This document shows positions 1 to 64,000 of a DNA stretch of 64,000 nucleotides, piece after piece. The notes beneath the pieces are model-generated. The model searched no databases. It had not been told where the DNA came from and worked only from the letters and a program-made list of their open reading frames with translations. Position 1 is the first letter of the stretch. Every line of letters begins with the position of its first letter. The translations under genes were made by a program, and so were the position numbers. This DNA comes from Planomicrobium okeanokoites. GTDB taxonomy: Bacteria; Bacillota; Bacilli; Bacillales_A; Planococcaceae. The stretch spans positions 248,001-312,000 of the forward strand of contig NZ_QQRS01000003.1 of assembly GCF_003428875.1 (NCBI RefSeq). The letters are read 5' to 3'.

Positions 1-91
1 AGCTTCACGCACTGTAACTGAGAGGAAAGCAGGACTGGATCCTGACAAGGAAAAGGCGGTTCTGAATGATTGGAATGAAAAAGGACTATAA
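1..91 (+). CDS. 3' end of an unidentified gene (cut by window edge)
   Basis: An open frame runs in from the left edge and stops at TAA 89-91, giving 29 residues that end in DWNEKGL. The composition is hydrophilic and rich in Lys, Glu and Asp. Its start lies outside the window and the family is not recognisable from so short a tail. No clear terminator follows before the small ORF at 173. The evidence for a gene is only the open frame and its plausible composition. Confidence 0.45.
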   Translation, partial: ASRTVTERKAGLDPDKEKAVLNDWNEKGL

Positions 92-172
92 ATAAAAGGC
101 GATACTCTCCAAAAAAATCGGCGTTTGTTATAAGATAAGAGTCAACGGCACCTTTGAAAGGGGTGATATCAG

Positions 173-268
173 GTGACAAGCAAATCTCGAATGTCAGCGT
201 CAGGAAAAACTCATGCAAAGCCTGTAATTCAGAATGGCGATACTTTGCGTGGGGGAAGCAAGAACTAA
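173..268 (+). CDS. small ORF, possible leader peptide of the FusB-like gene
   Basis: A 31-residue ORF starts at GTG 173, with a purine-rich ribosome site (AAAGGGG, about 157-163) at a good distance, and stops at TAA 266-268. The peptide is hydrophilic and basic, with no recognised family. It ends about 33 nt before a stem that masks the ribosome site of the next gene, and 73 nt before that gene's start. This is the geometry of a leader peptide used in translational attenuation, as known for ermC and cat. The alternative is an independent small protein. The ribosome site and stop are seen; the regulatory role is inferred. Confidence 0.5.
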   Translation: MTSKSRMSASGKTHAKPVIQNGDTLRGGSKN

Positions 269-299
269 TTCGCCCGTAAATGTGTCATTCGAACATGGC

Positions 300-332
300 T
301 TCCTTATAAATGACCAATCAAACCATAAGGAG
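300..332 (+). promoter_or_regulatory. stem masking the Shine-Dalgarno of the FusB-like gene
   Basis: TCCTTAT (301-307) is the exact complement of ATAAGGA (325-331), which contains the ribosome site of the gene starting at 342. A further T-G pair extends the stem. Folded, the AAGGAG would be hidden. A second small inverted pair (ATGT/ACAT, about 283-296) lies just upstream and could act as an alternative partner structure. Together with the upstream ORF this suggests translational attenuation. Confidence 0.45.
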
Positions 333-341
333 TGTTTCAAA

Positions 342-1028
342 ATGATACATGTAAAAGAAACAAGCGATAAACAAGGAACTGCCGGCGAGCGGCCGGAAGC
401 TTTTATACGCAACGATCAGTTCAACTTTATCAAAGGCCAGACAAAAATCCTGGTCAATGGCAAAGCGAGCAGCAGCGATGCGGAAGTGCTGAGCGTGCTG
501 CGCCATCTCGCCCAGGAAAAAGTTTTCAGCCTTTTCCCTTCATTGAACGATGAACAAAAAGCTGTGTTGAAACCGTTGACCGCTGTAAAGGAAACAGCTG
601 AAGCGGAAGCCTTTCTTGAACAATTATCGGCATACCTGCTGCCGTTCAAAAGTGTAACGGATCAGAACCTGAAAAAATTATTCCCGAAAGCGAAAAAGCT
701 GAAAGGGCCGAAGCTCGAAACGGTTGACTTCAAAAAGCTGTCGTATCTCGGCTGGATTGAAAGTGCGACACTCATGTATCTGGTCATCGAAAAGGATGGC
801 CGACTGGAAGGCATCCACGGCAGCTTCAATCGCAGTGCAAAACACGGCATCTGTTCGATTTGCAACAAGCATAACGAAGTAGGCCTTTTCACCGCCAAGA
901 CTAAAGGTTCCAGCCCGGATAATTTCGTCAAACGCGGCAACTATATCTGTCAGGATAACGATTCCTGCAATCGAAATATCGATACCTTGGAGCGTCTCCA
1001 TGATTTTGTGGAACGCCTGCAAAAATAA
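342..1028 (+). CDS. FusB/FusC-like EF-G-binding zinc-finger protein
   Basis: The 228-residue product resembles the FusB/FBP family, whose members bind elongation factor G and help free it from stalled ribosomes, giving fusidic acid resistance in staphylococci. A helical N-terminal half is followed by a C-terminal treble-clef-like zinc finger: CSIC near residues 169-172 and a second Cys pair in ICQDNDSC near 203-210. The length is close to FusB (about 213). ATG 342 is preferred over the longer ATG 234 because it has AAGGAG 8-13 nt upstream and gives the family length. A strong terminator follows. The family is confident; true fusidic acid resistance is not shown. Confidence 0.85.
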   Translation: MIHVKETSDKQGTAGERPEAFIRNDQFNFIKGQTKILVNGKASSSDAEVLSVLRHLAQEKVFSLFPSLNDEQKAVLKPLTAVKETAEAEAFLEQLSAYLLPFKSVTDQNLKKLFPKAKKLKGPKLETVDFKKLSYLGWIESATLMYLVIEKDGRLEGIHGSFNRSAKHGICSICNKHNEVGLFTAKTKGSSPDNFVKRGNYICQDNDSCNRNIDTLERLHDFVERLQK

Positions 1029-1039
1029 TGAAAATAAGT

Positions 1040-1068
1040 GCTTTCCGGGAAACCGGAAAGCTTTTTTT
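1040..1068 (+). terminator. terminator of the FusB-like gene
   Basis: GCTTTCCGG and CCGGAAAGC form a perfect 9-bp stem with a GAAA loop, followed by seven T. It closes the FusB-like transcript before the ribose operon. Confidence 0.9.
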
Positions 1069-1133
1069 ATTGGAGAAAACAGCTTGACACCAGGGTGTGG
1101 GACAAAGGATATCCCAATTGTCAGAATTTCAGG

Positions 1134-1162
1134 TTGACAATGTGTGGAACAGAATATATATT
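1134..1162 (+). promoter_or_regulatory. sigma-A-type promoter of the ribose operon
   Basis: TTGACA (1134-1139) and TATATT (1157-1162) are separated by exactly 17 bp. The predicted start site falls inside the palindrome immediately downstream, so a bound repressor would block initiation. Confidence 0.85.
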
Positions 1163-1182
1163 ATGTGTAACCGGTTACACAT
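1163..1182 (+). promoter_or_regulatory. 20-bp perfect palindrome, RbsR operator or cre site
   Basis: ATGTGTAACCGGTTACACAT is a perfect palindrome with the central CG typical of LacI-family operators. It also fits the CcpA cre consensus (TGTAANCGNTNNCA type). It overlaps the expected transcription start of rbsR. RbsR autorepression, with possible CcpA catabolite repression at the same site, is inferred. Confidence 0.85.
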
Positions 1183-1204
1183 TACAGACTGAGAGGTTAG
1201 ACTT

Positions 1205-2188
1205 ATGACGACGATTAGGGATGTAGCTAAAAAAGCGGGCGTTTCCGTTGCAACAGTTTCAAGATTTTTGAACGGCAATGGTTATGTCAGCCAAGAGGCG
1301 GCAATTGCCGTGAAAGCGGCTGTAGAAGAGCTGAACTATGAGCTGAATACGGTTGCCCGCTCGCTTTCTACCAAAAAGTCGAATCTGATTGGTTTAATCC
1401 TGCCGGATATTACAAACCCCTTTTTTCCGGAACTTGCCCGAGCTGTGGAAGACGTGGCATTGACGTACGGCTACACTGTGGTGTTGTGTAATTCCGATGA
1501 AGATCCGAAAAAAGAGAAGAATTACATTGAAACCTTGAAGAAAAAATATATCGCCGGTTTTATTGTCACATCCAACCAGCTCGATGCACCCCATTACGCT
1601 AATTTAAAACTGCCGGTTGTTGCACTTGACCGCGTCATCAACGAGCAGATACCGACTGTCGTATCGAACAATAGGCAGGGCGGTTTTATGGGAGCGCAGG
1701 CTTTAGTGGACAGAGGGAGCAAAAATCTGCTGTTCCTTAGAGGTCCGGAAGATTTCGGTTCGGCAAATGACCGTTACATCGGATTCAAAGATGCAATGGA
1801 GAGGAACAGCGTTGCTTACGAAACAGTATTCTGTCCTTTTCATTTCGCGGAGTCAGAAAGCATTGTGGAAAAGATTTTGCAGGACAATAAAGACATCGAT
1901 GGCATATTCGCCAGCAGTGATGTGCAGGCAGCTGGAGCGTTAAAAGCAGCCCACAATCTGGGGCTGGCTGTACCGAAAGATTTACAGATTATCGGTTTTG
2001 ACGGAATTTCAATGGGAGAAATGATGACGCCCGCTTTGACGACTATCGCTCAGGATATTTATAAAATGGGCGCTATTGCAGCCAGGGTGCTGATCAAACA
2101 GATTGAAGGCCAGCCGATTGATAATTTTATGAACGAAATTCCTGTAAGTCTGGTAGTTCGGGGAACGACGAAAGGAGCGGTGACATGA
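1205..2188 (+). CDS. rbsR: RbsR, LacI-family repressor of the ribose operon
   Basis: The 327-residue protein has a LacI-type helix-turn-helix at residues 3-22 (TIRDVAKKAGVSVATVSRFL) and a periplasmic-binding-like sensor domain (residues about 60-320) ending in the usual SLVVRGTT. It is expected to repress rbs genes until ribose is available. It is the first gene of the operon and its TGA overlaps the rbsK ATG (ATGA), so the two are translationally coupled. The perfect palindrome directly upstream is its likely operator. Length and position match Bacillus RbsR. Confidence 0.93.
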   Translation: MTTIRDVAKKAGVSVATVSRFLNGNGYVSQEAAIAVKAAVEELNYELNTVARSLSTKKSNLIGLILPDITNPFFPELARAVEDVALTYGYTVVLCNSDEDPKKEKNYIETLKKKYIAGFIVTSNQLDAPHYANLKLPVVALDRVINEQIPTVVSNNRQGGFMGAQALVDRGSKNLLFLRGPEDFGSANDRYIGFKDAMERNSVAYETVFCPFHFAESESIVEKILQDNKDIDGIFASSDVQAAGALKAAHNLGLAVPKDLQIIGFDGISMGEMMTPALTTIAQDIYKMGAIAARVLIKQIEGQPIDNFMNEIPVSLVVRGTTKGAVT

Positions 2189-3066
2189 TTACAGTAGTAG
2201 GCAGTATCAATATGGATCTCGTTGTGCGGACGGACCGATTCCCGAAGCAGGGAGAAACAGCACTTGGAGATTTGTACACGACGATACCAGGCGGTAAAGG
2301 AGCTAATCAGGCTGTTGCGGCTTCCAGGATCGGAAGTGATGTACAGATGGTTGGTGCAGTAGGAACTGATGCGTTCGGACGAGTGCTGGTTGAAGGTCTG
2401 GACGCAGAAGGTGTACACATTGAACACGTCAAGCAATTGGATGGAATGAGCGGAATCGCCAACATCCTGCTTTCTGAAGGAGATAACAGGATCATCGTGG
2501 TGCCGGGTGCGAACCATCTGCTTAAGCAAGAAGAAATAGATGGTTTGGAATACCTGTTTGAAGCGAGTGATCTTGTAATCATGCAATTGGAGATTCCACT
2601 GCCTGTTGTGCAGCGGACTTTGGAAATTTGCCGCCGCATTGGTACGCCGACTATTCTGAATCCGGCGCCATCAGCGGGTTATCGCAAAGAGATGGAACCT
2701 TATTGGACCTACCTGACTCCAAATGAATCAGAAGCGGAAGAAATTTTCGGTGCCGAATGGGAAAATGCTTTGGAGCAATTTCCGAACCGCCTTATTGTGA
2801 CATTGGGTAAAAAAGGAGCCCGCTATTTCGACGGCGTGAAACATGTGCTTGTCGAAGGATACGAAACGCAAGTTGTGGATACGACAGGGGCCGGTGATAC
2901 ATTCAATGGCGCACTTGGCGTGGCGATTTCAGAACAAATGCCTTTTGAAGAAGCTGTTCGTTTTGCCAATGCCGCGGCATCCTTATCAGTAGAAAAAATG
3001 GGTGCACAAGGTGGAATGCCGAAAAAAGAAGCAGTTCTCGCAAGAATGCGTGGTGCTTCGAAGTGA
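2185..3066 (+). CDS. rbsK: ribokinase
   Basis: The 293-residue PfkB-family sugar kinase phosphorylates ribose to ribose-5-phosphate in the cytoplasm. The first signature (PGGKGANQAVAA) is near residues 35-46, and the second, DTTGAGDTFNGAL, near 232-244 carries the anion hole and catalytic Asp. The start overlaps the rbsR stop, and its own stop overlaps the GTG of rbsD. The context inside a full rbs operon makes ribose the clear substrate. Confidence 0.95.
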   Translation: MITVVGSINMDLVVRTDRFPKQGETALGDLYTTIPGGKGANQAVAASRIGSDVQMVGAVGTDAFGRVLVEGLDAEGVHIEHVKQLDGMSGIANILLSEGDNRIIVVPGANHLLKQEEIDGLEYLFEASDLVIMQLEIPLPVVQRTLEICRRIGTPTILNPAPSAGYRKEMEPYWTYLTPNESEAEEIFGAEWENALEQFPNRLIVTLGKKGARYFDGVKHVLVEGYETQVVDTTGAGDTFNGALGVAISEQMPFEEAVRFANAAASLSVEKMGAQGGMPKKEAVLARMRGASK

Positions 3067-3449
3067 AAAAACAAGGAATGATCAACCGTGACATCGCAGC
3101 CTCGCTGGCGGGATTCGGCCACACAGATCGATTGGTGATTGCAGACTGCGGCCTGCCGATACCGAAAGGCGTTCCCTGCATCGATTTATCTTATGAATTG
3201 GGCAAGCCGTCATTTGTCGATATTCTGGATGCTGTGATTGCGGACTTTCAACATGAAGCCGCTTTTATTGCCGGTGAAATAGAACTGGCAAATCCGGAAA
3301 TCGAATCAAAAATTAAAGAGCGAACAGCTGTATCTTGTATTACGCATGAAGAGTTAAAGGAAATGAGCAGAGACGCCAAACTGATAATCCGTACCGGTGA
3401 AGCGACTCCATACGCTAATATTGTGCTGCAGTCAGGTGTTATTTTCTAG
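3063..3449 (+). CDS. rbsD: D-ribose pyranase
   Basis: The 128-residue RbsD converts beta-pyranose to furanose forms of ribose, feeding ribokinase. It shows the family N-terminus (MKKQGMIN) and GHTDRLVIADCGLP near residues 20-33, which contains the catalytic His, and ends RTGEATPYANIVLQSG as in Bacillus RbsD. The start is GTG 3063, overlapping the rbsK stop. An internal ATG at 3078 has AAGGA directly against it, too close for use, and would lose the conserved N-terminus. Confidence 0.93.
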   Translation: MKKQGMINRDIAASLAGFGHTDRLVIADCGLPIPKGVPCIDLSYELGKPSFVDILDAVIADFQHEAAFIAGEIELANPEIESKIKERTAVSCITHEELKEMSRDAKLIIRTGEATPYANIVLQSGVIF

Positions 3450-3467
3450 AAAGGCAGGTGTAAAACC

Positions 3468-4970
3468 ATGATTGAAATGACAGGTATTTCGAAAGCGTTC
3501 AGCGGTAACCAAGTACTGAAAGACGTTTCTTTTTCATTGGAGAAAGGTGAAATACATGCCTTGATGGGAGAAAACGGAGCCGGAAAATCTACCATGATGA
3601 AAGTGTTGACGGGAATCTATAAGCGTGATGCCGGCACCATTATAGTCAAAGGGGAAGAAGTGAATTTCACTTCACCCAAAGAGGCGGAAAAAGCCGGAAT
3701 TGCAGTAATTCACCAGGAACTGAATATCCTGCCGCATCTGTCGATTGCTGAAAATCTGTTTCTCGGGAAAGAAGAAACCGTCGGTAAAACAAGTATTCTG
3801 AGAACCAAAAGCATGAACACCAAAACAAAGAAAATTCTTGGGGAATTAGGGCTCGATGTGAACCCTTCATCTCCAGCGAGTGAATTATCGGTCGGCAAGC
3901 AGCAAATCGTGGAAATCGCGAAAGCATTGTCCGCAGAAGCTGAAGTCATTGTAATGGACGAACCGACTGCGGCTTTGACTGACCGGGAAATCGACACGCT
4001 CTTCAAGACGATTCGGAACCTGCAGAAAAAGGGCGTTTCGTTCATCTATATTTCCCACAGGATGGAAGAGATTTTCTCTCTCTGTGACCGGATTACTGTA
4101 CTGCGGGACGGCGAATTTGCGGGAGTGAAATATATTAAGGACACATCCTTTGAAGAAATTGTCCAGTTGATGGTAGGCCGTGAACTCGGCGAGCGTTTCC
4201 CGGAAAGGCACGCCGAGATTGGCGAAGTAAAGCTTGCAGTCAATGGATTGTCGAGAAAAGGGTGTTTTGAAAATATATCGTTTGTGTTGCATAAAGGTGA
4301 GGTGCTTTCAATCGCGGGTCTGATGGGAGCCGGACGGACGGAAGTGGCTGAAACACTATTCGGTTACCGGAAAGCTGATGCGGGCGATGTAGAGCTGGAC
4401 GGCAAGAAAGTAAAAATCAACAGTCCACGCGCTGCTAAGAATTTAGGCATCGGTTATGTAACTGAAGACCGGAAATCAGAAGGCTTGCTGGTGGACTTCA
4501 CAGTCGAAGAGAATATCAGTCTGACCAACTTCCATGAAATTTCGAAGTACGGCTTGATTTCGCAGAAGAAAGAAAGTGCGCTTTATCAATCAATGAAAGA
4601 ACGGCTGGGCATCAGGACTTCCGGTCCTCACCAGACAGCGAAATCGCTGAGCGGGGGAAATCAGCAAAAAGTCGTCATTGCAAAATGGATTGGCATTGAA
4701 CCCGAATTACTGATCTTAGATGAACCGACCCGAGGTGTGGACGTTGGCGCAAAAAAAGAGATTTACTCAATCATCAACCAACTTGCGGAGCGGGGCGTCG
4801 CTATTCTGATGATTTCATCTGAATTACCGGAAGTGCTCGGCATGGCTGACCGTGTTCTCATCATGCATGAAGGTAAACTTGCAGGTGAGTTGTCAAAAGA
4901 AGAAATGACACAGGAAAAAATTATGCACTACGCTACTGGAGGTGAAAGTAATGCAGCTCAAAACAGCTAA
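3468..4970 (+). CDS. rbsA: ribose ABC transporter ATP-binding protein
   Basis: The 500-residue protein holds two fused ABC ATPase domains, as usual for sugar importers of the RbsA/MglA type. The first has Walker [10 protein letters not shown] (about residue 35), signature LSVGKQQ and Walker B VIVMDEP. The second has a degenerate Walker A (GLMGAGRTE, about 286), signature LSGGNQQK and LLILDEP, so one site is probably hydrolysis-poor, as is typical. It energises RbsBC import. The ribosome site is AAAGGCAGG upstream of ATG 3468. It overlaps rbsC. Confidence 0.95.
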
Positions 4971-5895
4971 TCAATCACTATTTCAAAAAATTGCACCGTT
5001 TATCGGCTTAATCCTCATTATTGTAATCATTACTTTACTGAATCCTGGATTTCTTTCGCTGAATAATATCCTCAACGTCCTGAGGCAAGTATCGATCAAT
5101 GCTTTGATTGCCTTTGGAATGACCTTTGTCATTCTGACAGGAGGCATCGATTTATCGGTCGGCTCAATTCTGGCACTGACCGGAGCTGTGACTGCCGGAA
5201 TGATGGCAAGCGGAGTTGATCCGATCTTGGCCATGTTCGTCGGTCTTTTGCTAGGCGCGTTACTTGGAGCCTTTAACGGAGTAATTATTGCTAAAGGGAA
5301 GGTTGCACCATTTATTGCAACTTTAGCGACAATGACGATTTATCGGGGGATAACGCTCGTTTATACGGAAGGCCGCCCGGTTTCCGGAATCGGTGACGGC
5401 GGTGCATTCCAAATGTTGGGCAGAGGATATTTCCTCGGCATACCTATACCGGTTGTAACCATGATCATCAGTTTTCTTATTCTATATTTCATCTTAAAGA
5501 AAACGACTTTCGGACGCCGTGTTTACGCAGTAGGCGGAAATGAAGAAGCGTCGATTCTTTCGGGAATCAATGCAGATCGCATCAAAATCTATGTCTACTC
5601 GTTGATCGGCTTCCTGTCAGCTTTTGCGGCATTGATTCTGACATCGCGCCTGAATTCAGCGCAACCGACTGCCGGGCAGATGTTCGAGCTTGATGCCATC
5701 GCGGCAGTGGTGCTGGGCGGCACGAGCTTAACTGGCGGACGCGGCTGGATTGTCGGTACTTTGATCGGTGCTTTGATCATTGGTGTATTGAATAATGGTT
5801 TGAACTTAATTGGGGTTTCGTCCTTCTTCCAGCAAGTGGTGAAGGGTGCAGTCATATTATTGGCGGTTCTGTTGGATCGTAAAAAAACAGCATAA
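4951..5895 (+). CDS. rbsC: ribose ABC transporter permease
   Basis: The 314-residue membrane protein has about ten hydrophobic segments and the family regions [18 protein letters not shown] (about residues 51-68) and [19 protein letters not shown] (about 252-270). It forms the ribose channel with RbsA. ATG 4951 is chosen over GTG 4942 because GGAGGTG sits 6-7 nt before it. The gene overlaps the end of rbsA by 20 bp. Confidence 0.94.
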
Positions 5896-5908
5896 GGAGT
5901 GTGGGAGA

Positions 5909-6835
5909 ATGAACAAGTTCAAGTTTCTAGCAATGTTGGTGGCCATGATGGTTTTAGCGGCATGTTCAATGGAAGGTCCGGGCTCAGGTTCAGAAGAGGA
6001 GTCAGGCGGCAGTACGGAAAGTGATGGGGAATACACAATCGGCTTTTCAATTTCGACATTGAACAATCCTTTCTTTGTAACATTGAGCGAAGGAGCTGAA
6101 GCGAAAGCTGAAGAGCTGGGCGCAGAAATTTCAGTTGTCGATGCTCAGAATGACGCAGCAAAACAAGCGAGTGATGTAGAAGATTTGATCCAGCAAGGTG
6201 TAGATCTTATCATGATCAATCCCGTCGATTCAGAAGCGGTGGCAACTGCAGTCGAATCAGCGAACAACGCTGATATTCCCGTAATTTCGGTTGACCGCAG
6301 TGTAGAAGGCGCAGAAGTGGTTTCACACATTGCCTCTGATAATACAGCTGGTGGAGAAATGGCAGGCGAATACTTGTTGTCACTAGTTGGAGAAGGTGCA
6401 AAAGTGGCTGAGCTCCAAGGAGTACCAGGAGCTTCAGCAACACGTGAACGGGGAGAAGGGTTCAATAATATCGCCCAGGAAAGCCTGGATGTAGTGGCCC
6501 AGCAAACAGCAAACTTTGACCGTGCAGAAGGATTGAGCGTTATGGAAAATATTCTCCAGTCCAATCCGGATATCACAGGCGTTTTTGCTCATAATGATGA
6601 AATGGCATTAGGGGCTCTTGAAGCTATCGAAGCTGCAGGCAAAGATATTCAAGTTGTCGGTTTTGATGCAACGGAAGATGCAGTACAAGCGGTTGAAGAA
6701 GGACGTCTTGCAGGCACAGTTGCCCAAAAACCGGATTTGATCGGTGAAACAGGTGTAGAAACAGCGGTTCAATTCCTTGATGGAGAAGATGTAGAAGCAT
6801 CAATTCCAGTAGAACTTGAATTGATCCAGCCTTAA
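5909..6835 (+). CDS. rbsB: ribose-binding lipoprotein
   Basis: The 308-residue solute-binding protein has a lipoprotein signal peptide (lipobox LAAC at residues 16-19), a Ser/Gly/Glu-rich linker, then a type I periplasmic-binding fold beginning YTIGFSISTLNNPFF. It captures ribose outside the membrane and hands it to RbsAC. ATG 5909 follows AAGGAG and GGGAG; the longer frame from 5846 lies in rbsC and would bury the signal peptide. It is the last gene of the operon. Confidence 0.95.
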   Translation: MNKFKFLAMLVAMMVLAACSMEGPGSGSEEESGGSTESDGEYTIGFSISTLNNPFFVTLSEGAEAKAEELGAEISVVDAQNDAAKQASDVEDLIQQGVDLIMINPVDSEAVATAVESANNADIPVISVDRSVEGAEVVSHIASDNTAGGEMAGEYLLSLVGEGAKVAELQGVPGASATRERGEGFNNIAQESLDVVAQQTANFDRAEGLSVMENILQSNPDITGVFAHNDEMALGALEAIEAAGKDIQVVGFDATEDAVQAVEEGRLAGTVAQKPDLIGETGVETAVQFLDGEDVEASIPVELELIQP

Positions 6836-6861
6836 ACATATACGAATTAAAGAGAGTATTG

Positions 6862-6894
6862 AGCAGCATCCTTGTGAAAGGGTGCTGCTTTTTT
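6862..6894 (+). terminator. terminator of the ribose operon
   Basis: AGCAGCATCCTT and AAGGGTGCTGCT form a 12-bp stem with one T-G pair, followed by six T. It lies 27 nt after rbsB. Confidence 0.9.
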
Positions 6895-7206
6895 CTGTCC
6901 AGCTATAATTTCATTTTCAAGGTTGGGAAAATTTTTCGTGTTTTTGGAAAGAAAAAATAATAAGGATTCAAAAAAATGATGTTTATATATAATAAATATC
7001 GCTAAATTGATTTATTTGTATAAAGTAAGAACTTTTAATAGGGCTTTATCATCTTATCTCCTTATAACGGGTTGGGAAATATTTCTGTCTATTGATTTGA
7101 AAAAATTGTCAGTTTACTATCAAAAGAAGCAAGGTACAAGATATGCCTTATCTGCCGCATGAGCAGCTGACACTATAGAAGAAATACAACTACTGGAGAT
7201 GAAGCC
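6895..7206. other. 312-bp AT-rich intergenic region
   Basis: No gene is seen. The stretch is AT-rich and carries two near-identical blocks, GGTTGGGAAA followed by an AT-rich tract and TTTC, at 6921-6936 and 7070-7085. A promoter-like pair for the next gene lies at 7092-7120. The blocks might be protein-binding sites, but nothing identifies the protein. Confidence 0.5.
7092..7120 (+). promoter_or_regulatory. candidate promoter of the 7207 gene
   Basis: TTGATT (7092-7097) and TACTAT (7115-7120) lie 17 bp apart, about 85 nt before the next start codon. The match to sigma-A boxes is fair. Confidence 0.5.
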
Positions 7207-7767
7207 ATGAAGAGAAGGATAACATCATTGTTGATTATCATATTGCTGATTGTTCTTGGAGTGCTGGGCTATGAATACTTTGATAAAGCGGAAGCTGGCG
7301 GCAGCGTATGGGGATTGGGCAAGTCGTTTGAATCCCTGGAAGAAATCAAGGCTGATTCAGACTTGATTGTGCGTGTCCACATTCCTCTATATTATGATAT
7401 CCGGGAAATCGGTGAAGAGGAGATGACCACCAAACAGGCTTTTTATGAAGTGGCAATTGATGAGGTTTTTCTGGACCGTACCGGTCATGGCTTTGATGAA
7501 GATTCTGAAATCGTAGTCAATCAGGTCATCGGAATGAAAAATTCGGAGGCTGAAGGATATTCAGCGGAAAAAGGTATGAGGCCGTTGAAAACAGGAGACT
7601 ACCTGCTTTTCCTGAAGAAAGTGACTCACCCGACAGACGGGAACACCTATTATGTATCAAACTCTTCCCGCCACATCTATAAATTACGTGGAAAAAATAC
7701 ATTTAAAAATATCGCGTCTGATGAGCTGATGGAAATCGAATATTCTGAGCTTGATGGTGGAAGATGA
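7207..7767 (+). CDS. membrane-anchored or secreted protein of unknown function
   Basis: The 186-residue protein has a basic N-terminus and one hydrophobic segment (residues 6-21) acting as a signal or anchor, then an extracellular domain of mixed beta strands (DSDLIVRVHI, EIVVNQVIG, GDYLLFLKKV). No catalytic motif is recognised. It is monocistronic: its own promoter-like boxes precede it and a strong terminator follows. The DLIVRVHI...GDYLLFL pattern resembles the netrin-like protein at 17178 in general layout only. Confidence 0.7.
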   Translation: MKRRITSLLIIILLIVLGVLGYEYFDKAEAGGSVWGLGKSFESLEEIKADSDLIVRVHIPLYYDIREIGEEEMTTKQAFYEVAIDEVFLDRTGHGFDEDSEIVVNQVIGMKNSEAEGYSAEKGMRPLKTGDYLLFLKKVTHPTDGNTYYVSNSSRHIYKLRGKNTFKNIASDELMEIEYSELDGGR

Positions 7768-7789
7768 GAACAATGCAAATCAGATGAAA

Positions 7790-7837
7790 AGGCTGTTCCA
7801 AAGGTCGGGGAAGCGACTTTGGAACAGCCTTTTTTTG
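7790..7837. terminator. bidirectional terminator between converging genes
   Basis: AGGCTGTTCCAAAG and CTTTGGAACAGCCT pair, with further pairing inside around one bulged G. Seven T follow on the + strand and four A precede it, so it can serve both the 7207 gene and the minus-strand 7839 gene. Confidence 0.88.
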
Positions 7838-7838
7838 T

Positions 7839-8867
7839 CTAAACCAATTTAACAGTAATGCTGCCATTATCGGATTGCAGGTCAATCGGATGCTGTCCTG
7901 TTCCGTAAACAGTTCTTCTTTTTCTGGAGCCGAATACAGAAACCGAGCCCCAATCGACGTCGGCGTTGATAGTGGCATTCTCCGGCTGTCTTTTCGTTTC
8001 CAAAAGGATGGAGCCGTTGTCCGTTTCCAGGCTGATGGTGCGTTCGAGGTCAGCCGCCAAAAGATGGATGCGCCCATTGTCGGTCTGTGCCTGAACATCT
8101 CCTTCGATATCTTTCAGTGTAATGGCGCCATTGTCAGATGCAGCATGCAGTTTCTCGGCGCGGACATCTTTCAGCGAAAGCTGGCCATTGTCAGTTTCAG
8201 CCCGAAGGCTTTTTGTCTGGACTTCGGACAATTTAATCGCTCCATTATCCGATTTCACGGCGAATATTTCTGCGTTTATCCGATTCAGGTCGATGCTGCC
8301 ATTATCCGTTTCAACCAGCAGCTCTGTACTTTCCAGGCGTTCACCAGTGATGGTGCCATGGTCAGAAAGAATTTGAATCTTCTCGTATAATTTAGGGGGC
8401 AATTGAACAATCAGAGTCGGTGACTTGAAACTTCCAGTAATCGTAAAGAATCCCCATTTTTTCGGTTCCTCTTTTAATGTAATCACAAGGGTCCGGTCAA
8501 GGATGTCTACAGCAAGATGCTGGCGGTAGGTTTTGTTTTCGACATCGACATGCATTTGGCCGTCATTTGAAGGTGAGATCTGCACAAGCGAGTTGTCTGT
8601 CTGGATATCCACTTTATCGAATTTGTCTTTTGAAATATCGATTTTTTCCACAGGAATTGTTGATTGGCTAAAATCAAAGCTGTCGATAAGTTCTTTTGCG
8701 ATGGCTTCCGGGGAGCCCAGTTCTGCAGCAATTTCATTCTCGGACTTGCCATCAGCGCGTCCGTTTGCGAAGTATTCGCGGATATCCTGCAGAATGTCGT
8801 TTCGTTCTTCAGCTGGCAGGCTCTCCATGGCCTGTTCAAGTTGTTGCAGAAATTGTTGTTCAGTCAT
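7839..8867 (-). CDS. HAAS/DUF4097 beta-repeat protein
   Basis: The 342-residue protein joins an N-terminal helical HAAS-type domain (residues 1-65, EFLQQLEQAM to ELGSPEAIAKELI style) to a DUF4097 putative adhesin domain. The latter shows eight to nine [ST]D[NH][GS] turns spaced about 19-25 residues apart, which suggests a regular beta-helix. There is no signal peptide. The start is taken at ATG 8867, with GAGGG upstream, not the GTG three codons earlier. It overlaps the end of the padR gene, a pairing common in Bacilli, where the regulator controls the pair in response to envelope conditions. The function is unknown. Confidence 0.85.
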   Translation of the reverse strand: MTEQQFLQQLEQAMESLPAEERNDILQDIREYFANGRADGKSENEIAAELGSPEAIAKELIDSFDFSQSTIPVEKIDISKDKFDKVDIQTDNSLVQISPSNDGQMHVDVENKTYRQHLAVDILDRTLVITLKEEPKKWGFFTITGSFKSPTLIVQLPPKLYEKIQILSDHGTITGERLESTELLVETDNGSIDLNRINAEIFAVKSDNGAIKLSEVQTKSLRAETDNGQLSLKDVRAEKLHAASDNGAITLKDIEGDVQAQTDNGRIHLLAADLERTISLETDNGSILLETKRQPENATINADVDWGSVSVFGSRKRRTVYGTGQHPIDLQSDNGSITVKLV

Positions 8868-9183
8868 TTTGCACACCCTCTTCGATTAGTTTGTTGACTC
8901 CATCCGTAAAACTTTTCCATTCTTCGAGCTGTTCATGAAGGTACGTCCTGCCGGCTTCGGTGAGCGAATAATATTTGCGCGGTGGGCCTTCTGTCGACTC
9001 CTGCAAATAAGTGGAGAAGTAGCCTTCTTTGGTCAAACGGCGGAGCAGAGGATAGACAGCTCCTTCCGAAATGGCGATGCGATCGGAAATTTTTTGCACC
9101 AATTCATAGCCGTAACGGTCCTGTTTATCCAGAAGCACCAATACGCAAAGGTTCAGCGCGCCTTTTTTAAATTGAATGTTCAC
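8860..9183 (-). CDS. PadR-family transcriptional regulator
   Basis: The 107-residue winged-helix protein has the PadR pattern: FKKGALNLCVLVLLDK at the N-terminus, YGYELVQKI, then ISEGAVYPLLRRLTKEGY as recognition helix and wing, and a C-terminal dimer helix. The start is GTG 9183 with GGAGG about 8 nt upstream. Its 3' end overlaps the DUF4097 gene, so the two form an operon. It probably represses its own promoter; the dyad at 9211-9220 is a candidate operator. Confidence 0.92.
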   Translation of the reverse strand: MNIQFKKGALNLCVLVLLDKQDRYGYELVQKISDRIAISEGAVYPLLRRLTKEGYFSTYLQESTEGPPRKYYSLTEAGRTYLHEQLEEWKSFTDGVNKLIEEGVQND

Positions 9184-9210
9184 TTGAAAAACCTCCTTCC
9201 TCCGCTAGTA

Positions 9211-9266
9211 GTTTATAAACAGTAGTGGTTAATGAATAATATATCATCCAGTACTGTTCAATGCAA
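9211..9266 (-). promoter_or_regulatory. promoter and candidate operator of the padR operon
   Basis: On the minus strand TTGCAT (9266-9261) and TATATT (9243-9238) are 17 bp apart. Downstream of the -10 lies a perfect 10-bp palindrome, GTTTATAAAC (9211-9220), flanked by CTACT-type direct repeats. Its position around +10 to +20 would let a repressor block transcription. Confidence 0.6.
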
Positions 9267-9294
9267 GGTATTGGATGAATCTAATTAAAAAAAT

Positions 9295-9330
9295 TAAAAA
9301 GCCTTTCCGGTGAAAGAATCCGGAAAGGCT
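9295..9330 (-). terminator. terminator of the 9340-11939 ABC transporter genes
   Basis: On the minus strand AGCCTTTCCGG pairs with CCGGAAAGGCT and is followed by a T run (9300-9295). Confidence 0.88.
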
Positions 9331-9339
9331 GAAAAGTAT

Positions 9340-11169
9340 TTATTGTTTCGGTAAAACGATTTTCCGGTAAAGGTGGATTGTAAAGAAATAATAGCCGCCG
9401 TAAATTGCCAGGAAAATCAGGATGGACACCCACAATCGGTAATAAGGTTCGTCCATGATGAATGTGAACATCCGCATGCCGACAAAGACATGCAGCAGCC
9501 CCAGTATGCCGGGGAACAGGAAAACGATGAATAATTCCCTGGACAGTGAATTTTCAAGAACCCTGCGCCGGACACCCAGTTTCCGAAGGCTGTCATAGCG
9601 CCGGATATCATTATTGGCGCCAGACAGGATTTTGAACATGAGTATACTTGCCATCATTGTCAGAAAAGCGAGGCCGAGGAAAAAGCCCATGAAAAAAGTT
9701 CCGCTGGCAATGGCGTATTGTGTTTTGAACTGGGCATACTTGGTCGCGACAGAATCGGTTTCCGGGTCAAATCCGGTAACGAGATCAGGGTATATGTCCA
9801 TTTGCAGCTCGTCCAGCTTCTGCCACTCTTCAATATGGGCAGAAAAATCAGCGGTTCTTGCCAGCACAATGGAAATTTCCTCTCCTTCCGCAAGTTCATA
9901 TTCCTCAAGCGGAACGATGCGGGTAGATTTTGTGCCTCCAAGCGCAGGATTGATGGCATAAAGTGCAGTAAACCACTGGTCAGAGACAATTTGGCTGCCG
10001 CCCTCAATTTCCAGCTCCTCCGGCAGCGGATCGGGACGGACTACTTCATAGGTGACCATATCCCTGATCAGCGGAGGCGCAGCATTCAGCTCATCCAGAA
10101 CCAAGTAGATGAACTCATCATCCAATTTCATGCGGTAGGTGAGTTGTTCTTCAACTGGAATTGAATCTAAAACAGCCATTTCTGCAGCGCCGGGGTTGTA
10201 AAGCGTGGCATCATACTGCCAATGTTCATCAATCGATGTGAAAGCGTCGTTTTTAAAAGCGAATCCGCCTGCAATGGCACCGGCAGACAAGGCGATCAGC
10301 AATGCTATCGTGGCAAGAACCCATTTCAGTGATGATAAACGAAAATTAAGCTGTCCGGAAGTGAAAGAATTGATTCCTTTAAAATTCACTTTTTTATTGC
10401 GTTTCCATTTTCGGACGATGATAGGCAGCAATGCCACGAATAGCACATAAGTGCCGAGCGTCGTTGCAATTGGTGCAGTGAATAACCCGATAAAACGGAG
10501 TGTTTCCATGAAATAGAGTGCAACATAACCGATTGCCAATAAGAAGAGGCCTAAGAAAATCATTAGTGCAGCGTTTTTTGGCTTTTCCGGTAAGAGGTCG
10601 TTTTGTATTTCTGAACGCAATAATTCAATGATGGAAATTTTGGCGAGCCATAAATTATGGATGGACGACGTAATGAAAGAAGTGACAAGGTAGTAAATCA
10701 CGGTCCAGAAAACCGCCGGCAAATAGACGACCTTGAATTGAATGAATCCGATATTCAGCTGGTTCATGAGCACCCAGGAAACGACACGGGATAAAATGAT
10801 TCCGAGTATGAGACCGATGATGAGTGAAATGCCGGTTATGGCCATGGTTTCAATCTGAAATACACGCCGAATCTGGAGTTTTTTCGCACCGATCAGTTCA
10901 TAAAGGCCATACTCCTTCTTCCGTAAGGACAGCAGAAACGAATTGGTATAGAACAAATAGAAGAATGTGATGACAGAAAGCATTACTGTCCCGACGAGAA
11001 AGACCAATTGAATATTATTGATGACGGAATTCTGCAGGATAAATTCTTTATTCAGTGAAAGAGTCAGGAACATGTAAAATACAGCGATGGAAATGATCAG
11101 GCCGGTAAAGAGAATGGCATAATCCCGCTGTTTCTTTTTCAAGCCGTTTAACGCCAGTTTCAGGATCAT
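9340..11169 (-). CDS. BceB-like FtsX-family ABC transporter permease
   Basis: The 609-residue membrane protein has the BceB/YtsD layout: FtsX-type helices in the first half, a large extracellular domain (residues about 305-490) between late helices, and three C-terminal helices. Such permeases sense and remove antimicrobial peptides from lipid II cycle intermediates. The start overlaps the stop of the ATPase gene 11166-11939 (ATGA), so they form one unit. No BceS-type kinase adjoins this copy: the kinase at 12494 has a large sensor domain and belongs to another class. The substrate is unknown. Confidence 0.88.
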   Translation of the reverse strand: MILKLALNGLKKKQRDYAILFTGLIISIAVFYMFLTLSLNKEFILQNSVINNIQLVFLVGTVMLSVITFFYLFYTNSFLLSLRKKEYGLYELIGAKKLQIRRVFQIETMAITGISLIIGLILGIILSRVVSWVLMNQLNIGFIQFKVVYLPAVFWTVIYYLVTSFITSSIHNLWLAKISIIELLRSEIQNDLLPEKPKNAALMIFLGLFLLAIGYVALYFMETLRFIGLFTAPIATTLGTYVLFVALLPIIVRKWKRNKKVNFKGINSFTSGQLNFRLSSLKWVLATIALLIALSAGAIAGGFAFKNDAFTSIDEHWQYDATLYNPGAAEMAVLDSIPVEEQLTYRMKLDDEFIYLVLDELNAAPPLIRDMVTYEVVRPDPLPEELEIEGGSQIVSDQWFTALYAINPALGGTKSTRIVPLEEYELAEGEEISIVLARTADFSAHIEEWQKLDELQMDIYPDLVTGFDPETDSVATKYAQFKTQYAIASGTFFMGFFLGLAFLTMMASILMFKILSGANNDIRRYDSLRKLGVRRRVLENSLSRELFIVFLFPGILGLLHVFVGMRMFTFIMDEPYYRLWVSILIFLAIYGGYYFFTIHLYRKIVLPKQ

Positions 11170-11939
11170 GAGCGGACACCTGCCAAAGGTATGCGATCCA
11201 GGTCACCGAGAACAGCTAAAATTTCCTGATGAAATTCATCGCGCGTGCCGGATGGGAAAAGTTCACGATCCAGTTTCCCGTCTTTGATGAAAAGGAGCCG
11301 GCTGCAATAGCTGGCGCTGCGCGGATCATGGGTCACCATCAGGATAGAGACTTTCCGTTCTTCATTCAAATCGACTAATGTGTCGAGCAAGGTGGCTGCA
11401 TTTTGGGAATCGAGTGCACCGGTTGGTTCGTCAGCGAGCAGCAGTGTCGGTTCATGAATCAAAGCGCGGGCGATGGCGGTCCGCTGTTTCTGGCCTCCTG
11501 AAAGTTCAGCCGGATATTTTTCTGTTATGTCGCCAATTCCAAGCAGACTGGCTACCTGATGGACGCTTGACTGGATTTTATCTAATTTCTTATTTTGGAG
11601 CGACAAGGGCAATGCAATATTTTCAAAGACCGTCATATTTTCCAAGAGATTAAAATCCTGAAAGATGAATCCAAGGTTTTGTGAGCGGAAGTCCGATAAT
11701 TGATCTTCGTTCATGGACGAAACGGAAATGCCGTCGATGGTGATTTCACCATCCGTCAATGGATCGAGTGTCGCCACCATATTCAATAATGTGGTCTTGC
11801 CGGAACCTGATGGACCCATAATGCCGATGAATTCACCTTCCTTCATTTCAAAAGACAAATTGTTGATGGCGGTATATTTGGCTGTCCCTTTCTTGCCGTA
11901 AGTTTTTGAGATTTTGTTTGCCTGCAGTATCGTTTTCAT
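11166..11939 (-). CDS. BceA-like ABC transporter ATPase
   Basis: The 257-residue ATPase shows Walker A GPSGSGKTTLLN (about residues 42-53), Q-loop GFIFQDFNLL, signature LSGGQKQR, Walker B LLLADEPTGALDS and the H-loop THD. It powers the adjacent BceB-like permease. The ribosome site is AGGAGG. Transcription probably begins just upstream, where a -10 box and paired direct repeats lie. Confidence 0.92.
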   Translation of the reverse strand: MKTILQANKISKTYGKKGTAKYTAINNLSFEMKEGEFIGIMGPSGSGKTTLLNMVATLDPLTDGEITIDGISVSSMNEDQLSDFRSQNLGFIFQDFNLLENMTVFENIALPLSLQNKKLDKIQSSVHQVASLLGIGDITEKYPAELSGGQKQRTAIARALIHEPTLLLADEPTGALDSQNAATLLDTLVDLNEERKVSILMVTHDPRSASYCSRLLFIKDGKLDRELFPSGTRDEFHQEILAVLGDLDRIPLAGVRS

Positions 11940-11976
11940 CGTGATTCCTCCTATCGCGTTTTGCTAGCTGAAAATG

Positions 11977-12025
11977 AGTATAATGGAGAAACATGAAGAA
12001 TTACTTTCGATAAAAATGAAGAATT
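11977..12025 (-). promoter_or_regulatory. promoter with paired direct repeats upstream of the BceAB-like genes
   Basis: On the minus strand a -10 box TATACT lies at 11982-11977 without a good -35. Instead AATTCTTCAT occurs twice, at 12002-11993 and 12025-12016, exactly 23 bp apart, covering about -23 to -55. Direct repeats replacing the -35 are typical of OmpR-type activator sites. Confidence 0.55.
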
Positions 12026-12035
12026 CTTAAGGTTC

Positions 12036-12079
12036 AAAAAAAAGCTCCCAAGTCATGGTTGATGACTTGGGAGCTTTTT
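12036..12079. terminator. terminator after the 12087-14556 genes
   Basis: AAGCTCCCAAGTCAT and ATGACTTGGGAGCTT form a 15-bp stem with a 5-nt loop, with A and T runs on both sides. It ends the minus-strand two-component operon before the BceAB-like promoter. Confidence 0.92.
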
Positions 12080-12086
12080 GAAATCT

Positions 12087-12476
12087 CTATTCTTTTTCTG
12101 TCAGGAATGTAATAACCGCGAACAGCAGGAAAGCCAGCAGCAATAAAGTTCCGCCGACGATGAAAAGTACCATTACAAGGGTGTCGCCCCAATTGAACGG
12201 ATTCAAATTGTACAGCCACATGCCGCCAGTCAAGCCAACGGCGCCAACCATTGCCAGAATGCCATGGATGGTGACAAGTTTCTTGTATTTGATCGTGTAG
12301 GCATGATAGAAAATACCCCATGCAAAAACTGACAGCCAGCCGACGAGCAGAATATGCGCATGAATCGGGCGCAGTGAATAGTCCATCTGGCCAGCCATAT
12401 GTGAACCAAGATATGTGCCGAGAAAACCGAAAATCGCTGAAAAGCGGATCAATCTTAAACTCCAAACTTTTTCCAT
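12087..12476 (-). CDS. small four-helix membrane protein resembling a heme-copper oxidase subunit I fragment
   Basis: The 129-residue protein has four hydrophobic segments. Its first two helices contain GSHMAGQMDYSL and then RPIHAHILLVGWLSVFAWG, the His-x-His and GW pattern of CcoN/NorB-like oxidase subunit I. Short proteins of this kind are often labelled cytochrome-c oxidase, but the copper and full heme ligands are absent, so oxidase activity is unlikely. It starts 17 nt after the histidine kinase gene and shares its terminator. A role in heme or redox sensing would be speculation. Confidence 0.7.
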   Translation of the reverse strand: MEKVWSLRLIRFSAIFGFLGTYLGSHMAGQMDYSLRPIHAHILLVGWLSVFAWGIFYHAYTIKYKKLVTIHGILAMVGAVGLTGGMWLYNLNPFNWGDTLVMVLFIVGGTLLLLAFLLFAVITFLTEKE

Positions 12477-12493
12477 GTGTAAAACCCTCCAAA

Positions 12494-13888
12494 TTATGTT
12501 TGTTTCACATCGGAATGCGGCAAGGTGAGGATGAATTCACTGCCTTCTCCGATTTTGCTGTTAACTTTAATAGTACCATGATGCAGCTGGACAATCTGTT
12601 CAACTATTGAAAGACCGAGTCCTGTTCCATCTTTTTTGCGCGCGGCATCCCCGCGGTAGAAGCGGTCGAATAATTGGGGAAGTGCTTCTGCCGCAATTCC
12701 TGTGCCGGTGTCTTTGAATGTGACGATGACGTCAGGGCCGATGGTCTTAAGTGCAATTTCAATACTGCCGCCGGGTTTATTGTATTTAATGGCGTTCGTC
12801 AGCAAATTGTCCCAAACGTTATCAAGCAGTTCGGCGTCGCCACGGAACAGGGTGGGAGCCAAGGAATAAGAAAGATTGATATCTTCTTCCTCAAGCCGCC
12901 AGCGGTATTTGCGGACAACGGCTTTCAATTGTTCGTCCAGTTTGAATTCCTTTGACTTCATCGGATAGGCCCCCTGGTCCAGCGACGTCAGCAATAGGAG
13001 CTGACGGGTCAGGCTCGACAGCCGTTTCGCTTCCTGATCGATGATCGAGGTATAAGCCAGGCGGTCGGCATCCGGCAAGTCAGGTGATTTCAAGAGATCC
13101 GCGTAGCCTTGGATGTTCATGAGCGGCGACTGGAAATCATGCGAGACGTTGCTGATGAATGATTTGCGCGCCAAGTCGTTTTGCTGCAGCTGTGTCTGCA
13201 TCAAATTGAAGCTCTCCGACAACTGGCCGATTTCATCATTGCGCTTTATATCAAGTGGGTAATTATAGTTTTCACGCGCGATATGTTTAGTCGCTTCGGT
13301 CAATTGCACAATCGGACGCGTCAATTGCCGCGCCAGCCAAATCATGCCGATGATGCTGACTAGTCCGATGGCAACCACAAAGCCGATCAGCACCGAATGG
13401 ATATCAGTCCCCAAAAGTTTGGTATCCGGGCGAATGAACAAACCATAATTTTCACCGTCTCGTTCAAAAGGGACTCCGACCGTGTTATGCAGTTCATTCG
13501 TAAAGTGGCCGATCATGAAAATCTGATCCTTGAAACTATCAAGTCCGGTATATGTGCCGTTCTCAGTGAGAACGCGCTGGGCTTCCTCAGGAAACGCCGT
13601 GTCATCAAACGGCTCTCCATAGAACTTCATATCCCCCGCATTGTCGACGAGGGCAATCTGATAGCCGAGCTTCGCTACAGCCTGCATGTAACGGTCAAAG
13701 CTCTCTTCCGAATAAGGGACGTTTTGGACAGTTGCTACGATTTCCTGGGCGACGCCTACATTCTGTTCGATTGTCTCTTCTTTCGTCACAGTGATATAGA
13801 AGATATTGGCGATGGTGAAACCGATCAAAATGCTGATGGCCAGTATGAACAATGTGGCAATGGTGAATTGGCGGTATAACGTTTTCAT
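12494..13888 (-). CDS. sensor histidine kinase
   Basis: The 464-residue kinase has a transmembrane helix (about 9-31), an extracellular sensor of about 130 residues, a second helix (about 166-186), HAMP, a HisKA box with NVSHDFQSPL (His near 250) and a HATPase domain with DNLLTNAIKYN, DTGTGI and GTGLGLSIV. Its ATG overlaps the regulator's stop. It lies downstream of an MMPL exporter and is not of the short intramembrane BceS type. The signal is unknown. Confidence 0.92.
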   Translation of the reverse strand: MKTLYRQFTIATLFILAISILIGFTIANIFYITVTKEETIEQNVGVAQEIVATVQNVPYSEESFDRYMQAVAKLGYQIALVDNAGDMKFYGEPFDDTAFPEEAQRVLTENGTYTGLDSFKDQIFMIGHFTNELHNTVGVPFERDGENYGLFIRPDTKLLGTDIHSVLIGFVVAIGLVSIIGMIWLARQLTRPIVQLTEATKHIARENYNYPLDIKRNDEIGQLSESFNLMQTQLQQNDLARKSFISNVSHDFQSPLMNIQGYADLLKSPDLPDADRLAYTSIIDQEAKRLSSLTRQLLLLTSLDQGAYPMKSKEFKLDEQLKAVVRKYRWRLEEEDINLSYSLAPTLFRGDAELLDNVWDNLLTNAIKYNKPGGSIEIALKTIGPDVIVTFKDTGTGIAAEALPQLFDRFYRGDAARKKDGTGLGLSIVEQIVQLHHGTIKVNSKIGEGSEFILTLPHSDVKQT

Positions 13889-14556
13889 TTCAATGCCTCG
13901 AGTTTATAGCCGATCCCGCGCATCGTATGGATTTCAACGGTGGCACCATAGCGTTTAAGCCGGTCGCGGATACGGTTGATATGTGTATTCAATGTCATTT
14001 CACTGACGTCGTGGCCTTCGCCCCAGACATATTCAAACAGCAGGCCGCGCGGGGTCGCCAGGTTGGCGCGTGACACCAGAAGGGACAGGATTTCAAATTC
14101 CTTCAATGGTAAAATAACGGTTTCATCGCCAATCGCCACTTCGAAGTTCCGGCGGTTGATCGTGACATTGCCGGATTGCAGATTCTCCTGGACCGACCGC
14201 TCTGAACGGCGCAGGACCACGGCCACGCGAAACAATAACTCTTTCGGCTCGAACGGCTTTACTACATAATCTTCAGAACCTGACAAAAACCCTTGTTCCT
14301 TGTCTTCGAGCTGGCCTTTCGCCGTCAGGAGGATCACTGGGATATTAAGGTCCTGCGTCAGGATCCGGGTCAGGTCGAAACCGTCCATTCCCGGCATCAT
14401 GACATCGACGATAGCGAGGTCGACAAGCTGTTCCTCCAGCAGCAATAATGCTTGTTCAGCGTCGGTAGCCCGAAAGACAGTATAGCCTTCATTGCCTAAA
14501 TGGATCGCCACTAATTGCTGAATATAGAGATCGTCATCAACGACGAGAATTTTCAT
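13885..14556 (-). CDS. OmpR-family response regulator
   Basis: The 223-residue regulator has a receiver domain with DDD near residues 7-9, phosphorylated Asp in AIVDVMMPG (about 51), Thr and Lys of LTAKG and VVKPF, and an OmpR winged helix ending TMRGIGYKLE. It pairs with the downstream kinase (4-bp overlap). It begins 67 nt after the MMPL gene on the same strand, so all three may be cotranscribed. Confidence 0.93.
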   Translation of the reverse strand: MKILVVDDDLYIQQLVAIHLGNEGYTVFRATDAEQALLLLEEQLVDLAIVDVMMPGMDGFDLTRILTQDLNIPVILLTAKGQLEDKEQGFLSGSEDYVVKPFEPKELLFRVAVVLRRSERSVQENLQSGNVTINRRNFEVAIGDETVILPLKEFEILSLLVSRANLATPRGLLFEYVWGEGHDVSEMTLNTHINRIRDRLKRYGATVEIHTMRGIGYKLEALK

Positions 14557-14622
14557 GCCTATTCCTCCCTGTAATTTGGAAACCGCTTCGAACGGTTTCT
14601 GCCTGCTATCAGTATGCAGGGT

Positions 14623-16722
14623 TTACGCCTCTTTTTCAAAAAACAGTATCAATGCCGGCAGCAGCATACCGCGGACCAGGAAGGTATCGATCAGGATACC
14701 GATGGAGACCATGAAACCGAAGACGAATAGATCGGCGATCGGCATTGTCGTCAATGCGGCAAATGTTGCGGCAAGGATGATGCCGGCTGACGATATGACG
14801 CCGCCTGTGTGGCTGAGGGCAATTTCCAATGCATCTTTGACTTTGCGTGTTTTCCGTTCCTCGATGAATCGGGATACCAGGATGATGTTGTAATCGATGC
14901 CGAGCGCGACCAGGAAGATGAAGGAATAGACCGGCACGCGCGTGCTGATGGCGTCAAATCCGAACAGTGCATCGACCAGGAAAATTCCGAGTCCAAGAGC
15001 TGATAAATAAGATAAAAGAATCGTCGCCATCATATAAAGCGGCATCTTCCACGAACGTGTCAGCGCAAACAGCAGCACCAGGATCAACAGTGTTTCAAGA
15101 ATGACAATTTTGTATATATCATCATTGTTTACAGCGCGTTCATCCACCAGCTTCGGTGTGATTCCGCCAAAATGAGCATCGCCGTCAATGGCTGCAGTTT
15201 CCAGCAACTCCATACTGTCCCCGCGGAGCTGTTCGATGAAATCGAGTGCTTCTGCTGAATACGGATTCAGCGACAATGCAATGCTGTATTTCAATGCTTC
15301 GCCGTCATCGGTCTGACCGGACAAACGGGCAGAAGCGATTTCTTCGTAAGCGTTCAGTGAATCAGTCAAATCGGCAATTGCTTCTTCCGTCATCGGTTCA
15401 TCGCTGACCACAAGCAGGGAAGAAGGGGCAATTTCGCCTTTGTCGAATTTCTCTTCGACGATTTCATACCCTACACGTGACGGCATATCTTCCGGAAACG
15501 ATTTGACGGTATCGAATTCATACTCGATATTCAAGACATTGAGCGCGGAAACCACTAGTAGTATGGCAACCAAGCCACCGGAAACAAGCGGTTTATTGAC
15601 GACGAATTTTGCAACAGGTCCCCAGATGCCATGTTTCACTTCTGTGGCTTTTCCGTATTTCGGCACTTTCGGCCAGAATGCTTTGCGGCCGAATAACGTA
15701 AATAAAGCCGGGATCAGCGTAATAGAAGCAATCATGATGATGAAGACAGCCGTTCCGAATATCGGCGCGAAATTGGCATAATCGCGGAAATCTGCGAAAA
15801 ACAGGATCAGCATCGCTGCAAGTACGGTTCCGCCGGCAAAGAATACGGGCTCACCAGTGGCGCGCATCGCAAATTTCATCGCTTCGTATTTGCTCTCATA
15901 ATGGTTCAGTTCTTCGCGGTAGCGGGAGAACACGAACAGCGAATAATCGATGACTGCCGCAAACAGCAGGATACTCATGATTGACGTTGTCTGGCTCGTC
16001 AATTCAAGTCCCGCAGAACCCATGAATGCAAGTGTCTGGTTGACGACCTGGTATACAATCCCGGTCGCCAGGAGCGGTATGATTGCCAGCAGCGGGGAGC
16101 GGTAGATGACGATCAGTAAGATTAAAATAATCAACACAGTCGCAATCAATAAAACAAAATCCGCCTCTTCAAAAAGTTTTACCGTGTCACCGGCAATGCC
16201 GGCAGGACCTGTCACATAGAATTCCATATTGCCCGACTCAGCAGCAATATCATTGCCGATGTCGCTTGCACGGTCATTGATCTCTGAAAAATCAGCGCTG
16301 CCAAGACCTGCTTCAAGCGTCATCGGCACAATCATTGTTGAATTATCTTCCGAATAGAAACCTTCCAGCGCTTGTGGCGGCAGCTGGCTGACATCTACAA
16401 TCGAATCGATGCCTTCTATACTTTCGGCTGTAATCGCAGCCAGGATTTCCTGGACCGTTTCGAATTCAACGTCTCCTTCGGCATTATGGAAAACGAGAAT
16501 GCCAGGAGTCCCCTGGTCATTGGGGAAGTATTCCTTCAGCTTCTGATCCGCGATGATCGACTGGGCATCATCGGGAAGGGATTGGAAGTTCGCCACTTTA
16601 TAATCATTCAAAGTCGGGCCCATGCTGAGAGCTGTCATTGCCACCAGCCAGAAGACGATGGTGATCCACATGCCCCGTTTTGTTGATACCCAATCAGTGA
16701 TCGGGTTTAAAAATTTATTCAT
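14623..16722 (-). CDS. MMPL-family (RND-like) membrane transporter
   Basis: The 699-residue transporter has the YdfJ/MMPL layout: helix 1, an extracellular domain, five helices with SIMSILLFAAVIDYSLFVFSR, then a repeat of the same plan with VALGIDYNIILVSRF. Intramembrane acidic residues of the two DY motifs mark proton-driven export. Substrates in this family include lipids and drugs. It precedes a two-component system on the same strand. The 5' region carries two dyads. Confidence 0.92.
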   Translation of the reverse strand: MNKFLNPITDWVSTKRGMWITIVFWLVAMTALSMGPTLNDYKVANFQSLPDDAQSIIADQKLKEYFPNDQGTPGILVFHNAEGDVEFETVQEILAAITAESIEGIDSIVDVSQLPPQALEGFYSEDNSTMIVPMTLEAGLGSADFSEINDRASDIGNDIAAESGNMEFYVTGPAGIAGDTVKLFEEADFVLLIATVLIILILLIVIYRSPLLAIIPLLATGIVYQVVNQTLAFMGSAGLELTSQTTSIMSILLFAAVIDYSLFVFSRYREELNHYESKYEAMKFAMRATGEPVFFAGGTVLAAMLILFFADFRDYANFAPIFGTAVFIIMIASITLIPALFTLFGRKAFWPKVPKYGKATEVKHGIWGPVAKFVVNKPLVSGGLVAILLVVSALNVLNIEYEFDTVKSFPEDMPSRVGYEIVEEKFDKGEIAPSSLLVVSDEPMTEEAIADLTDSLNAYEEIASARLSGQTDDGEALKYSIALSLNPYSAEALDFIEQLRGDSMELLETAAIDGDAHFGGITPKLVDERAVNNDDIYKIVILETLLILVLLFALTRSWKMPLYMMATILLSYLSALGLGIFLVDALFGFDAISTRVPVYSFIFLVALGIDYNIILVSRFIEERKTRKVKDALEIALSHTGGVISSAGIILAATFAALTTMPIADLFVFGFMVSIGILIDTFLVRGMLLPALILFFEKEA

Positions 16723-16779
16723 TCACTCCACTCCTCTATTATCTTCAATTGTATCCACCACATCATAGCGGACGAATAT

Positions 16780-16825
16780 AAATTGAATATCAATTTTAAG
16801 TGGCAGAGATTTGAACGTTTGTTCA
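16780..16825. promoter_or_regulatory. two dyads upstream of the MMPL gene
   Basis: AAATTGA-N3-TCAATTT spans 16780-16796 and TGAAC-N4-GTTCA spans 16812-16825, both 58-105 bp upstream of the MMPL start. They look like dimeric repressor sites. The core TTGAATATCAA of the first also occurs in the promoter at 46166-46176. No clear -35/-10 pair could be fixed. Confidence 0.5.
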
Positions 16826-16910
16826 GGCCGCATTAAATGGAACTTTATTCCCCGTTTCAGCACCTGTTTATCGGGAATAGCAGGACTAACACGAAATAGG
16901 AGGGATTGGA

Positions 16911-17063
16911 TTGGCACGAGACAAGAACAAAGACGAATTGCAGACGAATCAGCGCGACCTGGAATTGAGACAAGAGGCACAGGACTATAAAGAAGAAATC
17001 AACCTTCCCGAACAGGAATATCGTGGCATGGATAGCAACAACGAGGACGATAAAAAGAAATAA
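16911..17063 (+). CDS. small hydrophilic protein
   Basis: A 50-residue ORF begins at TTG 16911 with AGGAGGG about 5-12 nt upstream and stops at TAA 17061. The peptide is highly charged (Lys, Asp, Glu, Gln) and probably helical, ending in a DDKKK tail. It has no recognised family. A strong terminator follows within 17 nt, supporting a real small gene. It is divergent from the MMPL gene. Confidence 0.65.
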   Translation: MARDKNKDELQTNQRDLELRQEAQDYKEEINLPEQEYRGMDSNNEDDKKK

Positions 17064-17079
17064 ATTCGAATGGAAACTG

Positions 17080-17115
17080 ACCCGTGTGCCTGATTTTCAG
17101 GCATACGGGTTTTTG
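17080..17115 (+). terminator. terminator of the 16911 small gene
   Basis: ACCCGTGTGCCTGA pairs with TCAGGCATACGGGT with one mismatch and is followed by a T run. Confidence 0.88.
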
Positions 17116-17177
17116 AATGGGATGGATATGTAACTTCGGGAGTGGTGATACGACAAATAGGCAAAGGAGGGGCTTTT

Positions 17178-17693
17178 ATGAAAAAAATAATACTTTTGGT
17201 ATTCATAGCATCAATATTTCTGAATCCTGCTCAAAGTTTTGCCTTGTCGTGCGCTGAACCATCTCCTGTGAAGATTGCGTATGAAGAATATGACGCGGTG
17301 TTAATTGGGGAAGTGAAAGACATTGACTATACCGATAATAAAAAAATGCTGACAGTTGAAGTGGGGAAGAGTTTCAAAGGCGTGGAGACGGAAGCCATTA
17401 CAGTTTATGAAGACGTTACTTGGGGAGAGAGCAGGAAGAATGCAGAGTATTTGTTCTTCCTCAACCTGGAAGGCGGAAAGTGGATCCATCCACTTTGTTC
17501 GCCGACCACCCATAATACCGAACTTGCGGATAGGGAATATGCCGATAAAGAAGAAATAGTTTTACAGGAGGTGGAGTCGAGCGAATTTGATTCGAAAGGC
17601 ATAATTCCTATAGGACTGATGGCGCTTTTAGTGGCAGGAATTGTCATAGCAGGTCTCTGGATTTCGTCAGCGATAAGAAGAAACAGAACATGA
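17178..17693 (+). CDS. secreted, membrane-anchored protein with a netrin/TIMP-like domain
   Basis: The 171-residue protein has a signal peptide (residues 1-20, cleavage near SFALS), then a domain beginning SCAEP with ADAVLIGEV-like strands, EVGKSFKG and a second Cys in HPLCSPT. These fit the NTR/TIMP-like beta-barrel found in Bacillus exported proteins. A C-terminal helix (about 143-163) with basic residues after it anchors it to the membrane. ATG 17178 has AAAGGAGG upstream; the GTG at 17142 would add residues before the signal peptide. The function is unknown. Confidence 0.75.
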   Translation: MKKIILLVFIASIFLNPAQSFALSCAEPSPVKIAYEEYDAVLIGEVKDIDYTDNKKMLTVEVGKSFKGVETEAITVYEDVTWGESRKNAEYLFFLNLEGGKWIHPLCSPTTHNTELADREYADKEEIVLQEVESSEFDSKGIIPIGLMALLVAGIVIAGLWISSAIRRNRT

Positions 17694-17717
17694 ATTTCAT
17701 AGGACAGCACCATTAAG

Positions 17718-17757
17718 AAAGACCTGCAACAGTTGAATCGAACTGTTGCAGGTCTTT
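17718..17757. terminator. bidirectional terminator
   Basis: AAAGACCTGCAACAGTT and AACTGTTGCAGGTCTTT form a perfect 17-bp stem between converging genes. Confidence 0.92.
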
Positions 17758-17771
17758 AAATCGGCTCTATT

Positions 17772-18224
17772 CTATTCTTCCCGTTCCGCGATACTGACAG
17801 GGCGGATGATTCCCCACGGCGCTACGTCTATCGTCACTTGCAGATCGACCGCGCTTTCCAACTGCGGGCCAAGGCCCTGCTCGACATAGAATTGCTCCAG
17901 CTGCGGAGCGGTCAAGCGGTTGCCATAGGAATAACCGCTGATTGCACCGAAAAATGGGTCATAGCTGATTTCATCGATAACAGCAAAACCGTCGGGGCCT
18001 TCTGTCAAAGTGAAATAGACATCGCCTTCGTAAGTGCTGCCAGCTGCATTCAGATCAGGATACTGAAGCATGACATACTCTCCGTAGAAGGGATCGAATG
18101 GATCAAAAGGTTCTGCACGCAGTGTGTATTGTTCACCAAACCACGATGCGGAATAGAAAGCAGCCACCAGTACGACAACGAAAATTGTCATAAGAATAGG
18201 CAATAACCATTGTTTCAGTTTCAT
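17772..18224 (-). CDS. GDYXXLXY-domain membrane protein
   Basis: The 150-residue protein has one N-terminal transmembrane helix and an extracellular domain containing FYGEYVMLQY, a variant of the GDYXXLXY signature, plus the usual RAEPFDPFDP before it. The start at ATG 18224 overlaps the stop of the DUF2157 gene. These two families are commonly encoded together and are thought to form a membrane complex. The biochemical role is unknown. Confidence 0.88.
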   Translation of the reverse strand: MKLKQWLLPILMTIFVVVLVAAFYSASWFGEQYTLRAEPFDPFDPFYGEYVMLQYPDLNAAGSTYEGDVYFTLTEGPDGFAVIDEISYDPFFGAISGYSYGNRLTAPQLEQFYVEQGLGPQLESAVDLQVTIDVAPWGIIRPVSIAEREE

Positions 18225-19393
18225 GACGCAGCACCTTCTCTCTTGCGGTTCAACCACCAGGCGGCAGCGGAAAGAGCAAACAGCAGCAATGCGCCGATCA
18301 GGAAGAACAGCGACATATCAAGGCGTTCCCAAGCATAAATGACGTAAATCACGAACTGCACCAGGATGAAGTAGATGAAGCCTGGAGCGAGCGGACGATT
18401 CTGCCGCTGGGCAATAATAAGGTAGGCAAGTGCACTAACTTCAGCAACCAGTGCCAGTGCAATGGCGGTGTCGTCAAACAACAGGAAACCCATTGCACCA
18501 AGAATCGAGATCCAGATGATATCCCGGAATCTCGAGTAGGCCAGAAATAATACGCCAAGACCGGCCGCGGCCAGCGCGATTGATTCCGGCCAATTGAGGT
18601 CGACGAGCGACATTTCGGTTTCCCCTCTAAGCGCCAGGTAGACAATAAGCATGACAGCTCCGAAAATAAGATAAAGGGGAGATAGTAACTTCTGCTTGCC
18701 AGTTGGTACCAGGAACAGCAGCAAAACGAGCGCGAATAAGGTCCAAATCGGCCAGAAAGGACTGCTGTAGGAAACCAGATCCCACATTAACAGACCAGAG
18801 AAAAACAGCAGCATCCAGCTGAGTATCTTGGGTGCATCGTCTTTGCTGAAGTGGAACCAGGCAAATGAGATGGCTACAAAGATACCCCATTCAACCCAAT
18901 TCGTGTTTGGCAAAAACGATGTGAGCGTGAATATGCCGAATACGAAAATCACCAAAACATAGGCTAAATGCCGCCACTGAAAATAATGGGCCAGCGCAGC
19001 GATGAAAATCGCCCATGGCAAAACGGAATTTGAGAGACTGAAATGGAATGTCTGGGCAGTCACCAGGATGCTTGCGCCGAACATGGCGAGCCCCAGCAGC
19101 CTGAAAAGAATCGGCTGGCCGAAATGTTTTTTCTCGGAAAAATAAGCGATTACATAGAACAGCCACATCAGTCCAAGAACCAATGCCACTTTCAGCAGTT
19201 CCGGAATCGCCTGCCAGTTGGCTGCGATAAAACTGAATACTGCCAATGCGAAGAAAATCAATCCGATAAGAAGTAATAAGGGAATCTTTTTCTTTTGGGG
19301 CTGGCCTTTTTCAAATGCCTTTATGCGGTCGACAGCAGTCTGATCGATAAATCCTTCATCGCGCCATTGCGCCAATTTCCGTTCGAATTCCAT
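18221..19393 (-). CDS. DUF2157 membrane protein
   Basis: The 390-residue protein has a short cytoplasmic N-terminal helix pair (WRDEGFIDQTAVDRI), characteristic of DUF2157, followed by about eleven or twelve hydrophobic helices. It is coupled to the GDYXXLXY gene by a 4-bp overlap. The function is unknown; homologues are seen in envelope-related operons. Nothing beyond a possible -10 (TATAAT near 19432) was found upstream. Confidence 0.88.
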   Translation of the reverse strand: MEFERKLAQWRDEGFIDQTAVDRIKAFEKGQPQKKKIPLLLLIGLIFFALAVFSFIAANWQAIPELLKVALVLGLMWLFYVIAYFSEKKHFGQPILFRLLGLAMFGASILVTAQTFHFSLSNSVLPWAIFIAALAHYFQWRHLAYVLVIFVFGIFTLTSFLPNTNWVEWGIFVAISFAWFHFSKDDAPKILSWMLLFFSGLLMWDLVSYSSPFWPIWTLFALVLLLFLVPTGKQKLLSPLYLIFGAVMLIVYLALRGETEMSLVDLNWPESIALAAAGLGVLFLAYSRFRDIIWISILGAMGFLLFDDTAIALALVAEVSALAYLIIAQRQNRPLAPGFIYFILVQFVIYVIYAWERLDMSLFFLIGALLLFALSAAAWWLNRKREGAAS

Positions 19394-19513
19394 CGCACTC
19401 TCCCCCCTAATCTTTGCCTTTATTATAATCCTGTATTGACAGAATAGATAGATAATAGGTGAGCAGAAAGGCTTAAAAATTCACACAGCGAATCTTGCTT
19501 AAAACTTTTCATT

Positions 19514-20092
19514 CTATAAAACAATGGCGCCTCCATACATCTTGCCGTGGAGAACGGCAAGCTTTTCAGCCATGGCTTCAGGCGGTGTGCTGAAGTTCTG
19601 GTTGATCCAGTACAGGAAAAAGCCGAGGCTTCCGTAAGTGACAAAATAGTTGAGTGTTGGAATCTCGATATCCGTTTCTTCTTCCAGTTTTAATTCGATG
19701 GTGGAGACGCGCATTAAACTTTCGCAGAAGAGATTTTGAGACCCAGGCAGTACTTCGCCTTTAATAATCAGCGAGAATATGAATTGGTTTTGATAAATGT
19801 ATTCGAAAATCGGCAGATGGCGTTCCACATCCGTAGAGGAAAATCGTTCACGCCCTTCAAAGCTTTTACGGAAATGAGCCGTTAAACCGTCCAGATGGTC
19901 TGCTACTATTGCTTCCAGCAATGCATTCAAATCCCTGTAATGGGAGTAAAAAGTGACCCTGTTGCAATCGGCCTCTTTTGTCACTTCAGTGATAGAGAGT
20001 TCGTGCAGATATTTTTGTTCCAATAAATCCAATAACGCTGTTTTCAATTTTTTTTGCGTCCGTAAGATGCGTCGATCTTCAGTTCCAGTGAT
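19514..20092 (-). CDS. TetR-family regulator, start codon apparently ATC
   Basis: The 192-residue reading includes the normal TetR N-terminus (TEDRRILRTQKKLK), helix-turn-helix ELSITEVTKEADCNRVTFYSHY, and a ligand domain. The first conventional start is TTG 20047, which has no ribosome site and would remove that N-terminus. An AGGGAGG lies upstream, and 5-8 nt after it stand two ATC codons (20095-20090). No ATG, GTG or TTG occurs in frame between the preceding stop and 20047. An ATC start, or a mutated start, is inferred. It is divergent from the SDR gene and probably regulates it. Confidence 0.8.
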   Translation of the reverse strand: MTGTEDRRILRTQKKLKTALLDLLEQKYLHELSITEVTKEADCNRVTFYSHYRDLNALLEAIVADHLDGLTAHFRKSFEGRERFSSTDVERHLPIFEYIYQNQFIFSLIIKGEVLPGSQNLFCESLMRVSTIELKLEEETDIEIPTLNYFVTYGSLGFFLYWINQNFSTPPEAMAEKLAVLHGKMYGGAIVL

Positions 20093-20168
20093 GATGAAAA
20101 CCTCCCTATGTCCAAACTGTGGACGATGTTCTTGAATTTATTATGACATGGATCATTTTCAATAGACA

Positions 20169-20187
20169 AACAGAATATTTTTCTGTT
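20169..20187. promoter_or_regulatory. candidate TetR operator
   Basis: AACAGAA-N5-TTCTGTT is a perfect 7-5-7 inverted repeat in the divergent TetR/SDR promoter region. A second perfect palindrome (TTTATTTT with its complement) lies at 20203-20218. The first has the size typical of TetR-family operators. Confidence 0.55.
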
Positions 20188-20245
20188 AACTTACAAATGT
20201 AGTTTATTTTAAAATAAAGTAAATAATTTGCTGGAGGAATGGAAA

Positions 20246-20980
20246 ATGAACCGGTTAGCAGGAAAAGTGGCGATTGTGACAGGTGCCGCTCAAGGAATGG
20301 GCGCATCACACGTGAAAAAATTTATCGAAGAAGGCGCGAAAGTGGTGCTTACGGATTTGAATGAGGAAAAAGGACAGGCGCTGGCAAAAGAACTGGGCGA
20401 AAATGCACTGTTCGTAAAACAGAATGTCGCACTTGAAGAAGACTGGTCAAAAGTGATTGACGAAGCTGAAAAAGCGTTTGGCCCAGTAAATGTGCTGGTG
20501 AACAATGCGGGCATCACCATGGCCAAATCGATTTTACAGACGACGGCAGAAGAATACCGCCGCATTGTGGAGATCAATCAGGTTTCCGTCTTTATGGGTA
20601 TGAAGGCTGTTATTCCGTCCATGCAGAAAGCGGGTGGCGGTTCGATTGTCAATATTTCTTCCATGAACGGGCTGGTGGCGGGAGCAATCGGCTATACGGA
20701 TACGAAATTTGCGGTTCGGGGCATGACGAAAGCGGCGGCGATTGAATGCGCCAATTATGGAATCCGCGTGAACTCGGTTCATCCCGGCGTCATTGCTACC
20801 CCGATGGTCGTGCAGGAAGATACCAAAGCTGCTGTTGAAGAGTTCTCGAAGCATATCCCTTTGAAGCGCGTAGCACAATCAGAGGAAGTTTCCAATATGG
20901 TGCTTTTCCTTGCTTCGGATGAAGCCAGCTACTCGACGGGGTCAGAGTTTGTCATTGACGGCGGTTTGACTGCCCAATAA
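20246..20980 (+). CDS. short-chain dehydrogenase/reductase
   Basis: The 244-residue classical SDR has cofactor motif TGAAQGMG (about residues 12-19), NNAGITMAK (about 86), catalytic Ser in NISSM (about 139), and a catalytic region YTDTKFAVRG (Tyr near 151, Lys near 155). It resembles 3-alpha-hydroxysteroid or glucose dehydrogenase-type SDRs; the substrate cannot be told. ATG 20246 follows GGAGG. The divergent TetR gene suggests substrate-inducible expression. Confidence 0.9.
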   Translation: MNRLAGKVAIVTGAAQGMGASHVKKFIEEGAKVVLTDLNEEKGQALAKELGENALFVKQNVALEEDWSKVIDEAEKAFGPVNVLVNNAGITMAKSILQTTAEEYRRIVEINQVSVFMGMKAVIPSMQKAGGGSIVNISSMNGLVAGAIGYTDTKFAVRGMTKAAAIECANYGIRVNSVHPGVIATPMVVQEDTKAAVEEFSKHIPLKRVAQSEEVSNMVLFLASDEASYSTGSEFVIDGGLTAQ

Positions 20981-20993
20981 ATACTGCAACGAT

Positions 20994-21032
20994 AAAGCCG
21001 GTCCGGAACTTTCTGGATCGGCTTTATTTTTT
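20994..21032 (+). terminator. terminator of the SDR gene
   Basis: AAAGCCGGTCC and GGATCGGCTTT pair over 11 bp with one G-T pair, followed by a T-rich tail. Confidence 0.85.
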
Positions 21033-21069
21033 GTAGAAAGGGTAGAGTCATGGAAAGGAGGTTGTTCAA

Positions 21070-22266
21070 ATGTTAATTGAAAACTTATTCAACCGTCTTG
21101 AACAGAAAGAATCGCGAATTGTTGAGATCCGGCGTCATCTCCATGAACATCCCGAGCTTTCATTTCAGGAAGAAGAAACTGCGGCGTTTATCGCCGATTT
21201 CTATAAGGAAGTGCCAATCGATGAAATTGAAAAAGATTTTGGAGGACAACGGGGCATTGTAGTGACGATTAAAGGGGCGAAACCTGGAAAGACTATTGCG
21301 ATACGTGCTGATTTTGATGCTTTGCCGATCAAAGAGGAAACCGGATTGCCTTACGCATCCAAAAATGAGGGTGTCATGCATGCCTGCGGACATGATGGAC
21401 ATACCGCATACATGCTGATTTTGGCTGAAACCCTTGCGGAAATGAAGAGCGAGTTATCGGGTGTCATAAAAATCATCCACCAGCCCGCTGAAGAAATGCC
21501 GCCGGGCGGAGCTCTGGGAATGATCAGCGCTGGGGTCCTAGAAGGAGTCGAAGCTGTCTTCGGCATCCATGTCATGTCCATGATGGAATCGGGGAAAATA
21601 TTCTATAGAAGCGGGAATACACAAACTGGCCGGGCCCGCTTCAAACTTCGTGTTCAAGGAAAGGGTGGTCATGGTTCCTCTCCCCATACTGCGAATGATG
21701 CCATCGTAGCCGCGAGTTCATTCGTCATGAATTGCCAGACCATCGTCAGCCGAAGGGTTAATCCGTTCGACGCCGCTGTCGTTACCATCGGTTCGTTTGA
21801 TGGCAAAGGACAGTTTAATGTCATAAAAGATTCAGTTGAACTTGAAGGCGATGTCCGAACGATGTCAGAAGCAGCGCGCACGCTCGTGGAAGATGAAATC
21901 CGCAGATTCGTCAAAGGGCTGGAAGAATCATTCGGTGTAGAGGCACGATTGGAGTATGCGAATGACTATCCGGTCCTGTACAACGATCCGGAAATAACCG
22001 GACAGGTGCGTGCCGCTCTCGAAGAGGCGAATATTCCTGAAGTGGATGCTGTGGTGGAAACCGAACCCCAGCCGCCTTCCGAGGATTTTGCATATTACCT
22101 TAAAGAAAAACCGGGCTGCTTTTTCTACGTGGGCGCGATGCCGGCTGAAGGTGAAGCCTTTCCCCATCACCATCCGAAATTCGAAATCAATGAAAAGAGT
22201 CTGTTGATCAGTGCCAAAGCAATGGCTGCTGTTGTTGTAAGATTTTGCGGAGAAGAGCCCATTTGA
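21070..22266 (+). CDS. M20-family amidohydrolase
   Basis: The 398-residue metallohydrolase resembles N-acyl amino acid / hippurate hydrolases (HipO, AmhX type). It shows RRHLHEHPELSFQE near residue 20, ADFDALPI, the metal site MHACGHDGHTAY (about 105-116), HQPAEE, and the lid-domain GKGGHGSSPH. It should remove acyl groups from amino acids in the cytoplasm; the true substrate is not visible. ATG 21070 has AAAGGAGG upstream. It appears monocistronic. Confidence 0.92.
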   Translation: MLIENLFNRLEQKESRIVEIRRHLHEHPELSFQEEETAAFIADFYKEVPIDEIEKDFGGQRGIVVTIKGAKPGKTIAIRADFDALPIKEETGLPYASKNEGVMHACGHDGHTAYMLILAETLAEMKSELSGVIKIIHQPAEEMPPGGALGMISAGVLEGVEAVFGIHVMSMMESGKIFYRSGNTQTGRARFKLRVQGKGGHGSSPHTANDAIVAASSFVMNCQTIVSRRVNPFDAAVVTIGSFDGKGQFNVIKDSVELEGDVRTMSEAARTLVEDEIRRFVKGLEESFGVEARLEYANDYPVLYNDPEITGQVRAALEEANIPEVDAVVETEPQPPSEDFAYYLKEKPGCFFYVGAMPAEGEAFPHHHPKFEINEKSLLISAKAMAAVVVRFCGEEPI

Positions 22267-22302
22267 AAATTTCAGGGAAGAAATATATTTTGAAATGTAA
22301 AG

Positions 22303-22335
22303 AAGCCATCGGCGAATAATTCCGATGGCTTTTTT
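22303..22335 (+). terminator. terminator of the M20 gene
   Basis: AAGCCATCGG pairs with CCGATGGCTT and a run of T follows. Confidence 0.88.
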
Positions 22336-22352
22336 AAGAATGAGTTTTCTGT

Positions 22353-22913
22353 TCAGACCTTCAGCTTGCCGCGGAAACCCCTGCTCGCATAATAGGAATC
22401 AGCGCCGTTGTGGTAAGTGAAGACTTGGCCATAGCGATAATCGCAGAAAATGGCGCCGCCATGGGATCTGATATTTTCGGGTGTGAGCACCCAAGTCGAT
22501 GTCTTGCGGTCGAATTCGCCAAATTGATGGAGCGATCGATACTCATCTTCTGAAATCATTTCGATGCCCATCTCAACGGCCATGTCCATAGCGGTATTTT
22601 CAGGCTTGAATTTTTTCCGTGCTTCCCAAGCTTCCCGGTCATAGCAAAGGCTCCGGCGGCCTTTCGGTGTTTCAGGCGAACAATCATAGAAGACGTGGAA
22701 GCCGTCCTGCGGTTCCAGCGTCACGACATCTGGTTCGCCTCCAGTCTCTTCCATTTGGAACAGTGACCACAGTTTGTCGGGAGCAGCCTCGAGCTTCTCC
22801 TGAATAAGATTCCAGTCCACGCTTTCATGACGATTCATGTTCTTTTCGAAGCGTCCTTTCAATGTGTCCAGCAAGTCTTTTCGCTGATCAGCGGTCAATT
22901 CTTTTTTTGCCAC
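22353..22913 (-). CDS. DUF4256 protein
   Basis: The 186-residue protein matches the DUF4256 pattern as I know it: QRKDLLDTLKGRFEKNMNRH near the N-terminus, then GEPDVV, FYDCSPETPKGRRSLCYD, and a C-terminal GGAIFCDYRYGQVFTYHNGA. The start is GTG 22913 with AAGGAGG 9 nt upstream; the longer frame to 22961 has no ribosome site. The function is unknown. It converges with the M20 gene. Confidence 0.85.
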   Translation of the reverse strand: MAKKELTADQRKDLLDTLKGRFEKNMNRHESVDWNLIQEKLEAAPDKLWSLFQMEETGGEPDVVTLEPQDGFHVFYDCSPETPKGRRSLCYDREAWEARKKFKPENTAMDMAVEMGIEMISEDEYRSLHQFGEFDRKTSTWVLTPENIRSHGGAIFCDYRYGQVFTYHNGADSYYASRGFRGKLKV

Positions 22914-23064
22914 GTAAAATTCCTCCTTCTTTGAAATCCATCTTGGCTTAAGTATAAACAAAACAAGGAAACTTTTGGAGATTACATGATGAAATGATTA
23001 TGCAGAAGAAACTGGATGAACCATGATGTTTATTTGAACATCCCGCAGAATTTCCTGGAAGTTA

Positions 23065-23091
23065 TGAAACTTTTCTGTAAATGGGTCCGTA
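23065..23091 (+). promoter_or_regulatory. sigma-W-type promoter of the pspA operon
   Basis: TGAAAC (23065-23070) and CGTA (23088-23091) are separated by 17 bp, close to the ECF sigma-W consensus (TGAAAC-N16-CGTA). The expected start lies about 25 nt before the 40-codon ORF. In B. subtilis the pspA-ydjGHI operon is also under sigma W. Confidence 0.85.
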
Positions 23092-23122
23092 CATAATAGA
23101 AACAGAAAGGCGGATGATAAAG

Positions 23123-23245
23123 ATGGCGGCTGACGTGAAAAAGAAAAAAGAGCGATGGTGGATTGTGGATCTGCTAATTGAGGCGGGAGAGCTGCTCTTC
23201 TTTATTCCCCGCGGTATTTTCCGGATCATCAAAGATATCATCTGA
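23123..23245 (+). CDS. 40-residue microprotein heading the pspA operon
   Basis: The ORF begins at ATG 23123 with AAAGGCGG 8-9 nt upstream and stops at TGA 23243. A Lys-rich N-terminus (KKKKER) is followed by WW and an amphipathic or hydrophobic segment (IVDLLIEAGELLFFIPRGIF) and a basic end. It looks membrane-associated. It is the first gene after the sigma-W-type promoter and about 195 nt before pspA. I do not recognise a family. By position it may recruit or tune PspA, as small membrane partners (PspB/C, LiaI) do elsewhere; that is inference. Confidence 0.7.
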   Translation: MAADVKKKKERWWIVDLLIEAGELLFFIPRGIFRIIKDII

Positions 23246-23439
23246 GAGCACGATGCCCTTATCATTAGCCCCAGCAGCGGTCAGGCAGGAACTTTCCTTG
23301 AAAAGGAGAAGCTCTTATATAGAAGGGAACTGCCGATCTTCTGCTGTGTTGGGCGACATGGTTAATACGCCGGCGGAACGGGTAGTTTTATGGAATAAAG
23401 CAAGACCGCACAGCGGAAAAAATGAAGAGGAGAATGATG

Positions 23440-24156
23440 ATGGAAATTTTAAAACGTTTTCGGGATATCATGACAAGCAATATTCACGCAATGCTGGACC
23501 AGGCGGAAGACCCTGAGAAAATGATCGATCAATATTTACGTGATTTGAACAGTGATCTTGGCAAAGTGAAATCGGAAACGGCAGCGATCATGGCAGCGGA
23601 AAAACGCGAGCGGCGTGAACTATCGGATGTGCAAAAAGAAATCGATGATATGCAGCGTTATGCGGTAAAAGCGCTTGAAGCGGGCAATGAAGATGATGCG
23701 CGTAAATTCCTGCAGCGAAAAGCGGAGTTGACGGAACGCGAGCAAGGCCTTCATACAGCGGTCGAAATGGCGGCTGCCAATACCCAGCAGATGCGCCAGA
23801 TGCACGATAAGCTTGAAGAAGACATCAGTGAATTGGAATCCCGCCGCACAGAGTTGAAAGGGAAAGCTTCTGTTGCGAAAACGCAGGAACGCATGAACGA
23901 ATTCAATTCGTCGATGGGCGGAGCCGGAGAACGGATTTCTGCTTTTGACGCGATGGAAAAGAAAATCAATCAGCAGCTTGATGAAGCGCAGGCGATGTCC
24001 GAACTCAATAAAGGGTCCGGAGATTCTGTCAAAGATCTGGCTAAAAAATATGACAATGATTCAAATGTGGACAAGGAACTTGATTCATTGAAATCAGGCA
24101 TTAATGTCGATGATGAACTGGAAGCGTTGAAGTCCCAGGTGAGTAAAGGCGAATAA
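23440..24156 (+). CDS. pspA: PspA/IM30-family phage shock protein A
   Basis: The 238-residue protein is almost entirely coiled coil, with the family start RFRDIMTSNIHAMLDQAEDP and the MIDQYLRDLNSDLGKVK region. PspA/LiaH proteins form oligomers on damaged membranes and limit proton leakage. ATG 23440 (MEILKRF) is best placed after AGAGGAG; three nearby upstream ATGs are in frame. Downstream genes match B. subtilis ydjGHI, so this corresponds to YdjF. Confidence 0.93.
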   Translation: MEILKRFRDIMTSNIHAMLDQAEDPEKMIDQYLRDLNSDLGKVKSETAAIMAAEKRERRELSDVQKEIDDMQRYAVKALEAGNEDDARKFLQRKAELTEREQGLHTAVEMAAANTQQMRQMHDKLEEDISELESRRTELKGKASVAKTQERMNEFNSSMGGAGERISAFDAMEKKINQQLDEAQAMSELNKGSGDSVKDLAKKYDNDSNVDKELDSLKSGINVDDELEALKSQVSKGE

Positions 24157-24204
24157 TGACTGGCACCCAGCATAAAGATATTGCGCAGAAGGGAGGAAAG
24201 CGGG

Positions 24205-25233
24205 TTGGTTACTCATTATAAATGCCCGAACTGCGGATCGGATATGGCGTTTGACGCCGCTTCCGGCAAATTATCCTGTCCAAACTGCGGCCGGCAGGAC
24301 GATATCGAAACTTTCCCGGAAGAAAATATCCAGCAGAAATTCGCTCCTGAAGAAGCGAAGGAATATCATTGTGAAAACTGCGGAGCCGTCCTGCTGACGG
24401 AAGCGGAAACGACAGCGACGCACTGCAGTTTTTGCGGGGCTCCTGTCATACTTGCGGACCGGCTGACGGGCGACCTTGCCCCCGCTAAGGTGATTCCATT
24501 CACTATCAGCAAAGATGAAGCAGTGGCGGCTTTTAAAAAGTGGACGAAAAACGGAAGATTGACGCCAAGAGGATTCATGAACGGCGACCGCATCAAAAAA
24601 ATGACGGGCATGTATGTGCCATTCTGGCTATATGATATCGATGGCAAAGCCGAAGTAGCCGCAATCGGAACCCGGATGCGAACCTATCAACAAGGCGATA
24701 CTGTCATCACAGAAACCGACTTTTATGATGTTTACCGGGAAATCGATCTCAGTTATCTGAAAGTGCCCGCCGATGCTTCCGAAAAGATGGACGATGAGCT
24801 GATGGATAAGCTGGAACCCTACGATTACAGTGATTTAAAAGATTTTCGTATGCCTTATTTGGCTGGTTTTCTGGCTGAAAAATATGATTTTGATGAAGAT
24901 GCGCTTTTTTCGCGGATAGAATCGAAAATAGTACCTTATATCGATACTTACATCGGCAGCACCATTTCCGGTTATTCAACAGTCAGCTACACTAACAAAC
25001 AGATCAATGCCAATAAGAAAAAAGTTTACTACACACTTTTTCCGGTCTGGATGGTGTATTACGATTTCGAAAATAAAGAACATACTTTTGCGATGAACGG
25101 CCAGACCGGCAAAGTGGTCGGCAAGCCTCCGATCAGCGGCGGCAAAGTGGCAGCCTGGTTCATGGGCATTGCCGTCTCGACTTTTGCAGTATTAAAAACC
25201 ATCTCCTATCTGGTGGGAGGTGTTCTTTGGTGA
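24205..25233 (+). CDS. ydjG: YdjG-like zinc-ribbon membrane protein
   Basis: The 342-residue protein begins with two zinc ribbons: CPNCGS...CPNCGR (residues about 6-28) and CENCGA...CSFCGA (about 54-75). The rest is a beta-rich body and a C-terminal hydrophobic helix (about 315-340). Length and gene order match B. subtilis YdjG (341), which works with YdjH and YdjI in the PspA membrane-stress response. TTG 24205, after GGGAGG, is preferred over TTG 24181. It overlaps ydjH by 7 bp. Confidence 0.88.
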   Translation: MVTHYKCPNCGSDMAFDAASGKLSCPNCGRQDDIETFPEENIQQKFAPEEAKEYHCENCGAVLLTEAETTATHCSFCGAPVILADRLTGDLAPAKVIPFTISKDEAVAAFKKWTKNGRLTPRGFMNGDRIKKMTGMYVPFWLYDIDGKAEVAAIGTRMRTYQQGDTVITETDFYDVYREIDLSYLKVPADASEKMDDELMDKLEPYDYSDLKDFRMPYLAGFLAEKYDFDEDALFSRIESKIVPYIDTYIGSTISGYSTVSYTNKQINANKKKVYYTLFPVWMVYYDFENKEHTFAMNGQTGKVVGKPPISGGKVAAWFMGIAVSTFAVLKTISYLVGGVLW

Positions 25234-26009
25234 CGAATTCGCTGTTTAAAATTAATGCGATGATTTTATTGCTTACAGTATTGATGCTGTTGACGGGCAC
25301 GGCGGCTTTTGCACAAACGGATCAGCACATCTTTGATCAGGCGGGATTGCTCAGTGATTCCGAAATCAGCGACCTGGAAGCATACGCAGCCGAAAAGAGC
25401 CGTGAGCAGGGAACCGAATTTCTGTTGCTGACCACTGACAGCACGGAAGGTCTGCCAATCGAGACATATATGGGTGATTTTTTTGATGGTCTGGCTGACG
25501 AAACCGGGACAGAAAATGCAGTGCTGCTAACGATCGATATCGGCGGCAGGGAATTCTATCTGGCCGGTTTCGGTACAGCCGAACAGCGGCTTGATAATGA
25601 GCGCGTTGAATTGGTGCTCGACCGGATCACTCCTTATATGGTAGAAGGTCAATATGCCGGCGCATTCCGCGAAACGATCGAAACGGCCGACCGCTATATG
25701 GAATATAAACCGGGCGTCAATCCCGAAAGCATCTTTTTCCAGACCTGGTTCCAGGCGGCGGTGGCCCTATTGCTCGGCGGTGTCGTTGTCGGCACTATGC
25801 TCTACAACTCCGGCGGCCGCAATACGACGACGGCGGCAACTTATATCGACCGTGACCACACACGAGTCACAAGAGATTCAGACCGTTTCCGCAATAAGAC
25901 CGTGACAAGGCGCAGAATTCCGAAGAATAATAACAGCGGCGGCGGGTTCGGCGGTGGCGGCATGACTGGCGGAGGCCGTTCCTTCAGCGGCGGAGGCAGA
26001 AGCTTTTAA
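25227..26009 (+). CDS. ydjH: YdjH-like TPM-domain membrane protein
   Basis: The 260-residue protein has a signal peptide (cleavage near AFAQT), an extracytoplasmic TPM-type domain (DQAGLLSDSEISDLEAYA to about residue 150), a transmembrane helix (about 170-190), and a cytoplasmic tail ending in Gly/Ser/Phe-rich GGGFGGGGMTGGGRSFSGGG. This is the YdjH/YgcG architecture. The start may be TTG 25227 or GTG 25230, both near GGGAGG. It is part of the pspA-ydjGHI complex by context. Confidence 0.88.
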   Translation: MVTNSLFKINAMILLLTVLMLLTGTAAFAQTDQHIFDQAGLLSDSEISDLEAYAAEKSREQGTEFLLLTTDSTEGLPIETYMGDFFDGLADETGTENAVLLTIDIGGREFYLAGFGTAEQRLDNERVELVLDRITPYMVEGQYAGAFRETIETADRYMEYKPGVNPESIFFQTWFQAAVALLLGGVVVGTMLYNSGGRNTTTAATYIDRDHTRVTRDSDRFRNKTVTRRRIPKNNNSGGGFGGGGMTGGGRSFSGGGRSF

Positions 26010-26033
26010 GCGCCAAACGAATTAGAGGAAGGA

Positions 26034-27023
26034 ATGAACAATATGGTTTTTTTCGGCAATCAATTCGCAGACGTCGTGGAATGGGATGAGTTCCGCGATG
26101 ATATGATTTTTTACAAATGGGCAAACAAGGAAGTGAAGAAGGGGAGCCGCTTGATTATCCGTCCAGGACAGGATGCGATTTTCCTGAACAACGGTAAAAT
26201 CGAAGGGATCTTTGAAGAAGACGGAGAGTACGATATCGAATCGGAAATCGTTCCGTTCCTGTCGACATTAAAAGGATTCCGCTTCGGATTCAACAGCGGT
26301 ATGCGGGTCGAAGTGCTGTTCGTCAACACGAAAGAGTTTGTGGTCAGATGGGGCACACAGAATCCGATCAACATCCCAGCACCGGGTCTTCCCGGCGGCA
26401 TGCCGATCCGGGCGAACGGAACATTCCAGTTCAAAGTCAATGATTACATCAACCTTATCGACAAAATTGCCGGTGTGCGTACGAGTTATACGGTCGATGA
26501 TGTGAAAATCCGCATCACTGCTGTATTGGATCAATTATTGATGAAGTGGATTCCAAAAGAAGGCAAGGATATGTTCAATTTGCAGGCGAATGCACACGAT
26601 ATTTCAAAAGGAATTCAAGACGACCTTGATATGCAAGTTATGGATGACGGCTTGAAAATCACCGGCTTCCAGATCATGAGCTTCAATTATCCAAAAGAAA
26701 TACAGGATATGATTAATAAAAATGCTTCACATGGCATGGTTGGCGACGTTTCCCGGTACCAGCAGATTTCAGTGGCCGATGCGATGGGCAAATCATCCGG
26801 ATCGAATACCGCATCAGATATGGCAGGAATGATGATGGGCATGAATATCGCGAAGGAAATGATGGATGATAAGAAAAGTTCGAATGACGGCGAAGGGAAT
26901 TCCGGTCAACAAGAGAGCGGAACTGAATCCGGCAGCGGTAAAGCGCCGAACTTCTGCCCGAATTGCGGCGAGAAAGTAAATGGCGCCAAATTCTGTCCGA
27001 ACTGCGGCCAGAAGCTCACCTGA
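26034..27023 (+). CDS. ydjI: YdjI-like SPFH-domain protein
   Basis: The 329-residue protein has an N-terminal SPFH/virion core domain (residues about 1-210), a Met-rich linker, and a C-terminal double zinc ribbon (FCPNCGEKVNGAKFCPNCGQ). In B. subtilis YdjI is needed to bring PspA to the membrane. It is the last gene of the sigma-W-type operon; no clear terminator lies between it and the 27104 gene. Confidence 0.9.
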   Translation: MNNMVFFGNQFADVVEWDEFRDDMIFYKWANKEVKKGSRLIIRPGQDAIFLNNGKIEGIFEEDGEYDIESEIVPFLSTLKGFRFGFNSGMRVEVLFVNTKEFVVRWGTQNPINIPAPGLPGGMPIRANGTFQFKVNDYINLIDKIAGVRTSYTVDDVKIRITAVLDQLLMKWIPKEGKDMFNLQANAHDISKGIQDDLDMQVMDDGLKITGFQIMSFNYPKEIQDMINKNASHGMVGDVSRYQQISVADAMGKSSGSNTASDMAGMMMGMNIAKEMMDDKKSSNDGEGNSGQQESGTESGSGKAPNFCPNCGEKVNGAKFCPNCGQKLT

Positions 27024-27103
27024 GTCAAACCTCTGAAAACAGGAGTAGAATCCACGTTACCGGGTAAACTATAAGCAAATACTTTTTACCAGGAGGGATT
27101 TCA

Positions 27104-27325
27104 TTGGCCAGAAAAGGTACAGCAGGCCGCACGCCTGAAAAGCAGGTAGGTGCGCCGGAATCAGGAATTGATAAAGCGATCAATAAAGCGAAAGAAACGT
27201 TTGATGGTGATAACGATGCGACGGATTACGAAGAAGTGAAAGGCAGAGATGAACAGCAGGATGCCAAGGAATATTCCGAGAAGGTGTCGGACGAGCGTCC
27301 GAATAACCCTCGCAGAAATGAATAG
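27104..27325 (+). CDS. small hydrophilic protein
   Basis: The 73-residue ORF begins at TTG 27104 with AGGAGGG 6-12 nt upstream. It is rich in Lys, Asp, Glu and Gln with little hydrophobic content and probably disordered; it resembles general-stress small proteins in composition only. A GGGTAA box at 27062 with a weak AGGAGT 15 bp upstream could be a sigma-B promoter, but the match is partial. A strong terminator follows. Confidence 0.7.
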   Translation: MARKGTAGRTPEKQVGAPESGIDKAINKAKETFDGDNDATDYEEVKGRDEQQDAKEYSEKVSDERPNNPRRNE

Positions 27326-27334
27326 TGTCAGATG

Positions 27335-27381
27335 AAAAAAGCACTGCTTCTAACCTCATTGGTTAGAAGCAGTGCTTTTTT
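27335..27381. terminator. bidirectional terminator
   Basis: A 21-bp perfect stem (GCACTGCTTCTAACC with its complement, plus A/T runs) has a TCATT loop and separates converging genes. Confidence 0.95.
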
Positions 27382-27394
27382 ACATGTTTGTGAA

Positions 27395-28177
27395 TCAGTA
27401 TTTATAAGACTGGCCGCCGTCGATTGGAATCACAGAAGCGTTGATGAACTTCGCTGCATCGGAAAGAAGGAACGCGACAAGGTTTCCGACTTCTTCTGGC
27501 TTACCGAAACGCTTCATCGGGTTGACGCTGACAAATTCCTTGCCGGCAGCTTCCCAATTATCGCCAGCCATCTGCTTCAATGAGCCTTCGACCATCGGAG
27601 TCATGATGGCACCCGGCGCGATGGCATTGATGCTGATGCCAAATTCCCCGTATTCGATGCCTGAGTTGCGTGTCAAACCGACAACGCCGTGCTTGCTCGC
27701 TGCATAGCCTGATTGATTGCCGACCCCGCGGATCCCGCCGACGGAAGCTGTGTTGACAATTGAACCGTAGCCTTGTTCCTTCATAACTTTGAGTACATAT
27801 TTCATGCCGTAGAAAACACCGTTCAAATTGACATTGATGACTTTTTCAAACTCATCCGAACCATATTCTTCAGTCAGGTTCTGTTTGCCTTCGATGCCGG
27901 CATTATTGAAGAATCCATCAATCTTGCCGAATTTCCTGATTGTAAAGTCAACATAATTCTTTACATCTTCTTCATTGGTGACATTTACTTCGACGGTTTC
28001 AATCTGCGCATCCGAAGCTGCAGCAAGAATCTCTTTTTTACTTTCTTCCAGACCGTCTTTGCTCATATCGACAAGAACAAGCTTACCGCCTTGTTTGGCG
28101 ATCGACATGGCTGCGGCGCGTCCGAGGCCGGAACCTCCGCCTGTAATAATGACGACTTTGTCTTTGTAATCAATCAT
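27395..28177 (-). CDS. short-chain dehydrogenase/reductase
   Basis: The 260-residue SDR has TGGGSGLGRA (residues about 11-20), NNAGIEG (about 91), Ser in NTASVGG, and YAASKHGVVG as catalytic Tyr-Lys motif. It is clearly related to the SDR at 35338 (both have EVKNYVD/DVKNYVD and FFNNAGI). The substrate is unknown. The remnant TetR gene lies divergently upstream, so its control may have been lost. Confidence 0.9.
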   Translation of the reverse strand: MIDYKDKVVIITGGGSGLGRAAAMSIAKQGGKLVLVDMSKDGLEESKKEILAAASDAQIETVEVNVTNEEDVKNYVDFTIRKFGKIDGFFNNAGIEGKQNLTEEYGSDEFEKVINVNLNGVFYGMKYVLKVMKEQGYGSIVNTASVGGIRGVGNQSGYAASKHGVVGLTRNSGIEYGEFGISINAIAPGAIMTPMVEGSLKQMAGDNWEAAGKEFVSVNPMKRFGKPEEVGNLVAFLLSDAAKFINASVIPIDGGQSYKY

Positions 28178-28333
28178 TGTCCATCTCTCCTTTTTTTGAT
28201 TATGCTACACTGAAAATAAAGCTGCTATTCAACTGTATACCCATGGGAATAGCGACTCAATCAGTAGAAAATTCCACTTTGTCGCTTAAATCGACAAGCT
28301 CCGGGAAAATGCCGATTCTGGAGGAGAAAAAGG

Positions 28334-28543
28334 ATGGCAATGAATAATGAAAACTTGAGTCCGCAGGCATTGCGCACCAAGCAGGATTTCAAGAAGGCGT
28401 TTACTGAATTGATCAATGAAAAAGGATACAGCCATGTCACGGTGAAGGATATTGTACAGCGCGCTGCAAAATTAAGTAACGATATATTTATAACAATCGA
28501 ACGAATCGAGGAGAAGCAATGGAGCATTTACTGGCAAGCATGA
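28334..28543 (+). pseudogene. truncated TetR-family regulator
   Basis: The 69-codon ORF, with GGAGGAG upstream, keeps only the TetR N-terminus and first helices (LRTKQDFKKAFTELINEKGY, VTVKDIVQRA). Where the recognition helix and ligand domain should follow, homology stops near residue 47 and an unrelated tail runs into the methyltransferase start. A deletion between a TetR gene and its neighbour is the simplest explanation. It is divergent from an SDR gene, the same arrangement as the intact pair at 20 kb. It cannot bind DNA in the usual way. Confidence 0.7.
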
Positions 28544-29307
28544 AAATTGTTGGAGACGATCAGATTCAACGCATTCAGCTGAAACACCGGCAGTCAGTGG
28601 TGGATGCCTTCGGTTTGCAGAAAGGCATGCGCGTTGTTGAAATCGGCTGCGGCCAAGGGGATACAACAATTGTTCTGGCGGATGCAGTCGGAGAAGAAGG
28701 ATTTGTGCTGGCAGTAGATATTGCTTCCCCGGATTATGGTGCACCTGTAACGGTGGGGGAAGCGACTTCAGCAATTGCCGCTTCTGAATTCGGCAGCCGC
28801 ATCGATTTCCAACTGCAGACCGATTTGCTCGATGTGCCTGAAGAGAGCTTTGATGTGGCGATTCTTTCCCACTCCTCATGGTATTTTCGGAATCCGGAAC
28901 AGCTACTCTCATATTTTAAAAAGTTGCGGCGCATGGCCAAGCGGATCTGCATTGCGGAATGGGATATCAATTTTACCCGTATGGCGCAGCGGCCGCATTT
29001 TGCAGCAACAGCCATCCTTGCGCTGTACAGCGAATTCATTGACAATGACGGCAACATCCAGCATGTATTCGATTCAATACAATTGCGGGAAATGCTTGAG
29101 GCGGCAGGGTGGACAGTCCATCAGACAGTTGGCGTCGATGCCAGCTATTTACAGGACGGCGTCTGGGAAGCTGATTATGCAAAGAGTGTCCAACCGGTGT
29201 TTAACGATGTTCCGCCGCGGATTCAATCACTGGCGCACAGCCTGTATGGGATACTTGAAGTTGAGGGAATCGAAAGCCTGGACAGTATTGTTATAGTCGC
29301 GGAGTAA
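28519..29307 (+). CDS. class I SAM-dependent methyltransferase
   Basis: The 262-residue protein has motif I VVEIGCGQGDTT (about residues 39-50), acidic post-I LAVDIAS, and FDVAILSHSSWYF as motif II/III region. The C-terminal part is a lid or substrate domain. ATG 28519 has GAGGAG upstream. The substrate cannot be predicted. The DUF1697 gene follows within 30 nt and is probably cotranscribed. Confidence 0.85.
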   Translation: MEHLLASMKIVGDDQIQRIQLKHRQSVVDAFGLQKGMRVVEIGCGQGDTTIVLADAVGEEGFVLAVDIASPDYGAPVTVGEATSAIAASEFGSRIDFQLQTDLLDVPEESFDVAILSHSSWYFRNPEQLLSYFKKLRRMAKRICIAEWDINFTRMAQRPHFAATAILALYSEFIDNDGNIQHVFDSIQLREMLEAAGWTVHQTVGVDASYLQDGVWEADYAKSVQPVFNDVPPRIQSLAHSLYGILEVEGIESLDSIVIVAE

Positions 29308-29337
29308 ACAGGAGACTTGGATGAAGGAGGCGGAAAG

Positions 29338-29886
29338 GTGATCTATGTGGCGCTGTTAAGAGGAATTAACGTAGGCGGCAACAATAAAGTGGATATGAAA
29401 GAGCTGAAAAAGACGTTTGAAGAAGCGGGGATGTCTGCGGTCAAGACCTATATCAATTCAGGCAATATCATTTTTGCGGACGATCAACACGCGCAGGATG
29501 AATTGCCATCGATTTTAGAAGCGGCAATTCTGTCCCAATTCGATTTGAGCATAAAGGTGCTGGTTTACAGCATTGAAGAATTTCGGCGGATAGCCGGAAG
29601 CCTCCCTGAAACTTGGACCAACGATCAGGACATGAAAAGTGATGTCTGGTTCCTATGGCCGGAAGCGGATAACGCGGCAGTACTTGATGAACTGACTATC
29701 AAGCCGGAAATTGACCGGGTGAACTATGTCCCTGGCGCTGTTTTATGGTCCGTCGATAAGGCGCATGCTGCCAAGAGCGGCATGCAAAAAGTGATCGGGA
29801 CCAAACTATATAAATTGGTGACCATCCGCAATGTCAATACGGTCAGAAAACTGCTTGTGCTGATGGAAGAAACCAGCGCAGATTAA
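29338..29886 (+). CDS. DUF1697 protein
   Basis: The 182-residue protein has the DUF1697 start (YVALLRGINVGGNNKVDMKE) and TYINSGNIIF, with a C-terminal KLYKLVTIRNVNTVRKL typical of the family. GTG 29338 is chosen because AAGGAGG lies 7 nt before it and it gives the conserved N-terminus. The function is unknown. Confidence 0.9.
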   Translation: MIYVALLRGINVGGNNKVDMKELKKTFEEAGMSAVKTYINSGNIIFADDQHAQDELPSILEAAILSQFDLSIKVLVYSIEEFRRIAGSLPETWTNDQDMKSDVWFLWPEADNAAVLDELTIKPEIDRVNYVPGAVLWSVDKAHAAKSGMQKVIGTKLYKLVTIRNVNTVRKLLVLMEETSAD

Positions 29887-29941
29887 TGCAAGCGGTGGTT
29901 TGGAGTTATTCCTGCATTTAAAATTTAAATAAAACCCGAAA

Positions 29942-29972
29942 AAAGAGCCTCTGCAAATGCAGAAGCTCTTTA
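29942..29972. terminator. bidirectional terminator
   Basis: AAAGAGC and GCTCTTT with inner TCTGC/GCAGA arms form a hairpin between converging genes, with flanking A and T runs. Confidence 0.85.
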
Positions 29973-29994
29973 ATAAGAACAGGTTCCAACCGCG

Positions 29995-31482
29995 TCATTC
30001 CGGTATATGAGGCAAGTCTTTCGTGTTTGGGTTATTGATGATATGAATGTTCACATAGGATTTCAATCCCTGTTCACCATATTCACGGCCCACACCGGAT
30101 TGTTTGACGCCGCCGAATTCGTAGCGGACGTCCAGCCCCTGGATGGCCGCGGTATTGATCATCGTGGTGCCGGCTTCAATACGTGCAGCCACTTCGATTG
30201 CTTCCTGATCATCGCCCCAGACGGAGCTGGTCAATCCGAAAATGCTGTCATTGGCGAGTTGCACGGCCTCATCAACATCATCGTAAGCAATAATCGGTAC
30301 AGTCGGACCGAATTGCTCTTCTTTAACGATGCGGTCTTCCTGCTTCGCGCCGACGACTAAAGTCGGCTGCATGAAATAGCCTTTTTCAAAAAGTTCGGGA
30401 TCAAGAATTTCACCAAGTTTGTGAATTTCTGCCCCGTTGGCCTTGGCATCATCCACCAATTCCTGAACATAATCCTTCTGTTTTTTATTGTTGACTGGTC
30501 CTAACGTCACGTCGCTGTTGAATGGATCACCGACACGCACCCATTTGTTTGCCGCTTCGATATATTTTTCAACGAAAAGATCATGCATCGAGCGAGGCAC
30601 ATAAATACGTTTAGCGATCATACAAATTTCGCCGGCCGTCAGGAAATTTGAAACGACTAAGCGGCGCATCGCTTTTTCATCGTTCGGATCAAAGCTTGGC
30701 AACATGATTGCGGGGTCGTTGCCGCCGAGTTCCAGCGTCAATTCCTTGACGGTCGGAGCAGCCGCTTCCATAATCTTGCGGCCTGTCTCAGTGCCGCCAG
30801 TAAAGGCGATCTTCATAACTTTCGGATTCGAGGTCAGTTCAATGCCGACTTCCGCTTCACCGTTCAGCACGTTGACGACGCCAGGAGGGAATTCCTCCGC
30901 AATGATATCGAGCACGACGGTCACGGCAAGAGGAGCGAGCGGGCTCGGTTTTACGACAATCGTATTGCCGGCCAGCAGGGCAGGCGCTACTTTGATCGTC
31001 GACAGGGAAATCGGGTAATTCCACGGCGCGATGGCGGATACCACACCAATCGGGTCATGCTTGATGATCGTCGTGCCGTTTTCATCTTCACGCACATCAT
31101 CGCCTATCACGTCTTTCGCCGTTTTGCAGGCGTGCTCCATCCATGCCAATGAAACATATAATTCGCCGCCGGAATCATATACAGGCTTACCGTGTTCACG
31201 GGATAACAGCTCTGTAATTTCCTTTTCTGAATCGCGCAGTTTTTTAATGGCGCGCTCCATACGTTCAATGCGCTCTTCAAGTGAACTATTTCGCCAAGTT
31301 TTGAACGCTTCGTCGGCTGCGTCGATTGCGCGGACCGTATCTTCTTTTGTATTCAAGGGCGCGTAGCCGACAATCTCTGAAGGATTCGACGGATTCTCCC
31401 GGGTGATCTTATCTTTCGTATCCACTTTTTCTCCGTTGATAAGAGCATGTACTGTAACTGGTTCGTGTACCAATTCAATCAT
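29995..31482 (-). CDS. NAD(P)-dependent aldehyde dehydrogenase
   Basis: The 495-residue enzyme shows the family motifs APWNYPI, FTGGTETGRKIM, the general base ELGGNDPAI (Glu near 249), catalytic Cys in AGEICMIAKR (about 284) and EQFGPTVPI. It oxidises aldehydes to acids; the substrate is open. The ribosome site is AAAGGAA, weak but present. It lies in a block rich in oxidoreductases. Confidence 0.93.
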   Translation of the reverse strand: MIELVHEPVTVHALINGEKVDTKDKITRENPSNPSEIVGYAPLNTKEDTVRAIDAADEAFKTWRNSSLEERIERMERAIKKLRDSEKEITELLSREHGKPVYDSGGELYVSLAWMEHACKTAKDVIGDDVREDENGTTIIKHDPIGVVSAIAPWNYPISLSTIKVAPALLAGNTIVVKPSPLAPLAVTVVLDIIAEEFPPGVVNVLNGEAEVGIELTSNPKVMKIAFTGGTETGRKIMEAAAPTVKELTLELGGNDPAIMLPSFDPNDEKAMRRLVVSNFLTAGEICMIAKRIYVPRSMHDLFVEKYIEAANKWVRVGDPFNSDVTLGPVNNKKQKDYVQELVDDAKANGAEIHKLGEILDPELFEKGYFMQPTLVVGAKQEDRIVKEEQFGPTVPIIAYDDVDEAVQLANDSIFGLTSSVWGDDQEAIEVAARIEAGTTMINTAAIQGLDVRYEFGGVKQSGVGREYGEQGLKSYVNIHIINNPNTKDLPHIPE

Positions 31483-31572
31483 TCCTTTCTTAAAATGGAT
31501 CAGAGTAGACTGCCTATATAGTTTTCCCGGTAATATCGACGATAAACTTTCGGTATTTCTGTAAAATTAAAT

Positions 31573-31609
31573 AGAAAACCCGCTCCTTGATTTCCAAGGA
31601 ACGGGCTTA
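31573..31609 (-). terminator. terminator of the 31663 small gene
   Basis: On the minus strand AAGCCCGTTCCTTG pairs with CAAGGAGCGGGTT and is followed by a T-rich tail. Confidence 0.85.
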
Positions 31610-31662
31610 TACTGAATTTAATCGTAAGATGCTGCTGTTTCAAAAACATACAGTCGCAATAA

Positions 31663-31836
31663 TTAATCCTTAGCTTTATCGTCTCCATCGGCCACACGGT
31701 CTTGCCAGTCGTCTTTGTTTTCATTGACATAATCGTGGCCTTTTTCTTTATACTCATTACCGTTTTCATCCAGATGAGTTTTGCTTTTATCCATCGCTTT
31801 GTCTTTGGCGTCGTTGAATTTGTCGTTAAAAGCCAT
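31663..31836 (-). CDS. small hydrophilic stress-like protein
   Basis: The 57-residue protein is dominated by Lys, Asp, Glu and Asn, starting AFNDKFNDAKDKAMDKSK and ending DGDDKAKD. It resembles CsbD/antitoxin-like small stress proteins in composition, without a firm family match. ATG 31836 follows GGATGGAG; the longer frame to 31878 is less well placed. A terminator follows 54 nt after the stop. Confidence 0.7.
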   Translation of the reverse strand: MAFNDKFNDAKDKAMDKSKTHLDENGNEYKEKGHDYVNENKDDWQDRVADGDDKAKD

Positions 31837-31975
31837 TACATACTCCATCCTTTCGTTTCGGTTATTACGTACATCCATTATTTACCCGCCCACCCTTAAT
31901 GCATTCACACAGAAATTAAATTCGTTCCTTTGGCTTAACAAATTTACCGCTGTTCTTAGCTTCCCCTCATTTTAA

Positions 31976-32003
31976 CAATAAAACCCCCCGCGATGGCGGA
32001 GGG
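31976..32003 (-). terminator. hairpin, probable terminator of the MDR reductase gene
   Basis: On the minus strand CCCTCCGC pairs with GCGGGGGG around a CATC loop, followed by TTTTATTG. It lies about 265 nt after the reductase stop, with the repeat array between. Confidence 0.75.
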
Positions 32004-32090
32004 CTCTAAAATGACTGAAGGTTTTCGAGAAGCGAAATTGAAGCGGTGGGGGATCGATGGCTCTTTAGAAGGTGAAACCGTCAAAATCAG

Positions 32091-32211
32091 CTAGCCGATC
32101 ATAAATCTCTCTTAGCCGATCACAAACGGCTGCTAGCCGATCATAAAAGACACGTAGCCGATCACAAACGGTTACTAGCCGATCATAAATGACCCGTAGC
32201 CGATCACAAAC
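32091..32211. repeat. six-copy tandem repeat, exact 21-bp period
   Basis: TAGCCGATCAYAAA begins at 32092, 32113, 32134, 32155, 32176 and 32197, always 21 bp apart. Copies alternate CATAAA and CACAAA. The 14-bp core is invariant apart from that position, while the 7-bp spacer varies. The same core occurs in the opposite orientation at 39000-39083. At 21 bp, all copies face the same side of the helix. Confidence 0.92.
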
Positions 32212-32268
32212 ACGTTTTAACCACTTCCACTTCAAGAAAACTCCAGTTTTTCACCTCAAAATTAAACT

Positions 32269-33297
32269 CTACAGTTCCGCAAACTCCGGATCTGCCACTT
32301 TCACCAGCTGTTTACCCAGATTTGATCCTTCAAACAGACCGAAAAATGCCTGTGGTGTGTTTTCGAATCCTTCGATGATTGTTTCTTCGTATTTTAATTT
32401 GCCTTCCTGCAGCCATTTCCCTAAATCAGCGGCACCGGTGCGGAATTCAGAAGCGTAATCACCAAGAGTGAAGCCCTTCATCATAGAGCTGGTCGTGATG
32501 AACTTCCACTGGATGCGCGGCCCGATATCTGCACCTGGTGTGTTGTAGGAAGAGATGGTTCCGCACAGCACGACGCGTGCTTTATTGTTCAGTTCCCAGA
32601 TCACTGCATCGGAAACTTCACCGCCGACATTGTCGAAATAGACATCAACGCCATCAGGCAAAGCCTGCTTCAAATCTTCGTTAAAGGTTTCCGATTTATA
32701 ATTGACCGCTGCATCAAAACCGAGCTCGTTAATGAGATAATCGATTTTTTCCTGCGAACCGGCTATGCCGACTGCGCGGGCGCCTTTCAATTTCGCAATT
32801 TGGCCGACAACCGAACCGACTGCACCCGCTGCGCCGGAAACAACGACTGTTTCGCCCGCTTGCGGCTTGCCGATATCAAGAAGACCGAAATAAGCAGTTA
32901 ATCCCGTTAATCCTAGAATACCCAATCGCGTCGTAATCGGTGCAATCGTCGGATCCACTTTTTGGACTTTTTCCGCTTTGGCAACATTGTACTCAGCCCA
33001 TTTCAGTGTGCCGTTGACGATATCGCCTTTTTGCAGAAGCTCCGAATTCGATTCAACGACTTCAGCAAGGGTGCCACCGGAAATCGCTTCGTTCAATTTA
33101 TAGGGGGCAACGTATGACTTCACGTCCCGCATGCGTCCCCGCATATAAGGGTCGACGGATAGGTAAAGGGTCTTAAGCAACACTTCGCCTTCCCCGGGTG
33201 ATGCAATCTCTTTCTCGACAAATGCAAAATCCTCGTTGGAAGGCGTTCCTTCAGGCCGGTTGGCCAATTGAATTTCTTTATATGTTTTCGGTGTCAT
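32269..33297 (-). CDS. MDR-family NADP-dependent oxidoreductase
   Basis: The 342-residue zinc-free medium-chain reductase resembles the leukotriene B4 12-hydroxydehydrogenase/CurA group: DPYMRGRM (about residue 52), GLTGLTAYFGLLDIG, and the nucleotide motif VVVSGAAGAVGSVVGQIAK. It likely reduces double bonds of alpha,beta-unsaturated carbonyls. The ribosome site is GGAGG. It is divergent from the Old Yellow Enzyme gene, which acts on a similar substrate class. Confidence 0.92.
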   Translation of the reverse strand: MTPKTYKEIQLANRPEGTPSNEDFAFVEKEIASPGEGEVLLKTLYLSVDPYMRGRMRDVKSYVAPYKLNEAISGGTLAEVVESNSELLQKGDIVNGTLKWAEYNVAKAEKVQKVDPTIAPITTRLGILGLTGLTAYFGLLDIGKPQAGETVVVSGAAGAVGSVVGQIAKLKGARAVGIAGSQEKIDYLINELGFDAAVNYKSETFNEDLKQALPDGVDVYFDNVGGEVSDAVIWELNNKARVVLCGTISSYNTPGADIGPRIQWKFITTSSMMKGFTLGDYASEFRTGAADLGKWLQEGKLKYEETIIEGFENTPQAFFGLFEGSNLGKQLVKVADPEFAEL

Positions 33298-33450
33298 TCA
33301 AATTCCTCCTCAAAGTTCTATTCGGCAAAATCGTACCATTGTAAAAGAATGGAATCAAAAATAAAAGCCTGCAAGCGTGAATTCTTGTAGTGCAATGGAG
33401 GCTATGCTATTTTGAAATAACGAACTTAAATAGGAAAGAGGAATATAAAT

Positions 33451-34584
33451 ATGAAACCTGAATTCAACTCTTTATTCGAAGAAATAAAATTGCCGAACGG
33501 TGCAGTGTTGAGCGACCGTCTGGGTGTTGCGCCGATGACCACGTACTCAGGCAACCCGGACGGGACGGTATCGGACGAGGAACTGGCATATTACCGCCGC
33601 CGCTCGAATATCGGCAGCCTGTTTATCTCAGCGTGCATTGCAGTATCTGAAAACGGCATTGCATTTCCGAACCAGTTCGTCGCTTTTAAGGATGAGGTTC
33701 TGCCGCGTTTGACACAGATGGCGAGCGCGATGAAAGCGAATGGCAATAAAGCCATTCTCCAAATACAGCACGGCGGACGCCAAGGACAGCCATCGCTGAT
33801 TAAAACCAATGAAACGGTTGCGCCTAGCGCTGTAGAAGGTCCTGCTGGCAGACCGACACCCCGCGCATTGACATCAGATGAAATCATGGACATCATCCGT
33901 GACTTCGGTGAAGCGACACGCCGTGCAATCGAAGCCGGTTTTGACGGCGTTGAAATCCATGGTGCAAACACCTATCTGATTCAGCAATTCGTGTCGGAAA
34001 TCACGAATCGCCGTGAAGACGAGTGGGGCGGAAGCCTTGAGAACCGCCTGAAATTCCCGCTGGCTGTATTGGCGGAAGTGAAACGAGTGGCAGAGGAATT
34101 TGCCGATGATCAATTCATCATCGGCTACCGTCTATCGCCGGAAGAATACAGCGAGGAAGGCATCGGCTATACGATCGAAGAGACAAAAATCCTGACTGAT
34201 CGATTGATTGACGGGGGGATTCATTATCTGCATGTATCGTTGATGGACTTCCAAAAACTGCCGCATAACGATAAGGCGGAAGGCAGCATCGTCGAAATCC
34301 TTTCCGAAAAGATTGCTGGCCGTGTGGCATTTGTCGTCGTCGGTAGCGTGAAGAAACCCGTGGAAGCGGTCGCGGCTCTTGAAGAAGGAGCGGATATCGT
34401 CGTGATGGGACGCCAAGTGCTGGCTGACCCGGAATGGACGGAAAAAGTGAAGCAAGGCAAAGAAAATGAAATTAATGAAAACGTGCCAAAAGAAATGATC
34501 GGCAAGCTTGATATTCCTGGACCTTTATGGGAACGGATGGTCAAATTCAAAATGGTGGAAATCGACGAAGAAGTTGAAGTTTAA
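33451..34584 (+). CDS. Old Yellow Enzyme-family NADH:flavin oxidoreductase
   Basis: The 377-residue TIM-barrel flavoenzyme has RLGVAPMTTYSG (about residues 24-35), ILQIQHGGRQGQPS, GFDGVEIHGANTYLIQQF and VVVGSVKKP, typical of the YqiG branch. It binds FMN and reduces electron-poor alkenes. The ribosome site is AAAGAGG. Cytoplasmic. A strong terminator follows. Confidence 0.93.
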   Translation: MKPEFNSLFEEIKLPNGAVLSDRLGVAPMTTYSGNPDGTVSDEELAYYRRRSNIGSLFISACIAVSENGIAFPNQFVAFKDEVLPRLTQMASAMKANGNKAILQIQHGGRQGQPSLIKTNETVAPSAVEGPAGRPTPRALTSDEIMDIIRDFGEATRRAIEAGFDGVEIHGANTYLIQQFVSEITNRREDEWGGSLENRLKFPLAVLAEVKRVAEEFADDQFIIGYRLSPEEYSEEGIGYTIEETKILTDRLIDGGIHYLHVSLMDFQKLPHNDKAEGSIVEILSEKIAGRVAFVVVGSVKKPVEAVAALEEGADIVVMGRQVLADPEWTEKVKQGKENEINENVPKEMIGKLDIPGPLWERMVKFKMVEIDEEVEV

Positions 34585-34601
34585 TCCCAATAGCTAAATT
34601 G

Positions 34602-34639
34602 AAAAGCTCCCTGGCCGTTATTCGGCCAGGGAGCTTTTT
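34602..34639. terminator. bidirectional terminator
   Basis: AAAAGCTCCCTGGCCG and CGGCCAGGGAGCTTTT form a perfect 16-bp stem between converging genes. Confidence 0.95.
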
Positions 34640-34644
34640 GGTCT

Positions 34645-35169
34645 TTATTGAATAATATTATTATTCATTCCCGTCGAAATCTGGGCTTTTTCATCCTGTG
34701 AGTCATGCAGTTTCACCATGGCAAAGCGGGCAATCGGCTGGATGACCAGGCTTTCAGCTGCCAGTACGATGACAAAATTGCGCGGCCAGTTATGCAGCCA
34801 GTTGCTGAACAGTTCTGAGTGGAAGCCGTTACCGACAACGTCACCGATCAAAGTCATAGCTGCAGACATGCCGAGTACGGTAAACAGGATACGGAACAGG
34901 ATCTTCGAATTGAAGCTGTCTGCCGGTTTCGTGAATTTTGCCGTCAACGCCTCGGCAATCCTGCCGAAAATGACAGGTTCAATGATCATGACGATGATCC
35001 AGATGATCGGCAGCATCTTCAGGATCGTCCATGCTACTTCACCGTTAAAATCGCCCGCAAAATATATGGCACTGTAAGTGGTCATGAAAAATACTGTCAG
35101 TGTGGAAATGATCGTTCCGTATAAAAGTCCTTCTTTGCCGTTTCGCGGCAGTCGTTTCTCTAAGTGCAT
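34645..35169 (-). CDS. DUF2798 membrane protein
   Basis: The 174-residue protein has four hydrophobic helices in two similar pairs, each with a pattern like GTIISTLTVFFMTTYSA and FTVLGMSAAMTLIGDV, followed by NWPRNFVIVLAAE, typical of DUF2798. ATG 35169 with AAAGGGG upstream is preferred over ATG 35256, which would add a poorly supported N-terminus. The function is unknown. Confidence 0.82.
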   Translation of the reverse strand: MHLEKRLPRNGKEGLLYGTIISTLTVFFMTTYSAIYFAGDFNGEVAWTILKMLPIIWIIVMIIEPVIFGRIAEALTAKFTKPADSFNSKILFRILFTVLGMSAAMTLIGDVVGNGFHSELFSNWLHNWPRNFVIVLAAESLVIQPIARFAMVKLHDSQDEKAQISTGMNNNIIQ

Positions 35170-35277
35170 GTATCTATTATCCCCTTTTCCTGTTGCCGTC
35201 TTTACAAGACTGCTGCTAACTATAGCAAACAGAAAAGGGGATTCGTAAGTGTCCATTGTGTGTCAATGCTATATGAA

Positions 35278-35308
35278 AAGGCAGAAAGCCCCTAGAGCTC
35301 TCTGCCTT
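35278..35308 (-). terminator. terminator of the 35338 SDR gene
   Basis: AAGGCAGA and TCTGCCTT form the outer stem with inner AGC/GCT pairs; a short T run follows on the minus strand. Confidence 0.8.
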
Positions 35309-35337
35309 CCATAATTCATGAAGTTAAATAAGACTTC

Positions 35338-36087
35338 TTATTTCGTGTTCGTGAAGCCGCCGTCGATGCGGATCACATCACCGTTGATGTACTGTGCTTT
35401 CGACGTCAGCAGGAAGTTCACGAGTTCCGCGACCTCGTCAGCTGTGCCCAGGCGTTTTTGCGGGATACCGGCTTCTGCGTTCTTTTTCATCTCCGGATTG
35501 GCATCGAAATAAGCTTTGACCATCGGTGTTTCAGTTGGTCCCGGTGCCACGGCATTGACGCGCAAACCGTCTTTTGCGTATTCGGCGACAAGTGATTTCG
35601 TCATTCCGACGATGCCGTGCTTGGTCGCTGAATAAGTGACGACGGTATCCTGGCCGATTACGCCGGCACTTGATGCCGTATTGACGATTGAACCGCCACC
35701 GTTTTTCACCATCACTTCCGCCACATAGCGAAGGCCATAAAGCGCGCCGAGCATATTGATGCCGACAATCTGTTCGATTTCTTTGATGTCGGTTTCAAGG
35801 AAGTATTTGCCGCTTCCTGAAATGCCGGCATTGTTGAAGAAATAGTCGATTGAGCCAAAATGCTCCACCGTTTTGTCCACGTAATTTTTCACTTCGTCCG
35901 CTTTCGAAACATCGGCTTTGATGAAGAGGGCATCCGCGCCGAGTTCTTTCACTTTGCTGACGGTCTCGTTGCCGCCTTCCTCATTTACATCGACCACTGC
36001 GATATTGATGCCGTCCTGTGCCATGCGCAGCGCTGTTGATTGCCCCAGTCCACTGCCTGCACCTGTAATAATTGCTGTTTTACTCAT
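35338..36087 (-). CDS. short-chain dehydrogenase/reductase
   Basis: The 249-residue SDR has TGAGSGLGQS (residues about 8-17), NNAGISG (about 87), NTASSAG with the catalytic Ser, and YSATKHGIVG with Tyr-Lys. It is a paralogue of the 27395 SDR. The ribosome site is GGAGG. The substrate is unknown. Confidence 0.9.
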   Translation of the reverse strand: MSKTAIITGAGSGLGQSTALRMAQDGINIAVVDVNEEGGNETVSKVKELGADALFIKADVSKADEVKNYVDKTVEHFGSIDYFFNNAGISGSGKYFLETDIKEIEQIVGINMLGALYGLRYVAEVMVKNGGGSIVNTASSAGVIGQDTVVTYSATKHGIVGMTKSLVAEYAKDGLRVNAVAPGPTETPMVKAYFDANPEMKKNAEAGIPQKRLGTADEVAELVNFLLTSKAQYINGDVIRIDGGFTNTK

Positions 36088-36269
36088 AATAAAATCTGCC
36101 TCCTGTTTTATTTATTGCATACGATATTTTTTGTATGCTTCCCATAATACGGGTACCCGATTTCAAAAGGGGCTAATCAGAAGAAACTCCGGCCTGTTTA
36201 TTCGGCTGGGAAAGCGGGAAGACTCAGTAAATAAGTGGAAGTTAAATTACACAAGGAGGAATTTAAGTT

Positions 36270-36767
36270 ATGGCTGACAATGCACCGACACACAAAGAGG
36301 AATTGAAAATCGTCAATGATTTGATCAAGGATATCGAAGTCGCGATGTTCACAACGATTGTCGATGGTAAACCGGTGTCCCGCCCGCTTCAGACGCAGGA
36401 AGCGGAATTTGACGGTGAACTGTGGTTCCTGACTTTAAAAGATACGGACAAGTACCAGGAAATCCTGCATAACCCTGCGGTCAACGTGGCCTATGCCGGC
36501 AAATCGTATGTATCGATCAGCGGTTCTGCTCAGTTCATCGATGACTTGGAGCGCAAAAAGGAATATTGGAATCCGGTTTTCGATAAAATGCTGAATACGA
36601 CATATGATGATCCGAACGTCATTCTGATCAAAGTGACTGCCGAAACCGCGGAATACTGGGAATCGGGCAATATGGCGAAAACGGTTAAGAATTTCGCCAA
36701 AAAGCTGACTGGCAATGAAGATGAAGGCGATAAAAAACAGATGAACGATACGGTGGAATTCAACTGA
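36270..36767 (+). CDS. PNPOx-like (general stress protein 26-type) flavin-binding protein
   Basis: The 165-residue split-barrel protein has VAMFTTIVDGKPVSRPLQTQ (about residues 22-41), LWFLTLKDTDKYQEI and VNVAYAGKSYVSISGSA, as in GSP26-like proteins. It probably binds FMN and acts in redox or stress defence, not in pyridoxal synthesis. The ribosome site is AAGGAGG. A strong terminator follows. Confidence 0.88.
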   Translation: MADNAPTHKEELKIVNDLIKDIEVAMFTTIVDGKPVSRPLQTQEAEFDGELWFLTLKDTDKYQEILHNPAVNVAYAGKSYVSISGSAQFIDDLERKKEYWNPVFDKMLNTTYDDPNVILIKVTAETAEYWESGNMAKTVKNFAKKLTGNEDEGDKKQMNDTVEFN

Positions 36768-36779
36768 TCGACGTTTGGG

Positions 36780-36815
36780 AAAAATCCGCAGACAAACAGA
36801 TGTCTGCGGGTTTTT
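36780..36815 (+). terminator. terminator of the 36270 gene
   Basis: AAAATCCGCAGACA pairs with TGTCTGCGGGTTTT, with T run. Confidence 0.9.
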
Positions 36816-36890
36816 CTGTTTGTAAGGGTTTATTAAAACCAAAAACTCGCTTACAGTAAAAGAAACTACCAGTTGCAGAGGATGAAACCC

Positions 36891-37844
36891 ATGAAAGTAT
36901 TTGCTTCCCATGATGAACAGATCACGATATTGCAGAACCGCGGACTGTTGGTGCCGGATAAGGCGGCAGCCCGACGCGTGTTGTCGCGCGAAAACTACTA
37001 CGCGCTGATTGACGGTTACAAGGAACCGTTTCTGGAGCGGGACGAGCGAATGAATCCATACGGGCAGGAGCAGTACCAGGCGGGGACGGAGTTCGGGCAT
37101 ATATACGCGCTATACCGTTTCGACCGTGAATTGCGGATGCTGATGCTTAATGAATTGCTGAAATTCGAAAAGAATATCAAATCGAAAGTGGCGTACCGCT
37201 TTTCGGAGAAGTTCAAAGAGATGGATTCTTTCCTCGAACCGGCTCATTACAGCGCGGACAAGGAGCGCCATCACGAACGTGACCGCATCATCTCGACACT
37301 TTACAATTTGATCAAGAGCCACAAGAAACGTGACCGCGTAAAGTATCCGGCTATCCGCGAGTTTTTCGACAAGCACAGGAACGTCCCGTTATGGGTGCTC
37401 GTCAATTTCCTGTCGCTTGGGCAGATCACCAATTTCTATTCCGTAATCGATGATGAACTGCGCGAGCGCATTGCGCAGGATTTTGCCGACGAATTCAGCG
37501 AAGAATATGAACCGTTGCAATTAAAGGCGAGTGAACTGGACGCCTTGCTGCGCATCGCTTTCCCTTACCGCAATAAATCGGCGCACGAAGAAGTGCTGTA
37601 CCGTTATCGGCTGGCGCATCCGGAAGAACTCGGTGATGTCGATGCAAGGCTACGATTGCCGGCGGGCAGCCTCGGTAAAGGGACGGTTTATTCGATGGTG
37701 AGCCTTTTGAGGCTGGTGCTCGCGAAAGAAGAGTACGAAGTATTTTCGGCTGAACTGGAGCGGCTGATGGCGGAACTGAAAGCTTCGCTGCCGGGCCGGG
37801 CATATGGTGTAGTGATGCGGGATACAAGTTTTCGGGAGAATTGA
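36891..37844 (+). CDS. Abi_2 (AbiD/AbiF-like) abortive infection protein
   Basis: The 317-residue protein matches the Abi_2 family: HDEQITILQNRGLLVPD at the N-terminus, RVLSRENYYALIDGYK, FGHIYALYRFDRELR, and near the C-terminus AFPYRNKSAHEE, whose R-x4-H fits the HEPN ribonuclease motif assigned to this superfamily. Such proteins block phage by damaging host RNA. ATG 36891 has AGAGG at a good distance. It stands alone, with no antitoxin-like neighbour or mobile element. Confidence 0.85.
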   Translation: MKVFASHDEQITILQNRGLLVPDKAAARRVLSRENYYALIDGYKEPFLERDERMNPYGQEQYQAGTEFGHIYALYRFDRELRMLMLNELLKFEKNIKSKVAYRFSEKFKEMDSFLEPAHYSADKERHHERDRIISTLYNLIKSHKKRDRVKYPAIREFFDKHRNVPLWVLVNFLSLGQITNFYSVIDDELRERIAQDFADEFSEEYEPLQLKASELDALLRIAFPYRNKSAHEEVLYRYRLAHPEELGDVDARLRLPAGSLGKGTVYSMVSLLRLVLAKEEYEVFSAELERLMAELKASLPGRAYGVVMRDTSFREN

Positions 37845-37941
37845 AGGATAATATTTCCGGGAGTCGACATTTCCTGTACATGCGTCATCGGATGAGCCTC
37901 TTTTATTCCGAATAGAATTGTTAAAGAAAGGAGGTCAGGTT

Positions 37942-38814
37942 ATGAACATGCTGAAGGATATGAACGAAGCGCTGCAGTATATGGAAGAGCATTTGGACAG
38001 TGATATCAATTTCCAGGAAGTCGCGGACATAGCGGGCGTTTCGGAATACCATTTTCGGAAGCTCTTTTCATATTTGTCCGGTATGACGCTGAGCAGCTAT
38101 ATCCGTAACCGGCGCCTGTCGCAGGCGGCATTCGATTTGCATCGGGGCGGCGGACGCATACTGGATGTGGCTGTGAAATACGGCTACGATTCGGCGGACG
38201 GTTTCAGCCGCGCTTTTCGTGAATGGTCGGGCGTGCATCCGTCGGAAGTGAAGAACAGTGGGAGCTTGAAGCTGTTTCCGCGCCTGACTTTCCAATTGAC
38301 GATTCAAGGAGGAATGGATATGGATTACAGTATCGCAGAAAAAGACACTTTTAAATTGGTAGGCATTAAAAAGAGGGTGCCGATTGTTTTTGAAGGGCAA
38401 AATCAGGAAATCATGAATATGGCTGGTTCCATCACACCGGAGCAGCGTGAAAAACTTGATCAGATGCGGAATACCGAAGTTAAAACAGTGGTGAACGCAT
38501 CCTTTAACTTTGACGCGGGGCGCAATGAAGAACAAGGTGAACTCGACCATCTCATCGGATCCATCACGACTTTGGATGCTGATTTCAGAGAGTTTGATGT
38601 GGAAAAAGTGGCTGCAGGCAGCTGGGTGATTTTCAAGATAGAAGGGCCTTTCCCTGGCGTGCTCCAGGAAACGTGGGCGAAAATCTTTTCCGAATGGCTG
38701 CCGTCTTCTAATTTTGAATTGCGGGAAGGGCCGGAAATCTCCTTTAATGGGGACATGAGCGACTTTGAGAAGGTATACAGCGAAATCTGGATTCCGGTGA
38801 ATAAACAGCAGTAA
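37942..38814 (+). CDS. AraC-family regulator with GyrI-like effector domain
   Basis: The 290-residue protein has two AraC helix-turn-helices (residues about 5-105, with FQEVADIAGVSEYHFRKLFS and ILDVAVKYGYDSADGFSRAF) and a C-terminal GyrI/Rob-type ligand domain starting near DYSIAEKDTFKLVGIKKRVP. This layout is used for regulators binding drug-like small molecules. ATG 37942 follows AAAGGAGG. No target gene adjoins it clearly. Confidence 0.9.
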   Translation: MNMLKDMNEALQYMEEHLDSDINFQEVADIAGVSEYHFRKLFSYLSGMTLSSYIRNRRLSQAAFDLHRGGGRILDVAVKYGYDSADGFSRAFREWSGVHPSEVKNSGSLKLFPRLTFQLTIQGGMDMDYSIAEKDTFKLVGIKKRVPIVFEGQNQEIMNMAGSITPEQREKLDQMRNTEVKTVVNASFNFDAGRNEEQGELDHLIGSITTLDADFREFDVEKVAAGSWVIFKIEGPFPGVLQETWAKIFSEWLPSSNFELREGPEISFNGDMSDFEKVYSEIWIPVNKQQ

Positions 38815-38847
38815 CTTCCACAAAATTTTGATGGCTACGAGTTTTAG

Positions 38848-38881
38848 AAGAAGGTTCCGCGTTTGTGCAGAGCCTTCTTTT
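38848..38881 (+). terminator. weak terminator after the AraC-family gene
   Basis: AGAAGG and CCTTCT arms around a long loop are followed by TTTTC, 30 nt or so after the stop. Confidence 0.5.
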
Positions 38882-38999
38882 CAATGATATTCCAGATTAT
38901 TATTGTGTTTTTGGCAGTTTTTCAGGAAAGTGGCTGCAGGAGCCTAAAAATAGTCGGTCAACCGTAAAGTAAAAAGTCAACTTTCTACGCAATTTGAAG

Positions 39000-39083
39000 T
39001 TTGTGATCGGCAAAGGAGGATTTGTGATCGGCAAGCATCAGTTTGTGATCGGCAAAGGAAGATTTGTGATCGGCAAGCAAGTT
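39000..39083. repeat. four-copy tandem repeat, 21-bp period, inverted relative to the 32.1-kb array
   Basis: TTTGTGATCGGCAA starts at 39000, 39021, 39042 and 39063, exactly 21 bp apart, with spacers of two alternating types (AGGAGGA-like and GCATCAG-like). Its complement, GCCGATCACAAA, is the core of the array at 32091-32211. Confidence 0.92.
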
Positions 39084-39095
39084 TTTCACCAGAAA

Positions 39096-39130
39096 AGCAG
39101 GCCCGCAAGTCAGCGGAGCCTGCTTTTTTT
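39096..39130 (+). terminator. terminator-like hairpin next to the repeat
   Basis: AGCAGGC and GCCTGCT, with inner CGC/GCG pairs, are followed by seven T. The same stem sequence recurs in the terminator at 39256. Confidence 0.85.
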
Positions 39131-39173
39131 GATTTTTGAAAAGCTGGTCGGACTCTATGAGCGGTTTTTGGTG

Positions 39174-39230
39174 TTCTATGATCACTCAGGGGATTCTATG
39201 ATCACTCAGAGGATTCTATGATCATTCGGC
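39174..39230. repeat. three-copy repeat, 20-bp period
   Basis: TTCTATGATCA starts at 39174, 39194 and 39214. The first two copies share CTCAG and differ at one base in the 20-bp unit; the third diverges and runs into CGGC. It contains TGATCA, related to the GATCA core of the neighbouring array, but the period is 20 rather than 21. Confidence 0.85.
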
Positions 39231-39255
39231 AAAAATCATACATATAAAAGCAATA

Positions 39256-39294
39256 AATAAAGCAGGCTCCCACATCAGGGGAGCCTGCTTTATT
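39256..39294. terminator. bidirectional terminator after the metallopeptidase gene
   Basis: AATAAAGCAGGCTCCC and GGGAGCCTGCTTTATT form a perfect 16-bp stem with a 7-nt loop. Confidence 0.93.
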
Positions 39295-39303
39295 TCATAT
39301 CGA

Positions 39304-40848
39304 TCAGCTTGCTTCCGGAAATTCTTCCGCAACCTTGTCTTCCACTTTCTCGATGATGGTTTCGTAATATAAAAGTTCCTCATCCAGTAGAATCATATAC
39401 CCTTCATAAGGTGATGAAGAGTTGATCAGCTCATATGCTTCGAGATAAGCAGCCGTATCGAAATAACCAAATTCCATGTCTTCATCTTCAAGTGAAATCG
39501 CATCCGCTTCCCTGACCAATTCCAAGGACACTGCCGGATCGACAAGCAGATAAATTTCCGCTAACGTGATGAGGTCATCCAGACGGTAATCGGGATTTCC
39601 GTTTTCGAGGCGATCTTCCATGAAAGTTAAGGCTTCGTCCAATTGATCCTGCAATAGATAAAGGTCAATTTGCATCCAGGACAAGTGGTTCAAGTCTTCT
39701 TCCGATGCGGTCGCTTTCAGTTCATCCATGATTTTTGCCGCTTCTTCGTAGTTCCCTTTTTCCATTGCTTCATAAGCGGCGTCATAATTCGCCTGTTCGG
39801 CAGTGCTTTCTTCAATCATGTCATCGAGGAATGTTTCCTGGAATTCAACCAGCTCCATACCGGTCGCATCTTCAAGCATAGCGTAAAATTCACTCGGCAT
39901 TTTTGCAGAAAGGAATGTCGGCAATAAATCCTCACCGTGTTCATTGACCAGCGACTGCACCGCCAAAAAGCTTTGCACGTACGGATCGTAATTGCGTGTA
40001 TACGTATTATGGAACGAATAGTCGTAGTCCAGCAGTTTGAAATCAGTGACTTCCACATCTTCAAGCGCATACCAATCACTTGTCTCACCGGCCAGATAGT
40101 CGGCGACGCCTTCTTCAAACCATAAAGGCAGCCGAGTCTCTGACAGGCCATATTCCTGTGAATACAAATGGCTCTGGTGATGGCTGTATTCATGGAGGAG
40201 GACGATGTCCCATGAGTAGTCATCCGGCACCAAATGGATTTCCTGGCTGTAATAATCATAATAACCCATGGCTTCTTCGTAGCCGGATGCTTCAGACAAC
40301 GTGTCAAAATCGTCATGGAAGACTATCGTCAAGTCACCCATTTCTTCATTGCCATAGAATTCCGCAATCCGCCATTTTTCCTCTTCCAGAAATTCATCGA
40401 TCTTATCGATTTCATCTTTAGTCGAAGCCGTGAAGGAATAAACCACACCATTCTTTTCAATACTGCCAATCGTACTTGAATTCGAATTGCTGTGCCAAAG
40501 TGCAGAAGCCAGCATTTTCGTCTTTTCAGCGGCCGTAAAATCTTTCGTCAGCTCTTTAGCCTCCAAAAAAGTATTGGCTGCAGCAAACAGGCCAATTGCC
40601 GAACTCAGGTAAACCGTCAAAATCAATAAGGCAGCGACTTCCATCCGGCTCTTGAGCCATATTTTTTCAAGCTGGCCGTTTTCGATTCCATAAAGGCTGA
40701 AAGCAAGGCCGGCCAAACAAAGCACCAGCAGCATGAATGAAATCAAAATGCCAAGTACAAGGCCCTGGCTGAAGATGATCCAATAGCTTCCAATACTGAA
40801 GCCAAGGAATAAAACCGATAAAATCACTATTTTCCACAATACTTTCAT
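39304..40848 (-). CDS. membrane-bound zinc metallopeptidase (peptidase MA-like)
   Basis: The 514-residue protein has about three N-terminal transmembrane helices (residues about 5-25, 29-53, 65-90), then an extracellular gluzincin domain: VLLHEYSHHQSHLY carries HExxH (near residue 245) and LPLWFEEGVADYLAG supplies the third ligand Glu. A helical TPR-like region follows (about 350-500). ATG 40848 has GGAGG 5 nt upstream; the frame extends to 41016 without a ribosome site. It probably cleaves a protein at the membrane surface. The target is unknown. Confidence 0.82.
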   Translation of the reverse strand: MKVLWKIVILSVLFLGFSIGSYWIIFSQGLVLGILISFMLLVLCLAGLAFSLYGIENGQLEKIWLKSRMEVAALLILTVYLSSAIGLFAAANTFLEAKELTKDFTAAEKTKMLASALWHSNSNSSTIGSIEKNGVVYSFTASTKDEIDKIDEFLEEEKWRIAEFYGNEEMGDLTIVFHDDFDTLSEASGYEEAMGYYDYYSQEIHLVPDDYSWDIVLLHEYSHHQSHLYSQEYGLSETRLPLWFEEGVADYLAGETSDWYALEDVEVTDFKLLDYDYSFHNTYTRNYDPYVQSFLAVQSLVNEHGEDLLPTFLSAKMPSEFYAMLEDATGMELVEFQETFLDDMIEESTAEQANYDAAYEAMEKGNYEEAAKIMDELKATASEEDLNHLSWMQIDLYLLQDQLDEALTFMEDRLENGNPDYRLDDLITLAEIYLLVDPAVSLELVREADAISLEDEDMEFGYFDTAAYLEAYELINSSSPYEGYMILLDEELLYYETIIEKVEDKVAEEFPEAS

Positions 40849-41186
40849 AGCTTCCTCCACTTTCCATTTGAATTTATTGCAACTGTATTCCTGCCGATTG
40901 AAAAAAGTGGAGTGGTTCGCTGGATTCAGCTCTGACTTGTATTTTTCGCCTCGGATGCTTACTTTCAAGATGCATTCAAGAATTTGCTTACTTGGAAGTT
41001 TTCTATATATTAACATTTAAAGGTCCCGGTATATATCTATTTTTAATGTGTATAAAGTCCCTAATTTATTATTAGAGAAGATGTAGCGATAAAAGATTCT
41101 ACCGACAAAATGCTATGCTAAAGTTAAATGGAAATGAAAGAAACCGGGCAGATATGAAATGTAATTTAGCGATAGGAGGTAATACA
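40849..41186. other. 338-bp divergent intergenic region
   Basis: No gene is seen. It is AT-rich (notably 41000-41080) and must hold promoters for the metallopeptidase and the nucleotidyltransferase-like gene. A TATGCT at 41112-41117 is a possible -10 for the latter, but no good -35 fits. Confidence 0.5.
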
Positions 41187-42029
41187 ATGGCAGATCTGCA
41201 AGAAATGGCGGAACAGCTTGCACGATTATATGCAGAAAATCCGAAAGTGGAAGGAGTGCTGCTTGGCGGATCCGTTTCAAGAGGATGGCAGGACAAATAT
41301 TCGGATATTGAATTGCTTGTGTTTTGGAAAGAGCCGCCAACAGACACAGACAGGAAAACACCTATTATTAAATCAGATGGCACCGTCCTTGATTTCCATC
41401 CTTATGAGGATGAAGAGTGGTCGGAAACCTATATTACGGATGGAGTAAAGCTGGAAATCAGTAACTTCCTGACTGCAGCCATTCACAGGTTCATCACAAA
41501 GACTGTCGATTTTTTCGACACTGATCCTGAGATCCAGTGTATTGCGGCTGCAGTCAATTATGGCAAGGCACTCGAAGGGCACGAACTGATCACAGAGATG
41601 AAAGGCAGTGTACAAAACTATCCGGACGGATTAAGAAAGACAATGATTGAAGAGAATATTATTTTCGGCAGCCGCTGGAGCAACAGGGAAGCTTTGCTTT
41701 TCCGGAAAGACTGGCTGATGCTTTATAAAGTGATGGCGGATGCGGAGACAAAAATCATGTCGATTTTATTCGCGTTGAACCGGCAATATATTGTACATCC
41801 CGGTTTTAAATGGCAGCGGAATTCGCTGGATGGCATGTCCGTAAAACCGGAAAACATAATAAAACGCATGGAATCTGTATTCATCGGCAATCCAAAGGAT
41901 GCAATAAGAACGCTTGAAGCAGTCATCCAGGAAGTTTTCGACCTTATCGGTCAGGAGCTTCCCGACATGAATTTATCTGAGGCAATGAAACAGACAAATC
42001 AGGTGAGACCGCAAAATGAAAATCGCTGA
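41187..42029 (+). CDS. nucleotidyltransferase-fold protein
   Basis: The 280-residue protein has VLLGGSVSRGWQDKYSDIEL (about residues 21-40), the GS...DxE metal-binding signature of polymerase-beta-type nucleotidyltransferases, followed by a helical C-terminal half. Related proteins modify antibiotics or nucleic acids; the substrate is unknown here. ATG 41187 follows AGGAGG; the in-frame ATG 41115 lacks a site. Confidence 0.8.
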   Translation: MADLQEMAEQLARLYAENPKVEGVLLGGSVSRGWQDKYSDIELLVFWKEPPTDTDRKTPIIKSDGTVLDFHPYEDEEWSETYITDGVKLEISNFLTAAIHRFITKTVDFFDTDPEIQCIAAAVNYGKALEGHELITEMKGSVQNYPDGLRKTMIEENIIFGSRWSNREALLFRKDWLMLYKVMADAETKIMSILFALNRQYIVHPGFKWQRNSLDGMSVKPENIIKRMESVFIGNPKDAIRTLEAVIQEVFDLIGQELPDMNLSEAMKQTNQVRPQNENR

Positions 42030-42071
42030 TATAAAGGAAAGTTGAGCATGGAATGGAATGTGGTTATTTAC

Positions 42072-42237
42072 TGGCAAGCTTGTAATCGCGACAGGGGCGA
42101 GCCGCTTGAACGGGAGAGGTGCAATTTGCCCGAAATTGGCGCAGAATGGCTGTAATATCTTTTTATTTCCTGGAAAGAGATGATAATGGCATGCCCCCGA
42201 GAATTGAAGCGGACGAACCGGCATTTTAAGAACATCA
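42072..42237 (+). pseudogene. relic of an SDR (3-oxoacyl-ACP reductase-like) gene
   Basis: Frame 42073 onward reads GKLVIATGASRLNGRGAICP, then KLAQNGCNIF, the Rossmann start of an SDR. A frameshift near 42160 then moves the homology into another frame, which reads MPPRIEADEPAF (42198-42233) and soon stops. The two parts fit consecutive regions of SDRs that continue with an MP...DEP motif after the first strand-helix unit. Only about 55 codons remain. A decayed gene between two intact ones is inferred. Confidence 0.6.
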
Positions 42238-42287
42238 GAAAAATACTTTAATCCCTTAAAATTATAGGAGGATGAAGGAGGAAGAAA

Positions 42288-42692
42288 ATGATGTTGAAAG
42301 CAGGGGAAACAGTCCTATTTGAACGAACTTTCACAAAAGAAGATGTGGAGATATTCACTAAAGTTTCAAATGATGAAGGGGAGCATCATCTCGTACCTGA
42401 TGAGCTTGGCAGGTTGGTTGTCCATGGGCTTTTGACCGCCACGATTCCCAGCAAAGTTGGAGGTGATCACAGTGTGCTGGCGCGCACGATGAACTTTGAA
42501 TTTCTGCGCCCTGTTTTCACTGGGGATACAATATTTTGCGAAGTCTTAATCGAACATTATGGGAAACGGGAGGATGGACGGTTTGCCATCAAAGCGTCGT
42601 TCAGATGCCGCAACCAATCGGGAAAAGAAGTTCTTCTTGGGAATTTCGCCGGTATTATTTTAAAGGAAAAGGAGGAAAGCGCCGGTCAATAA
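42288..42692 (+). CDS. MaoC-like hot-dog dehydratase
   Basis: The 134-residue protein has FTKEDVEIFTKVSND (about residues 15-29), VVHGLLTATIPSKVGG (about 44-59) and the strand FLRPVFTGDTIFCEV, all typical of MaoC/(R)-enoyl-CoA hydratases. The usual catalytic Asp-His pair region is altered: HHLVPDE replaces the common NPxHxD. It may act on acyl-thioesters, possibly linked to the vanished SDR upstream. ATG 42288 or 42291 may start it; GGAGGAAG precedes both. Confidence 0.82.
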   Translation: MMLKAGETVLFERTFTKEDVEIFTKVSNDEGEHHLVPDELGRLVVHGLLTATIPSKVGGDHSVLARTMNFEFLRPVFTGDTIFCEVLIEHYGKREDGRFAIKASFRCRNQSGKEVLLGNFAGIILKEKEESAGQ

Positions 42693-42709
42693 CAGGCGCT
42701 TTCCTCCTT
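42669..42709. terminator. bidirectional hairpin overlapping the MaoC stop codon
   Basis: AAGGAGGAAAGCGCC and GGCGCTTTCCTCCTT form a perfect 15-bp stem; the left arm lies inside the coding sequence. It separates converging genes. The T run is short. Confidence 0.8.
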
Positions 42710-42717
42710 CAATGAAT

Positions 42718-43236
42718 TCAGTCCGTAAATTGGATGTCACGGGTCTCGCGCAGTTCAGCTGAATTGCTCAACATCTCATTATGATGTTCGATGATCTGTT
42801 CTGCGCTCATCGTTTCCGAGTCCCAGGTGCCGTGGGCGTCTTTTGCCAGCGTCACATGGAAGCCATGCCTGACCGCGCTTTGCGTAGTAGCATCTACACA
42901 GTATTCCGTCTGGTTGCCAGCGATGACGAGATTCTGAATCCCTTGGCTTTTCAATTGTTCCAAAAGCGTCGTTTCATGAAACGAATCCGGCGTTTTTTTC
43001 TGGACGACTACATCATCTGGCTGCGGTTGCAGCGACTCATGAATCTGCCAGAAATCGGTGCCTTCCACAAGGCCGGCGTCATTATGCTGGATGTAGATAA
43101 CCGGAACGTTCGCTGAACGCGCTTTTTGGATCAGCATCTGCAGATTTCCGAGCAGCCGCTCGCTTTCATGGACAGGATTGGCAGGGTCGAACATTTCGTT
43201 TTGAGCATCAATTATCAACAAAGCCGTGTTCGGCAT
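42718..43236 (-). CDS. isochorismatase-family cysteine hydrolase
   Basis: The 172-residue protein has ALLIIDAQNEMF (catalytic Asp near 10), a Lys in VVQKKTPDSF (about 81), and Cys in GNQTEYCVDATTQSA (about 114). These form the Asp-Lys-Cys triad of isochorismatase-like hydrolases, such as nicotinamidases. The substrate is unknown. It converges with the MaoC-like gene and diverges from the riboswitch-lip operon. Confidence 0.9.
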   Translation of the reverse strand: MPNTALLIIDAQNEMFDPANPVHESERLLGNLQMLIQKARSANVPVIYIQHNDAGLVEGTDFWQIHESLQPQPDDVVVQKKTPDSFHETTLLEQLKSQGIQNLVIAGNQTEYCVDATTQSAVRHGFHVTLAKDAHGTWDSETMSAEQIIEHHNEMLSNSAELRETRDIQFTD

Positions 43237-43374
43237 GGAATCTACTCCTCTTTGATTATTCTAATACTTTTTATTCGACAGTTACGTTCTAAAACCTTCC
43301 TGTCAGATGAAAATAAAAAAGAGGTTTGTTTTTCTGTTACCTTATGATAGGATTTGGGTAACAAATAAATTATG

Positions 43375-43459
43375 CACTGGGGGAGCCGCTTTTCGGGCTG
43401 AGACAAGCATTGCTTGGACCCTTTGAACCTGATCTGGATTATGCCGGCGGAGGGAAGTG
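43375..43459 (+). promoter_or_regulatory. TPP riboswitch (THI element) before lipM
   Basis: The 85-nt element shows the conserved TPP aptamer parts: GGGGGAGCC at the 5' side, GGGCTGAGAC, then GACCCTTTGAACCTGATC and GGATTATGCCGGCGGAGGGA. CACT (43375-43378) and AGTG (43456-43459) close P1. A second hairpin using AAGTGG (43455-43460) with CCACTT (43486-43491) competes for the 3' strand of P1 and could be the switch. It is followed by an intrinsic terminator and then lipM. TPP riboswitches normally control thiamine genes. Confidence 0.93.
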
Positions 43460-43493
43460 GTAAATGCATGCTTGTTCGGATGCAACCACTTTG

Positions 43494-43531
43494 CACTGCT
43501 GTCCATTTTTATGGAAGCCGTGTATTTTTTT
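43494..43531 (+). terminator. riboswitch expression-platform terminator
   Basis: Arms CAC/GTG, GCT/AGC and TCCAT/ATGGA stack into one hairpin with a TTTT loop and small bulges, followed by TATTTTTTT. It lies between the TPP aptamer and lipM, with 22 nt to the start codon. Confidence 0.8.
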
Positions 43532-43553
43532 GTGCAAAAAAGGAGGAGAAGCG

Positions 43554-44378
43554 ATGGAGGAAACATGGGGATTCATCGATTCCGGCCACAATAGCCCAGG
43601 GTTCAATATGGCTCTGGATGAATTGATGCTGGATTGGCTGGACAAAGGGGAAATCGGACCAACCATCCGGTTTTACGGCTGGTCACCTGCGGGCATTTCG
43701 ATCGGCCGTTTTCAGGATGCCGATAAAAAAATCGACTTCGGGCAGGCGTCAGCTTACGGAGCGGAAATCGTCCGAAGGCAGACAGGCGGACGCGCTGTGC
43801 TGCACGACCAGGAATTGACATACAGTGTAGTGGTGCCTGAATCTCATCCGGCGATGCCGCGTTCTGTAAAGGAAGCTTATTCGGTTATTTCAAAAGGTTT
43901 ATTGGAAGGCTATAGGGAACTTGGCATCAGCTCAGAGTTTGCAATACCGGAGTCATCGATGGAGAAAACGGATTCAGCTGTCTGCTTTGATAAGTCGTCC
44001 TGGTATGAACTTTTGGTCGATGGCAAGAAAGCCGCCGGCAGCGCTCAGATGAGAAAGAAAGGAATCATCCTGCAGCATGGCTCCATTCCCATTGAAATTG
44101 ACAGCGTGAAGCTATTCGATTTATTCAGTTATCCTTCACTCGAAATAAAACATCGGGCAAGGGAAGCGTTCAAGGAAAAAGCCATATCCATCAACGCGGC
44201 GACCGGCAAATCCTTTGTCTACGATGAAGTGAAGGCCGCTTTTAAAAAAGGCTTTGAAAAAGGGCTCGGCATTAAATTGGAACCGCTTGCGCTGTCAGAT
44301 GCAAAATTGGTGGAAATCAATCAGCTGGCGGAAACGAAGTATAAAAATCTTGATTGGAGTTACTCAACTGAAAAATAG
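43554..44378 (+). CDS. lipM: LipM octanoyl-[GcvH]:protein octanoyltransferase
   Basis: The 274-residue protein matches B. subtilis LipM (278): ETWGFIDSGHNSPGFNMALD at the start, RFYGWSPAGISIGRFQ, VRRQTGGRAVLHDQELTYS, and SAVCFDKSSWYELLVDGKK with the catalytic Cys (near 144). It moves octanoate from acyl carrier protein to GcvH, the first step of lipoate assembly. ATG 43554 has AAGGAGGAG upstream; the frame from 43464 lies in the riboswitch leader. It is cotranscribed with lipA, 11 nt downstream. Confidence 0.93.
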   Translation: MEETWGFIDSGHNSPGFNMALDELMLDWLDKGEIGPTIRFYGWSPAGISIGRFQDADKKIDFGQASAYGAEIVRRQTGGRAVLHDQELTYSVVVPESHPAMPRSVKEAYSVISKGLLEGYRELGISSEFAIPESSMEKTDSAVCFDKSSWYELLVDGKKAAGSAQMRKKGIILQHGSIPIEIDSVKLFDLFSYPSLEIKHRAREAFKEKAISINAATGKSFVYDEVKAAFKKGFEKGLGIKLEPLALSDAKLVEINQLAETKYKNLDWSYSTEK

Positions 44379-44389
44379 GAGGAGTTTAA

Positions 44390-45334
44390 ATGTCGAAACA
44401 AGAAGAATACATACGGAAACCGGATTGGCTGAAGGTGAAAATCAATACGAACGAATCGTTCACGGGACTCAAGAAATTGATGCGGGAGAAAAAGCTGAAC
44501 ACGGTGTGCGAGGAAGCAAGATGTCCGAATATCCATGAATGCTGGAGTGAGCGTAAAACCGCCACCTTCATGATTCTTGGGGACACCTGCACGAGAGGCT
44601 GCCGCTTCTGCGCGGTCAAAACAGGTTTGCCGAACGAGCTTGATCTGGGCGAGCCGGAACGCGTCGCGGAATCAGTTGAAATCATGGGCTTGAAACATGT
44701 AGTGGTCACTGCAGTGGCACGGGACGATCTGAAAGACGGCGGCGCAGCAGTATTTGCTGAGACAGTGCGGGCGATCCGGAGAAGAATGTCGGCAACGACT
44801 GTGGAAATCCTGCCTTCTGATATGAAAGGCGATTACGAAAGCCTCCATACACTGATGGACAGTGCGCCGGATATTTTCAATCACAATATCGAAACCGTCA
44901 GACGTTTGACGAAGCGGGTGCGTGCCCGGGCGATGTATGACCGTTCACTTCAGTTGCTGGAGCGGGTCAAGGAAATTGCGCCGAACACGCCGACCAAGTC
45001 GAGCATCATGGTCGGGCTTGGAGAAACGAAGGAAGAGATTATCGAAACAATGGATGATCTGCGCGCGCACAACGTAGACATTATGGCGATCGGCCAGTAC
45101 CTGCAGCCAACCAAGAAGCATCTGAATGTGGAGCGCTATTACCACCCGGATGAATTCGCGGAACTGAAGGAAATTGCGTTGTCGAAAGGCTTCAGCCATT
45201 GCGAAGCAGGGCCGATGGTGCGCTCTTCCTATCACGCGGATGAACAGGTCAACGCGACATCGGCACAGCGCCGCATCAAGTACATGAAAGGCTATGAGTC
45301 GCAGGGCAAGACATTGGAAGTGGAAACTTTTTAA
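44390..45334 (+). CDS. lipA: lipoyl synthase
   Basis: The 314-residue radical SAM enzyme inserts two sulfurs into octanoyl groups. It has the auxiliary cluster motif [13 protein letters not shown] (about residues 38-50) and the radical [11 protein letters not shown] (about 65-72). It ends with the family [10 protein letters not shown]. With LipM it makes lipoyl groups needed by pyruvate and 2-oxoglutarate dehydrogenases and the glycine cleavage system. It shares the TPP-riboswitch leader with lipM. Confidence 0.95.
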
Positions 45335-45351
45335 AACTATTTTTGTGCCAT

Positions 45352-45377
45352 GCCATCGCTCTTGCGATGGCTTTTTT
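45352..45377 (+). terminator. terminator of lipM-lipA
   Basis: GCCATCGC and GCGATGGC form an 8-bp stem with TCTT loop, followed by six T. Confidence 0.92.
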
Positions 45378-45431
45378 CATAGTTAAAATTTTATTGAATT
45401 CGATGAAATTGCTTTATTGCAAATAAAGAGG

Positions 45432-45492
45432 TATATAACGCAAACAACCACCGATATGTCGCAAACAAATGCCGATATAACGCAAACAACCG
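45432..45492. repeat. three-copy tandem repeat, exact 21-bp period
   Basis: CGCAAACAA starts at 45439, 45460 and 45481, with CCGATAT between copies. The unit differs from the 32.1-kb array but shares CCGAT, CAAA and the 21-bp period. In the + frame it reads ITQTTTD-type heptads; no ribosome site supports translation. Confidence 0.85.
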
Positions 45493-45572
45493 TTAAGAAG
45501 CCATTGAAACCATCCGGTTTATTGCACCACATAGCTATTCAGCATGCCCAAATGGCAGAATCATTGACGTCT

Positions 45573-45603
45573 AAAAAAAAAAGACCACCAGAATTGGTAA
45601 TCT
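45573..45603 (-). terminator. weak terminator of the DUF2975 gene
   Basis: On the minus strand a short stem (ACCA/TGGT with outer AGA/TCT) is followed by ten T. Confidence 0.45.
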
Positions 45604-45629
45604 TCTATAATTTCTTCCTAAAATTACTG

Positions 45630-46112
45630 TCAAACCGTCAAGTCGTTCTCGGATTTGATTCGGATGGCATCCTGCAATAATTTCTGGAGAACTGCAGCAA
45701 ACACCGCGACCACAAGCGACGCGAAAATGACGAACAATCCCATGATGATGGCCGGCGCATCATCTGCCATGGTCAGCATATAAAGGAACGGCATTTCAAT
45801 CAGATAGACAATGATGATGGCAACAGCACAACGTTTGATATTGCGGATTGCCTTTACCGAAAGAAAGGAGAAAGCTTCGTTCCGGTCGATGTAATTAAGC
45901 AGTTTCAGTGATTGGTACAGCGCGATGAAAAATGGGATCATGCCGATATACATGCCGATCAACAACGGGTACTGTAAATTTTCGAGTTCCGGAAGAGCCC
46001 AGTATGGCGAATTCGGATCAAATCGGGATAATCCGTAAATGCACACAGCAAGCACCGGAAGACCGACGAGAAAGACGGCGGCTTTTAATACGGCAGTTGA
46101 AGTTCGTTTCAT
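45630..46112 (-). CDS. DUF2975 membrane protein
   Basis: The 160-residue protein has four transmembrane helices and the DUF2975 plan (LKLLNYIDRNEAFSFLSVKA between helices 2 and 3, end LLQDAIRIKSENDLTV). In most Bacilli a Cro/CI-type regulator gene follows directly; here the next 130 nt hold only a weak terminator and repeat DNA. ATG 46112 follows GAGGTG. The promoter overlaps a long perfect dyad. The function is unknown. Confidence 0.83.
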   Translation of the reverse strand: MKRTSTAVLKAAVFLVGLPVLAVCIYGLSRFDPNSPYWALPELENLQYPLLIGMYIGMIPFFIALYQSLKLLNYIDRNEAFSFLSVKAIRNIKRCAVAIIIVYLIEMPFLYMLTMADDAPAIIMGLFVIFASLVVAVFAAVLQKLLQDAIRIKSENDLTV

Positions 46113-46147
46113 TAAGAACACCTCATCTTATAGTTGTTATTAATGAG

Positions 46148-46184
46148 ATAATACACTATTATTTATTGAATATCAATAAATAAT
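46148..46184 (-). promoter_or_regulatory. promoter and 27-bp perfect dyad upstream of the DUF2975 gene
   Basis: On the minus strand TTGATA (46176-46171) and TATTAT (46153-46148) are 17 bp apart. A perfect 12-3-12 dyad (46158-46184; arms ATTATTTATTGA and complement) covers the -35. Its core TTGAATATCAA also occurs upstream of the MMPL gene (16784-16794 region). This is a strong candidate repressor site. Confidence 0.75.
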
Positions 46185-46227
46185 TATCTTAAATTGATGT
46201 TTAATTATCGTGATATCTTAAGTGACA

Positions 46228-46764
46228 CTACAGATATTTCTGCAGGCCCTTATAAATCCCGACAATTTCATCCTGTTTGATCCGTACAAGTCCACTGGAT
46301 GAAGGCGCAACGAATTCAGCGATTCCGGGAATGACCGGATCACTCTGTTCGCCCCAAGGCACGAGGCGTCTTTTGCTGTATTGCTGATAGACGCCTTTGC
46401 CGACGAAACAGACGGCTGCCGGCTGAAGGCGCTGGATCTTCTTCTTCAGTTTTTCCGCGCCGATGCGGTATTCATCTTTTGTGATCTCGGCGGCTTCCTT
46501 TGTAGGACGAGGCACAATATTCGTCAGACCAAGCCCGAGCTCCAGCAGTTTGCTGTTTTCATCGGGCCGGAATTTTCGTGGCGTAATGCCTGCCAGAAAG
46601 AGGATTTTCCAGAAACGGTTATTCGGATTCGCGTAATGATAACCGGTTTCTGACGAACGGATACTGGGGTTGAAACCGACGAACAATATCTTCAACCCGG
46701 GTTGTATGTGATCTGGAATCGGTTCTAAATGCAATATGGAATCCTCCTTTAATTGGATGCTCAT
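46228..46764 (-). CDS. mug: mismatch-specific uracil-DNA glycosylase (Mug/TDG-type)
   Basis: The 178-residue protein has ILFVGFNPSIRSSETGYHYA and NPNNRFWKILFLAGI (about residues 28-62), the Mug active-site region with the catalytic Asn, and VCFVGKGVY later. It removes uracil or related bases from mismatches. The start has AAAGGAGG upstream. It appears monocistronic. Confidence 0.88.
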   Translation of the reverse strand: MSIQLKEDSILHLEPIPDHIQPGLKILFVGFNPSIRSSETGYHYANPNNRFWKILFLAGITPRKFRPDENSKLLELGLGLTNIVPRPTKEAAEITKDEYRIGAEKLKKKIQRLQPAAVCFVGKGVYQQYSKRRLVPWGEQSDPVIPGIAEFVAPSSSGLVRIKQDEIVGIYKGLQKYL

Positions 46765-46863
46765 GTATTTATCATACCCGATTTAAACAAGTTAATTACT
46801 GAGTGCAGTTTCTGTCTTTATTCCTGTATCTGACAGTTCCAAAGTACTGGATTTCCATAATAA

Positions 46864-46889
46864 TGAAACCATAGATTTCTCTGAACGTA
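46864..46889 (+). promoter_or_regulatory. sigma-W-type promoter of the VWA lipoprotein gene
   Basis: TGAAAC (46864-46869) and CGTA (46886-46889) are 16 bp apart, an exact fit to the B. subtilis sigma-W consensus. The gene begins 38 nt downstream. It is the second such promoter in the window. Confidence 0.85.
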
Positions 46890-46926
46890 ACAGAACGGTA
46901 GAATCAGATTAGGAGGATTGATTTTT

Positions 46927-48318
46927 ATGGAACTCACCAAAGCGAAATGGTTGATGATAGCTCTATTGTTGCTGGCAATTCTTGCTGGCTGTTCGACAGC
47001 TGATGAAGAAGCGGTGGCGGAAAAGGAGCAAGCGGCTGAAAAGAAGGTGGCAGCGGTCGAAGAAAGTGATGAAGAGGCAGCAGCTCCCGCGGAAAAAGAA
47101 GAAAGCGATATTCCGAAAGCAGCCATACATAATGTAGAAGAAATGGTGAAAGAAAAGGGGAAGTATATTCCCAATGAAATGACCGATCAGCAAAAAGAGG
47201 AATTGTATAAAGAACTGGAAGCGGCACCTGCGGGAATGACAGGGGAAGAAGCCTATTCGCTGGCAGTCACCTTATTAGCGGCGGATGTGGAAGAAGCGGC
47301 CACAATCATAAATGAAGTGGATCCGGTCATTAAAATCGATTCTGCAACTCCAGAAGATGAAATTGACATTCCTGACACAGAAACGGTCAATGTCGCCATT
47401 CTGCTGGATGCAAGCGGAAGCATGGCTGGAGAAGTAAGCGGCGGCCGGAAGATGGAACTGGCAAAGTCTGCGATTGAAAAATATGCATCCGACCTCCCGG
47501 AAGGGGCAAATATCATGCTGCGCGTTTATGGCCATGAAGGAACAGGCACGGACGCTGACAAGGTGATGTCCTGTGCGAGCAACGAAGTCGTCTACGACCT
47601 CGGCGCTTATGATGAGCAGCAATTCGCAGAATCACTCGATCAATTCAATCCCGCTGGATGGACGCCTCTGGCAGGAGCCATCGAAGCCGCTGAAACGGAT
47701 TTGAAAGAGCAAAAAGGCGACAACGTGCGAAATGTGGTTTACGTTGTCAGTGACGGCATCGAGACATGCGACGGTGATCCGGTTGCGGCTGCCTCCTCTT
47801 TAAACGGATCAGATATACAGGCGGAAGTGAACATTATCGGATTCGATGTGGACAATGAAGGGCAGAAACAGCTGGAAGCAGTAGCTAAAGCAGGGAATGG
47901 CCAATACAAATCGGTTTATTCCGAAAGTGAATTGAACGAATATCTCGAGCAGGAATACAGCCGCCTCTATTGGGAGTGGCTGGCCTGGGGGAATGACAGG
48001 AAACTGGATATCCTTTCGCAAAGCAACGATATTTACGGCGAGCTCCTGGCAGCCAACAACGATGTCAGCTTTCTTTCCCTGGCCTCCAAAAATGAGATGT
48101 ACGCCATTCATTACGATCTGAAAGAACTTGGGAAATTCAAAGACGAAGAAGCAGTGGACCGTTACCTCGAACTGATCGATACACGTTATGAAACAGTGAG
48201 GCAGCATTTCAGACAGGAGTCGGAACGCAAAGACGAAATCCGCAAAGAAGTATATGAAAAGCTCCGTGAACAAGTCGATCAACTCGAAGAAGAGAAAATG
48301 GACGATTATAAATCCTGA
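46927..48318 (+). CDS. VWA-domain lipoprotein
   Basis: The 463-residue protein has a lipoprotein signal (LAILAGC, Cys near residue 22), an acidic Ala/Glu-rich linker, and a von Willebrand A domain (about 155-340) with a complete MIDAS start, AILLDASGSMAGE, and VVYVVSDGIETCDG. A helical C-terminal region is likely. ATG 46927 is preferred over TTG 46918 by spacing from AGGAGG. With a sigma-W-type promoter it probably protects or monitors the cell envelope. Confidence 0.85.
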   Translation: MELTKAKWLMIALLLLAILAGCSTADEEAVAEKEQAAEKKVAAVEESDEEAAAPAEKEESDIPKAAIHNVEEMVKEKGKYIPNEMTDQQKEELYKELEAAPAGMTGEEAYSLAVTLLAADVEEAATIINEVDPVIKIDSATPEDEIDIPDTETVNVAILLDASGSMAGEVSGGRKMELAKSAIEKYASDLPEGANIMLRVYGHEGTGTDADKVMSCASNEVVYDLGAYDEQQFAESLDQFNPAGWTPLAGAIEAAETDLKEQKGDNVRNVVYVVSDGIETCDGDPVAAASSLNGSDIQAEVNIIGFDVDNEGQKQLEAVAKAGNGQYKSVYSESELNEYLEQEYSRLYWEWLAWGNDRKLDILSQSNDIYGELLAANNDVSFLSLASKNEMYAIHYDLKELGKFKDEEAVDRYLELIDTRYETVRQHFRQESERKDEIRKEVYEKLREQVDQLEEEKMDDYKS

Positions 48319-48321
48319 TCA

Positions 48322-48362
48322 AAAAAGCCAGCTTCCTGAGCAATTCAGGAAACTGGCTTTTA
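48322..48362. terminator. bidirectional terminator
   Basis: AAAAGCCAG/CTGGCTTTT outer and TTCCTGA/TCAGGAA inner arms form a long hairpin between converging genes. Confidence 0.9.
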
Positions 48363-48369
48363 CTGATTC

Positions 48370-48810
48370 TTATTTTCCTGTTTCAGGATCCACGGATATC
48401 TGCCATTCGATTCCAAAGCGGTCGATCAGATTTCCGTATAGAGGGCTCCAGAATGTTTCCTGCAGGTCCATGCTGACCATACCGCCTTCTGCCAGCTTTC
48501 CGAAAATGATCCTTGCTTCTTCCTGGTCATCGAGTGTCAAAGTAAGCGACACATTATTGCCTTTCCTGTAGGAAATCCCCATGCCAGGCGGCACATCCGA
48601 AATCATGAGGTAATCACCATTCTTCAAAACGATTTGGGCGTTCATGACCATATCTTTCGCTTCTTCCGGTATGCCTTCCATATCATCGCCGTTTGCATCG
48701 CCATAAGTCATGAGCCCGACCAGGTCACCATCCAGGACATCGGTGTAGAAGTGGGCCGCTTCCTGGCCTTGTCCGTCAAAATTCAAATAAGGGAACATTT
48801 TTGTAATCAT
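48370..48810 (-). CDS. VOC-superfamily (PhnB-like) protein
   Basis: The 146-residue protein has FPYLNFDGQGQEAAHFYTDVLDG at the N-terminus and GWSPLYG-like WSPLYGNLIDRFGIEWQI at the end, the PhnB/3-demethylubiquinone-like subgroup of VOC proteins. The ligand is unknown. It starts 2 nt after the SRPBCC gene and is coexpressed with it. Confidence 0.88.
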   Translation of the reverse strand: MITKMFPYLNFDGQGQEAAHFYTDVLDGDLVGLMTYGDANGDDMEGIPEEAKDMVMNAQIVLKNGDYLMISDVPPGMGISYRKGNNVSLTLTLDDQEEARIIFGKLAEGGMVSMDLQETFWSPLYGNLIDRFGIEWQISVDPETGK

Positions 48811-48812
48811 GC

Positions 48813-49325
48813 TTAACCTTCTTCCTTGTTTTTTTGCTGGTCATGCAAAAATTCATCCAGTCTGTCATAGGTTTCCGACATGCCTTCAACGGCCTGCATA
48901 TCAATGATTTTCTGTAATTCTTCTTCCGAATCAAAAAGTGTGCGGGAAGTGATTTTCGTTTGTTTGCCCTCTTCGGAGAAATCCACCTGAATCAGCATTT
49001 TTGGCATTTCTGCCAGTTCATTGCCGTATTGGTCCGCAAAGGCATCCACATAAACCAGCCGTGCGTCAGGAACCACTTCTCGATAGGTCGCTTTGCCCCA
49101 GGCCTCCTGGCCGTCTTCCGAAGAGCGCATGCAATAATGCCACACACCACCCGGTTCGACTGCCATTTCGGTGCTATGAGTCTCCCAGCCGGTTGGTCCC
49201 CACCAGCGGGCAACGCTGTCCGGATTGACATGGGCTTCATAAACCAGCTTTTTCGGCGCATCAAAACTTCGTTCCATGATCAGTTCCCGTCCCTCAGTTC
49301 GTGTCCGAGTTTGTTTCCTCGACAT
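48813..49325 (-). CDS. SRPBCC/AHSA1-family protein
   Basis: The 170-residue protein has the AHSA1 pattern: IMERSFDAPKKLVYEAHVNP, ARWWGPTGW, GGVWHYCMRSSEDGQ, and helical end. It forms a lipid-like ligand pocket of unknown use. ATG 49325 has GAGGAGG upstream; the frame runs on to 49403 without support. It forms an operon with the PhnB-like gene, a pairing seen often. Confidence 0.88.
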   Translation of the reverse strand: MSRKQTRTRTEGRELIMERSFDAPKKLVYEAHVNPDSVARWWGPTGWETHSTEMAVEPGGVWHYCMRSSEDGQEAWGKATYREVVPDARLVYVDAFADQYGNELAEMPKMLIQVDFSEEGKQTKITSRTLFDSEEELQKIIDMQAVEGMSETYDRLDEFLHDQQKNKEEG

Positions 49326-49456
49326 TGGAATATCCTCCTCGTGTCTCAGATATCCGATCTTATATGCTGCTCCTCCTTTCAGAAGAAATGACCGGTTTGT
49401 CACTTACAGTATAGCGATTTTCCGACTGAAATAAAATGAAAATTCAGTTAAATAAA

Positions 49457-51397
49457 TTAAATTTCTTCTGAGTGTAAATTATCGATTTCAACCGGTTCGA
49501 TTTTGTCGGCCGGTTCGAATCCGAAGATGCGGCTGTAAAAATAGAACTCACCGTCAATGGAGCGTTTGATATTCTCAGCTTTCCGGAAGCCATGCCCTTC
49601 GCCTTCGAATTCCAGATAAGCGACAGGCAGCCCTTTTTTACGAAGAGCTTCGACCATCGGCACAGCCTGATTCGGCGGCACCACTTTATCGTCAAGACCT
49701 TGGAAAAAGATCACGGGACACGATAAACGGTCGGTGAAATGGATCGGCGAACGTTCGTGGAATACATGTTTTTCTTCAGGATAAGGTGCAATGAGCCCGT
49801 GCAGATAGTGCGACTCGAATTTATGGGTTTCCAGTACAAAACTTTCCAGTTCGCTCAAACCGAAATGGCTTGCGCCAGCCCGGTAAATATCGGTAAAGAC
49901 GAGGGAAGCGAGCGTCGTATAACCGCCAGCTGATCCACCGGCGATAGCGACGCGGCCATGGTCCACGTCCCCGCGGTCAATAAGATATTGGACGGCGTTG
50001 GCGCAGTCTTCGACATCGACAATGCCCCATCGGCCTCTCAGGCGTTCCCTGTATTCCCGCCCATAACCGGTTGAACCGCCGTAATTCACATCAACCAGCG
50101 CAAAGCCGCGGCTGGTCCAGTATTGCTTCACCAGATTGAGTGCGGAAGAAGTGGCGCCGACCGGCCCGCCATGTGCATGTACGAGCAATGGCGGCTTCTC
50201 ACCTTTAGGCGCTGTATAGTCGGGATTGCTTGGTGCATAGTAAAGCGCGTGTGCTGTTTTATTGTTGGCTGTAGGGAACTCAATCGCTTCCGGCAGCGAT
50301 AAATAATCCGTGTCAATGAGGAATTCCGATGCGATCTTTATGTCTTCCAGCTTCAATAAATCTGTTTCCATTACCGTGATCCTTGGAAACTCTGTCGGTG
50401 ACGCTGCAATAAAAGCGACTTTATCTCCATTTGACTGAAGAGATGAAAATGACGTGAATCGATTTGTAATGGGATTCAGACGTCCATTCCAGACATCCAC
50501 GCTTGCAAGCTGCCGCATGCCGTGCTGCGAATAAGAAGCGATGATCGTATTTTCATCGATAAAGCAATAATCCGATTTGCCGAGCACTGAACTATGTGAA
50601 CCGAATTCCGCTTTGACCGGACAGACTTCTTCTTTGCGGCTGCCATAACAGCGCATCAGATTCCACCAATTGCTGTGGTCTGACAGGAAATAGAGTGTGC
50701 CACCTGGTGACCACAGCGGTTGGACAATAGATACACCGGAGCCGCCGGTCAATTTTCGGTTATTTGAAAGTGTGCCATCTTCATTAATATCAGCCACCCA
50801 TAATTCAGACTCATCCCACGGCATATGCGGATGACTCCACGTAAGATAAGCCAGGTGCTTGGCATCCGGGCTTACCCGTGGATTCGAGTAGAAATCGTTG
50901 CCCGAAACGGCAATCTTCTGATCGCTTCCATCCGCATTCATCACAACGATGGTTGTTTCGGGAGTAAGTGAAGAATTTGTGTGATCTTCACGAATCCAAT
51001 AAAGGCGTTGATTTAGCCGGTCGATTCCTGCATCTGCATAGCGATGGTTTGAGTCGGATGTAATCTGTTTCGGTTGATTTTCACCTGTTTTCAAATATAA
51101 AAGATTGTCTTCAAAATTGGAGAAATAGAGACGTTCGCCGAAGACTGCGAAAGGGGCGCCGCCGTATTCATGAACCCGTGTCCGGACATTGAAAGGAGCA
51201 GGTGTCTGTTCGGCCGGCGCATTATCCAAAGTCTTTTTCATGACCCGGCTGCGGCCGCCTTCAGAAGGAAGGCGTTCAAGCCAATAAAGATCATTTCCTT
51301 CATAAGCGATGCCTTCAAGGGCTACTGTATCCTTTATTATCAATTCACTGGTAATCGGCGACTTCCAGCTGCCGTAAGGCATTATTTTTCTCTCCAT
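49457..51397 (-). CDS. S9-family prolyl oligopeptidase-like peptidase
   Basis: The 646-residue protein joins an N-terminal beta-propeller (residues about 30-390) to an alpha/beta-hydrolase domain. The latter has HAHGGPVG (oxyanion), VNYGGSTGYGREY, the nucleophile GGSAGGYTT (Ser near 495), Asp in GLDDKVVPP and His in EGEGHGFRK. It resembles acylaminoacyl-type peptidases; cytoplasmic, no signal. ATG 51397 follows AGGAGG; the frame extends to 51547 without support. Confidence 0.9.
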   Translation of the reverse strand: MERKIMPYGSWKSPITSELIIKDTVALEGIAYEGNDLYWLERLPSEGGRSRVMKKTLDNAPAEQTPAPFNVRTRVHEYGGAPFAVFGERLYFSNFEDNLLYLKTGENQPKQITSDSNHRYADAGIDRLNQRLYWIREDHTNSSLTPETTIVVMNADGSDQKIAVSGNDFYSNPRVSPDAKHLAYLTWSHPHMPWDESELWVADINEDGTLSNNRKLTGGSGVSIVQPLWSPGGTLYFLSDHSNWWNLMRCYGSRKEEVCPVKAEFGSHSSVLGKSDYCFIDENTIIASYSQHGMRQLASVDVWNGRLNPITNRFTSFSSLQSNGDKVAFIAASPTEFPRITVMETDLLKLEDIKIASEFLIDTDYLSLPEAIEFPTANNKTAHALYYAPSNPDYTAPKGEKPPLLVHAHGGPVGATSSALNLVKQYWTSRGFALVDVNYGGSTGYGREYRERLRGRWGIVDVEDCANAVQYLIDRGDVDHGRVAIAGGSAGGYTTLASLVFTDIYRAGASHFGLSELESFVLETHKFESHYLHGLIAPYPEEKHVFHERSPIHFTDRLSCPVIFFQGLDDKVVPPNQAVPMVEALRKKGLPVAYLEFEGEGHGFRKAENIKRSIDGEFYFYSRIFGFEPADKIEPVEIDNLHSEEI

Positions 51398-51596
51398 CAG
51401 AAAACGCCTCCTGTTCAACTTAAGTACATTAATTTTAACAGGAGAAGAGTTGGAATTGTTGGATAATTTTAATGGGAGAAACAACAAAATTGCTATATTG
51501 AAATGTTTGTAAAATAACTGGTAAATAATAAGTAATATTACATACAAAATATTTTTTATTTAGTATAATAGATTCATTAACTGTTACGGAGCGTGG

Positions 51597-52250
51597 ATGA
51601 TGTTAAGTAAACGCCAGCGTGAATTCAGGAAAATGATGAAAGAAGTGGAAAAGAGGGAAGTAAACAGGAATGTTTACAGCTATAGAGAAAAACGCTATCC
51701 CAACGAAAAACCAAAGCGTCAAATCAAGAAACCCATTCTGCAAATTGGTGGAGTTTTTGGGCTCATACTTTTAATCTGGAATCTATATGCCCTTTCTACC
51801 TATATCAACACTGATGCCAATACGTTTGGCATCGTTTCAACAAAAACTCTCAAAGTGCATAACTACCTTGAAAAAGGTGGGGAGGCAGAAATTGAAATAA
51901 GCCAAACCGTCAATTCGCTTATTGACCAGTACAATGACAATTCATTGACGATACTTCATATTGAAGAAGCTCAGCGAACTCTTTTTGAACTTCAGAAATC
52001 GATTTCCCTGGACAATGACCGCTTTGCAGTAATGAATCGTTATTTTGAAGAACAGTTCAACTTGGCATATCAGCTGACGAGTATCCTTCAGCTGCAAAAT
52101 GCACCTACTGTCAATCAAGAATTACTATACATAATAGATAAGCAGAAAGAATTATCAACTTCCAGAACATCCATCCTCATTCATCTGCTGGAAAGCGAAA
52201 AAATGAAGTATCAAATTTTAGACGACGGTACCATAAGTTATGAATACTAG
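51597..52250 (+). CDS. single-pass membrane protein of unknown function
   Basis: The 217-residue protein has a very basic N-terminal part (residues 1-45), one transmembrane helix (about 49-68), and an extracellular helical domain, probably coiled (DQYNDNSLTILHIEEAQRTL). No family is recognised. Start ATG 51597 or 51600 after GGAGCG. The small 52292 gene follows 41 nt downstream with its own ribosome site. Confidence 0.7.
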   Translation: MMLSKRQREFRKMMKEVEKREVNRNVYSYREKRYPNEKPKRQIKKPILQIGGVFGLILLIWNLYALSTYINTDANTFGIVSTKTLKVHNYLEKGGEAEIEISQTVNSLIDQYNDNSLTILHIEEAQRTLFELQKSISLDNDRFAVMNRYFEEQFNLAYQLTSILQLQNAPTVNQELLYIIDKQKELSTSRTSILIHLLESEKMKYQILDDGTISYEY

Positions 52251-52291
52251 TAAAACTCTTATCAATAAAGAAATTATAAGGAGTTGAAAAA

Positions 52292-52492
52292 ATGGTTTTT
52301 TCCTCTGTTTTGTTTGAAAGTATGCTGGATGGCTTCTGGCCGATTTTAACTGCGTACATTTTGCCGATCGGGCTCTGGATGCTCGTTCCGGCAGTGATAC
52401 TTCGGCTGATTTTCAAAAGCAAATTATCTTTCCAGGTTGGAGCCTTGATCGGCTTGGCTCTCTGTTTTTTCATCGGCCCTTTTTCTACATGA
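52292..52492 (+). CDS. small two-helix membrane protein
   Basis: The 66-residue protein has two hydrophobic helices (about 15-40 and 46-64) with a basic FKSK loop between. AAGGAG lies 9 nt before ATG 52292. It is followed by a strong terminator. No family is recognised. Confidence 0.68.
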   Translation: MVFSSVLFESMLDGFWPILTAYILPIGLWMLVPAVILRLIFKSKLSFQVGALIGLALCFFIGPFST

Positions 52493-52500
52493 AAACAAAA

Positions 52501-52535
52501 AAGCATGCTTCCCGGTGATTACCGGAAGCATGCTT
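52501..52535. terminator. bidirectional terminator
   Basis: AAGCATGCTTCC and GGAAGCATGCTT arms pair, with further CGG/CCG, between converging genes. Confidence 0.88.
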
Positions 52536-52547
52536 GAAATTTTACTG

Positions 52548-52757
52548 TTAATATCTCTTGCTGTATTTTCTCTGAAAGTCTTCCTCAGAAGATAAGAGGT
52601 AAATAATACCTTCGATTACACCAATCACCGCAGGTATACCTGTCCAGAAGAACAGGAGATAGATTAGGCCTGTGCCTGGTTTGCCCAGGTAAAATTTATG
52701 GGCGCCGAAGTCTCCGAGAAATATCGCGAGCAAAGCGGCCGCTAATTTGTTTTTCAT
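52548..52757 (-). CDS. TM2-domain membrane protein
   Basis: The 69-residue protein has two transmembrane helices and the TM2 signature LGDFGAHKFYLGKPGTGLIYLL. ATG 52757 follows AAAGGATG. The role in bacteria is unknown. Confidence 0.88.
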   Translation of the reverse strand: MKNKLAAALLAIFLGDFGAHKFYLGKPGTGLIYLLFFWTGIPAVIGVIEGIIYLLSSEEDFQRKYSKRY

Positions 52758-52867
52758 TCCGATCATCCTTTCTGCTTATAAGATTCTTTTCCCGATTTGA
52801 TGATAATTAATCTGGGCAAACATAGAAAAATATATTTCACCCCAATCCGTACACTGAGGAGAAGACG

Positions 52868-53377
52868 ATGCAATTTAACAAAACTATCAGTTCCATTACC
52901 GGAGATATTAAATCCGATAACATTATCCATCGAACAGCAGTCCGCGCTATCATAATCGAAAATGAAAAAATTTTGATGGTCCGTTCTGATCTTGGCTATT
53001 GCAAATTTCCGGGAGGCGGGGTCGAAAAAGGCGAGGGTCTCACAGAAGCGTTAATAAGAGAAGTAGCGGAAGAGACGGGATACATCAATTGCATCATAAA
53101 AGAAGAATTTGGAATCGTTGCGGAGCAGCGGCCGGATCATTCATCCCGCGAATTCCATTTCCATATGGATTCGCATTATTTTATTTGTGAGCTGGACAAT
53201 GAAGAGACGATTGACCAGTCGCTTTTTGGTTATGAACTGGAAGAAGAATACAAGCCTGTCTGGCTGCCGGTTCAGGAAGCGATCGATTCAAATAGATTGT
53301 TTTACAGTAAGGATCCGTCCCAGCATTTTATTATGCGGGAGAATTTTGTGCTGGAATGGCTGAGAGATAATTTATAG
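52868..53377 (+). CDS. NUDIX hydrolase
   Basis: The 169-residue protein has the Nudix box GGVEKGEGLTEALIREVAEETGY (about residues 47-69 by parts: GGG..., REVAEETG), with the metal-binding REVAEE. The N-terminal VRAIIIENEKILMVRS is typical. It hydrolyses nucleoside diphosphate-linked substrates; the exact one is unknown. The ribosome site is GAGGAGA. Confidence 0.9.
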   Translation: MQFNKTISSITGDIKSDNIIHRTAVRAIIIENEKILMVRSDLGYCKFPGGGVEKGEGLTEALIREVAEETGYINCIIKEEFGIVAEQRPDHSSREFHFHMDSHYFICELDNEETIDQSLFGYELEEEYKPVWLPVQEAIDSNRLFYSKDPSQHFIMRENFVLEWLRDNL

Positions 53378-53380
53378 TTG

Positions 53381-53413
53381 AAAAGCGCTGGCCTTAACAG
53401 GCAGCGCTTTTTT
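53381..53413 (+). terminator. terminator of the NUDIX gene
   Basis: AAAAGCGCTG and CAGCGCTTTT with inner pairs, followed by T run. Confidence 0.9.
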
Positions 53414-53532
53414 ATTTATACCTGTAGTGCATGCTGTAGAAGAATCGCGCTGGTTTGAATTGGGAATTTCCGCTAAACTGGAGCATAAGAGATTGATGCT
53501 GATGGAAAGTTATACGGAAACGGGGTATACCG

Positions 53533-54222
53533 ATGGTCAAGGTTTTGATAGTGGAAGACGATTTGACGATAGCAGGAGTGCTGCAAAAAGAATTGTTGAA
53601 ATGGAATTTGGAAGCGGCTGTCGTGGAAGACTTCAATCACGTTATGGAGGTTTTCGCATCAGAAGAACCGCAGCTGGTGCTGCTGGATATTTCACTGCCG
53701 GCTTTCAACGGCTATTATTGGTGCCAGGAAATCCGCAGGATCTCCCAGGTGCCGATCATTTTCATCTCGTCACGCAGCGAAAATATGGATATTGTCATGG
53801 GCATCCAGATGGGGGCGGATGATTTTATCCCCAAGCCTTTCGATCTGACAGTTGCTGTGGCGAAAATTCAGGCGCTGCTCAGAAGGACTTATGATTTCAA
53901 TGAATCGGATAACTACCAGAATTTCAATCGGACTGTGCTGAAACCAGGCGAATCCAAGCTTTATTATGCGGAGCAGGAAGTTGATTTGACGCGGACAGAG
54001 CTGAAGATCCTGGAGCAGTTATTCATGCGGAAAGGCGAATACGTCATGAGGGAAGATATGATGGTCAAGTTGTGGGAAGACGAATCGTTCATCGATGACA
54101 ATACACTGGCGGTCAATATGGCAAGGCTGCGGAAAAAACTGTCGGGCGTCGGATTGCCTGATTTCATCCTGACGAAAAAAGGGATCGGCTACGCCTTGAA
54201 CAAGGATTCTGCAAATGGCTGA
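53533..54222 (+). CDS. BceR-like OmpR-family response regulator
   Basis: The 229-residue regulator has EDD near residues 8-10, phosphorylated Asp in LVLLDISLPAFNGYYWCQ (about 52), and IPKPFD; its winged helix ends ILTKKGIGYALN. The FNGYYWCQEIR stretch is typical of BceR. It overlaps the kinase gene by 8 bp and controls the ABC transporter downstream, by family precedent. The start context is weak (GGGG). Confidence 0.92.
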   Translation: MVKVLIVEDDLTIAGVLQKELLKWNLEAAVVEDFNHVMEVFASEEPQLVLLDISLPAFNGYYWCQEIRRISQVPIIFISSRSENMDIVMGIQMGADDFIPKPFDLTVAVAKIQALLRRTYDFNESDNYQNFNRTVLKPGESKLYYAEQEVDLTRTELKILEQLFMRKGEYVMREDMMVKLWEDESFIDDNTLAVNMARLRKKLSGVGLPDFILTKKGIGYALNKDSANG

Positions 54223-55231
54223 CAAAAAGAAAGCCGGTCAATTCAAATTGTTTCTTTTTGCAGTCAGGCAGCAGATTTTCATCTTCATCGTCATGGCTTT
54301 GGTATTTGCGAGCATTTTCATACTAAACAGCCTTCCGTTTACACTCTATCTCTATAGTATGGAACTGGGGTTGTTCTTTTTCCTCATATATCTGGTTATC
54401 CAATATTTCAGGTACAAGAAAAGATATGAAGCAATCGTTCTGGCAGGGGAAGCCCATTCGGTTAATATTGACGATATTGCTTCCGCGACAGATCCGGCTG
54501 ACCAGCTGTATCTGGAAAAGATAAGCGAGCTGCAGCAGACTATACGGGACATGAGCAATCAGCATGCGGAGCGGCAGGCGGATCAGCTGGATTATTTCAC
54601 CTTATGGCTGCACCAGATCAAAACACCGCTTTCTGCCATCAGTTTACTGAATCAGAGCGATACGAGAAGTGAGTCCAAAAAGATAGCACAAGAAATTTTG
54701 CGACTGGAAGATTATACTCACATGGCGTTGAACTATGTGAAACTTGAAGAGACAGGTTCGGAAATGGATTTATCCGAAGTGGATCTGGATTCGGTTATAA
54801 AAAGGGCTGTGAAGAAATACTCGATATTATTCATCCATAAAAGCATTAAACTCAATTACCAGCCACTTGATACAAAGATTTTATCAGATGGGCAATGGCT
54901 CCAGACCTTAATTGAGCAAATATTGTCAAACAGCCTGAAATATACAGCGAGCGGTTCAATCTCCATTTACCTGGACCATGAGAAAGAACAGACGCTTATC
55001 ATTGAAGACACGGGCGTCGGCATCCGAAAAGAAGACTTGCCTAAGATTTTCAATAAGGGTTATTCCGGTCTGAATGGACGCCTGCATGAAAAATCCACAG
55101 GACTCGGATTGTTTCTCAGCAGGAAAATCTGCAAGCGCATCGGCCATGAACTCACGATAGAATCTGAGTTGGGCAAAGGAACACGAGCAGCAGTATACCT
55201 GGGCCGTGAGGAAATGACTGTTTTTGATTAA
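54215..55231 (+). CDS. BceS-like intramembrane-sensing histidine kinase
   Basis: The 338-residue kinase has two transmembrane helices (about 21-41 and 45-65) with only a few residues between, so no extracellular sensor, as in BceS. HisKA is DYFTLWLHQIKTPLSA (His near 131), and HATPase has QILSNSLKYT and STGLGLFLSR. Such kinases sense through their partner ABC permease. Overlaps the regulator gene. Confidence 0.92.
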   Translation: MADKKKAGQFKLFLFAVRQQIFIFIVMALVFASIFILNSLPFTLYLYSMELGLFFFLIYLVIQYFRYKKRYEAIVLAGEAHSVNIDDIASATDPADQLYLEKISELQQTIRDMSNQHAERQADQLDYFTLWLHQIKTPLSAISLLNQSDTRSESKKIAQEILRLEDYTHMALNYVKLEETGSEMDLSEVDLDSVIKRAVKKYSILFIHKSIKLNYQPLDTKILSDGQWLQTLIEQILSNSLKYTASGSISIYLDHEKEQTLIIEDTGVGIRKEDLPKIFNKGYSGLNGRLHEKSTGLGLFLSRKICKRIGHELTIESELGKGTRAAVYLGREEMTVFD

Positions 55232-55265
55232 TATGAAACTTTTAAGAATAACTGACCCCAACTGT

Positions 55266-55291
55266 GCAATCTTACGAAACCGTAAGATTGC
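55266..55291 (+). promoter_or_regulatory. inverted repeat before the BceAB genes: BceR-type site or terminator
   Basis: GCAATCTTACG and CGTAAGATTGC form an 11-bp perfect inverted repeat with an AAAC centre. TTACG-N4-CGTAA resembles the 7-4-7 BceR-type binding pattern. A GTTTCTGTTT tract follows, so RNA from the regulator genes could also fold into a weak terminator here. Both uses are possible. Confidence 0.7.
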
Positions 55292-55366
55292 GTTTCTGTT
55301 TGTAAGGATAGGTACAGGCAGGCGCACTTGAATCCACGTATCATGAAAAGCAAGGAGGGGTTAGCA

Positions 55367-56134
55367 ATGACCTTATTGGAAATAAAAAATTTGAAGAAGA
55401 TATATACAGCCCGCTTTTCGAACCAGCAGACCGAAGCGCTCGCCGCGGTGAACTTTTCGGTTGAAGAAGGGGAATTCGTCTCCATCATGGGAGAATCCGG
55501 TTCCGGAAAAACCACACTGCTGAACATCATATCGACACTCGACGACGCCAGTTCAGGGGAAGTCTATCTGGATGGCAACCCGTTATCAAAAATCAAAGAC
55601 AAGGAAATCTCAGCGTTCCGGCGCAATACATTGGGCTTTGTCTTCCAGGATTTCAACTTGCTGGACAATTTCACCATCAAAGATAATATCCTGCTGCCGC
55701 TTGTCTTGTCGAAAACACCTATTGAAGAAATGGAAAGCCGCTTGCCGCCGATTGTCCGCAATCTTGGCATTGAAGCGCATATCAACAAATTCCCATATGA
55801 AGTATCAGGCGGACAGAAACAGCGAGTAGCCGTGGCACGGGCATTGATCACGAAACCGAAAATCATTTTGGCGGATGAGCCAACGGGCGCACTGGATTCA
55901 AAGGCTTCGCAGAACCTGATGGAAATTCTGAAAGGCATCAACGAAACCGGCCAAACGATTTTGATGGTGACCCACAGCATAAGAGCGGCCAGCTTTTCAA
56001 AACGTGTCCTGTTTATCCGGGACGGCGCGGTCTACCATGAAATCTACCGCGGCGAACAGCCGGCTGATGAATTCATGGACCGCATTTCCGATTCACTGAA
56101 AGTGCTGTCTACCCGGGGTGAGCAGGATGAATAA
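55367..56134 (+). CDS. BceA-like ABC transporter ATPase
   Basis: The 255-residue ATPase has Walker A GESGSGKTTLLN (about residues 41-52), GFVFQDFNLLDNF, signature VSGGQKQR and Walker B ILADEPTGALDS. It pairs with the BceB-like permease, whose start it overlaps (ATGAATAA). ATG 55367 has AAGGAGGGG upstream. Antimicrobial-peptide resistance is expected by family and context. Confidence 0.93.
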   Translation: MTLLEIKNLKKIYTARFSNQQTEALAAVNFSVEEGEFVSIMGESGSGKTTLLNIISTLDDASSGEVYLDGNPLSKIKDKEISAFRRNTLGFVFQDFNLLDNFTIKDNILLPLVLSKTPIEEMESRLPPIVRNLGIEAHINKFPYEVSGGQKQRVAVARALITKPKIILADEPTGALDSKASQNLMEILKGINETGQTILMVTHSIRAASFSKRVLFIRDGAVYHEIYRGEQPADEFMDRISDSLKVLSTRGEQDE

Positions 56135-58109
56135 CCGTTTTTTCTCATCTCTGGCATTGCGCAATATCAAGTCGAATAAACAATTGTATATCCCGTTTCT
56201 TTTATCATCAACCGCGATCATCGCCATGTTTTTCCTGATGGTTTCGCTGATGACCAACAAGTTTGTACAGGAGCGGTCGAGCTCGCTTCCGACTCTTTTC
56301 ATGATCGGCGTAGTCGTGATCGGAATATTCTCGGTGATTTTTATTCTCTACACAAACAGCTTTTTGATCAAGCGGCGTAAAAAGGAAATCGGGCTGTATG
56401 GAATTCTGGGACTCGAAAAAAAGCATGTCGCGAAAATCCTGTTTTTCGAATCTCTTTTTTCAAGTCTGTTGAGTATAGCTGCCGGCCTGCTTGCAGGATT
56501 GCTTTTTGGCCGTCTTGTGTTCATGCTGTTGAATTTCATGTTGCGGATGCCGAATGACATTGCTTATACGACATCTTTGTTGAGTGTTGGCGCAACTGTT
56601 GCTCTATTCGTCTTGATCTTCGGAATAACACTCCTATACAACATCAGCCAGTTCACATTCGCTAATCCGATCAAATTGCTGAAAGGCAAACAGGAAGGGG
56701 AAAAAGAGCCGAAGGGTTCGCTGATCCTGTTTATTCTGTCGCTGATCTTTTTGGGGTGGGGATACGCCATATCCATCACGATTCCGGATCCGCTTGCTGC
56801 CATTGAAAAATTCTTCCTGGCGGTTCTGCTGGTGATTATCGGGACATACCTATTGTTTATTTCAGGTTCGATCTTTATCTTGAAAGCGTTGAAAAATAAT
56901 AAGCGCATCTATTACCGTTCCGGCGCCTTCATTTCCATTTCTGGCATGCTGTACAGGATGAAACAGAACGCCGTCGGTCTGGCAAATATCTGTATTTTGG
57001 CTTCAATGGTCATCATTGCTGTGTCTACGACCATCACGATTTATCTCGGTTCAGAGGAAACATTGGAAAACCGTTTTCCTTATGAGCATAATTTAAAATT
57101 ATTCGGAGATATGGATTATGTTGCGGAAATGAATAACAGATTCTTTGAGCTGCAGGATGAAGTTATTGAGCTGACGGAGGAGAACGGACTGGAAGTCGCG
57201 GAAATGGAAAGTTACCGCTATGAAAGTTTTTTCGGTAATCTTGAAGACGGCAGCTTTGTCTTTGAACAAAGCTCTGTAGATGGCGATTTGCCCGTTTTGA
57301 TGATGGTCATCCCGCTACAGGATTTTAATGGCATGACGGGAGAAAACTATTCATTGGCAGACGACGAAGCCTTGTTTTACCATTCGACAAAAACCTATCT
57401 GAAAGAAGATCTTTCCATCGGAAATAAAACCTACAGTCTGACAGAAATCGAAAACGAGTTCAGCGCAGACATGGCATTGACCGAATCGATTGCGTTAGTG
57501 GTGCCGGATGAAGCACACCTGCTAGACCTCCGTGAAGACTATATGGGACAATTTCCTGAATCGACCCATATTACGGTCGACGCAGAAATCGGCTGGAATA
57601 CGGAAGGTACTGAAGCAGCAGAAAAAGCTCTCGCTGAACAATTGGAAAGCGAGTACAACGGCGTTTCAGGAAGTTTCAGCCGTTACGAATCCCGGGATTC
57701 CCAGCGTGAAGAATGGTACAGCATAAACGGTGGATTCCTATTCCTGGGCGTTTTCCTCGGCTTACTGTTCACTCTGGGTACGTTGCTGATCACTTACTTC
57801 AAGCAGATTTCCGAAGGCTTTGATGACAGAGGGAAATTCCAGATCATGCAAAAAGTCGGTCTTGATGAAAACATGATCAAGGATTCGACGAAATCACAGA
57901 TTATCTGGATGTTCATCCTGCCGATTGTCATTGCCACCATCCACGTCAGTTTCGCTTACCCGATTGTCCGCAAATTGCTGCTGATTTTCGGTGTCACCAA
58001 TGACATGACCTGGCTGATGACTTTCATCGCGGTGGTCATCGCCTTTGCAGGGATTTACTGGATGATTTACCGAGTTACATCGAAAGTCTATTACAGTATT
58101 GTGAAATAA
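56127..58109 (+). CDS. BceB-like ABC transporter permease
   Basis: The 660-residue permease has ten hydrophobic helices and a large extracellular domain (about 315-520) between helices 7 and 8, the mark of BceB. It would both sense peptide antibiotics, passing the signal to the kinase, and remove them from their lipid target. ATG 56127 follows GGGGTG; GTG 56118 is an alternative. A strong terminator follows. Confidence 0.92.
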   Translation: MNNRFFSSLALRNIKSNKQLYIPFLLSSTAIIAMFFLMVSLMTNKFVQERSSSLPTLFMIGVVVIGIFSVIFILYTNSFLIKRRKKEIGLYGILGLEKKHVAKILFFESLFSSLLSIAAGLLAGLLFGRLVFMLLNFMLRMPNDIAYTTSLLSVGATVALFVLIFGITLLYNISQFTFANPIKLLKGKQEGEKEPKGSLILFILSLIFLGWGYAISITIPDPLAAIEKFFLAVLLVIIGTYLLFISGSIFILKALKNNKRIYYRSGAFISISGMLYRMKQNAVGLANICILASMVIIAVSTTITIYLGSEETLENRFPYEHNLKLFGDMDYVAEMNNRFFELQDEVIELTEENGLEVAEMESYRYESFFGNLEDGSFVFEQSSVDGDLPVLMMVIPLQDFNGMTGENYSLADDEALFYHSTKTYLKEDLSIGNKTYSLTEIENEFSADMALTESIALVVPDEAHLLDLREDYMGQFPESTHITVDAEIGWNTEGTEAAEKALAEQLESEYNGVSGSFSRYESRDSQREEWYSINGGFLFLGVFLGLLFTLGTLLITYFKQISEGFDDRGKFQIMQKVGLDENMIKDSTKSQIIWMFILPIVIATIHVSFAYPIVRKLLLIFGVTNDMTWLMTFIAVVIAFAGIYWMIYRVTSKVYYSIVK

Positions 58110-58111
58110 TG

Positions 58112-58155
58112 AGAACCACCCATTGAAAGCTTTTTTCAATGGGTGGTTTCTTTTG
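58112..58155 (+). terminator. terminator of the BceRS-AB module
   Basis: AGAACCACCCATTGAA pairs with TTCAATGGGTGGTT, followed by TTTCTTTTG. Confidence 0.9.
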
Positions 58156-58264
58156 ATTGGACAGATCTTCTCAATGCCGCGGCAGTTCCGGGAACTTCCT
58201 GTTGAAAACAACGTATAACAGTAGAGAATATATAGAAAATTTTTTGGAATAAAGGAGAGATGAC

Positions 58265-58942
58265 ATGGAGCACAATTGGGAAACGGTGGTTAATGATCTT
58301 GCGCAAATTAAAGTCACAGCAAGTTTTGACAATGAACCTGTCCTGATCGAAGGCGCAGCGAAAGGGTTTCGATGTGTAGGCGTCGGGACGGACGCAGCGG
58401 TATTTCAATCTCTGGCTGTTCCGGAATATGCGTACAAAGTTTATGCTGAAGGGAAACTGGATAAGCTTGAAGCGGAAGCGGAAGTTTATGCACGTATCGG
58501 TTCGTCTGCCTATTTTTCCTATTGTTATGGAGCATACGACCGTCTGCTCGTTTTGAAATATGAGGAAGGCCCCACTTTGTTTGATTGCCTGCTGCAAGGA
58601 ATTCATATACCGGAACAGGTGATCCAGGATGTCGAGGATGCGAGGGAATATATCCGGCAAATCGGCTTGAATCCGCGTGACATCCATTTGAAGAATATAT
58701 TACTGCAAAATGGGCGGGCAAAATTGATCGATGTCTCCGAGTATATCAAACCAGGAAATGATTTCCGTTGGGAGCATCTTAAAAAGACCTATGAAGAATA
58801 CTATCCGATCATCAAAGGAACACCTATGCCTTTCTGGCTGCTCGAAACAATCCGCAAATGGTACCATCATTGGAACCGTTATTCATCTACATTCGATGGA
58901 TTCATGCGCATCGTATCCGAACAATTAAATTACAGGAAATAA
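58265..58942 (+). CDS. YrzF-like Ser/Thr protein kinase
   Basis: The 225-residue minimal kinase has a glycine-rich start GVGTDAAVF (about residues 39-47), ATP-binding Lys in YAYKVYAE (about 58), catalytic loop PRDIHLKNILL (Asp near 140) and a DFG-like IDVSEY. It resembles B. subtilis YrzF. Targets are unknown. The ribosome site is AAAGGAGA. Confidence 0.88.
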   Translation: MEHNWETVVNDLAQIKVTASFDNEPVLIEGAAKGFRCVGVGTDAAVFQSLAVPEYAYKVYAEGKLDKLEAEAEVYARIGSSAYFSYCYGAYDRLLVLKYEEGPTLFDCLLQGIHIPEQVIQDVEDAREYIRQIGLNPRDIHLKNILLQNGRAKLIDVSEYIKPGNDFRWEHLKKTYEEYYPIIKGTPMPFWLLETIRKWYHHWNRYSSTFDGFMRIVSEQLNYRK

Positions 58943-59058
58943 AGGAAATGCGCCTTACTGCTATAATCAGAGTAAGGATTGAAGAATTGCTCCAGCACTG
59001 AAATTTGCAGGAAAGCGACTGGGATAAAGCGAATACAGACAGGAGAGGACGTGTCCCG

Positions 59059-59571
59059 ATGCCATCAGCCGGAATATGGATCAGGCTAAAAGCCTTCACA
59101 CTGGATTACCTTTGGGTTTTTCTTTATCTCTGTGTGGTTGGACTGCTGACAGTGGTTATAGCGCCGAATCTTCAGGACTACTTCAATGGTCCGGCAGGAA
59201 TTGCGCAATTGACCGGTTTTCTTCTGGTGACGCTGCCGGTTTCTTTGTATTTTGCGATAGGTGACTCATTTCTATTCAATGGCACTTACGGGAAACGGAA
59301 AATGAAGATTCAAGTTGTGGATGGACAGGGCCAGCCAATCGGAATTGTGCGCTCAATCGTCAGGACGATTCTTAAATTTCTGCCATGGGAATTATCCCAT
59401 TTTCTCGTCTATCGGCTGGTCAGTCTTGGTGAAGGAGAATTCCCGCTTCATCTGATGCTGATCGGTTCATTGGTTTATTTGCTGATTTTTGTTTATATCC
59501 TGTCAGTTATTTTCTCAAAAGAAAACCGCTCTCTCTATGACAGGCTGAGTGGAACGAAGGTTGTATGCTAA
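59059..59571 (+). CDS. RDD-family membrane protein
   Basis: The 170-residue protein has three to four helices, the RDD-type start IRLKAFTLDYLWVF and GTYGKRKMKIQVVD, IVRTILKFLPW and SLYDRLSGTKVV. RDD proteins are of unclear function; some act in ion transport. ATG 59059 follows GGAGAGGA. The product is separate from the second, shorter RDD protein at 61639. Confidence 0.88.
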   Translation: MPSAGIWIRLKAFTLDYLWVFLYLCVVGLLTVVIAPNLQDYFNGPAGIAQLTGFLLVTLPVSLYFAIGDSFLFNGTYGKRKMKIQVVDGQGQPIGIVRSIVRTILKFLPWELSHFLVYRLVSLGEGEFPLHLMLIGSLVYLLIFVYILSVIFSKENRSLYDRLSGTKVVC

Positions 59572-59625
59572 TGAAAGCAATGAAGAGTCAGATTTGTATT
59601 TCTGAAAATGAACGGAGGAAGCAAA

Positions 59626-60243
59626 GTGGAAATGCGGAAGATATTATTTGTGGTGCTTGAGCAATATGCGGACTGGGAAGCTGCAGCAATTGCAGCAGCG
59701 TTGAATGAAGACCCTGAGCAAGGGGAAAAGAAGTATATCGTTAAGACGGTGTCGCTTGACGGGGAGCCGGTAACTTCCATCGGAGGATTCAAAGTGCTGC
59801 CGGATTATTCAGTGGATAGCGCGCCGGAAGATTTTACGGGATTGATATTGATCGGCGGAAATTCATGGCGAAAAGAAGAAAGCCGGAAAGTGCTGGATTT
59901 GGTTGAAATAGCACAGCGAAAAAATGCTGTGGTGGGAGCCATCTGTGACGCGACAGTATTTTTAGGGATGAACGGCAAGCTGAATTCAGCGAAGCACACG
60001 AGCAACCATCTTGCCGAATTGAAAGAAGCAGTCGGCAGCGATTACACAGGGGAACAGAATTACCATGAGCAGCAGGCAGTCAGGGATGGCAAGCTTGTCA
60101 CAGCCAATGGTTCCGCTTATTTGGATTTTGGCAGGGAAATTCTATACGCACTCGATGTGGCGCCGGAGGAAGAAATTGAAGAATGGTACAGCTTCTTCAA
60201 GTTGGGGTATCATGAATTTGTGAAAGAGAAGAGCGGCCAGTAA
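59626..60243 (+). CDS. DJ-1/PfpI-family protein
   Basis: The 205-residue protein has the DJ-1 fold pattern: ILFVVLEQYADWEAAAIAAA, LILIGGNSWRKE, nucleophile elbow VVGAICDATVFLG (Cys near 104) and KHTSNHLAELKE. It resembles the YdeA-type intracellular amidotransferase-like group. The start GTG 59626 has GGAGG; ATG 59632 is an alternative. Its function is unknown, perhaps in carbonyl stress. Confidence 0.88.
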   Translation: MEMRKILFVVLEQYADWEAAAIAAALNEDPEQGEKKYIVKTVSLDGEPVTSIGGFKVLPDYSVDSAPEDFTGLILIGGNSWRKEESRKVLDLVEIAQRKNAVVGAICDATVFLGMNGKLNSAKHTSNHLAELKEAVGSDYTGEQNYHEQQAVRDGKLVTANGSAYLDFGREILYALDVAPEEEIEEWYSFFKLGYHEFVKEKSGQ

Positions 60244-60262
60244 GCCGAATGATACTAATATG

Positions 60263-60300
60263 AAAAACGTCACCGTGAGTAAAAACGGTGACGTTTTTTT
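60263..60300 (+). terminator. terminator of the DJ-1/PfpI gene
   Basis: AAAAACGTCACCG and CGGTGACGTTTTT with a T run of seven. Confidence 0.93.
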
Positions 60301-60503
60301 GATAGGAAAATGAATCAAGTCTTTTACTTCAAGTCGATTGTGATCGGAGGAATTTCAGGTTTGTGAAGATAAAAAAGCAATGTCATTTTACAAAATCTGA
60401 TAAATTATTAGGTTTAATTATGTGCTAATAAATGAAAATCAGATGTATTATTTTTGGCAATACTGGTAAACTATTCAGGAACTTAAAATTTAGGAGTTGT
60501 ATC

Positions 60504-61625
60504 ATGGGGGATTTACTGTTTTTCTTTTTGGAAAATATGGCGCTGATTATTGCGCTTATGTATCTGGCGATAAAATCTAAAGAAGCGTTGATTTTGGATT
60601 GGTCAGATCCATTTAAACAGCGCATCATCATTTCGGCATTTTTCGGATTTCTGACATTTTCGATTATGTATAATCCATACTTATATGAGGGCATGCGCCT
60701 GGATTTGCGCGAAGTACCGTTATTTTTCATATCCTATGTAGGCGGCTGGCAATACGGCTTGCTTTCAGCGGTTCTGCCAACAGCTTTTCGGGCCTATCTT
60801 GGCGGTCCGACAATGATTATGGGGATTTTGCAAGCTATTCTTCTGCCGATTATCGTGGGGAGCCTTTTCCATGACCGAAAACGGAAAGACCAGTTTTTCG
60901 GCATCTTGAACATCCGGAAAATGCTGGTTGCATTTTTGGTGTATGAGTTGATAAAGTCTGTTTGGATGATCGCGTCGACTCCGGTCAATTTAACAATCAT
61001 TATTGGTATGTTCATTTTTGCGGGCGTAGCAGTATTTTCCATGGCTTTGATACTGAACGGTGAAAACAGGAGCAGTCTGCTAAAAGAGGAACTTGAATTT
61101 TATTCGAATAGGGATCCGATGACCCAATTGCCCAATATCCGCTTTTTTAAAAATAATGTGGCTAAACTGGTGGAAAAGCAATTGCCGATGGGAATCGTGA
61201 TGCTGGATGTGGATTACTTTAAAGTTTATAACGATACCCATGGGCATCAAAAAGGGGATGCGGTCCTGCGATCCGTTGCCCAGATCCTTAAGGATTCTAC
61301 AAGAAAAGAGGACTTTGTCGCGAGGTATGGCGGCGAGGAATTCATCTGCTGCCTGGCAGCGCCGAAAGATGAGGCTGAAGCAGCGATGATGGCTGAACGG
61401 ATTCGGAAGAACATCCAGGAATTTCGTTTCGAAGGCGAAGAGAAGCAGCCTGAAGGGGTTCTGACAGTATCGATTGGGGTAAGCTATACTGTAGGCGGGG
61501 CGCCGCTCGAGGAAATGATTGAAGAAGCGGATCAGTCTTTATACCAATCAAAACGGCAAGGACGCAACCGTGTAACCGTTTTTCCCGGCATCATGGTAGA
61601 ATCCAATGAAGAAGTTCATAACTGA
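60504..61625 (+). CDS. diguanylate cyclase with 5TM sensor
   Basis: The 373-residue protein has five to six transmembrane helices of the 5TMR-LYT type (residues about 5-190, with YVGGWQYGLLSAVLPTAFRAYLGG), then a GGDEF domain: DPMTQLPNIRFF, MLDVDYFKVYNDTHGHQKGD, and the active GGEEF (about 275). An I-site RKED lies five residues before it, so product inhibition is likely. It makes c-di-GMP at the membrane. ATG 60504 follows TAGGAG; the frame to 60432 lacks a site. Confidence 0.93.
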   Translation: MGDLLFFFLENMALIIALMYLAIKSKEALILDWSDPFKQRIIISAFFGFLTFSIMYNPYLYEGMRLDLREVPLFFISYVGGWQYGLLSAVLPTAFRAYLGGPTMIMGILQAILLPIIVGSLFHDRKRKDQFFGILNIRKMLVAFLVYELIKSVWMIASTPVNLTIIIGMFIFAGVAVFSMALILNGENRSSLLKEELEFYSNRDPMTQLPNIRFFKNNVAKLVEKQLPMGIVMLDVDYFKVYNDTHGHQKGDAVLRSVAQILKDSTRKEDFVARYGGEEFICCLAAPKDEAEAAMMAERIRKNIQEFRFEGEEKQPEGVLTVSIGVSYTVGGAPLEEMIEEADQSLYQSKRQGRNRVTVFPGIMVESNEEVHN

Positions 61626-61638
61626 AGGAGGATGACAC

Positions 61639-62055
61639 ATGAAACGATTAATGAAGAAACGCATCAAAGCGATGGCAATCGACACAGTTATTACAATGGG
61701 TGTCACCGCTGCGCTGGAGCCGTTGTTCCGGAATAAATTGAAGAACAAAGCGGCTTATGACGCACTTGCACCATCGCTTATTTTCTGGGGCTTGGAATAT
61801 GCCCAAATGCGGATGAGCGGACAAACAATCGGACATAAAATGGCGGGAATCGTCATTGATACGACAGATGGCAGTGCGCTAAGCTCTGAACAAATACTAA
61901 AAAGACTGGTCCACCGTGATTCCATCAGTACTATCTCTTATTTAAGGGACCGGGAAAAATATGATTTCTATGAAGGCACTAAATTACCTCATGACTTGTA
62001 TGCAGATACAGTGGTAAAAGAGTATTTCAAAGAGAAAATGGAGCCGAAATTATAA
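61639..62055 (+). CDS. RDD-family protein
   Basis: The 138-residue protein has RIKAMAIDTVITMGVT at the N-terminus and GQTIGHKMAGIVI, the RDD pattern, with one or two helices. It begins 13 nt after the cyclase gene, after AAGGAGG, and is coexpressed with it. The function is unknown. Confidence 0.8.
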   Translation: MKRLMKKRIKAMAIDTVITMGVTAALEPLFRNKLKNKAAYDALAPSLIFWGLEYAQMRMSGQTIGHKMAGIVIDTTDGSALSSEQILKRLVHRDSISTISYLRDREKYDFYEGTKLPHDLYADTVVKEYFKEKMEPKL

Positions 62056-62091
62056 AAGGAAGCAATTCGCCAGGCGAATTGCTTCCTTTTT
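62054..62091. terminator. bidirectional terminator
   Basis: AAAAGGAAGCAATTCGC and GCGAATTGCTTCCTTTT form a 17-bp stem with CAG loop between converging genes. Confidence 0.95.
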
Positions 62092-62110
62092 GCTGTTAAT
62101 GGATTTATTT

Positions 62111-63016
62111 TTATGCTTCCGCGATCTCTGGCGATAAAACTCTTTTTCTGCGGCCAAGGGCATTTACAAGCATTACCCCTGCAATTGCAATGATGCCGCC
62201 AATAAGTGAAACGCCGGTCGGCAATTCATGCAGCCACATCCAGGAAACGATGATGGCTACTGCCGGTTCCAGATAAATCACGCTGGAGACCGAGCTTGCA
62301 TTCGCAAGAGATAACGCTGTTGCCCACGTCACATAGGCGATCGCAGCAGGGAAGATGCCGACATAAAGAGTAGCTAAATGCGCTTCCAGCGTCGCGTTCT
62401 GTAAAGTAGTCACCAGACCAGGTGAAAAGATGAAGAACGGAAGAGTGCCTGCCCACGTAAAATAGGCGGTTAACTCAATAGCTGTATACTTTTTCAATAA
62501 CGGTTTCTGGAATACAAAGAAAGCGGCGGAAGCGAAAGCGGCGATTACTACGAGCAGCGCTCCGTTCGTCAGTGTCAGAGCTCCGCCATTCGATCCGAAT
62601 GCAATGAAACTGATGCCGATGAAACCCACAGCCATACCGAGCCAGCCGATTCGCGTGAGGCGTTCTTTCAGAACGACGGCAGCAATCAGCGCTGTGAAGA
62701 TCGGACCGGATCCAACCAGCATGCCGGCAGTTCCAGCTGATATGGTTTCCATGCCGAATGTCACGAAAATATGATAGACACTGATGCCGATCCACCCCAG
62801 AAACAGTAGGCGAAGTAAGTCGCCTTTATGCGGCAGTTGAAATTTCACTCCCGGCCATAATGCATATACGAGAAATAACGACGAAGCAATGAGGAAACGG
62901 ACAAGGACATTTTGTCCAGTATCATAGCCGCCTTGGAGACCAACGCGGATTGCCGCAAATGAGGAACCCCATATAACTACTGAAAATAATGCTAAAGAAA
63001 ATGCTTTTGCGTTCAT
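62111..63016 (-). CDS. EamA-family (DMT) transporter
   Basis: The 301-residue protein has ten helices in two EamA repeats: FSVVIWGSSFAAIRVGL near the N-terminus and TLYVGIFPAAIAYVTWATAL, followed by SSVIYLEPAVAIIVSW. It probably exports metabolites. ATG 63016 follows GGAGG; the longer frame to 63037 is less well supported. The substrate is unknown. Confidence 0.9.
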   Translation of the reverse strand: MNAKAFSLALFSVVIWGSSFAAIRVGLQGGYDTGQNVLVRFLIASSLFLVYALWPGVKFQLPHKGDLLRLLFLGWIGISVYHIFVTFGMETISAGTAGMLVGSGPIFTALIAAVVLKERLTRIGWLGMAVGFIGISFIAFGSNGGALTLTNGALLVVIAAFASAAFFVFQKPLLKKYTAIELTAYFTWAGTLPFFIFSPGLVTTLQNATLEAHLATLYVGIFPAAIAYVTWATALSLANASSVSSVIYLEPAVAIIVSWMWLHELPTGVSLIGGIIAIAGVMLVNALGRRKRVLSPEIAEA

Positions 63017-63142
63017 AAATTCGCCTCCATTAGCCATTCATCAATATATAGAACAGCTTTTACGCCTGCATCAATAAACAGACAGGTTCTATTATATTCC
63101 TTTAGGAGGTGAAAGTCAGTAAGGGGGAAGATTTAGCACATT

Positions 63143-63171
63143 AAAAAAGCGGCCTCTCCAAAGAGGGCCGC
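63143..63171 (-). terminator. terminator of the BsuPI-like lipoprotein gene
   Basis: On the minus strand GCGGCCCTCT pairs with AGAGGCCGC with a bulge, followed by six T. Confidence 0.88.
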
Positions 63172-63179
63172 CCGAAATT

Positions 63180-63644
63180 CTATTCGACTGTAAGCTCGGT
63201 TTCAGCTTCGAATTTCGGACCTTCCTGGGGTGTCAGCCATGCGTTAAGCTGGTAGGTTCCAGGTTCAAGATCATTCGAAGGGACTTCGAATTCATATTCC
63301 AGCTTTTCACCAGGCTCGATGGTTTCTTCGCCAAGCGCCTGCATATATGTGCTGACAGCTGATAATCTGTAAAGCTCATCGCCATCCTGGTTGGATATTG
63401 TGTAGTCATAACGCTGACCGCTTGTGAATTCGTAAGTCATCGTTTCATCAGTCTGATTGTTCACTGTGTAGCGATAAAGATTGCTGTCCATTTGTTCAAG
63501 CAATGCTGTCACCTCATCTTCCACGATTCCATCGGACGAGCCGTTGCCCATGTCCGGTTCAACTGTGCCAGACGCGCCACAAGCTGCCAAAAAGAATGTC
63601 AACGACAGCAATAAGAAGGCGGCCAATACTTTTGGTTTTTTCAT
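63180..63644 (-). CDS. BsuPI-domain lipoprotein
   Basis: The 154-residue protein has a lipoprotein signal (LAAC, Cys near 22), an acidic linker, then a beta-sandwich with YTVNNQTDETMTYEFTSGQRYDY and the paired PGEKLEYEFEVPSNDLEPGTY, matching the BsuPI intracellular-protease-inhibitor fold. Here it is surface-attached. The protease, if any, is unknown. The ribosome site is GGAGG. Confidence 0.88.
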   Translation of the reverse strand: MKKPKVLAAFLLLSLTFFLAACGASGTVEPDMGNGSSDGIVEDEVTALLEQMDSNLYRYTVNNQTDETMTYEFTSGQRYDYTISNQDGDELYRLSAVSTYMQALGEETIEPGEKLEYEFEVPSNDLEPGTYQLNAWLTPQEGPKFEAETELTVE

Positions 63645-63758
63645 CTTAAATCCTCCCCGGTCTGATAAAATACTGAGTACTCATGTTTAGCTGCTTTCCT
63701 ATTTGAACGGTCGACCGGCAGAAAAGTTACAGGGAAAGCAGATATAATCGCAATAAAG

Positions 63759-63788
63759 CAAAAGAGCCCCCGATTGGGAGCATCTTTT
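63759..63788 (-). terminator. terminator of fda
   Basis: On the minus strand AAAAGATGCTCCC pairs with GGGGGCTCTTTT, with one bulge and T run. Confidence 0.85.
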
Positions 63789-63795
63789 ATGGAAA

Positions 63796-64000
63796 TCAAG
63801 TGATTGACGCAAGATAAATTGTTTTCACCGATTCCTGGATCATCTTGTTGAATTCCTCATCAGACTGGCTGGCATTCAAGCCTTCAGATAAGCCTCTTGA
63901 GAAACTTGCGATCAAGCCTTCGTTGGCAGTCAGCTTCAGGTTGGCTTCATCACGGGAGTAGCCGCCGGAAAGTGCAACGACCCGCACAACCCGCGGATGT
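63796..64000 (-). CDS. fda: class I fructose-bisphosphate aldolase, 3' end
   Basis: The last 67 codons lie in the window; the rest is beyond the right edge. [20 protein letters not shown], then [16 protein letters not shown] and [20 protein letters not shown] match the C-terminus of the staphylococcal FdaB-type class I aldolase, which cleaves fructose-1,6-bisphosphate through a Schiff-base Lys (not in view). The terminator follows directly. Confidence 0.9.

Follow-up and report, generated by a model that had tools for sequence, protein, structure and literature searches.

A candidate TPP riboswitch ahead of the lipoate synthesis genes lipM and lipA in Planomicrobium okeanokoites and its relatives

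The TPP riboswitch is one of the most widespread riboswitch classes, and in its usual layout the P1 helix of the aptamer is joined to an antiterminator and a terminator. One survey, covering 564 TPP sites from 249 genomes, sorted the regulons into two categories, thiamin synthesis and the transport of thiamin or its precursors, and the string "lipo" is absent from its main text (PMC3766115). The glycine riboswitch before gcvT/gcvH offers a parallel, in that a protein carrying the lipoyl group is encoded downstream of it (PMC12452182), but this riboswitch has another ligand and controls the lipoyl carrier rather than the synthesis of lipoate. A 2022 review knows of no riboswitch class with lipoic acid as its ligand (PMC9971707), and lipA features only as a predicted small-RNA target in the accessible portions of two further papers (PMC4035088, PMC5387305). 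A link between TPP riboswitches and lipoate is not mentioned in the accessible text of these five papers or of PMC5049849, PMC9495176 and PMC2848557. Nor was any report of one found in the open-licence PMC literature (preprints and subscription journals lie outside it); an earlier note on this DNA likewise knew of none.

The locus described here lies in a 64-kb window (by which we mean the whole stretch analysed, 64,000 nucleotides of contig NZ_QQRS01000003.1 of P. okeanokoites). Its leader has the same aptamer family, and the same P1/antiterminator/terminator layout, as the TPP riboswitches with terminator platforms that precede thiamine genes (tenA, thiT, ykoF), but here the target is lipoate synthesis and a thiamine gene is absent. 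The riboswitch class is therefore a known one, whereas the lipoate target is new as far as the open-licence literature shows. The features of the locus are as follows.

43343-43348, plus strand: putative -10 element TATGAT, without a good -35 (by eye; similar in the leaders of several relatives)
43369-43472, plus strand: TPP riboswitch aptamer (THI element, RF00059; cmscan, all 105 model positions)
43375-43459, plus strand: P1 helix, CACU 43375-43378 with AGUG 43456-43459 (RF00059 alignment)
43445-43461 pairing with 43485-43506, plus strand: predicted antiterminator (minimum-energy fold of transcripts ending in the terminator loop)
43492-43531, plus strand: intrinsic terminator, arms 43492-43506 and 43511-43524, U7 43525-43531 (by eye and folding)
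43540-43546, plus strand: Shine-Dalgarno sequence AAGGAGG (by eye)
43554-44378, plus strand: lipM, predicted LipM-type octanoyltransferase, 274 aa (Pfam LplA-B_cat, BPL_LplA_LipB)
44390-45334, plus strand: lipA, lipoyl synthase, 314 aa (TIGR00510)
45352-45377, plus strand: terminator-like hairpin GCCATCGC-TCTT-GCGATGGC-T6 after lipA, likely the operon end (by eye)

That a full TPP aptamer stands ahead of lipM, as the earlier note had claimed, was borne out with Infernal: the element scores 76.7 bits against the RF00059 cut-off of 54.3 (cmscan on the window, E 2.2e-13) and is the sole Rfam match at gathering thresholds across the 64 kb. It ends 81 nt before the start of lipM, and the open reading frames of the window confirm that no thiamine gene separates it from lipM-lipA. 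By a simple estimate, the chance of a TPP aptamer falling in the 300-nt same-strand leader of one given gene is about 0.0002. The core segments CUGAGA, GAACCUGAU and GCG.AGGGA are all present, and they are invariant or nearly so across 26 leaders. A target in thiamine metabolism is typical of the TPP regulon and is no part of the RF00059 class definition; the genes downstream here are lipM and lipA. We infer that this RNA binds TPP and regulates lipM-lipA.

The product of lipM is predicted to be an octanoyltransferase of the LipM type, which would transfer octanoyl groups to GcvH. It matches PF21948 (129.5 bits) and PF03099 (82.1 bits), falls below the cut-off of the NCBIfam LipL model (19.6 of 450 bits) and passes none of the NCBIfam ligase models (28.8-108.4 bits, cut-offs 280-800); we use the name LipM because of these low scores and the kinship of the protein with lipM-type genes. 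A VCF motif, whose cysteine is presumably the catalytic residue of LipM, is kept in 116/116 LipM rows (duplicates included); 98 of these match CFx(1-4)WYE and the remaining 18 retain VCF. Solved structures similar to LipM are lipoate ligases only (E 5e-13 or weaker). LipA scores 405.8 bits against the TIGR00510 equivalog (cut-off 310.25), and its gene begins after a spacing of 11 nt. The genome holds a single lipM-type gene and a single lipA match, and a search of it found no second, unregulated copy of either; two other LplA-family genes, at C23 and C24, appear by eye to be LipL-like and LplJ-like. Between the terminator-like hairpin that follows lipA and a DUF2975 gene sits an imperfect tandem array (45433-45491, 2.8 copies of a 21-base unit, ATATAACGCAAACAACCACCG).

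Our reading of the leader, to which we give a probability of roughly 0.78, is that of a TPP-sensing transcription attenuator working in the OFF direction. Bound TPP would keep P1 and the P4/P5 arm folded, leaving the 5' arm of the terminator free; the terminator would then form and transcription would halt ahead of lipM, so that plentiful TPP would shut off de novo lipoate synthesis. When TPP is low, the 3' side of the aptamer would instead pair with the terminator 5' arm as an antiterminator, RNA polymerase would read through, and LipM and LipA would be made. The predicted antiterminator has the parts that such a switch would use: 43445-43461 comprises the 3' side of P4/P5 together with the P1 3' strand, its partner 43485-43506 takes in the terminator 5' arm, and the pairing encloses a hairpin at 43455-43491. 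The earlier note had proposed a competing hairpin. The short anti-P1 hairpin at 43455-43491 adjoins the terminator and is compatible with it, and we rejected it as the competing structure; in the folds, what excludes the terminator is the longer pairing of 43445-43461 with 43485-43506. The terminator that was likewise said to lie directly before lipM is recovered by eye and by folding but not by a simple consensus scan for sigma-70 promoters and terminators, which reported neither in the lipM leader. Its stem is interrupted by one mismatch and one bulge, and a simple scan may therefore miss it. A translational switch, in which a freed ACCACUUU strand would pair with AAGGAGG, could be drawn for the window and was dropped, as relatives of the same subgroup lose the pairing (by eye).

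When 23 of the 28 consensus pairs of the aptamer were imposed on the window leader, the probability of the terminator at the end of the U-tract was 0.97, against 0.47 without constraint, and the mean probability that the terminator 5' arm pairs upstream, once the growing transcript had reached position 43510, was 0.30, against 0.74 when the RNA was free. In silico, the platform of the window leader is thus predicted to be coupled to P1. The full window leader is 8.8 kcal/mol less stable with the aptamer imposed (-45.6 versus -54.4 kcal/mol free), a deficit that TPP binding must pay or that kinetics must avoid. Twenty-three of the 28 distinct leaders (29 loci) were folded, and the counts that follow are raw, with no shuffled baseline. 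With P1 forced at the loop stage, upstream pairing of the terminator 5' arm drops in 22 of the 23, L042 being the one leader to move the wrong way; at full-length equilibrium the terminator probability goes up in 11, is equal in 7 and is lower in 5. Because this rise occurs in just 11 leaders, most of the 23 would need a kinetic switch, and on OFF switching the full-length folding of the other leaders is equivocal. In the G271 leader the terminator probability is merely 0.38 even with P1 forced. The same equilibrium figures can be turned towards a switch of the opposite sign, in which TPP binding promotes read-through and abundant TPP favours the making of lipoate: 12 of the 23 leaders lack a higher terminator probability under forced P1 (5 are slightly lower), and such an ON switch would best suit the idea, taken up below, that TPP and lipoyl supply are tuned together. 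Against it, the P1 3' strand is common to the predicted antiterminator, which is the usual OFF layout, and we consider an ON switch very improbable. The OFF direction is given here as a prediction of the models.

Across the relatives several types of platform can be told apart in the leaders: those of the window group, those of a larger group whose terminators are of the CACCGCUU/AAGCGGUG type, and those of G265 and G271. The G265 and G271 platforms are unrelated in sequence, and a terminator-like hairpin is kept despite the differences. Leaders of the larger group have ACCGCUU as the 5' arm of the terminator itself, and the 3' strand of P1, AAGUGGU, can pair with it. The aptamer of G271 (L097 2219-2318) is altered in J2/4 and P4, where UCGUACUCG replaces UUGAACCUG, with an apparently compensating change in P4 (by eye); the score is weaker, at 69 bits. 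For covariation we aligned the 26 leaders with window-type and larger-group platforms. Over P1 and the lower terminator stem, 96.4% of cells are paired against a shuffled mean of 92.9, and the covariation score is 0.165 against a shuffled 0.101 (best slid version 0.142); in both measures none of 500 shuffles was as high, although the shuffles ignore the kinship of the leader sequences. One P1 pair changes from C-G to U-A, a compensatory change, in 4 of the 26 leaders, and in the terminator both sides change at 3 of the 8 pairs counted. The total of 4 pairs changed on both sides was reached in 60/500 shuffles and the 7 further pair types in 242/500, which makes these two measures weak; 12 of the 14 changed cells stem from one four-leader subgroup.

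The arrangement recurs among relatives. A close type of lipM (LipM match E 1e-91 or better) is present in 31 of the 261 genomes of the order: 26 belong to the genus itself, 2 to genus g36 and 3 to genus g27. Every one of the 31 has lipA immediately downstream, and at 30 of these 31 loci the lipM leader contains a TPP aptamer that scores above the cut-off (19 genomes together with G025, G070, G089, G184, G190, G218, G220, G265, G271, G084 and G142). Among named relatives, the nearest ones carrying the locus (Planococcus halotolerans SCU63, P. salinarum, P. beigongshangi, Planococcus sp. MER TA 32b, Planococcus sp. CAU13 and Planomicrobium sp. Y74) each have the aptamer. It lies 72-107 nt from lipM in 21 of the 26 leaders (in the remaining 5, one of them that of the window, the measurement ended prematurely at an in-frame start codon further upstream), about 92 nt away in G265 and 147 nt in G271.

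Outside the close type the picture differs. Ordinary-lipM leaders of the same family gave a TPP aptamer over the cut-off in 0/41 cases (L032-L038, L053-L067 and L068-L086; LipM 45-52% identical), drawn from the roughly 230 genomes of the order without a close LipM match. The same genus, which has at least 20 such genomes, contributed 16 of the 41. These unlinked genes encode the same two de novo lipoate enzymes as the window but differ in that, where both could be placed in a same-genus genome, lipA and lipM are far apart or on separate contigs (in G002 no lipA was found), in the lack of the aptamer, and in forming separate clades. The survey of Planococcaceae lipM leaders that the earlier note had suggested thus found the aptamer to be recurrent with the close type and absent from the 41 ordinary leaders examined. 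Beyond the order, the aptamer was found in 0/22 lipM loci scanned (L019/L052, L030, L031, L045-L047, L098-L112, L142). In 6 of these 22 lipM adjoins lipA (G041, G289 and G334 of family f7; G419, G509 and G564 of family f41); their gene order is that of the window and the f41 proteins fall in its clade, but all 6 are without the aptamer. Within the 31, the sole exception is G228, which has the lipM-lipA pair with no aptamer and, at E 0.5, no aptamer remnant upstream of lipM; its state may be a natural loss or the condition that preceded a gain. By eye, its upstream region (L095 740-860) resembles that of G265 (L096 600-880) in the promoter part and then passes directly into the ribosome site of lipM. 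The switch seems dispensable in some hosts, to judge from G228 and the three f41 genomes. In L017 (G022), lipA lies in two frames (residues 1-65 and 59-309), through a frameshift or an assembly error, and this split gene is the only strong lipA match of that genome.

These distributions bear on whether the leader has any meaning for lipoate at all. It could be a relic or a hitch-hiker: lipM may have picked up the leader of a thiamine gene by accident, for instance through deletion of that gene. The genome of P. okeanokoites has four TPP aptamers, that of the lipM leader included, and the others precede tenA-thiM, thiT and ykoF-ykoE (genes by eye). The tenA aptamer is the closest to that of lipM, at 76% identity (the other two are at 57% and 55%), as a captured leader might be, and the aptamer-free pair of G228 points the same way. 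A relic would not be expected, though, to keep a full aptamer at 30 of 31 loci, with terminator-like hairpins despite differing platforms and neighbours, or to show compensatory changes in P1 and the terminator. The loss of a thiamine gene from between aptamer and lipM, which the earlier note had offered as its alternative, was rejected: a gene is seen in this gap at none of the loci, and the surroundings of the cassette differ from group to group. We regard a relic as improbable, if less so than an ON switch. The proposal that a TPP riboswitch controls lipM-lipA is, in contrast, well supported in silico, by the conservation of the aptamer (30/31 loci), the terminators and the covariation, and to that extent the central claim of the earlier note holds.

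What such control would be for is a separate matter. Making the thiamine pyrimidine de novo requires ThiC, which was found in 0/22 genomes searched in the genus and in 8/14 others. These species therefore probably cannot make the pyrimidine themselves, and their TPP level should track environmental thiamine or its precursors. As a caution, diatom genes predicted to carry TPP riboswitches are reportedly unregulated by thiamine (PMC9544697). A study of S. aureus describes LipM as acting solely in de novo lipoate synthesis and LplA1 salvage as independent of LipM (PMC5049849). Tentatively, and at somewhat less than even odds, we suggest a vitamin-scarcity programme as the purpose of the switch. 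High TPP would signal a rich medium, and low TPP would turn on thiamine salvage and de novo lipoate synthesis jointly; lipoate would be made de novo when vitamins are scarce, and lipoylation would be left to LplJ salvage when they are plentiful.

TPP and lipoate serve the same 2-oxoacid dehydrogenase complexes, and the same RNA would work equally well if the supply of TPP (for E1) and of lipoyl groups (for E2) were being tuned together. An OFF-type switch, however, would give less lipoate enzyme the more TPP there is, that is, when E1 is best supplied, and this rationale, which is that of the earlier note, consequently fits poorly; it would have to be recast as compensation, the cell raising E2 lipoylation when E1 is limited by TPP. 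Moreover, 19/19 aptamers chosen from seven relatives precede thiamine genes, and with the three others of P. okeanokoites the 22 checked stand before thiamine-like genes and none before a 2-oxoacid dehydrogenase (by eye). Matching of E1 and E2 is thus an unlikely purpose, behind the vitamin-scarcity programme that we favour.

The protein trees suggest how the arrangement came about. In the LipA tree (64 rows), 29 rows with the TPP aptamer group with G228 and three f41 rows (support 100/100), apart from 22 ordinary family rows of which eight are from the same genus; the split LipA of G022 was omitted because of its broken reading frame. In the LipM tree (72 rows), 30 such rows group with G228 and two f41 rows (support 100/99), with 27 ordinary family rows outside. 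Both trees are midpoint-rooted, for drawing only. Since they agree, the pair is probably not a vertical orthologue of the family's genes and, judged from the proteins, probably represents an acquired cassette that replaced them. No second lipM or lipA was found alongside it in the own-genus and g36 genomes searched. The neighbours of the cassette vary, with isochorismatase and DUF2975 genes in the window group and, by eye, aldo/keto-reductase-like genes in G001 and G089, peptidase-like genes in G184 and G190 and others in g27, which fits aptamer, lipM and lipA moving as one unit. A search for a phage origin gave no PHROG match, and 43 plasmid records match LipM, all at under 60% identity and, among the ten matches listed, at 24-26%. 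Of the lipM-lipA pairs beyond the order, those of family f41 (L098, L100, L142) are the closest seen; they have no aptamer, and the family may be the donor or a sister lineage; the aptamer may have been gained before the f41 split and then lost there, or gained later. On balance we think it likely that a cassette of aptamer, lipM and lipA displaced the unlinked native genes in part of the Planococcaceae, coupling de novo lipoate synthesis to the level of TPP.

Lipoate synthesis would, if this is true, have its first known riboswitch, as far as the open-licence literature shows, and a widespread riboswitch class would gain a cross-cofactor role. A conserved lipoate target would show the level of one cofactor gating the making of another through RNA alone. 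Whether thiamine switches off lipoate synthesis would become a testable question in environmental bacteria, for which the lineages that lack the switch (G228, and congeneric species with unlinked genes) would provide natural controls.
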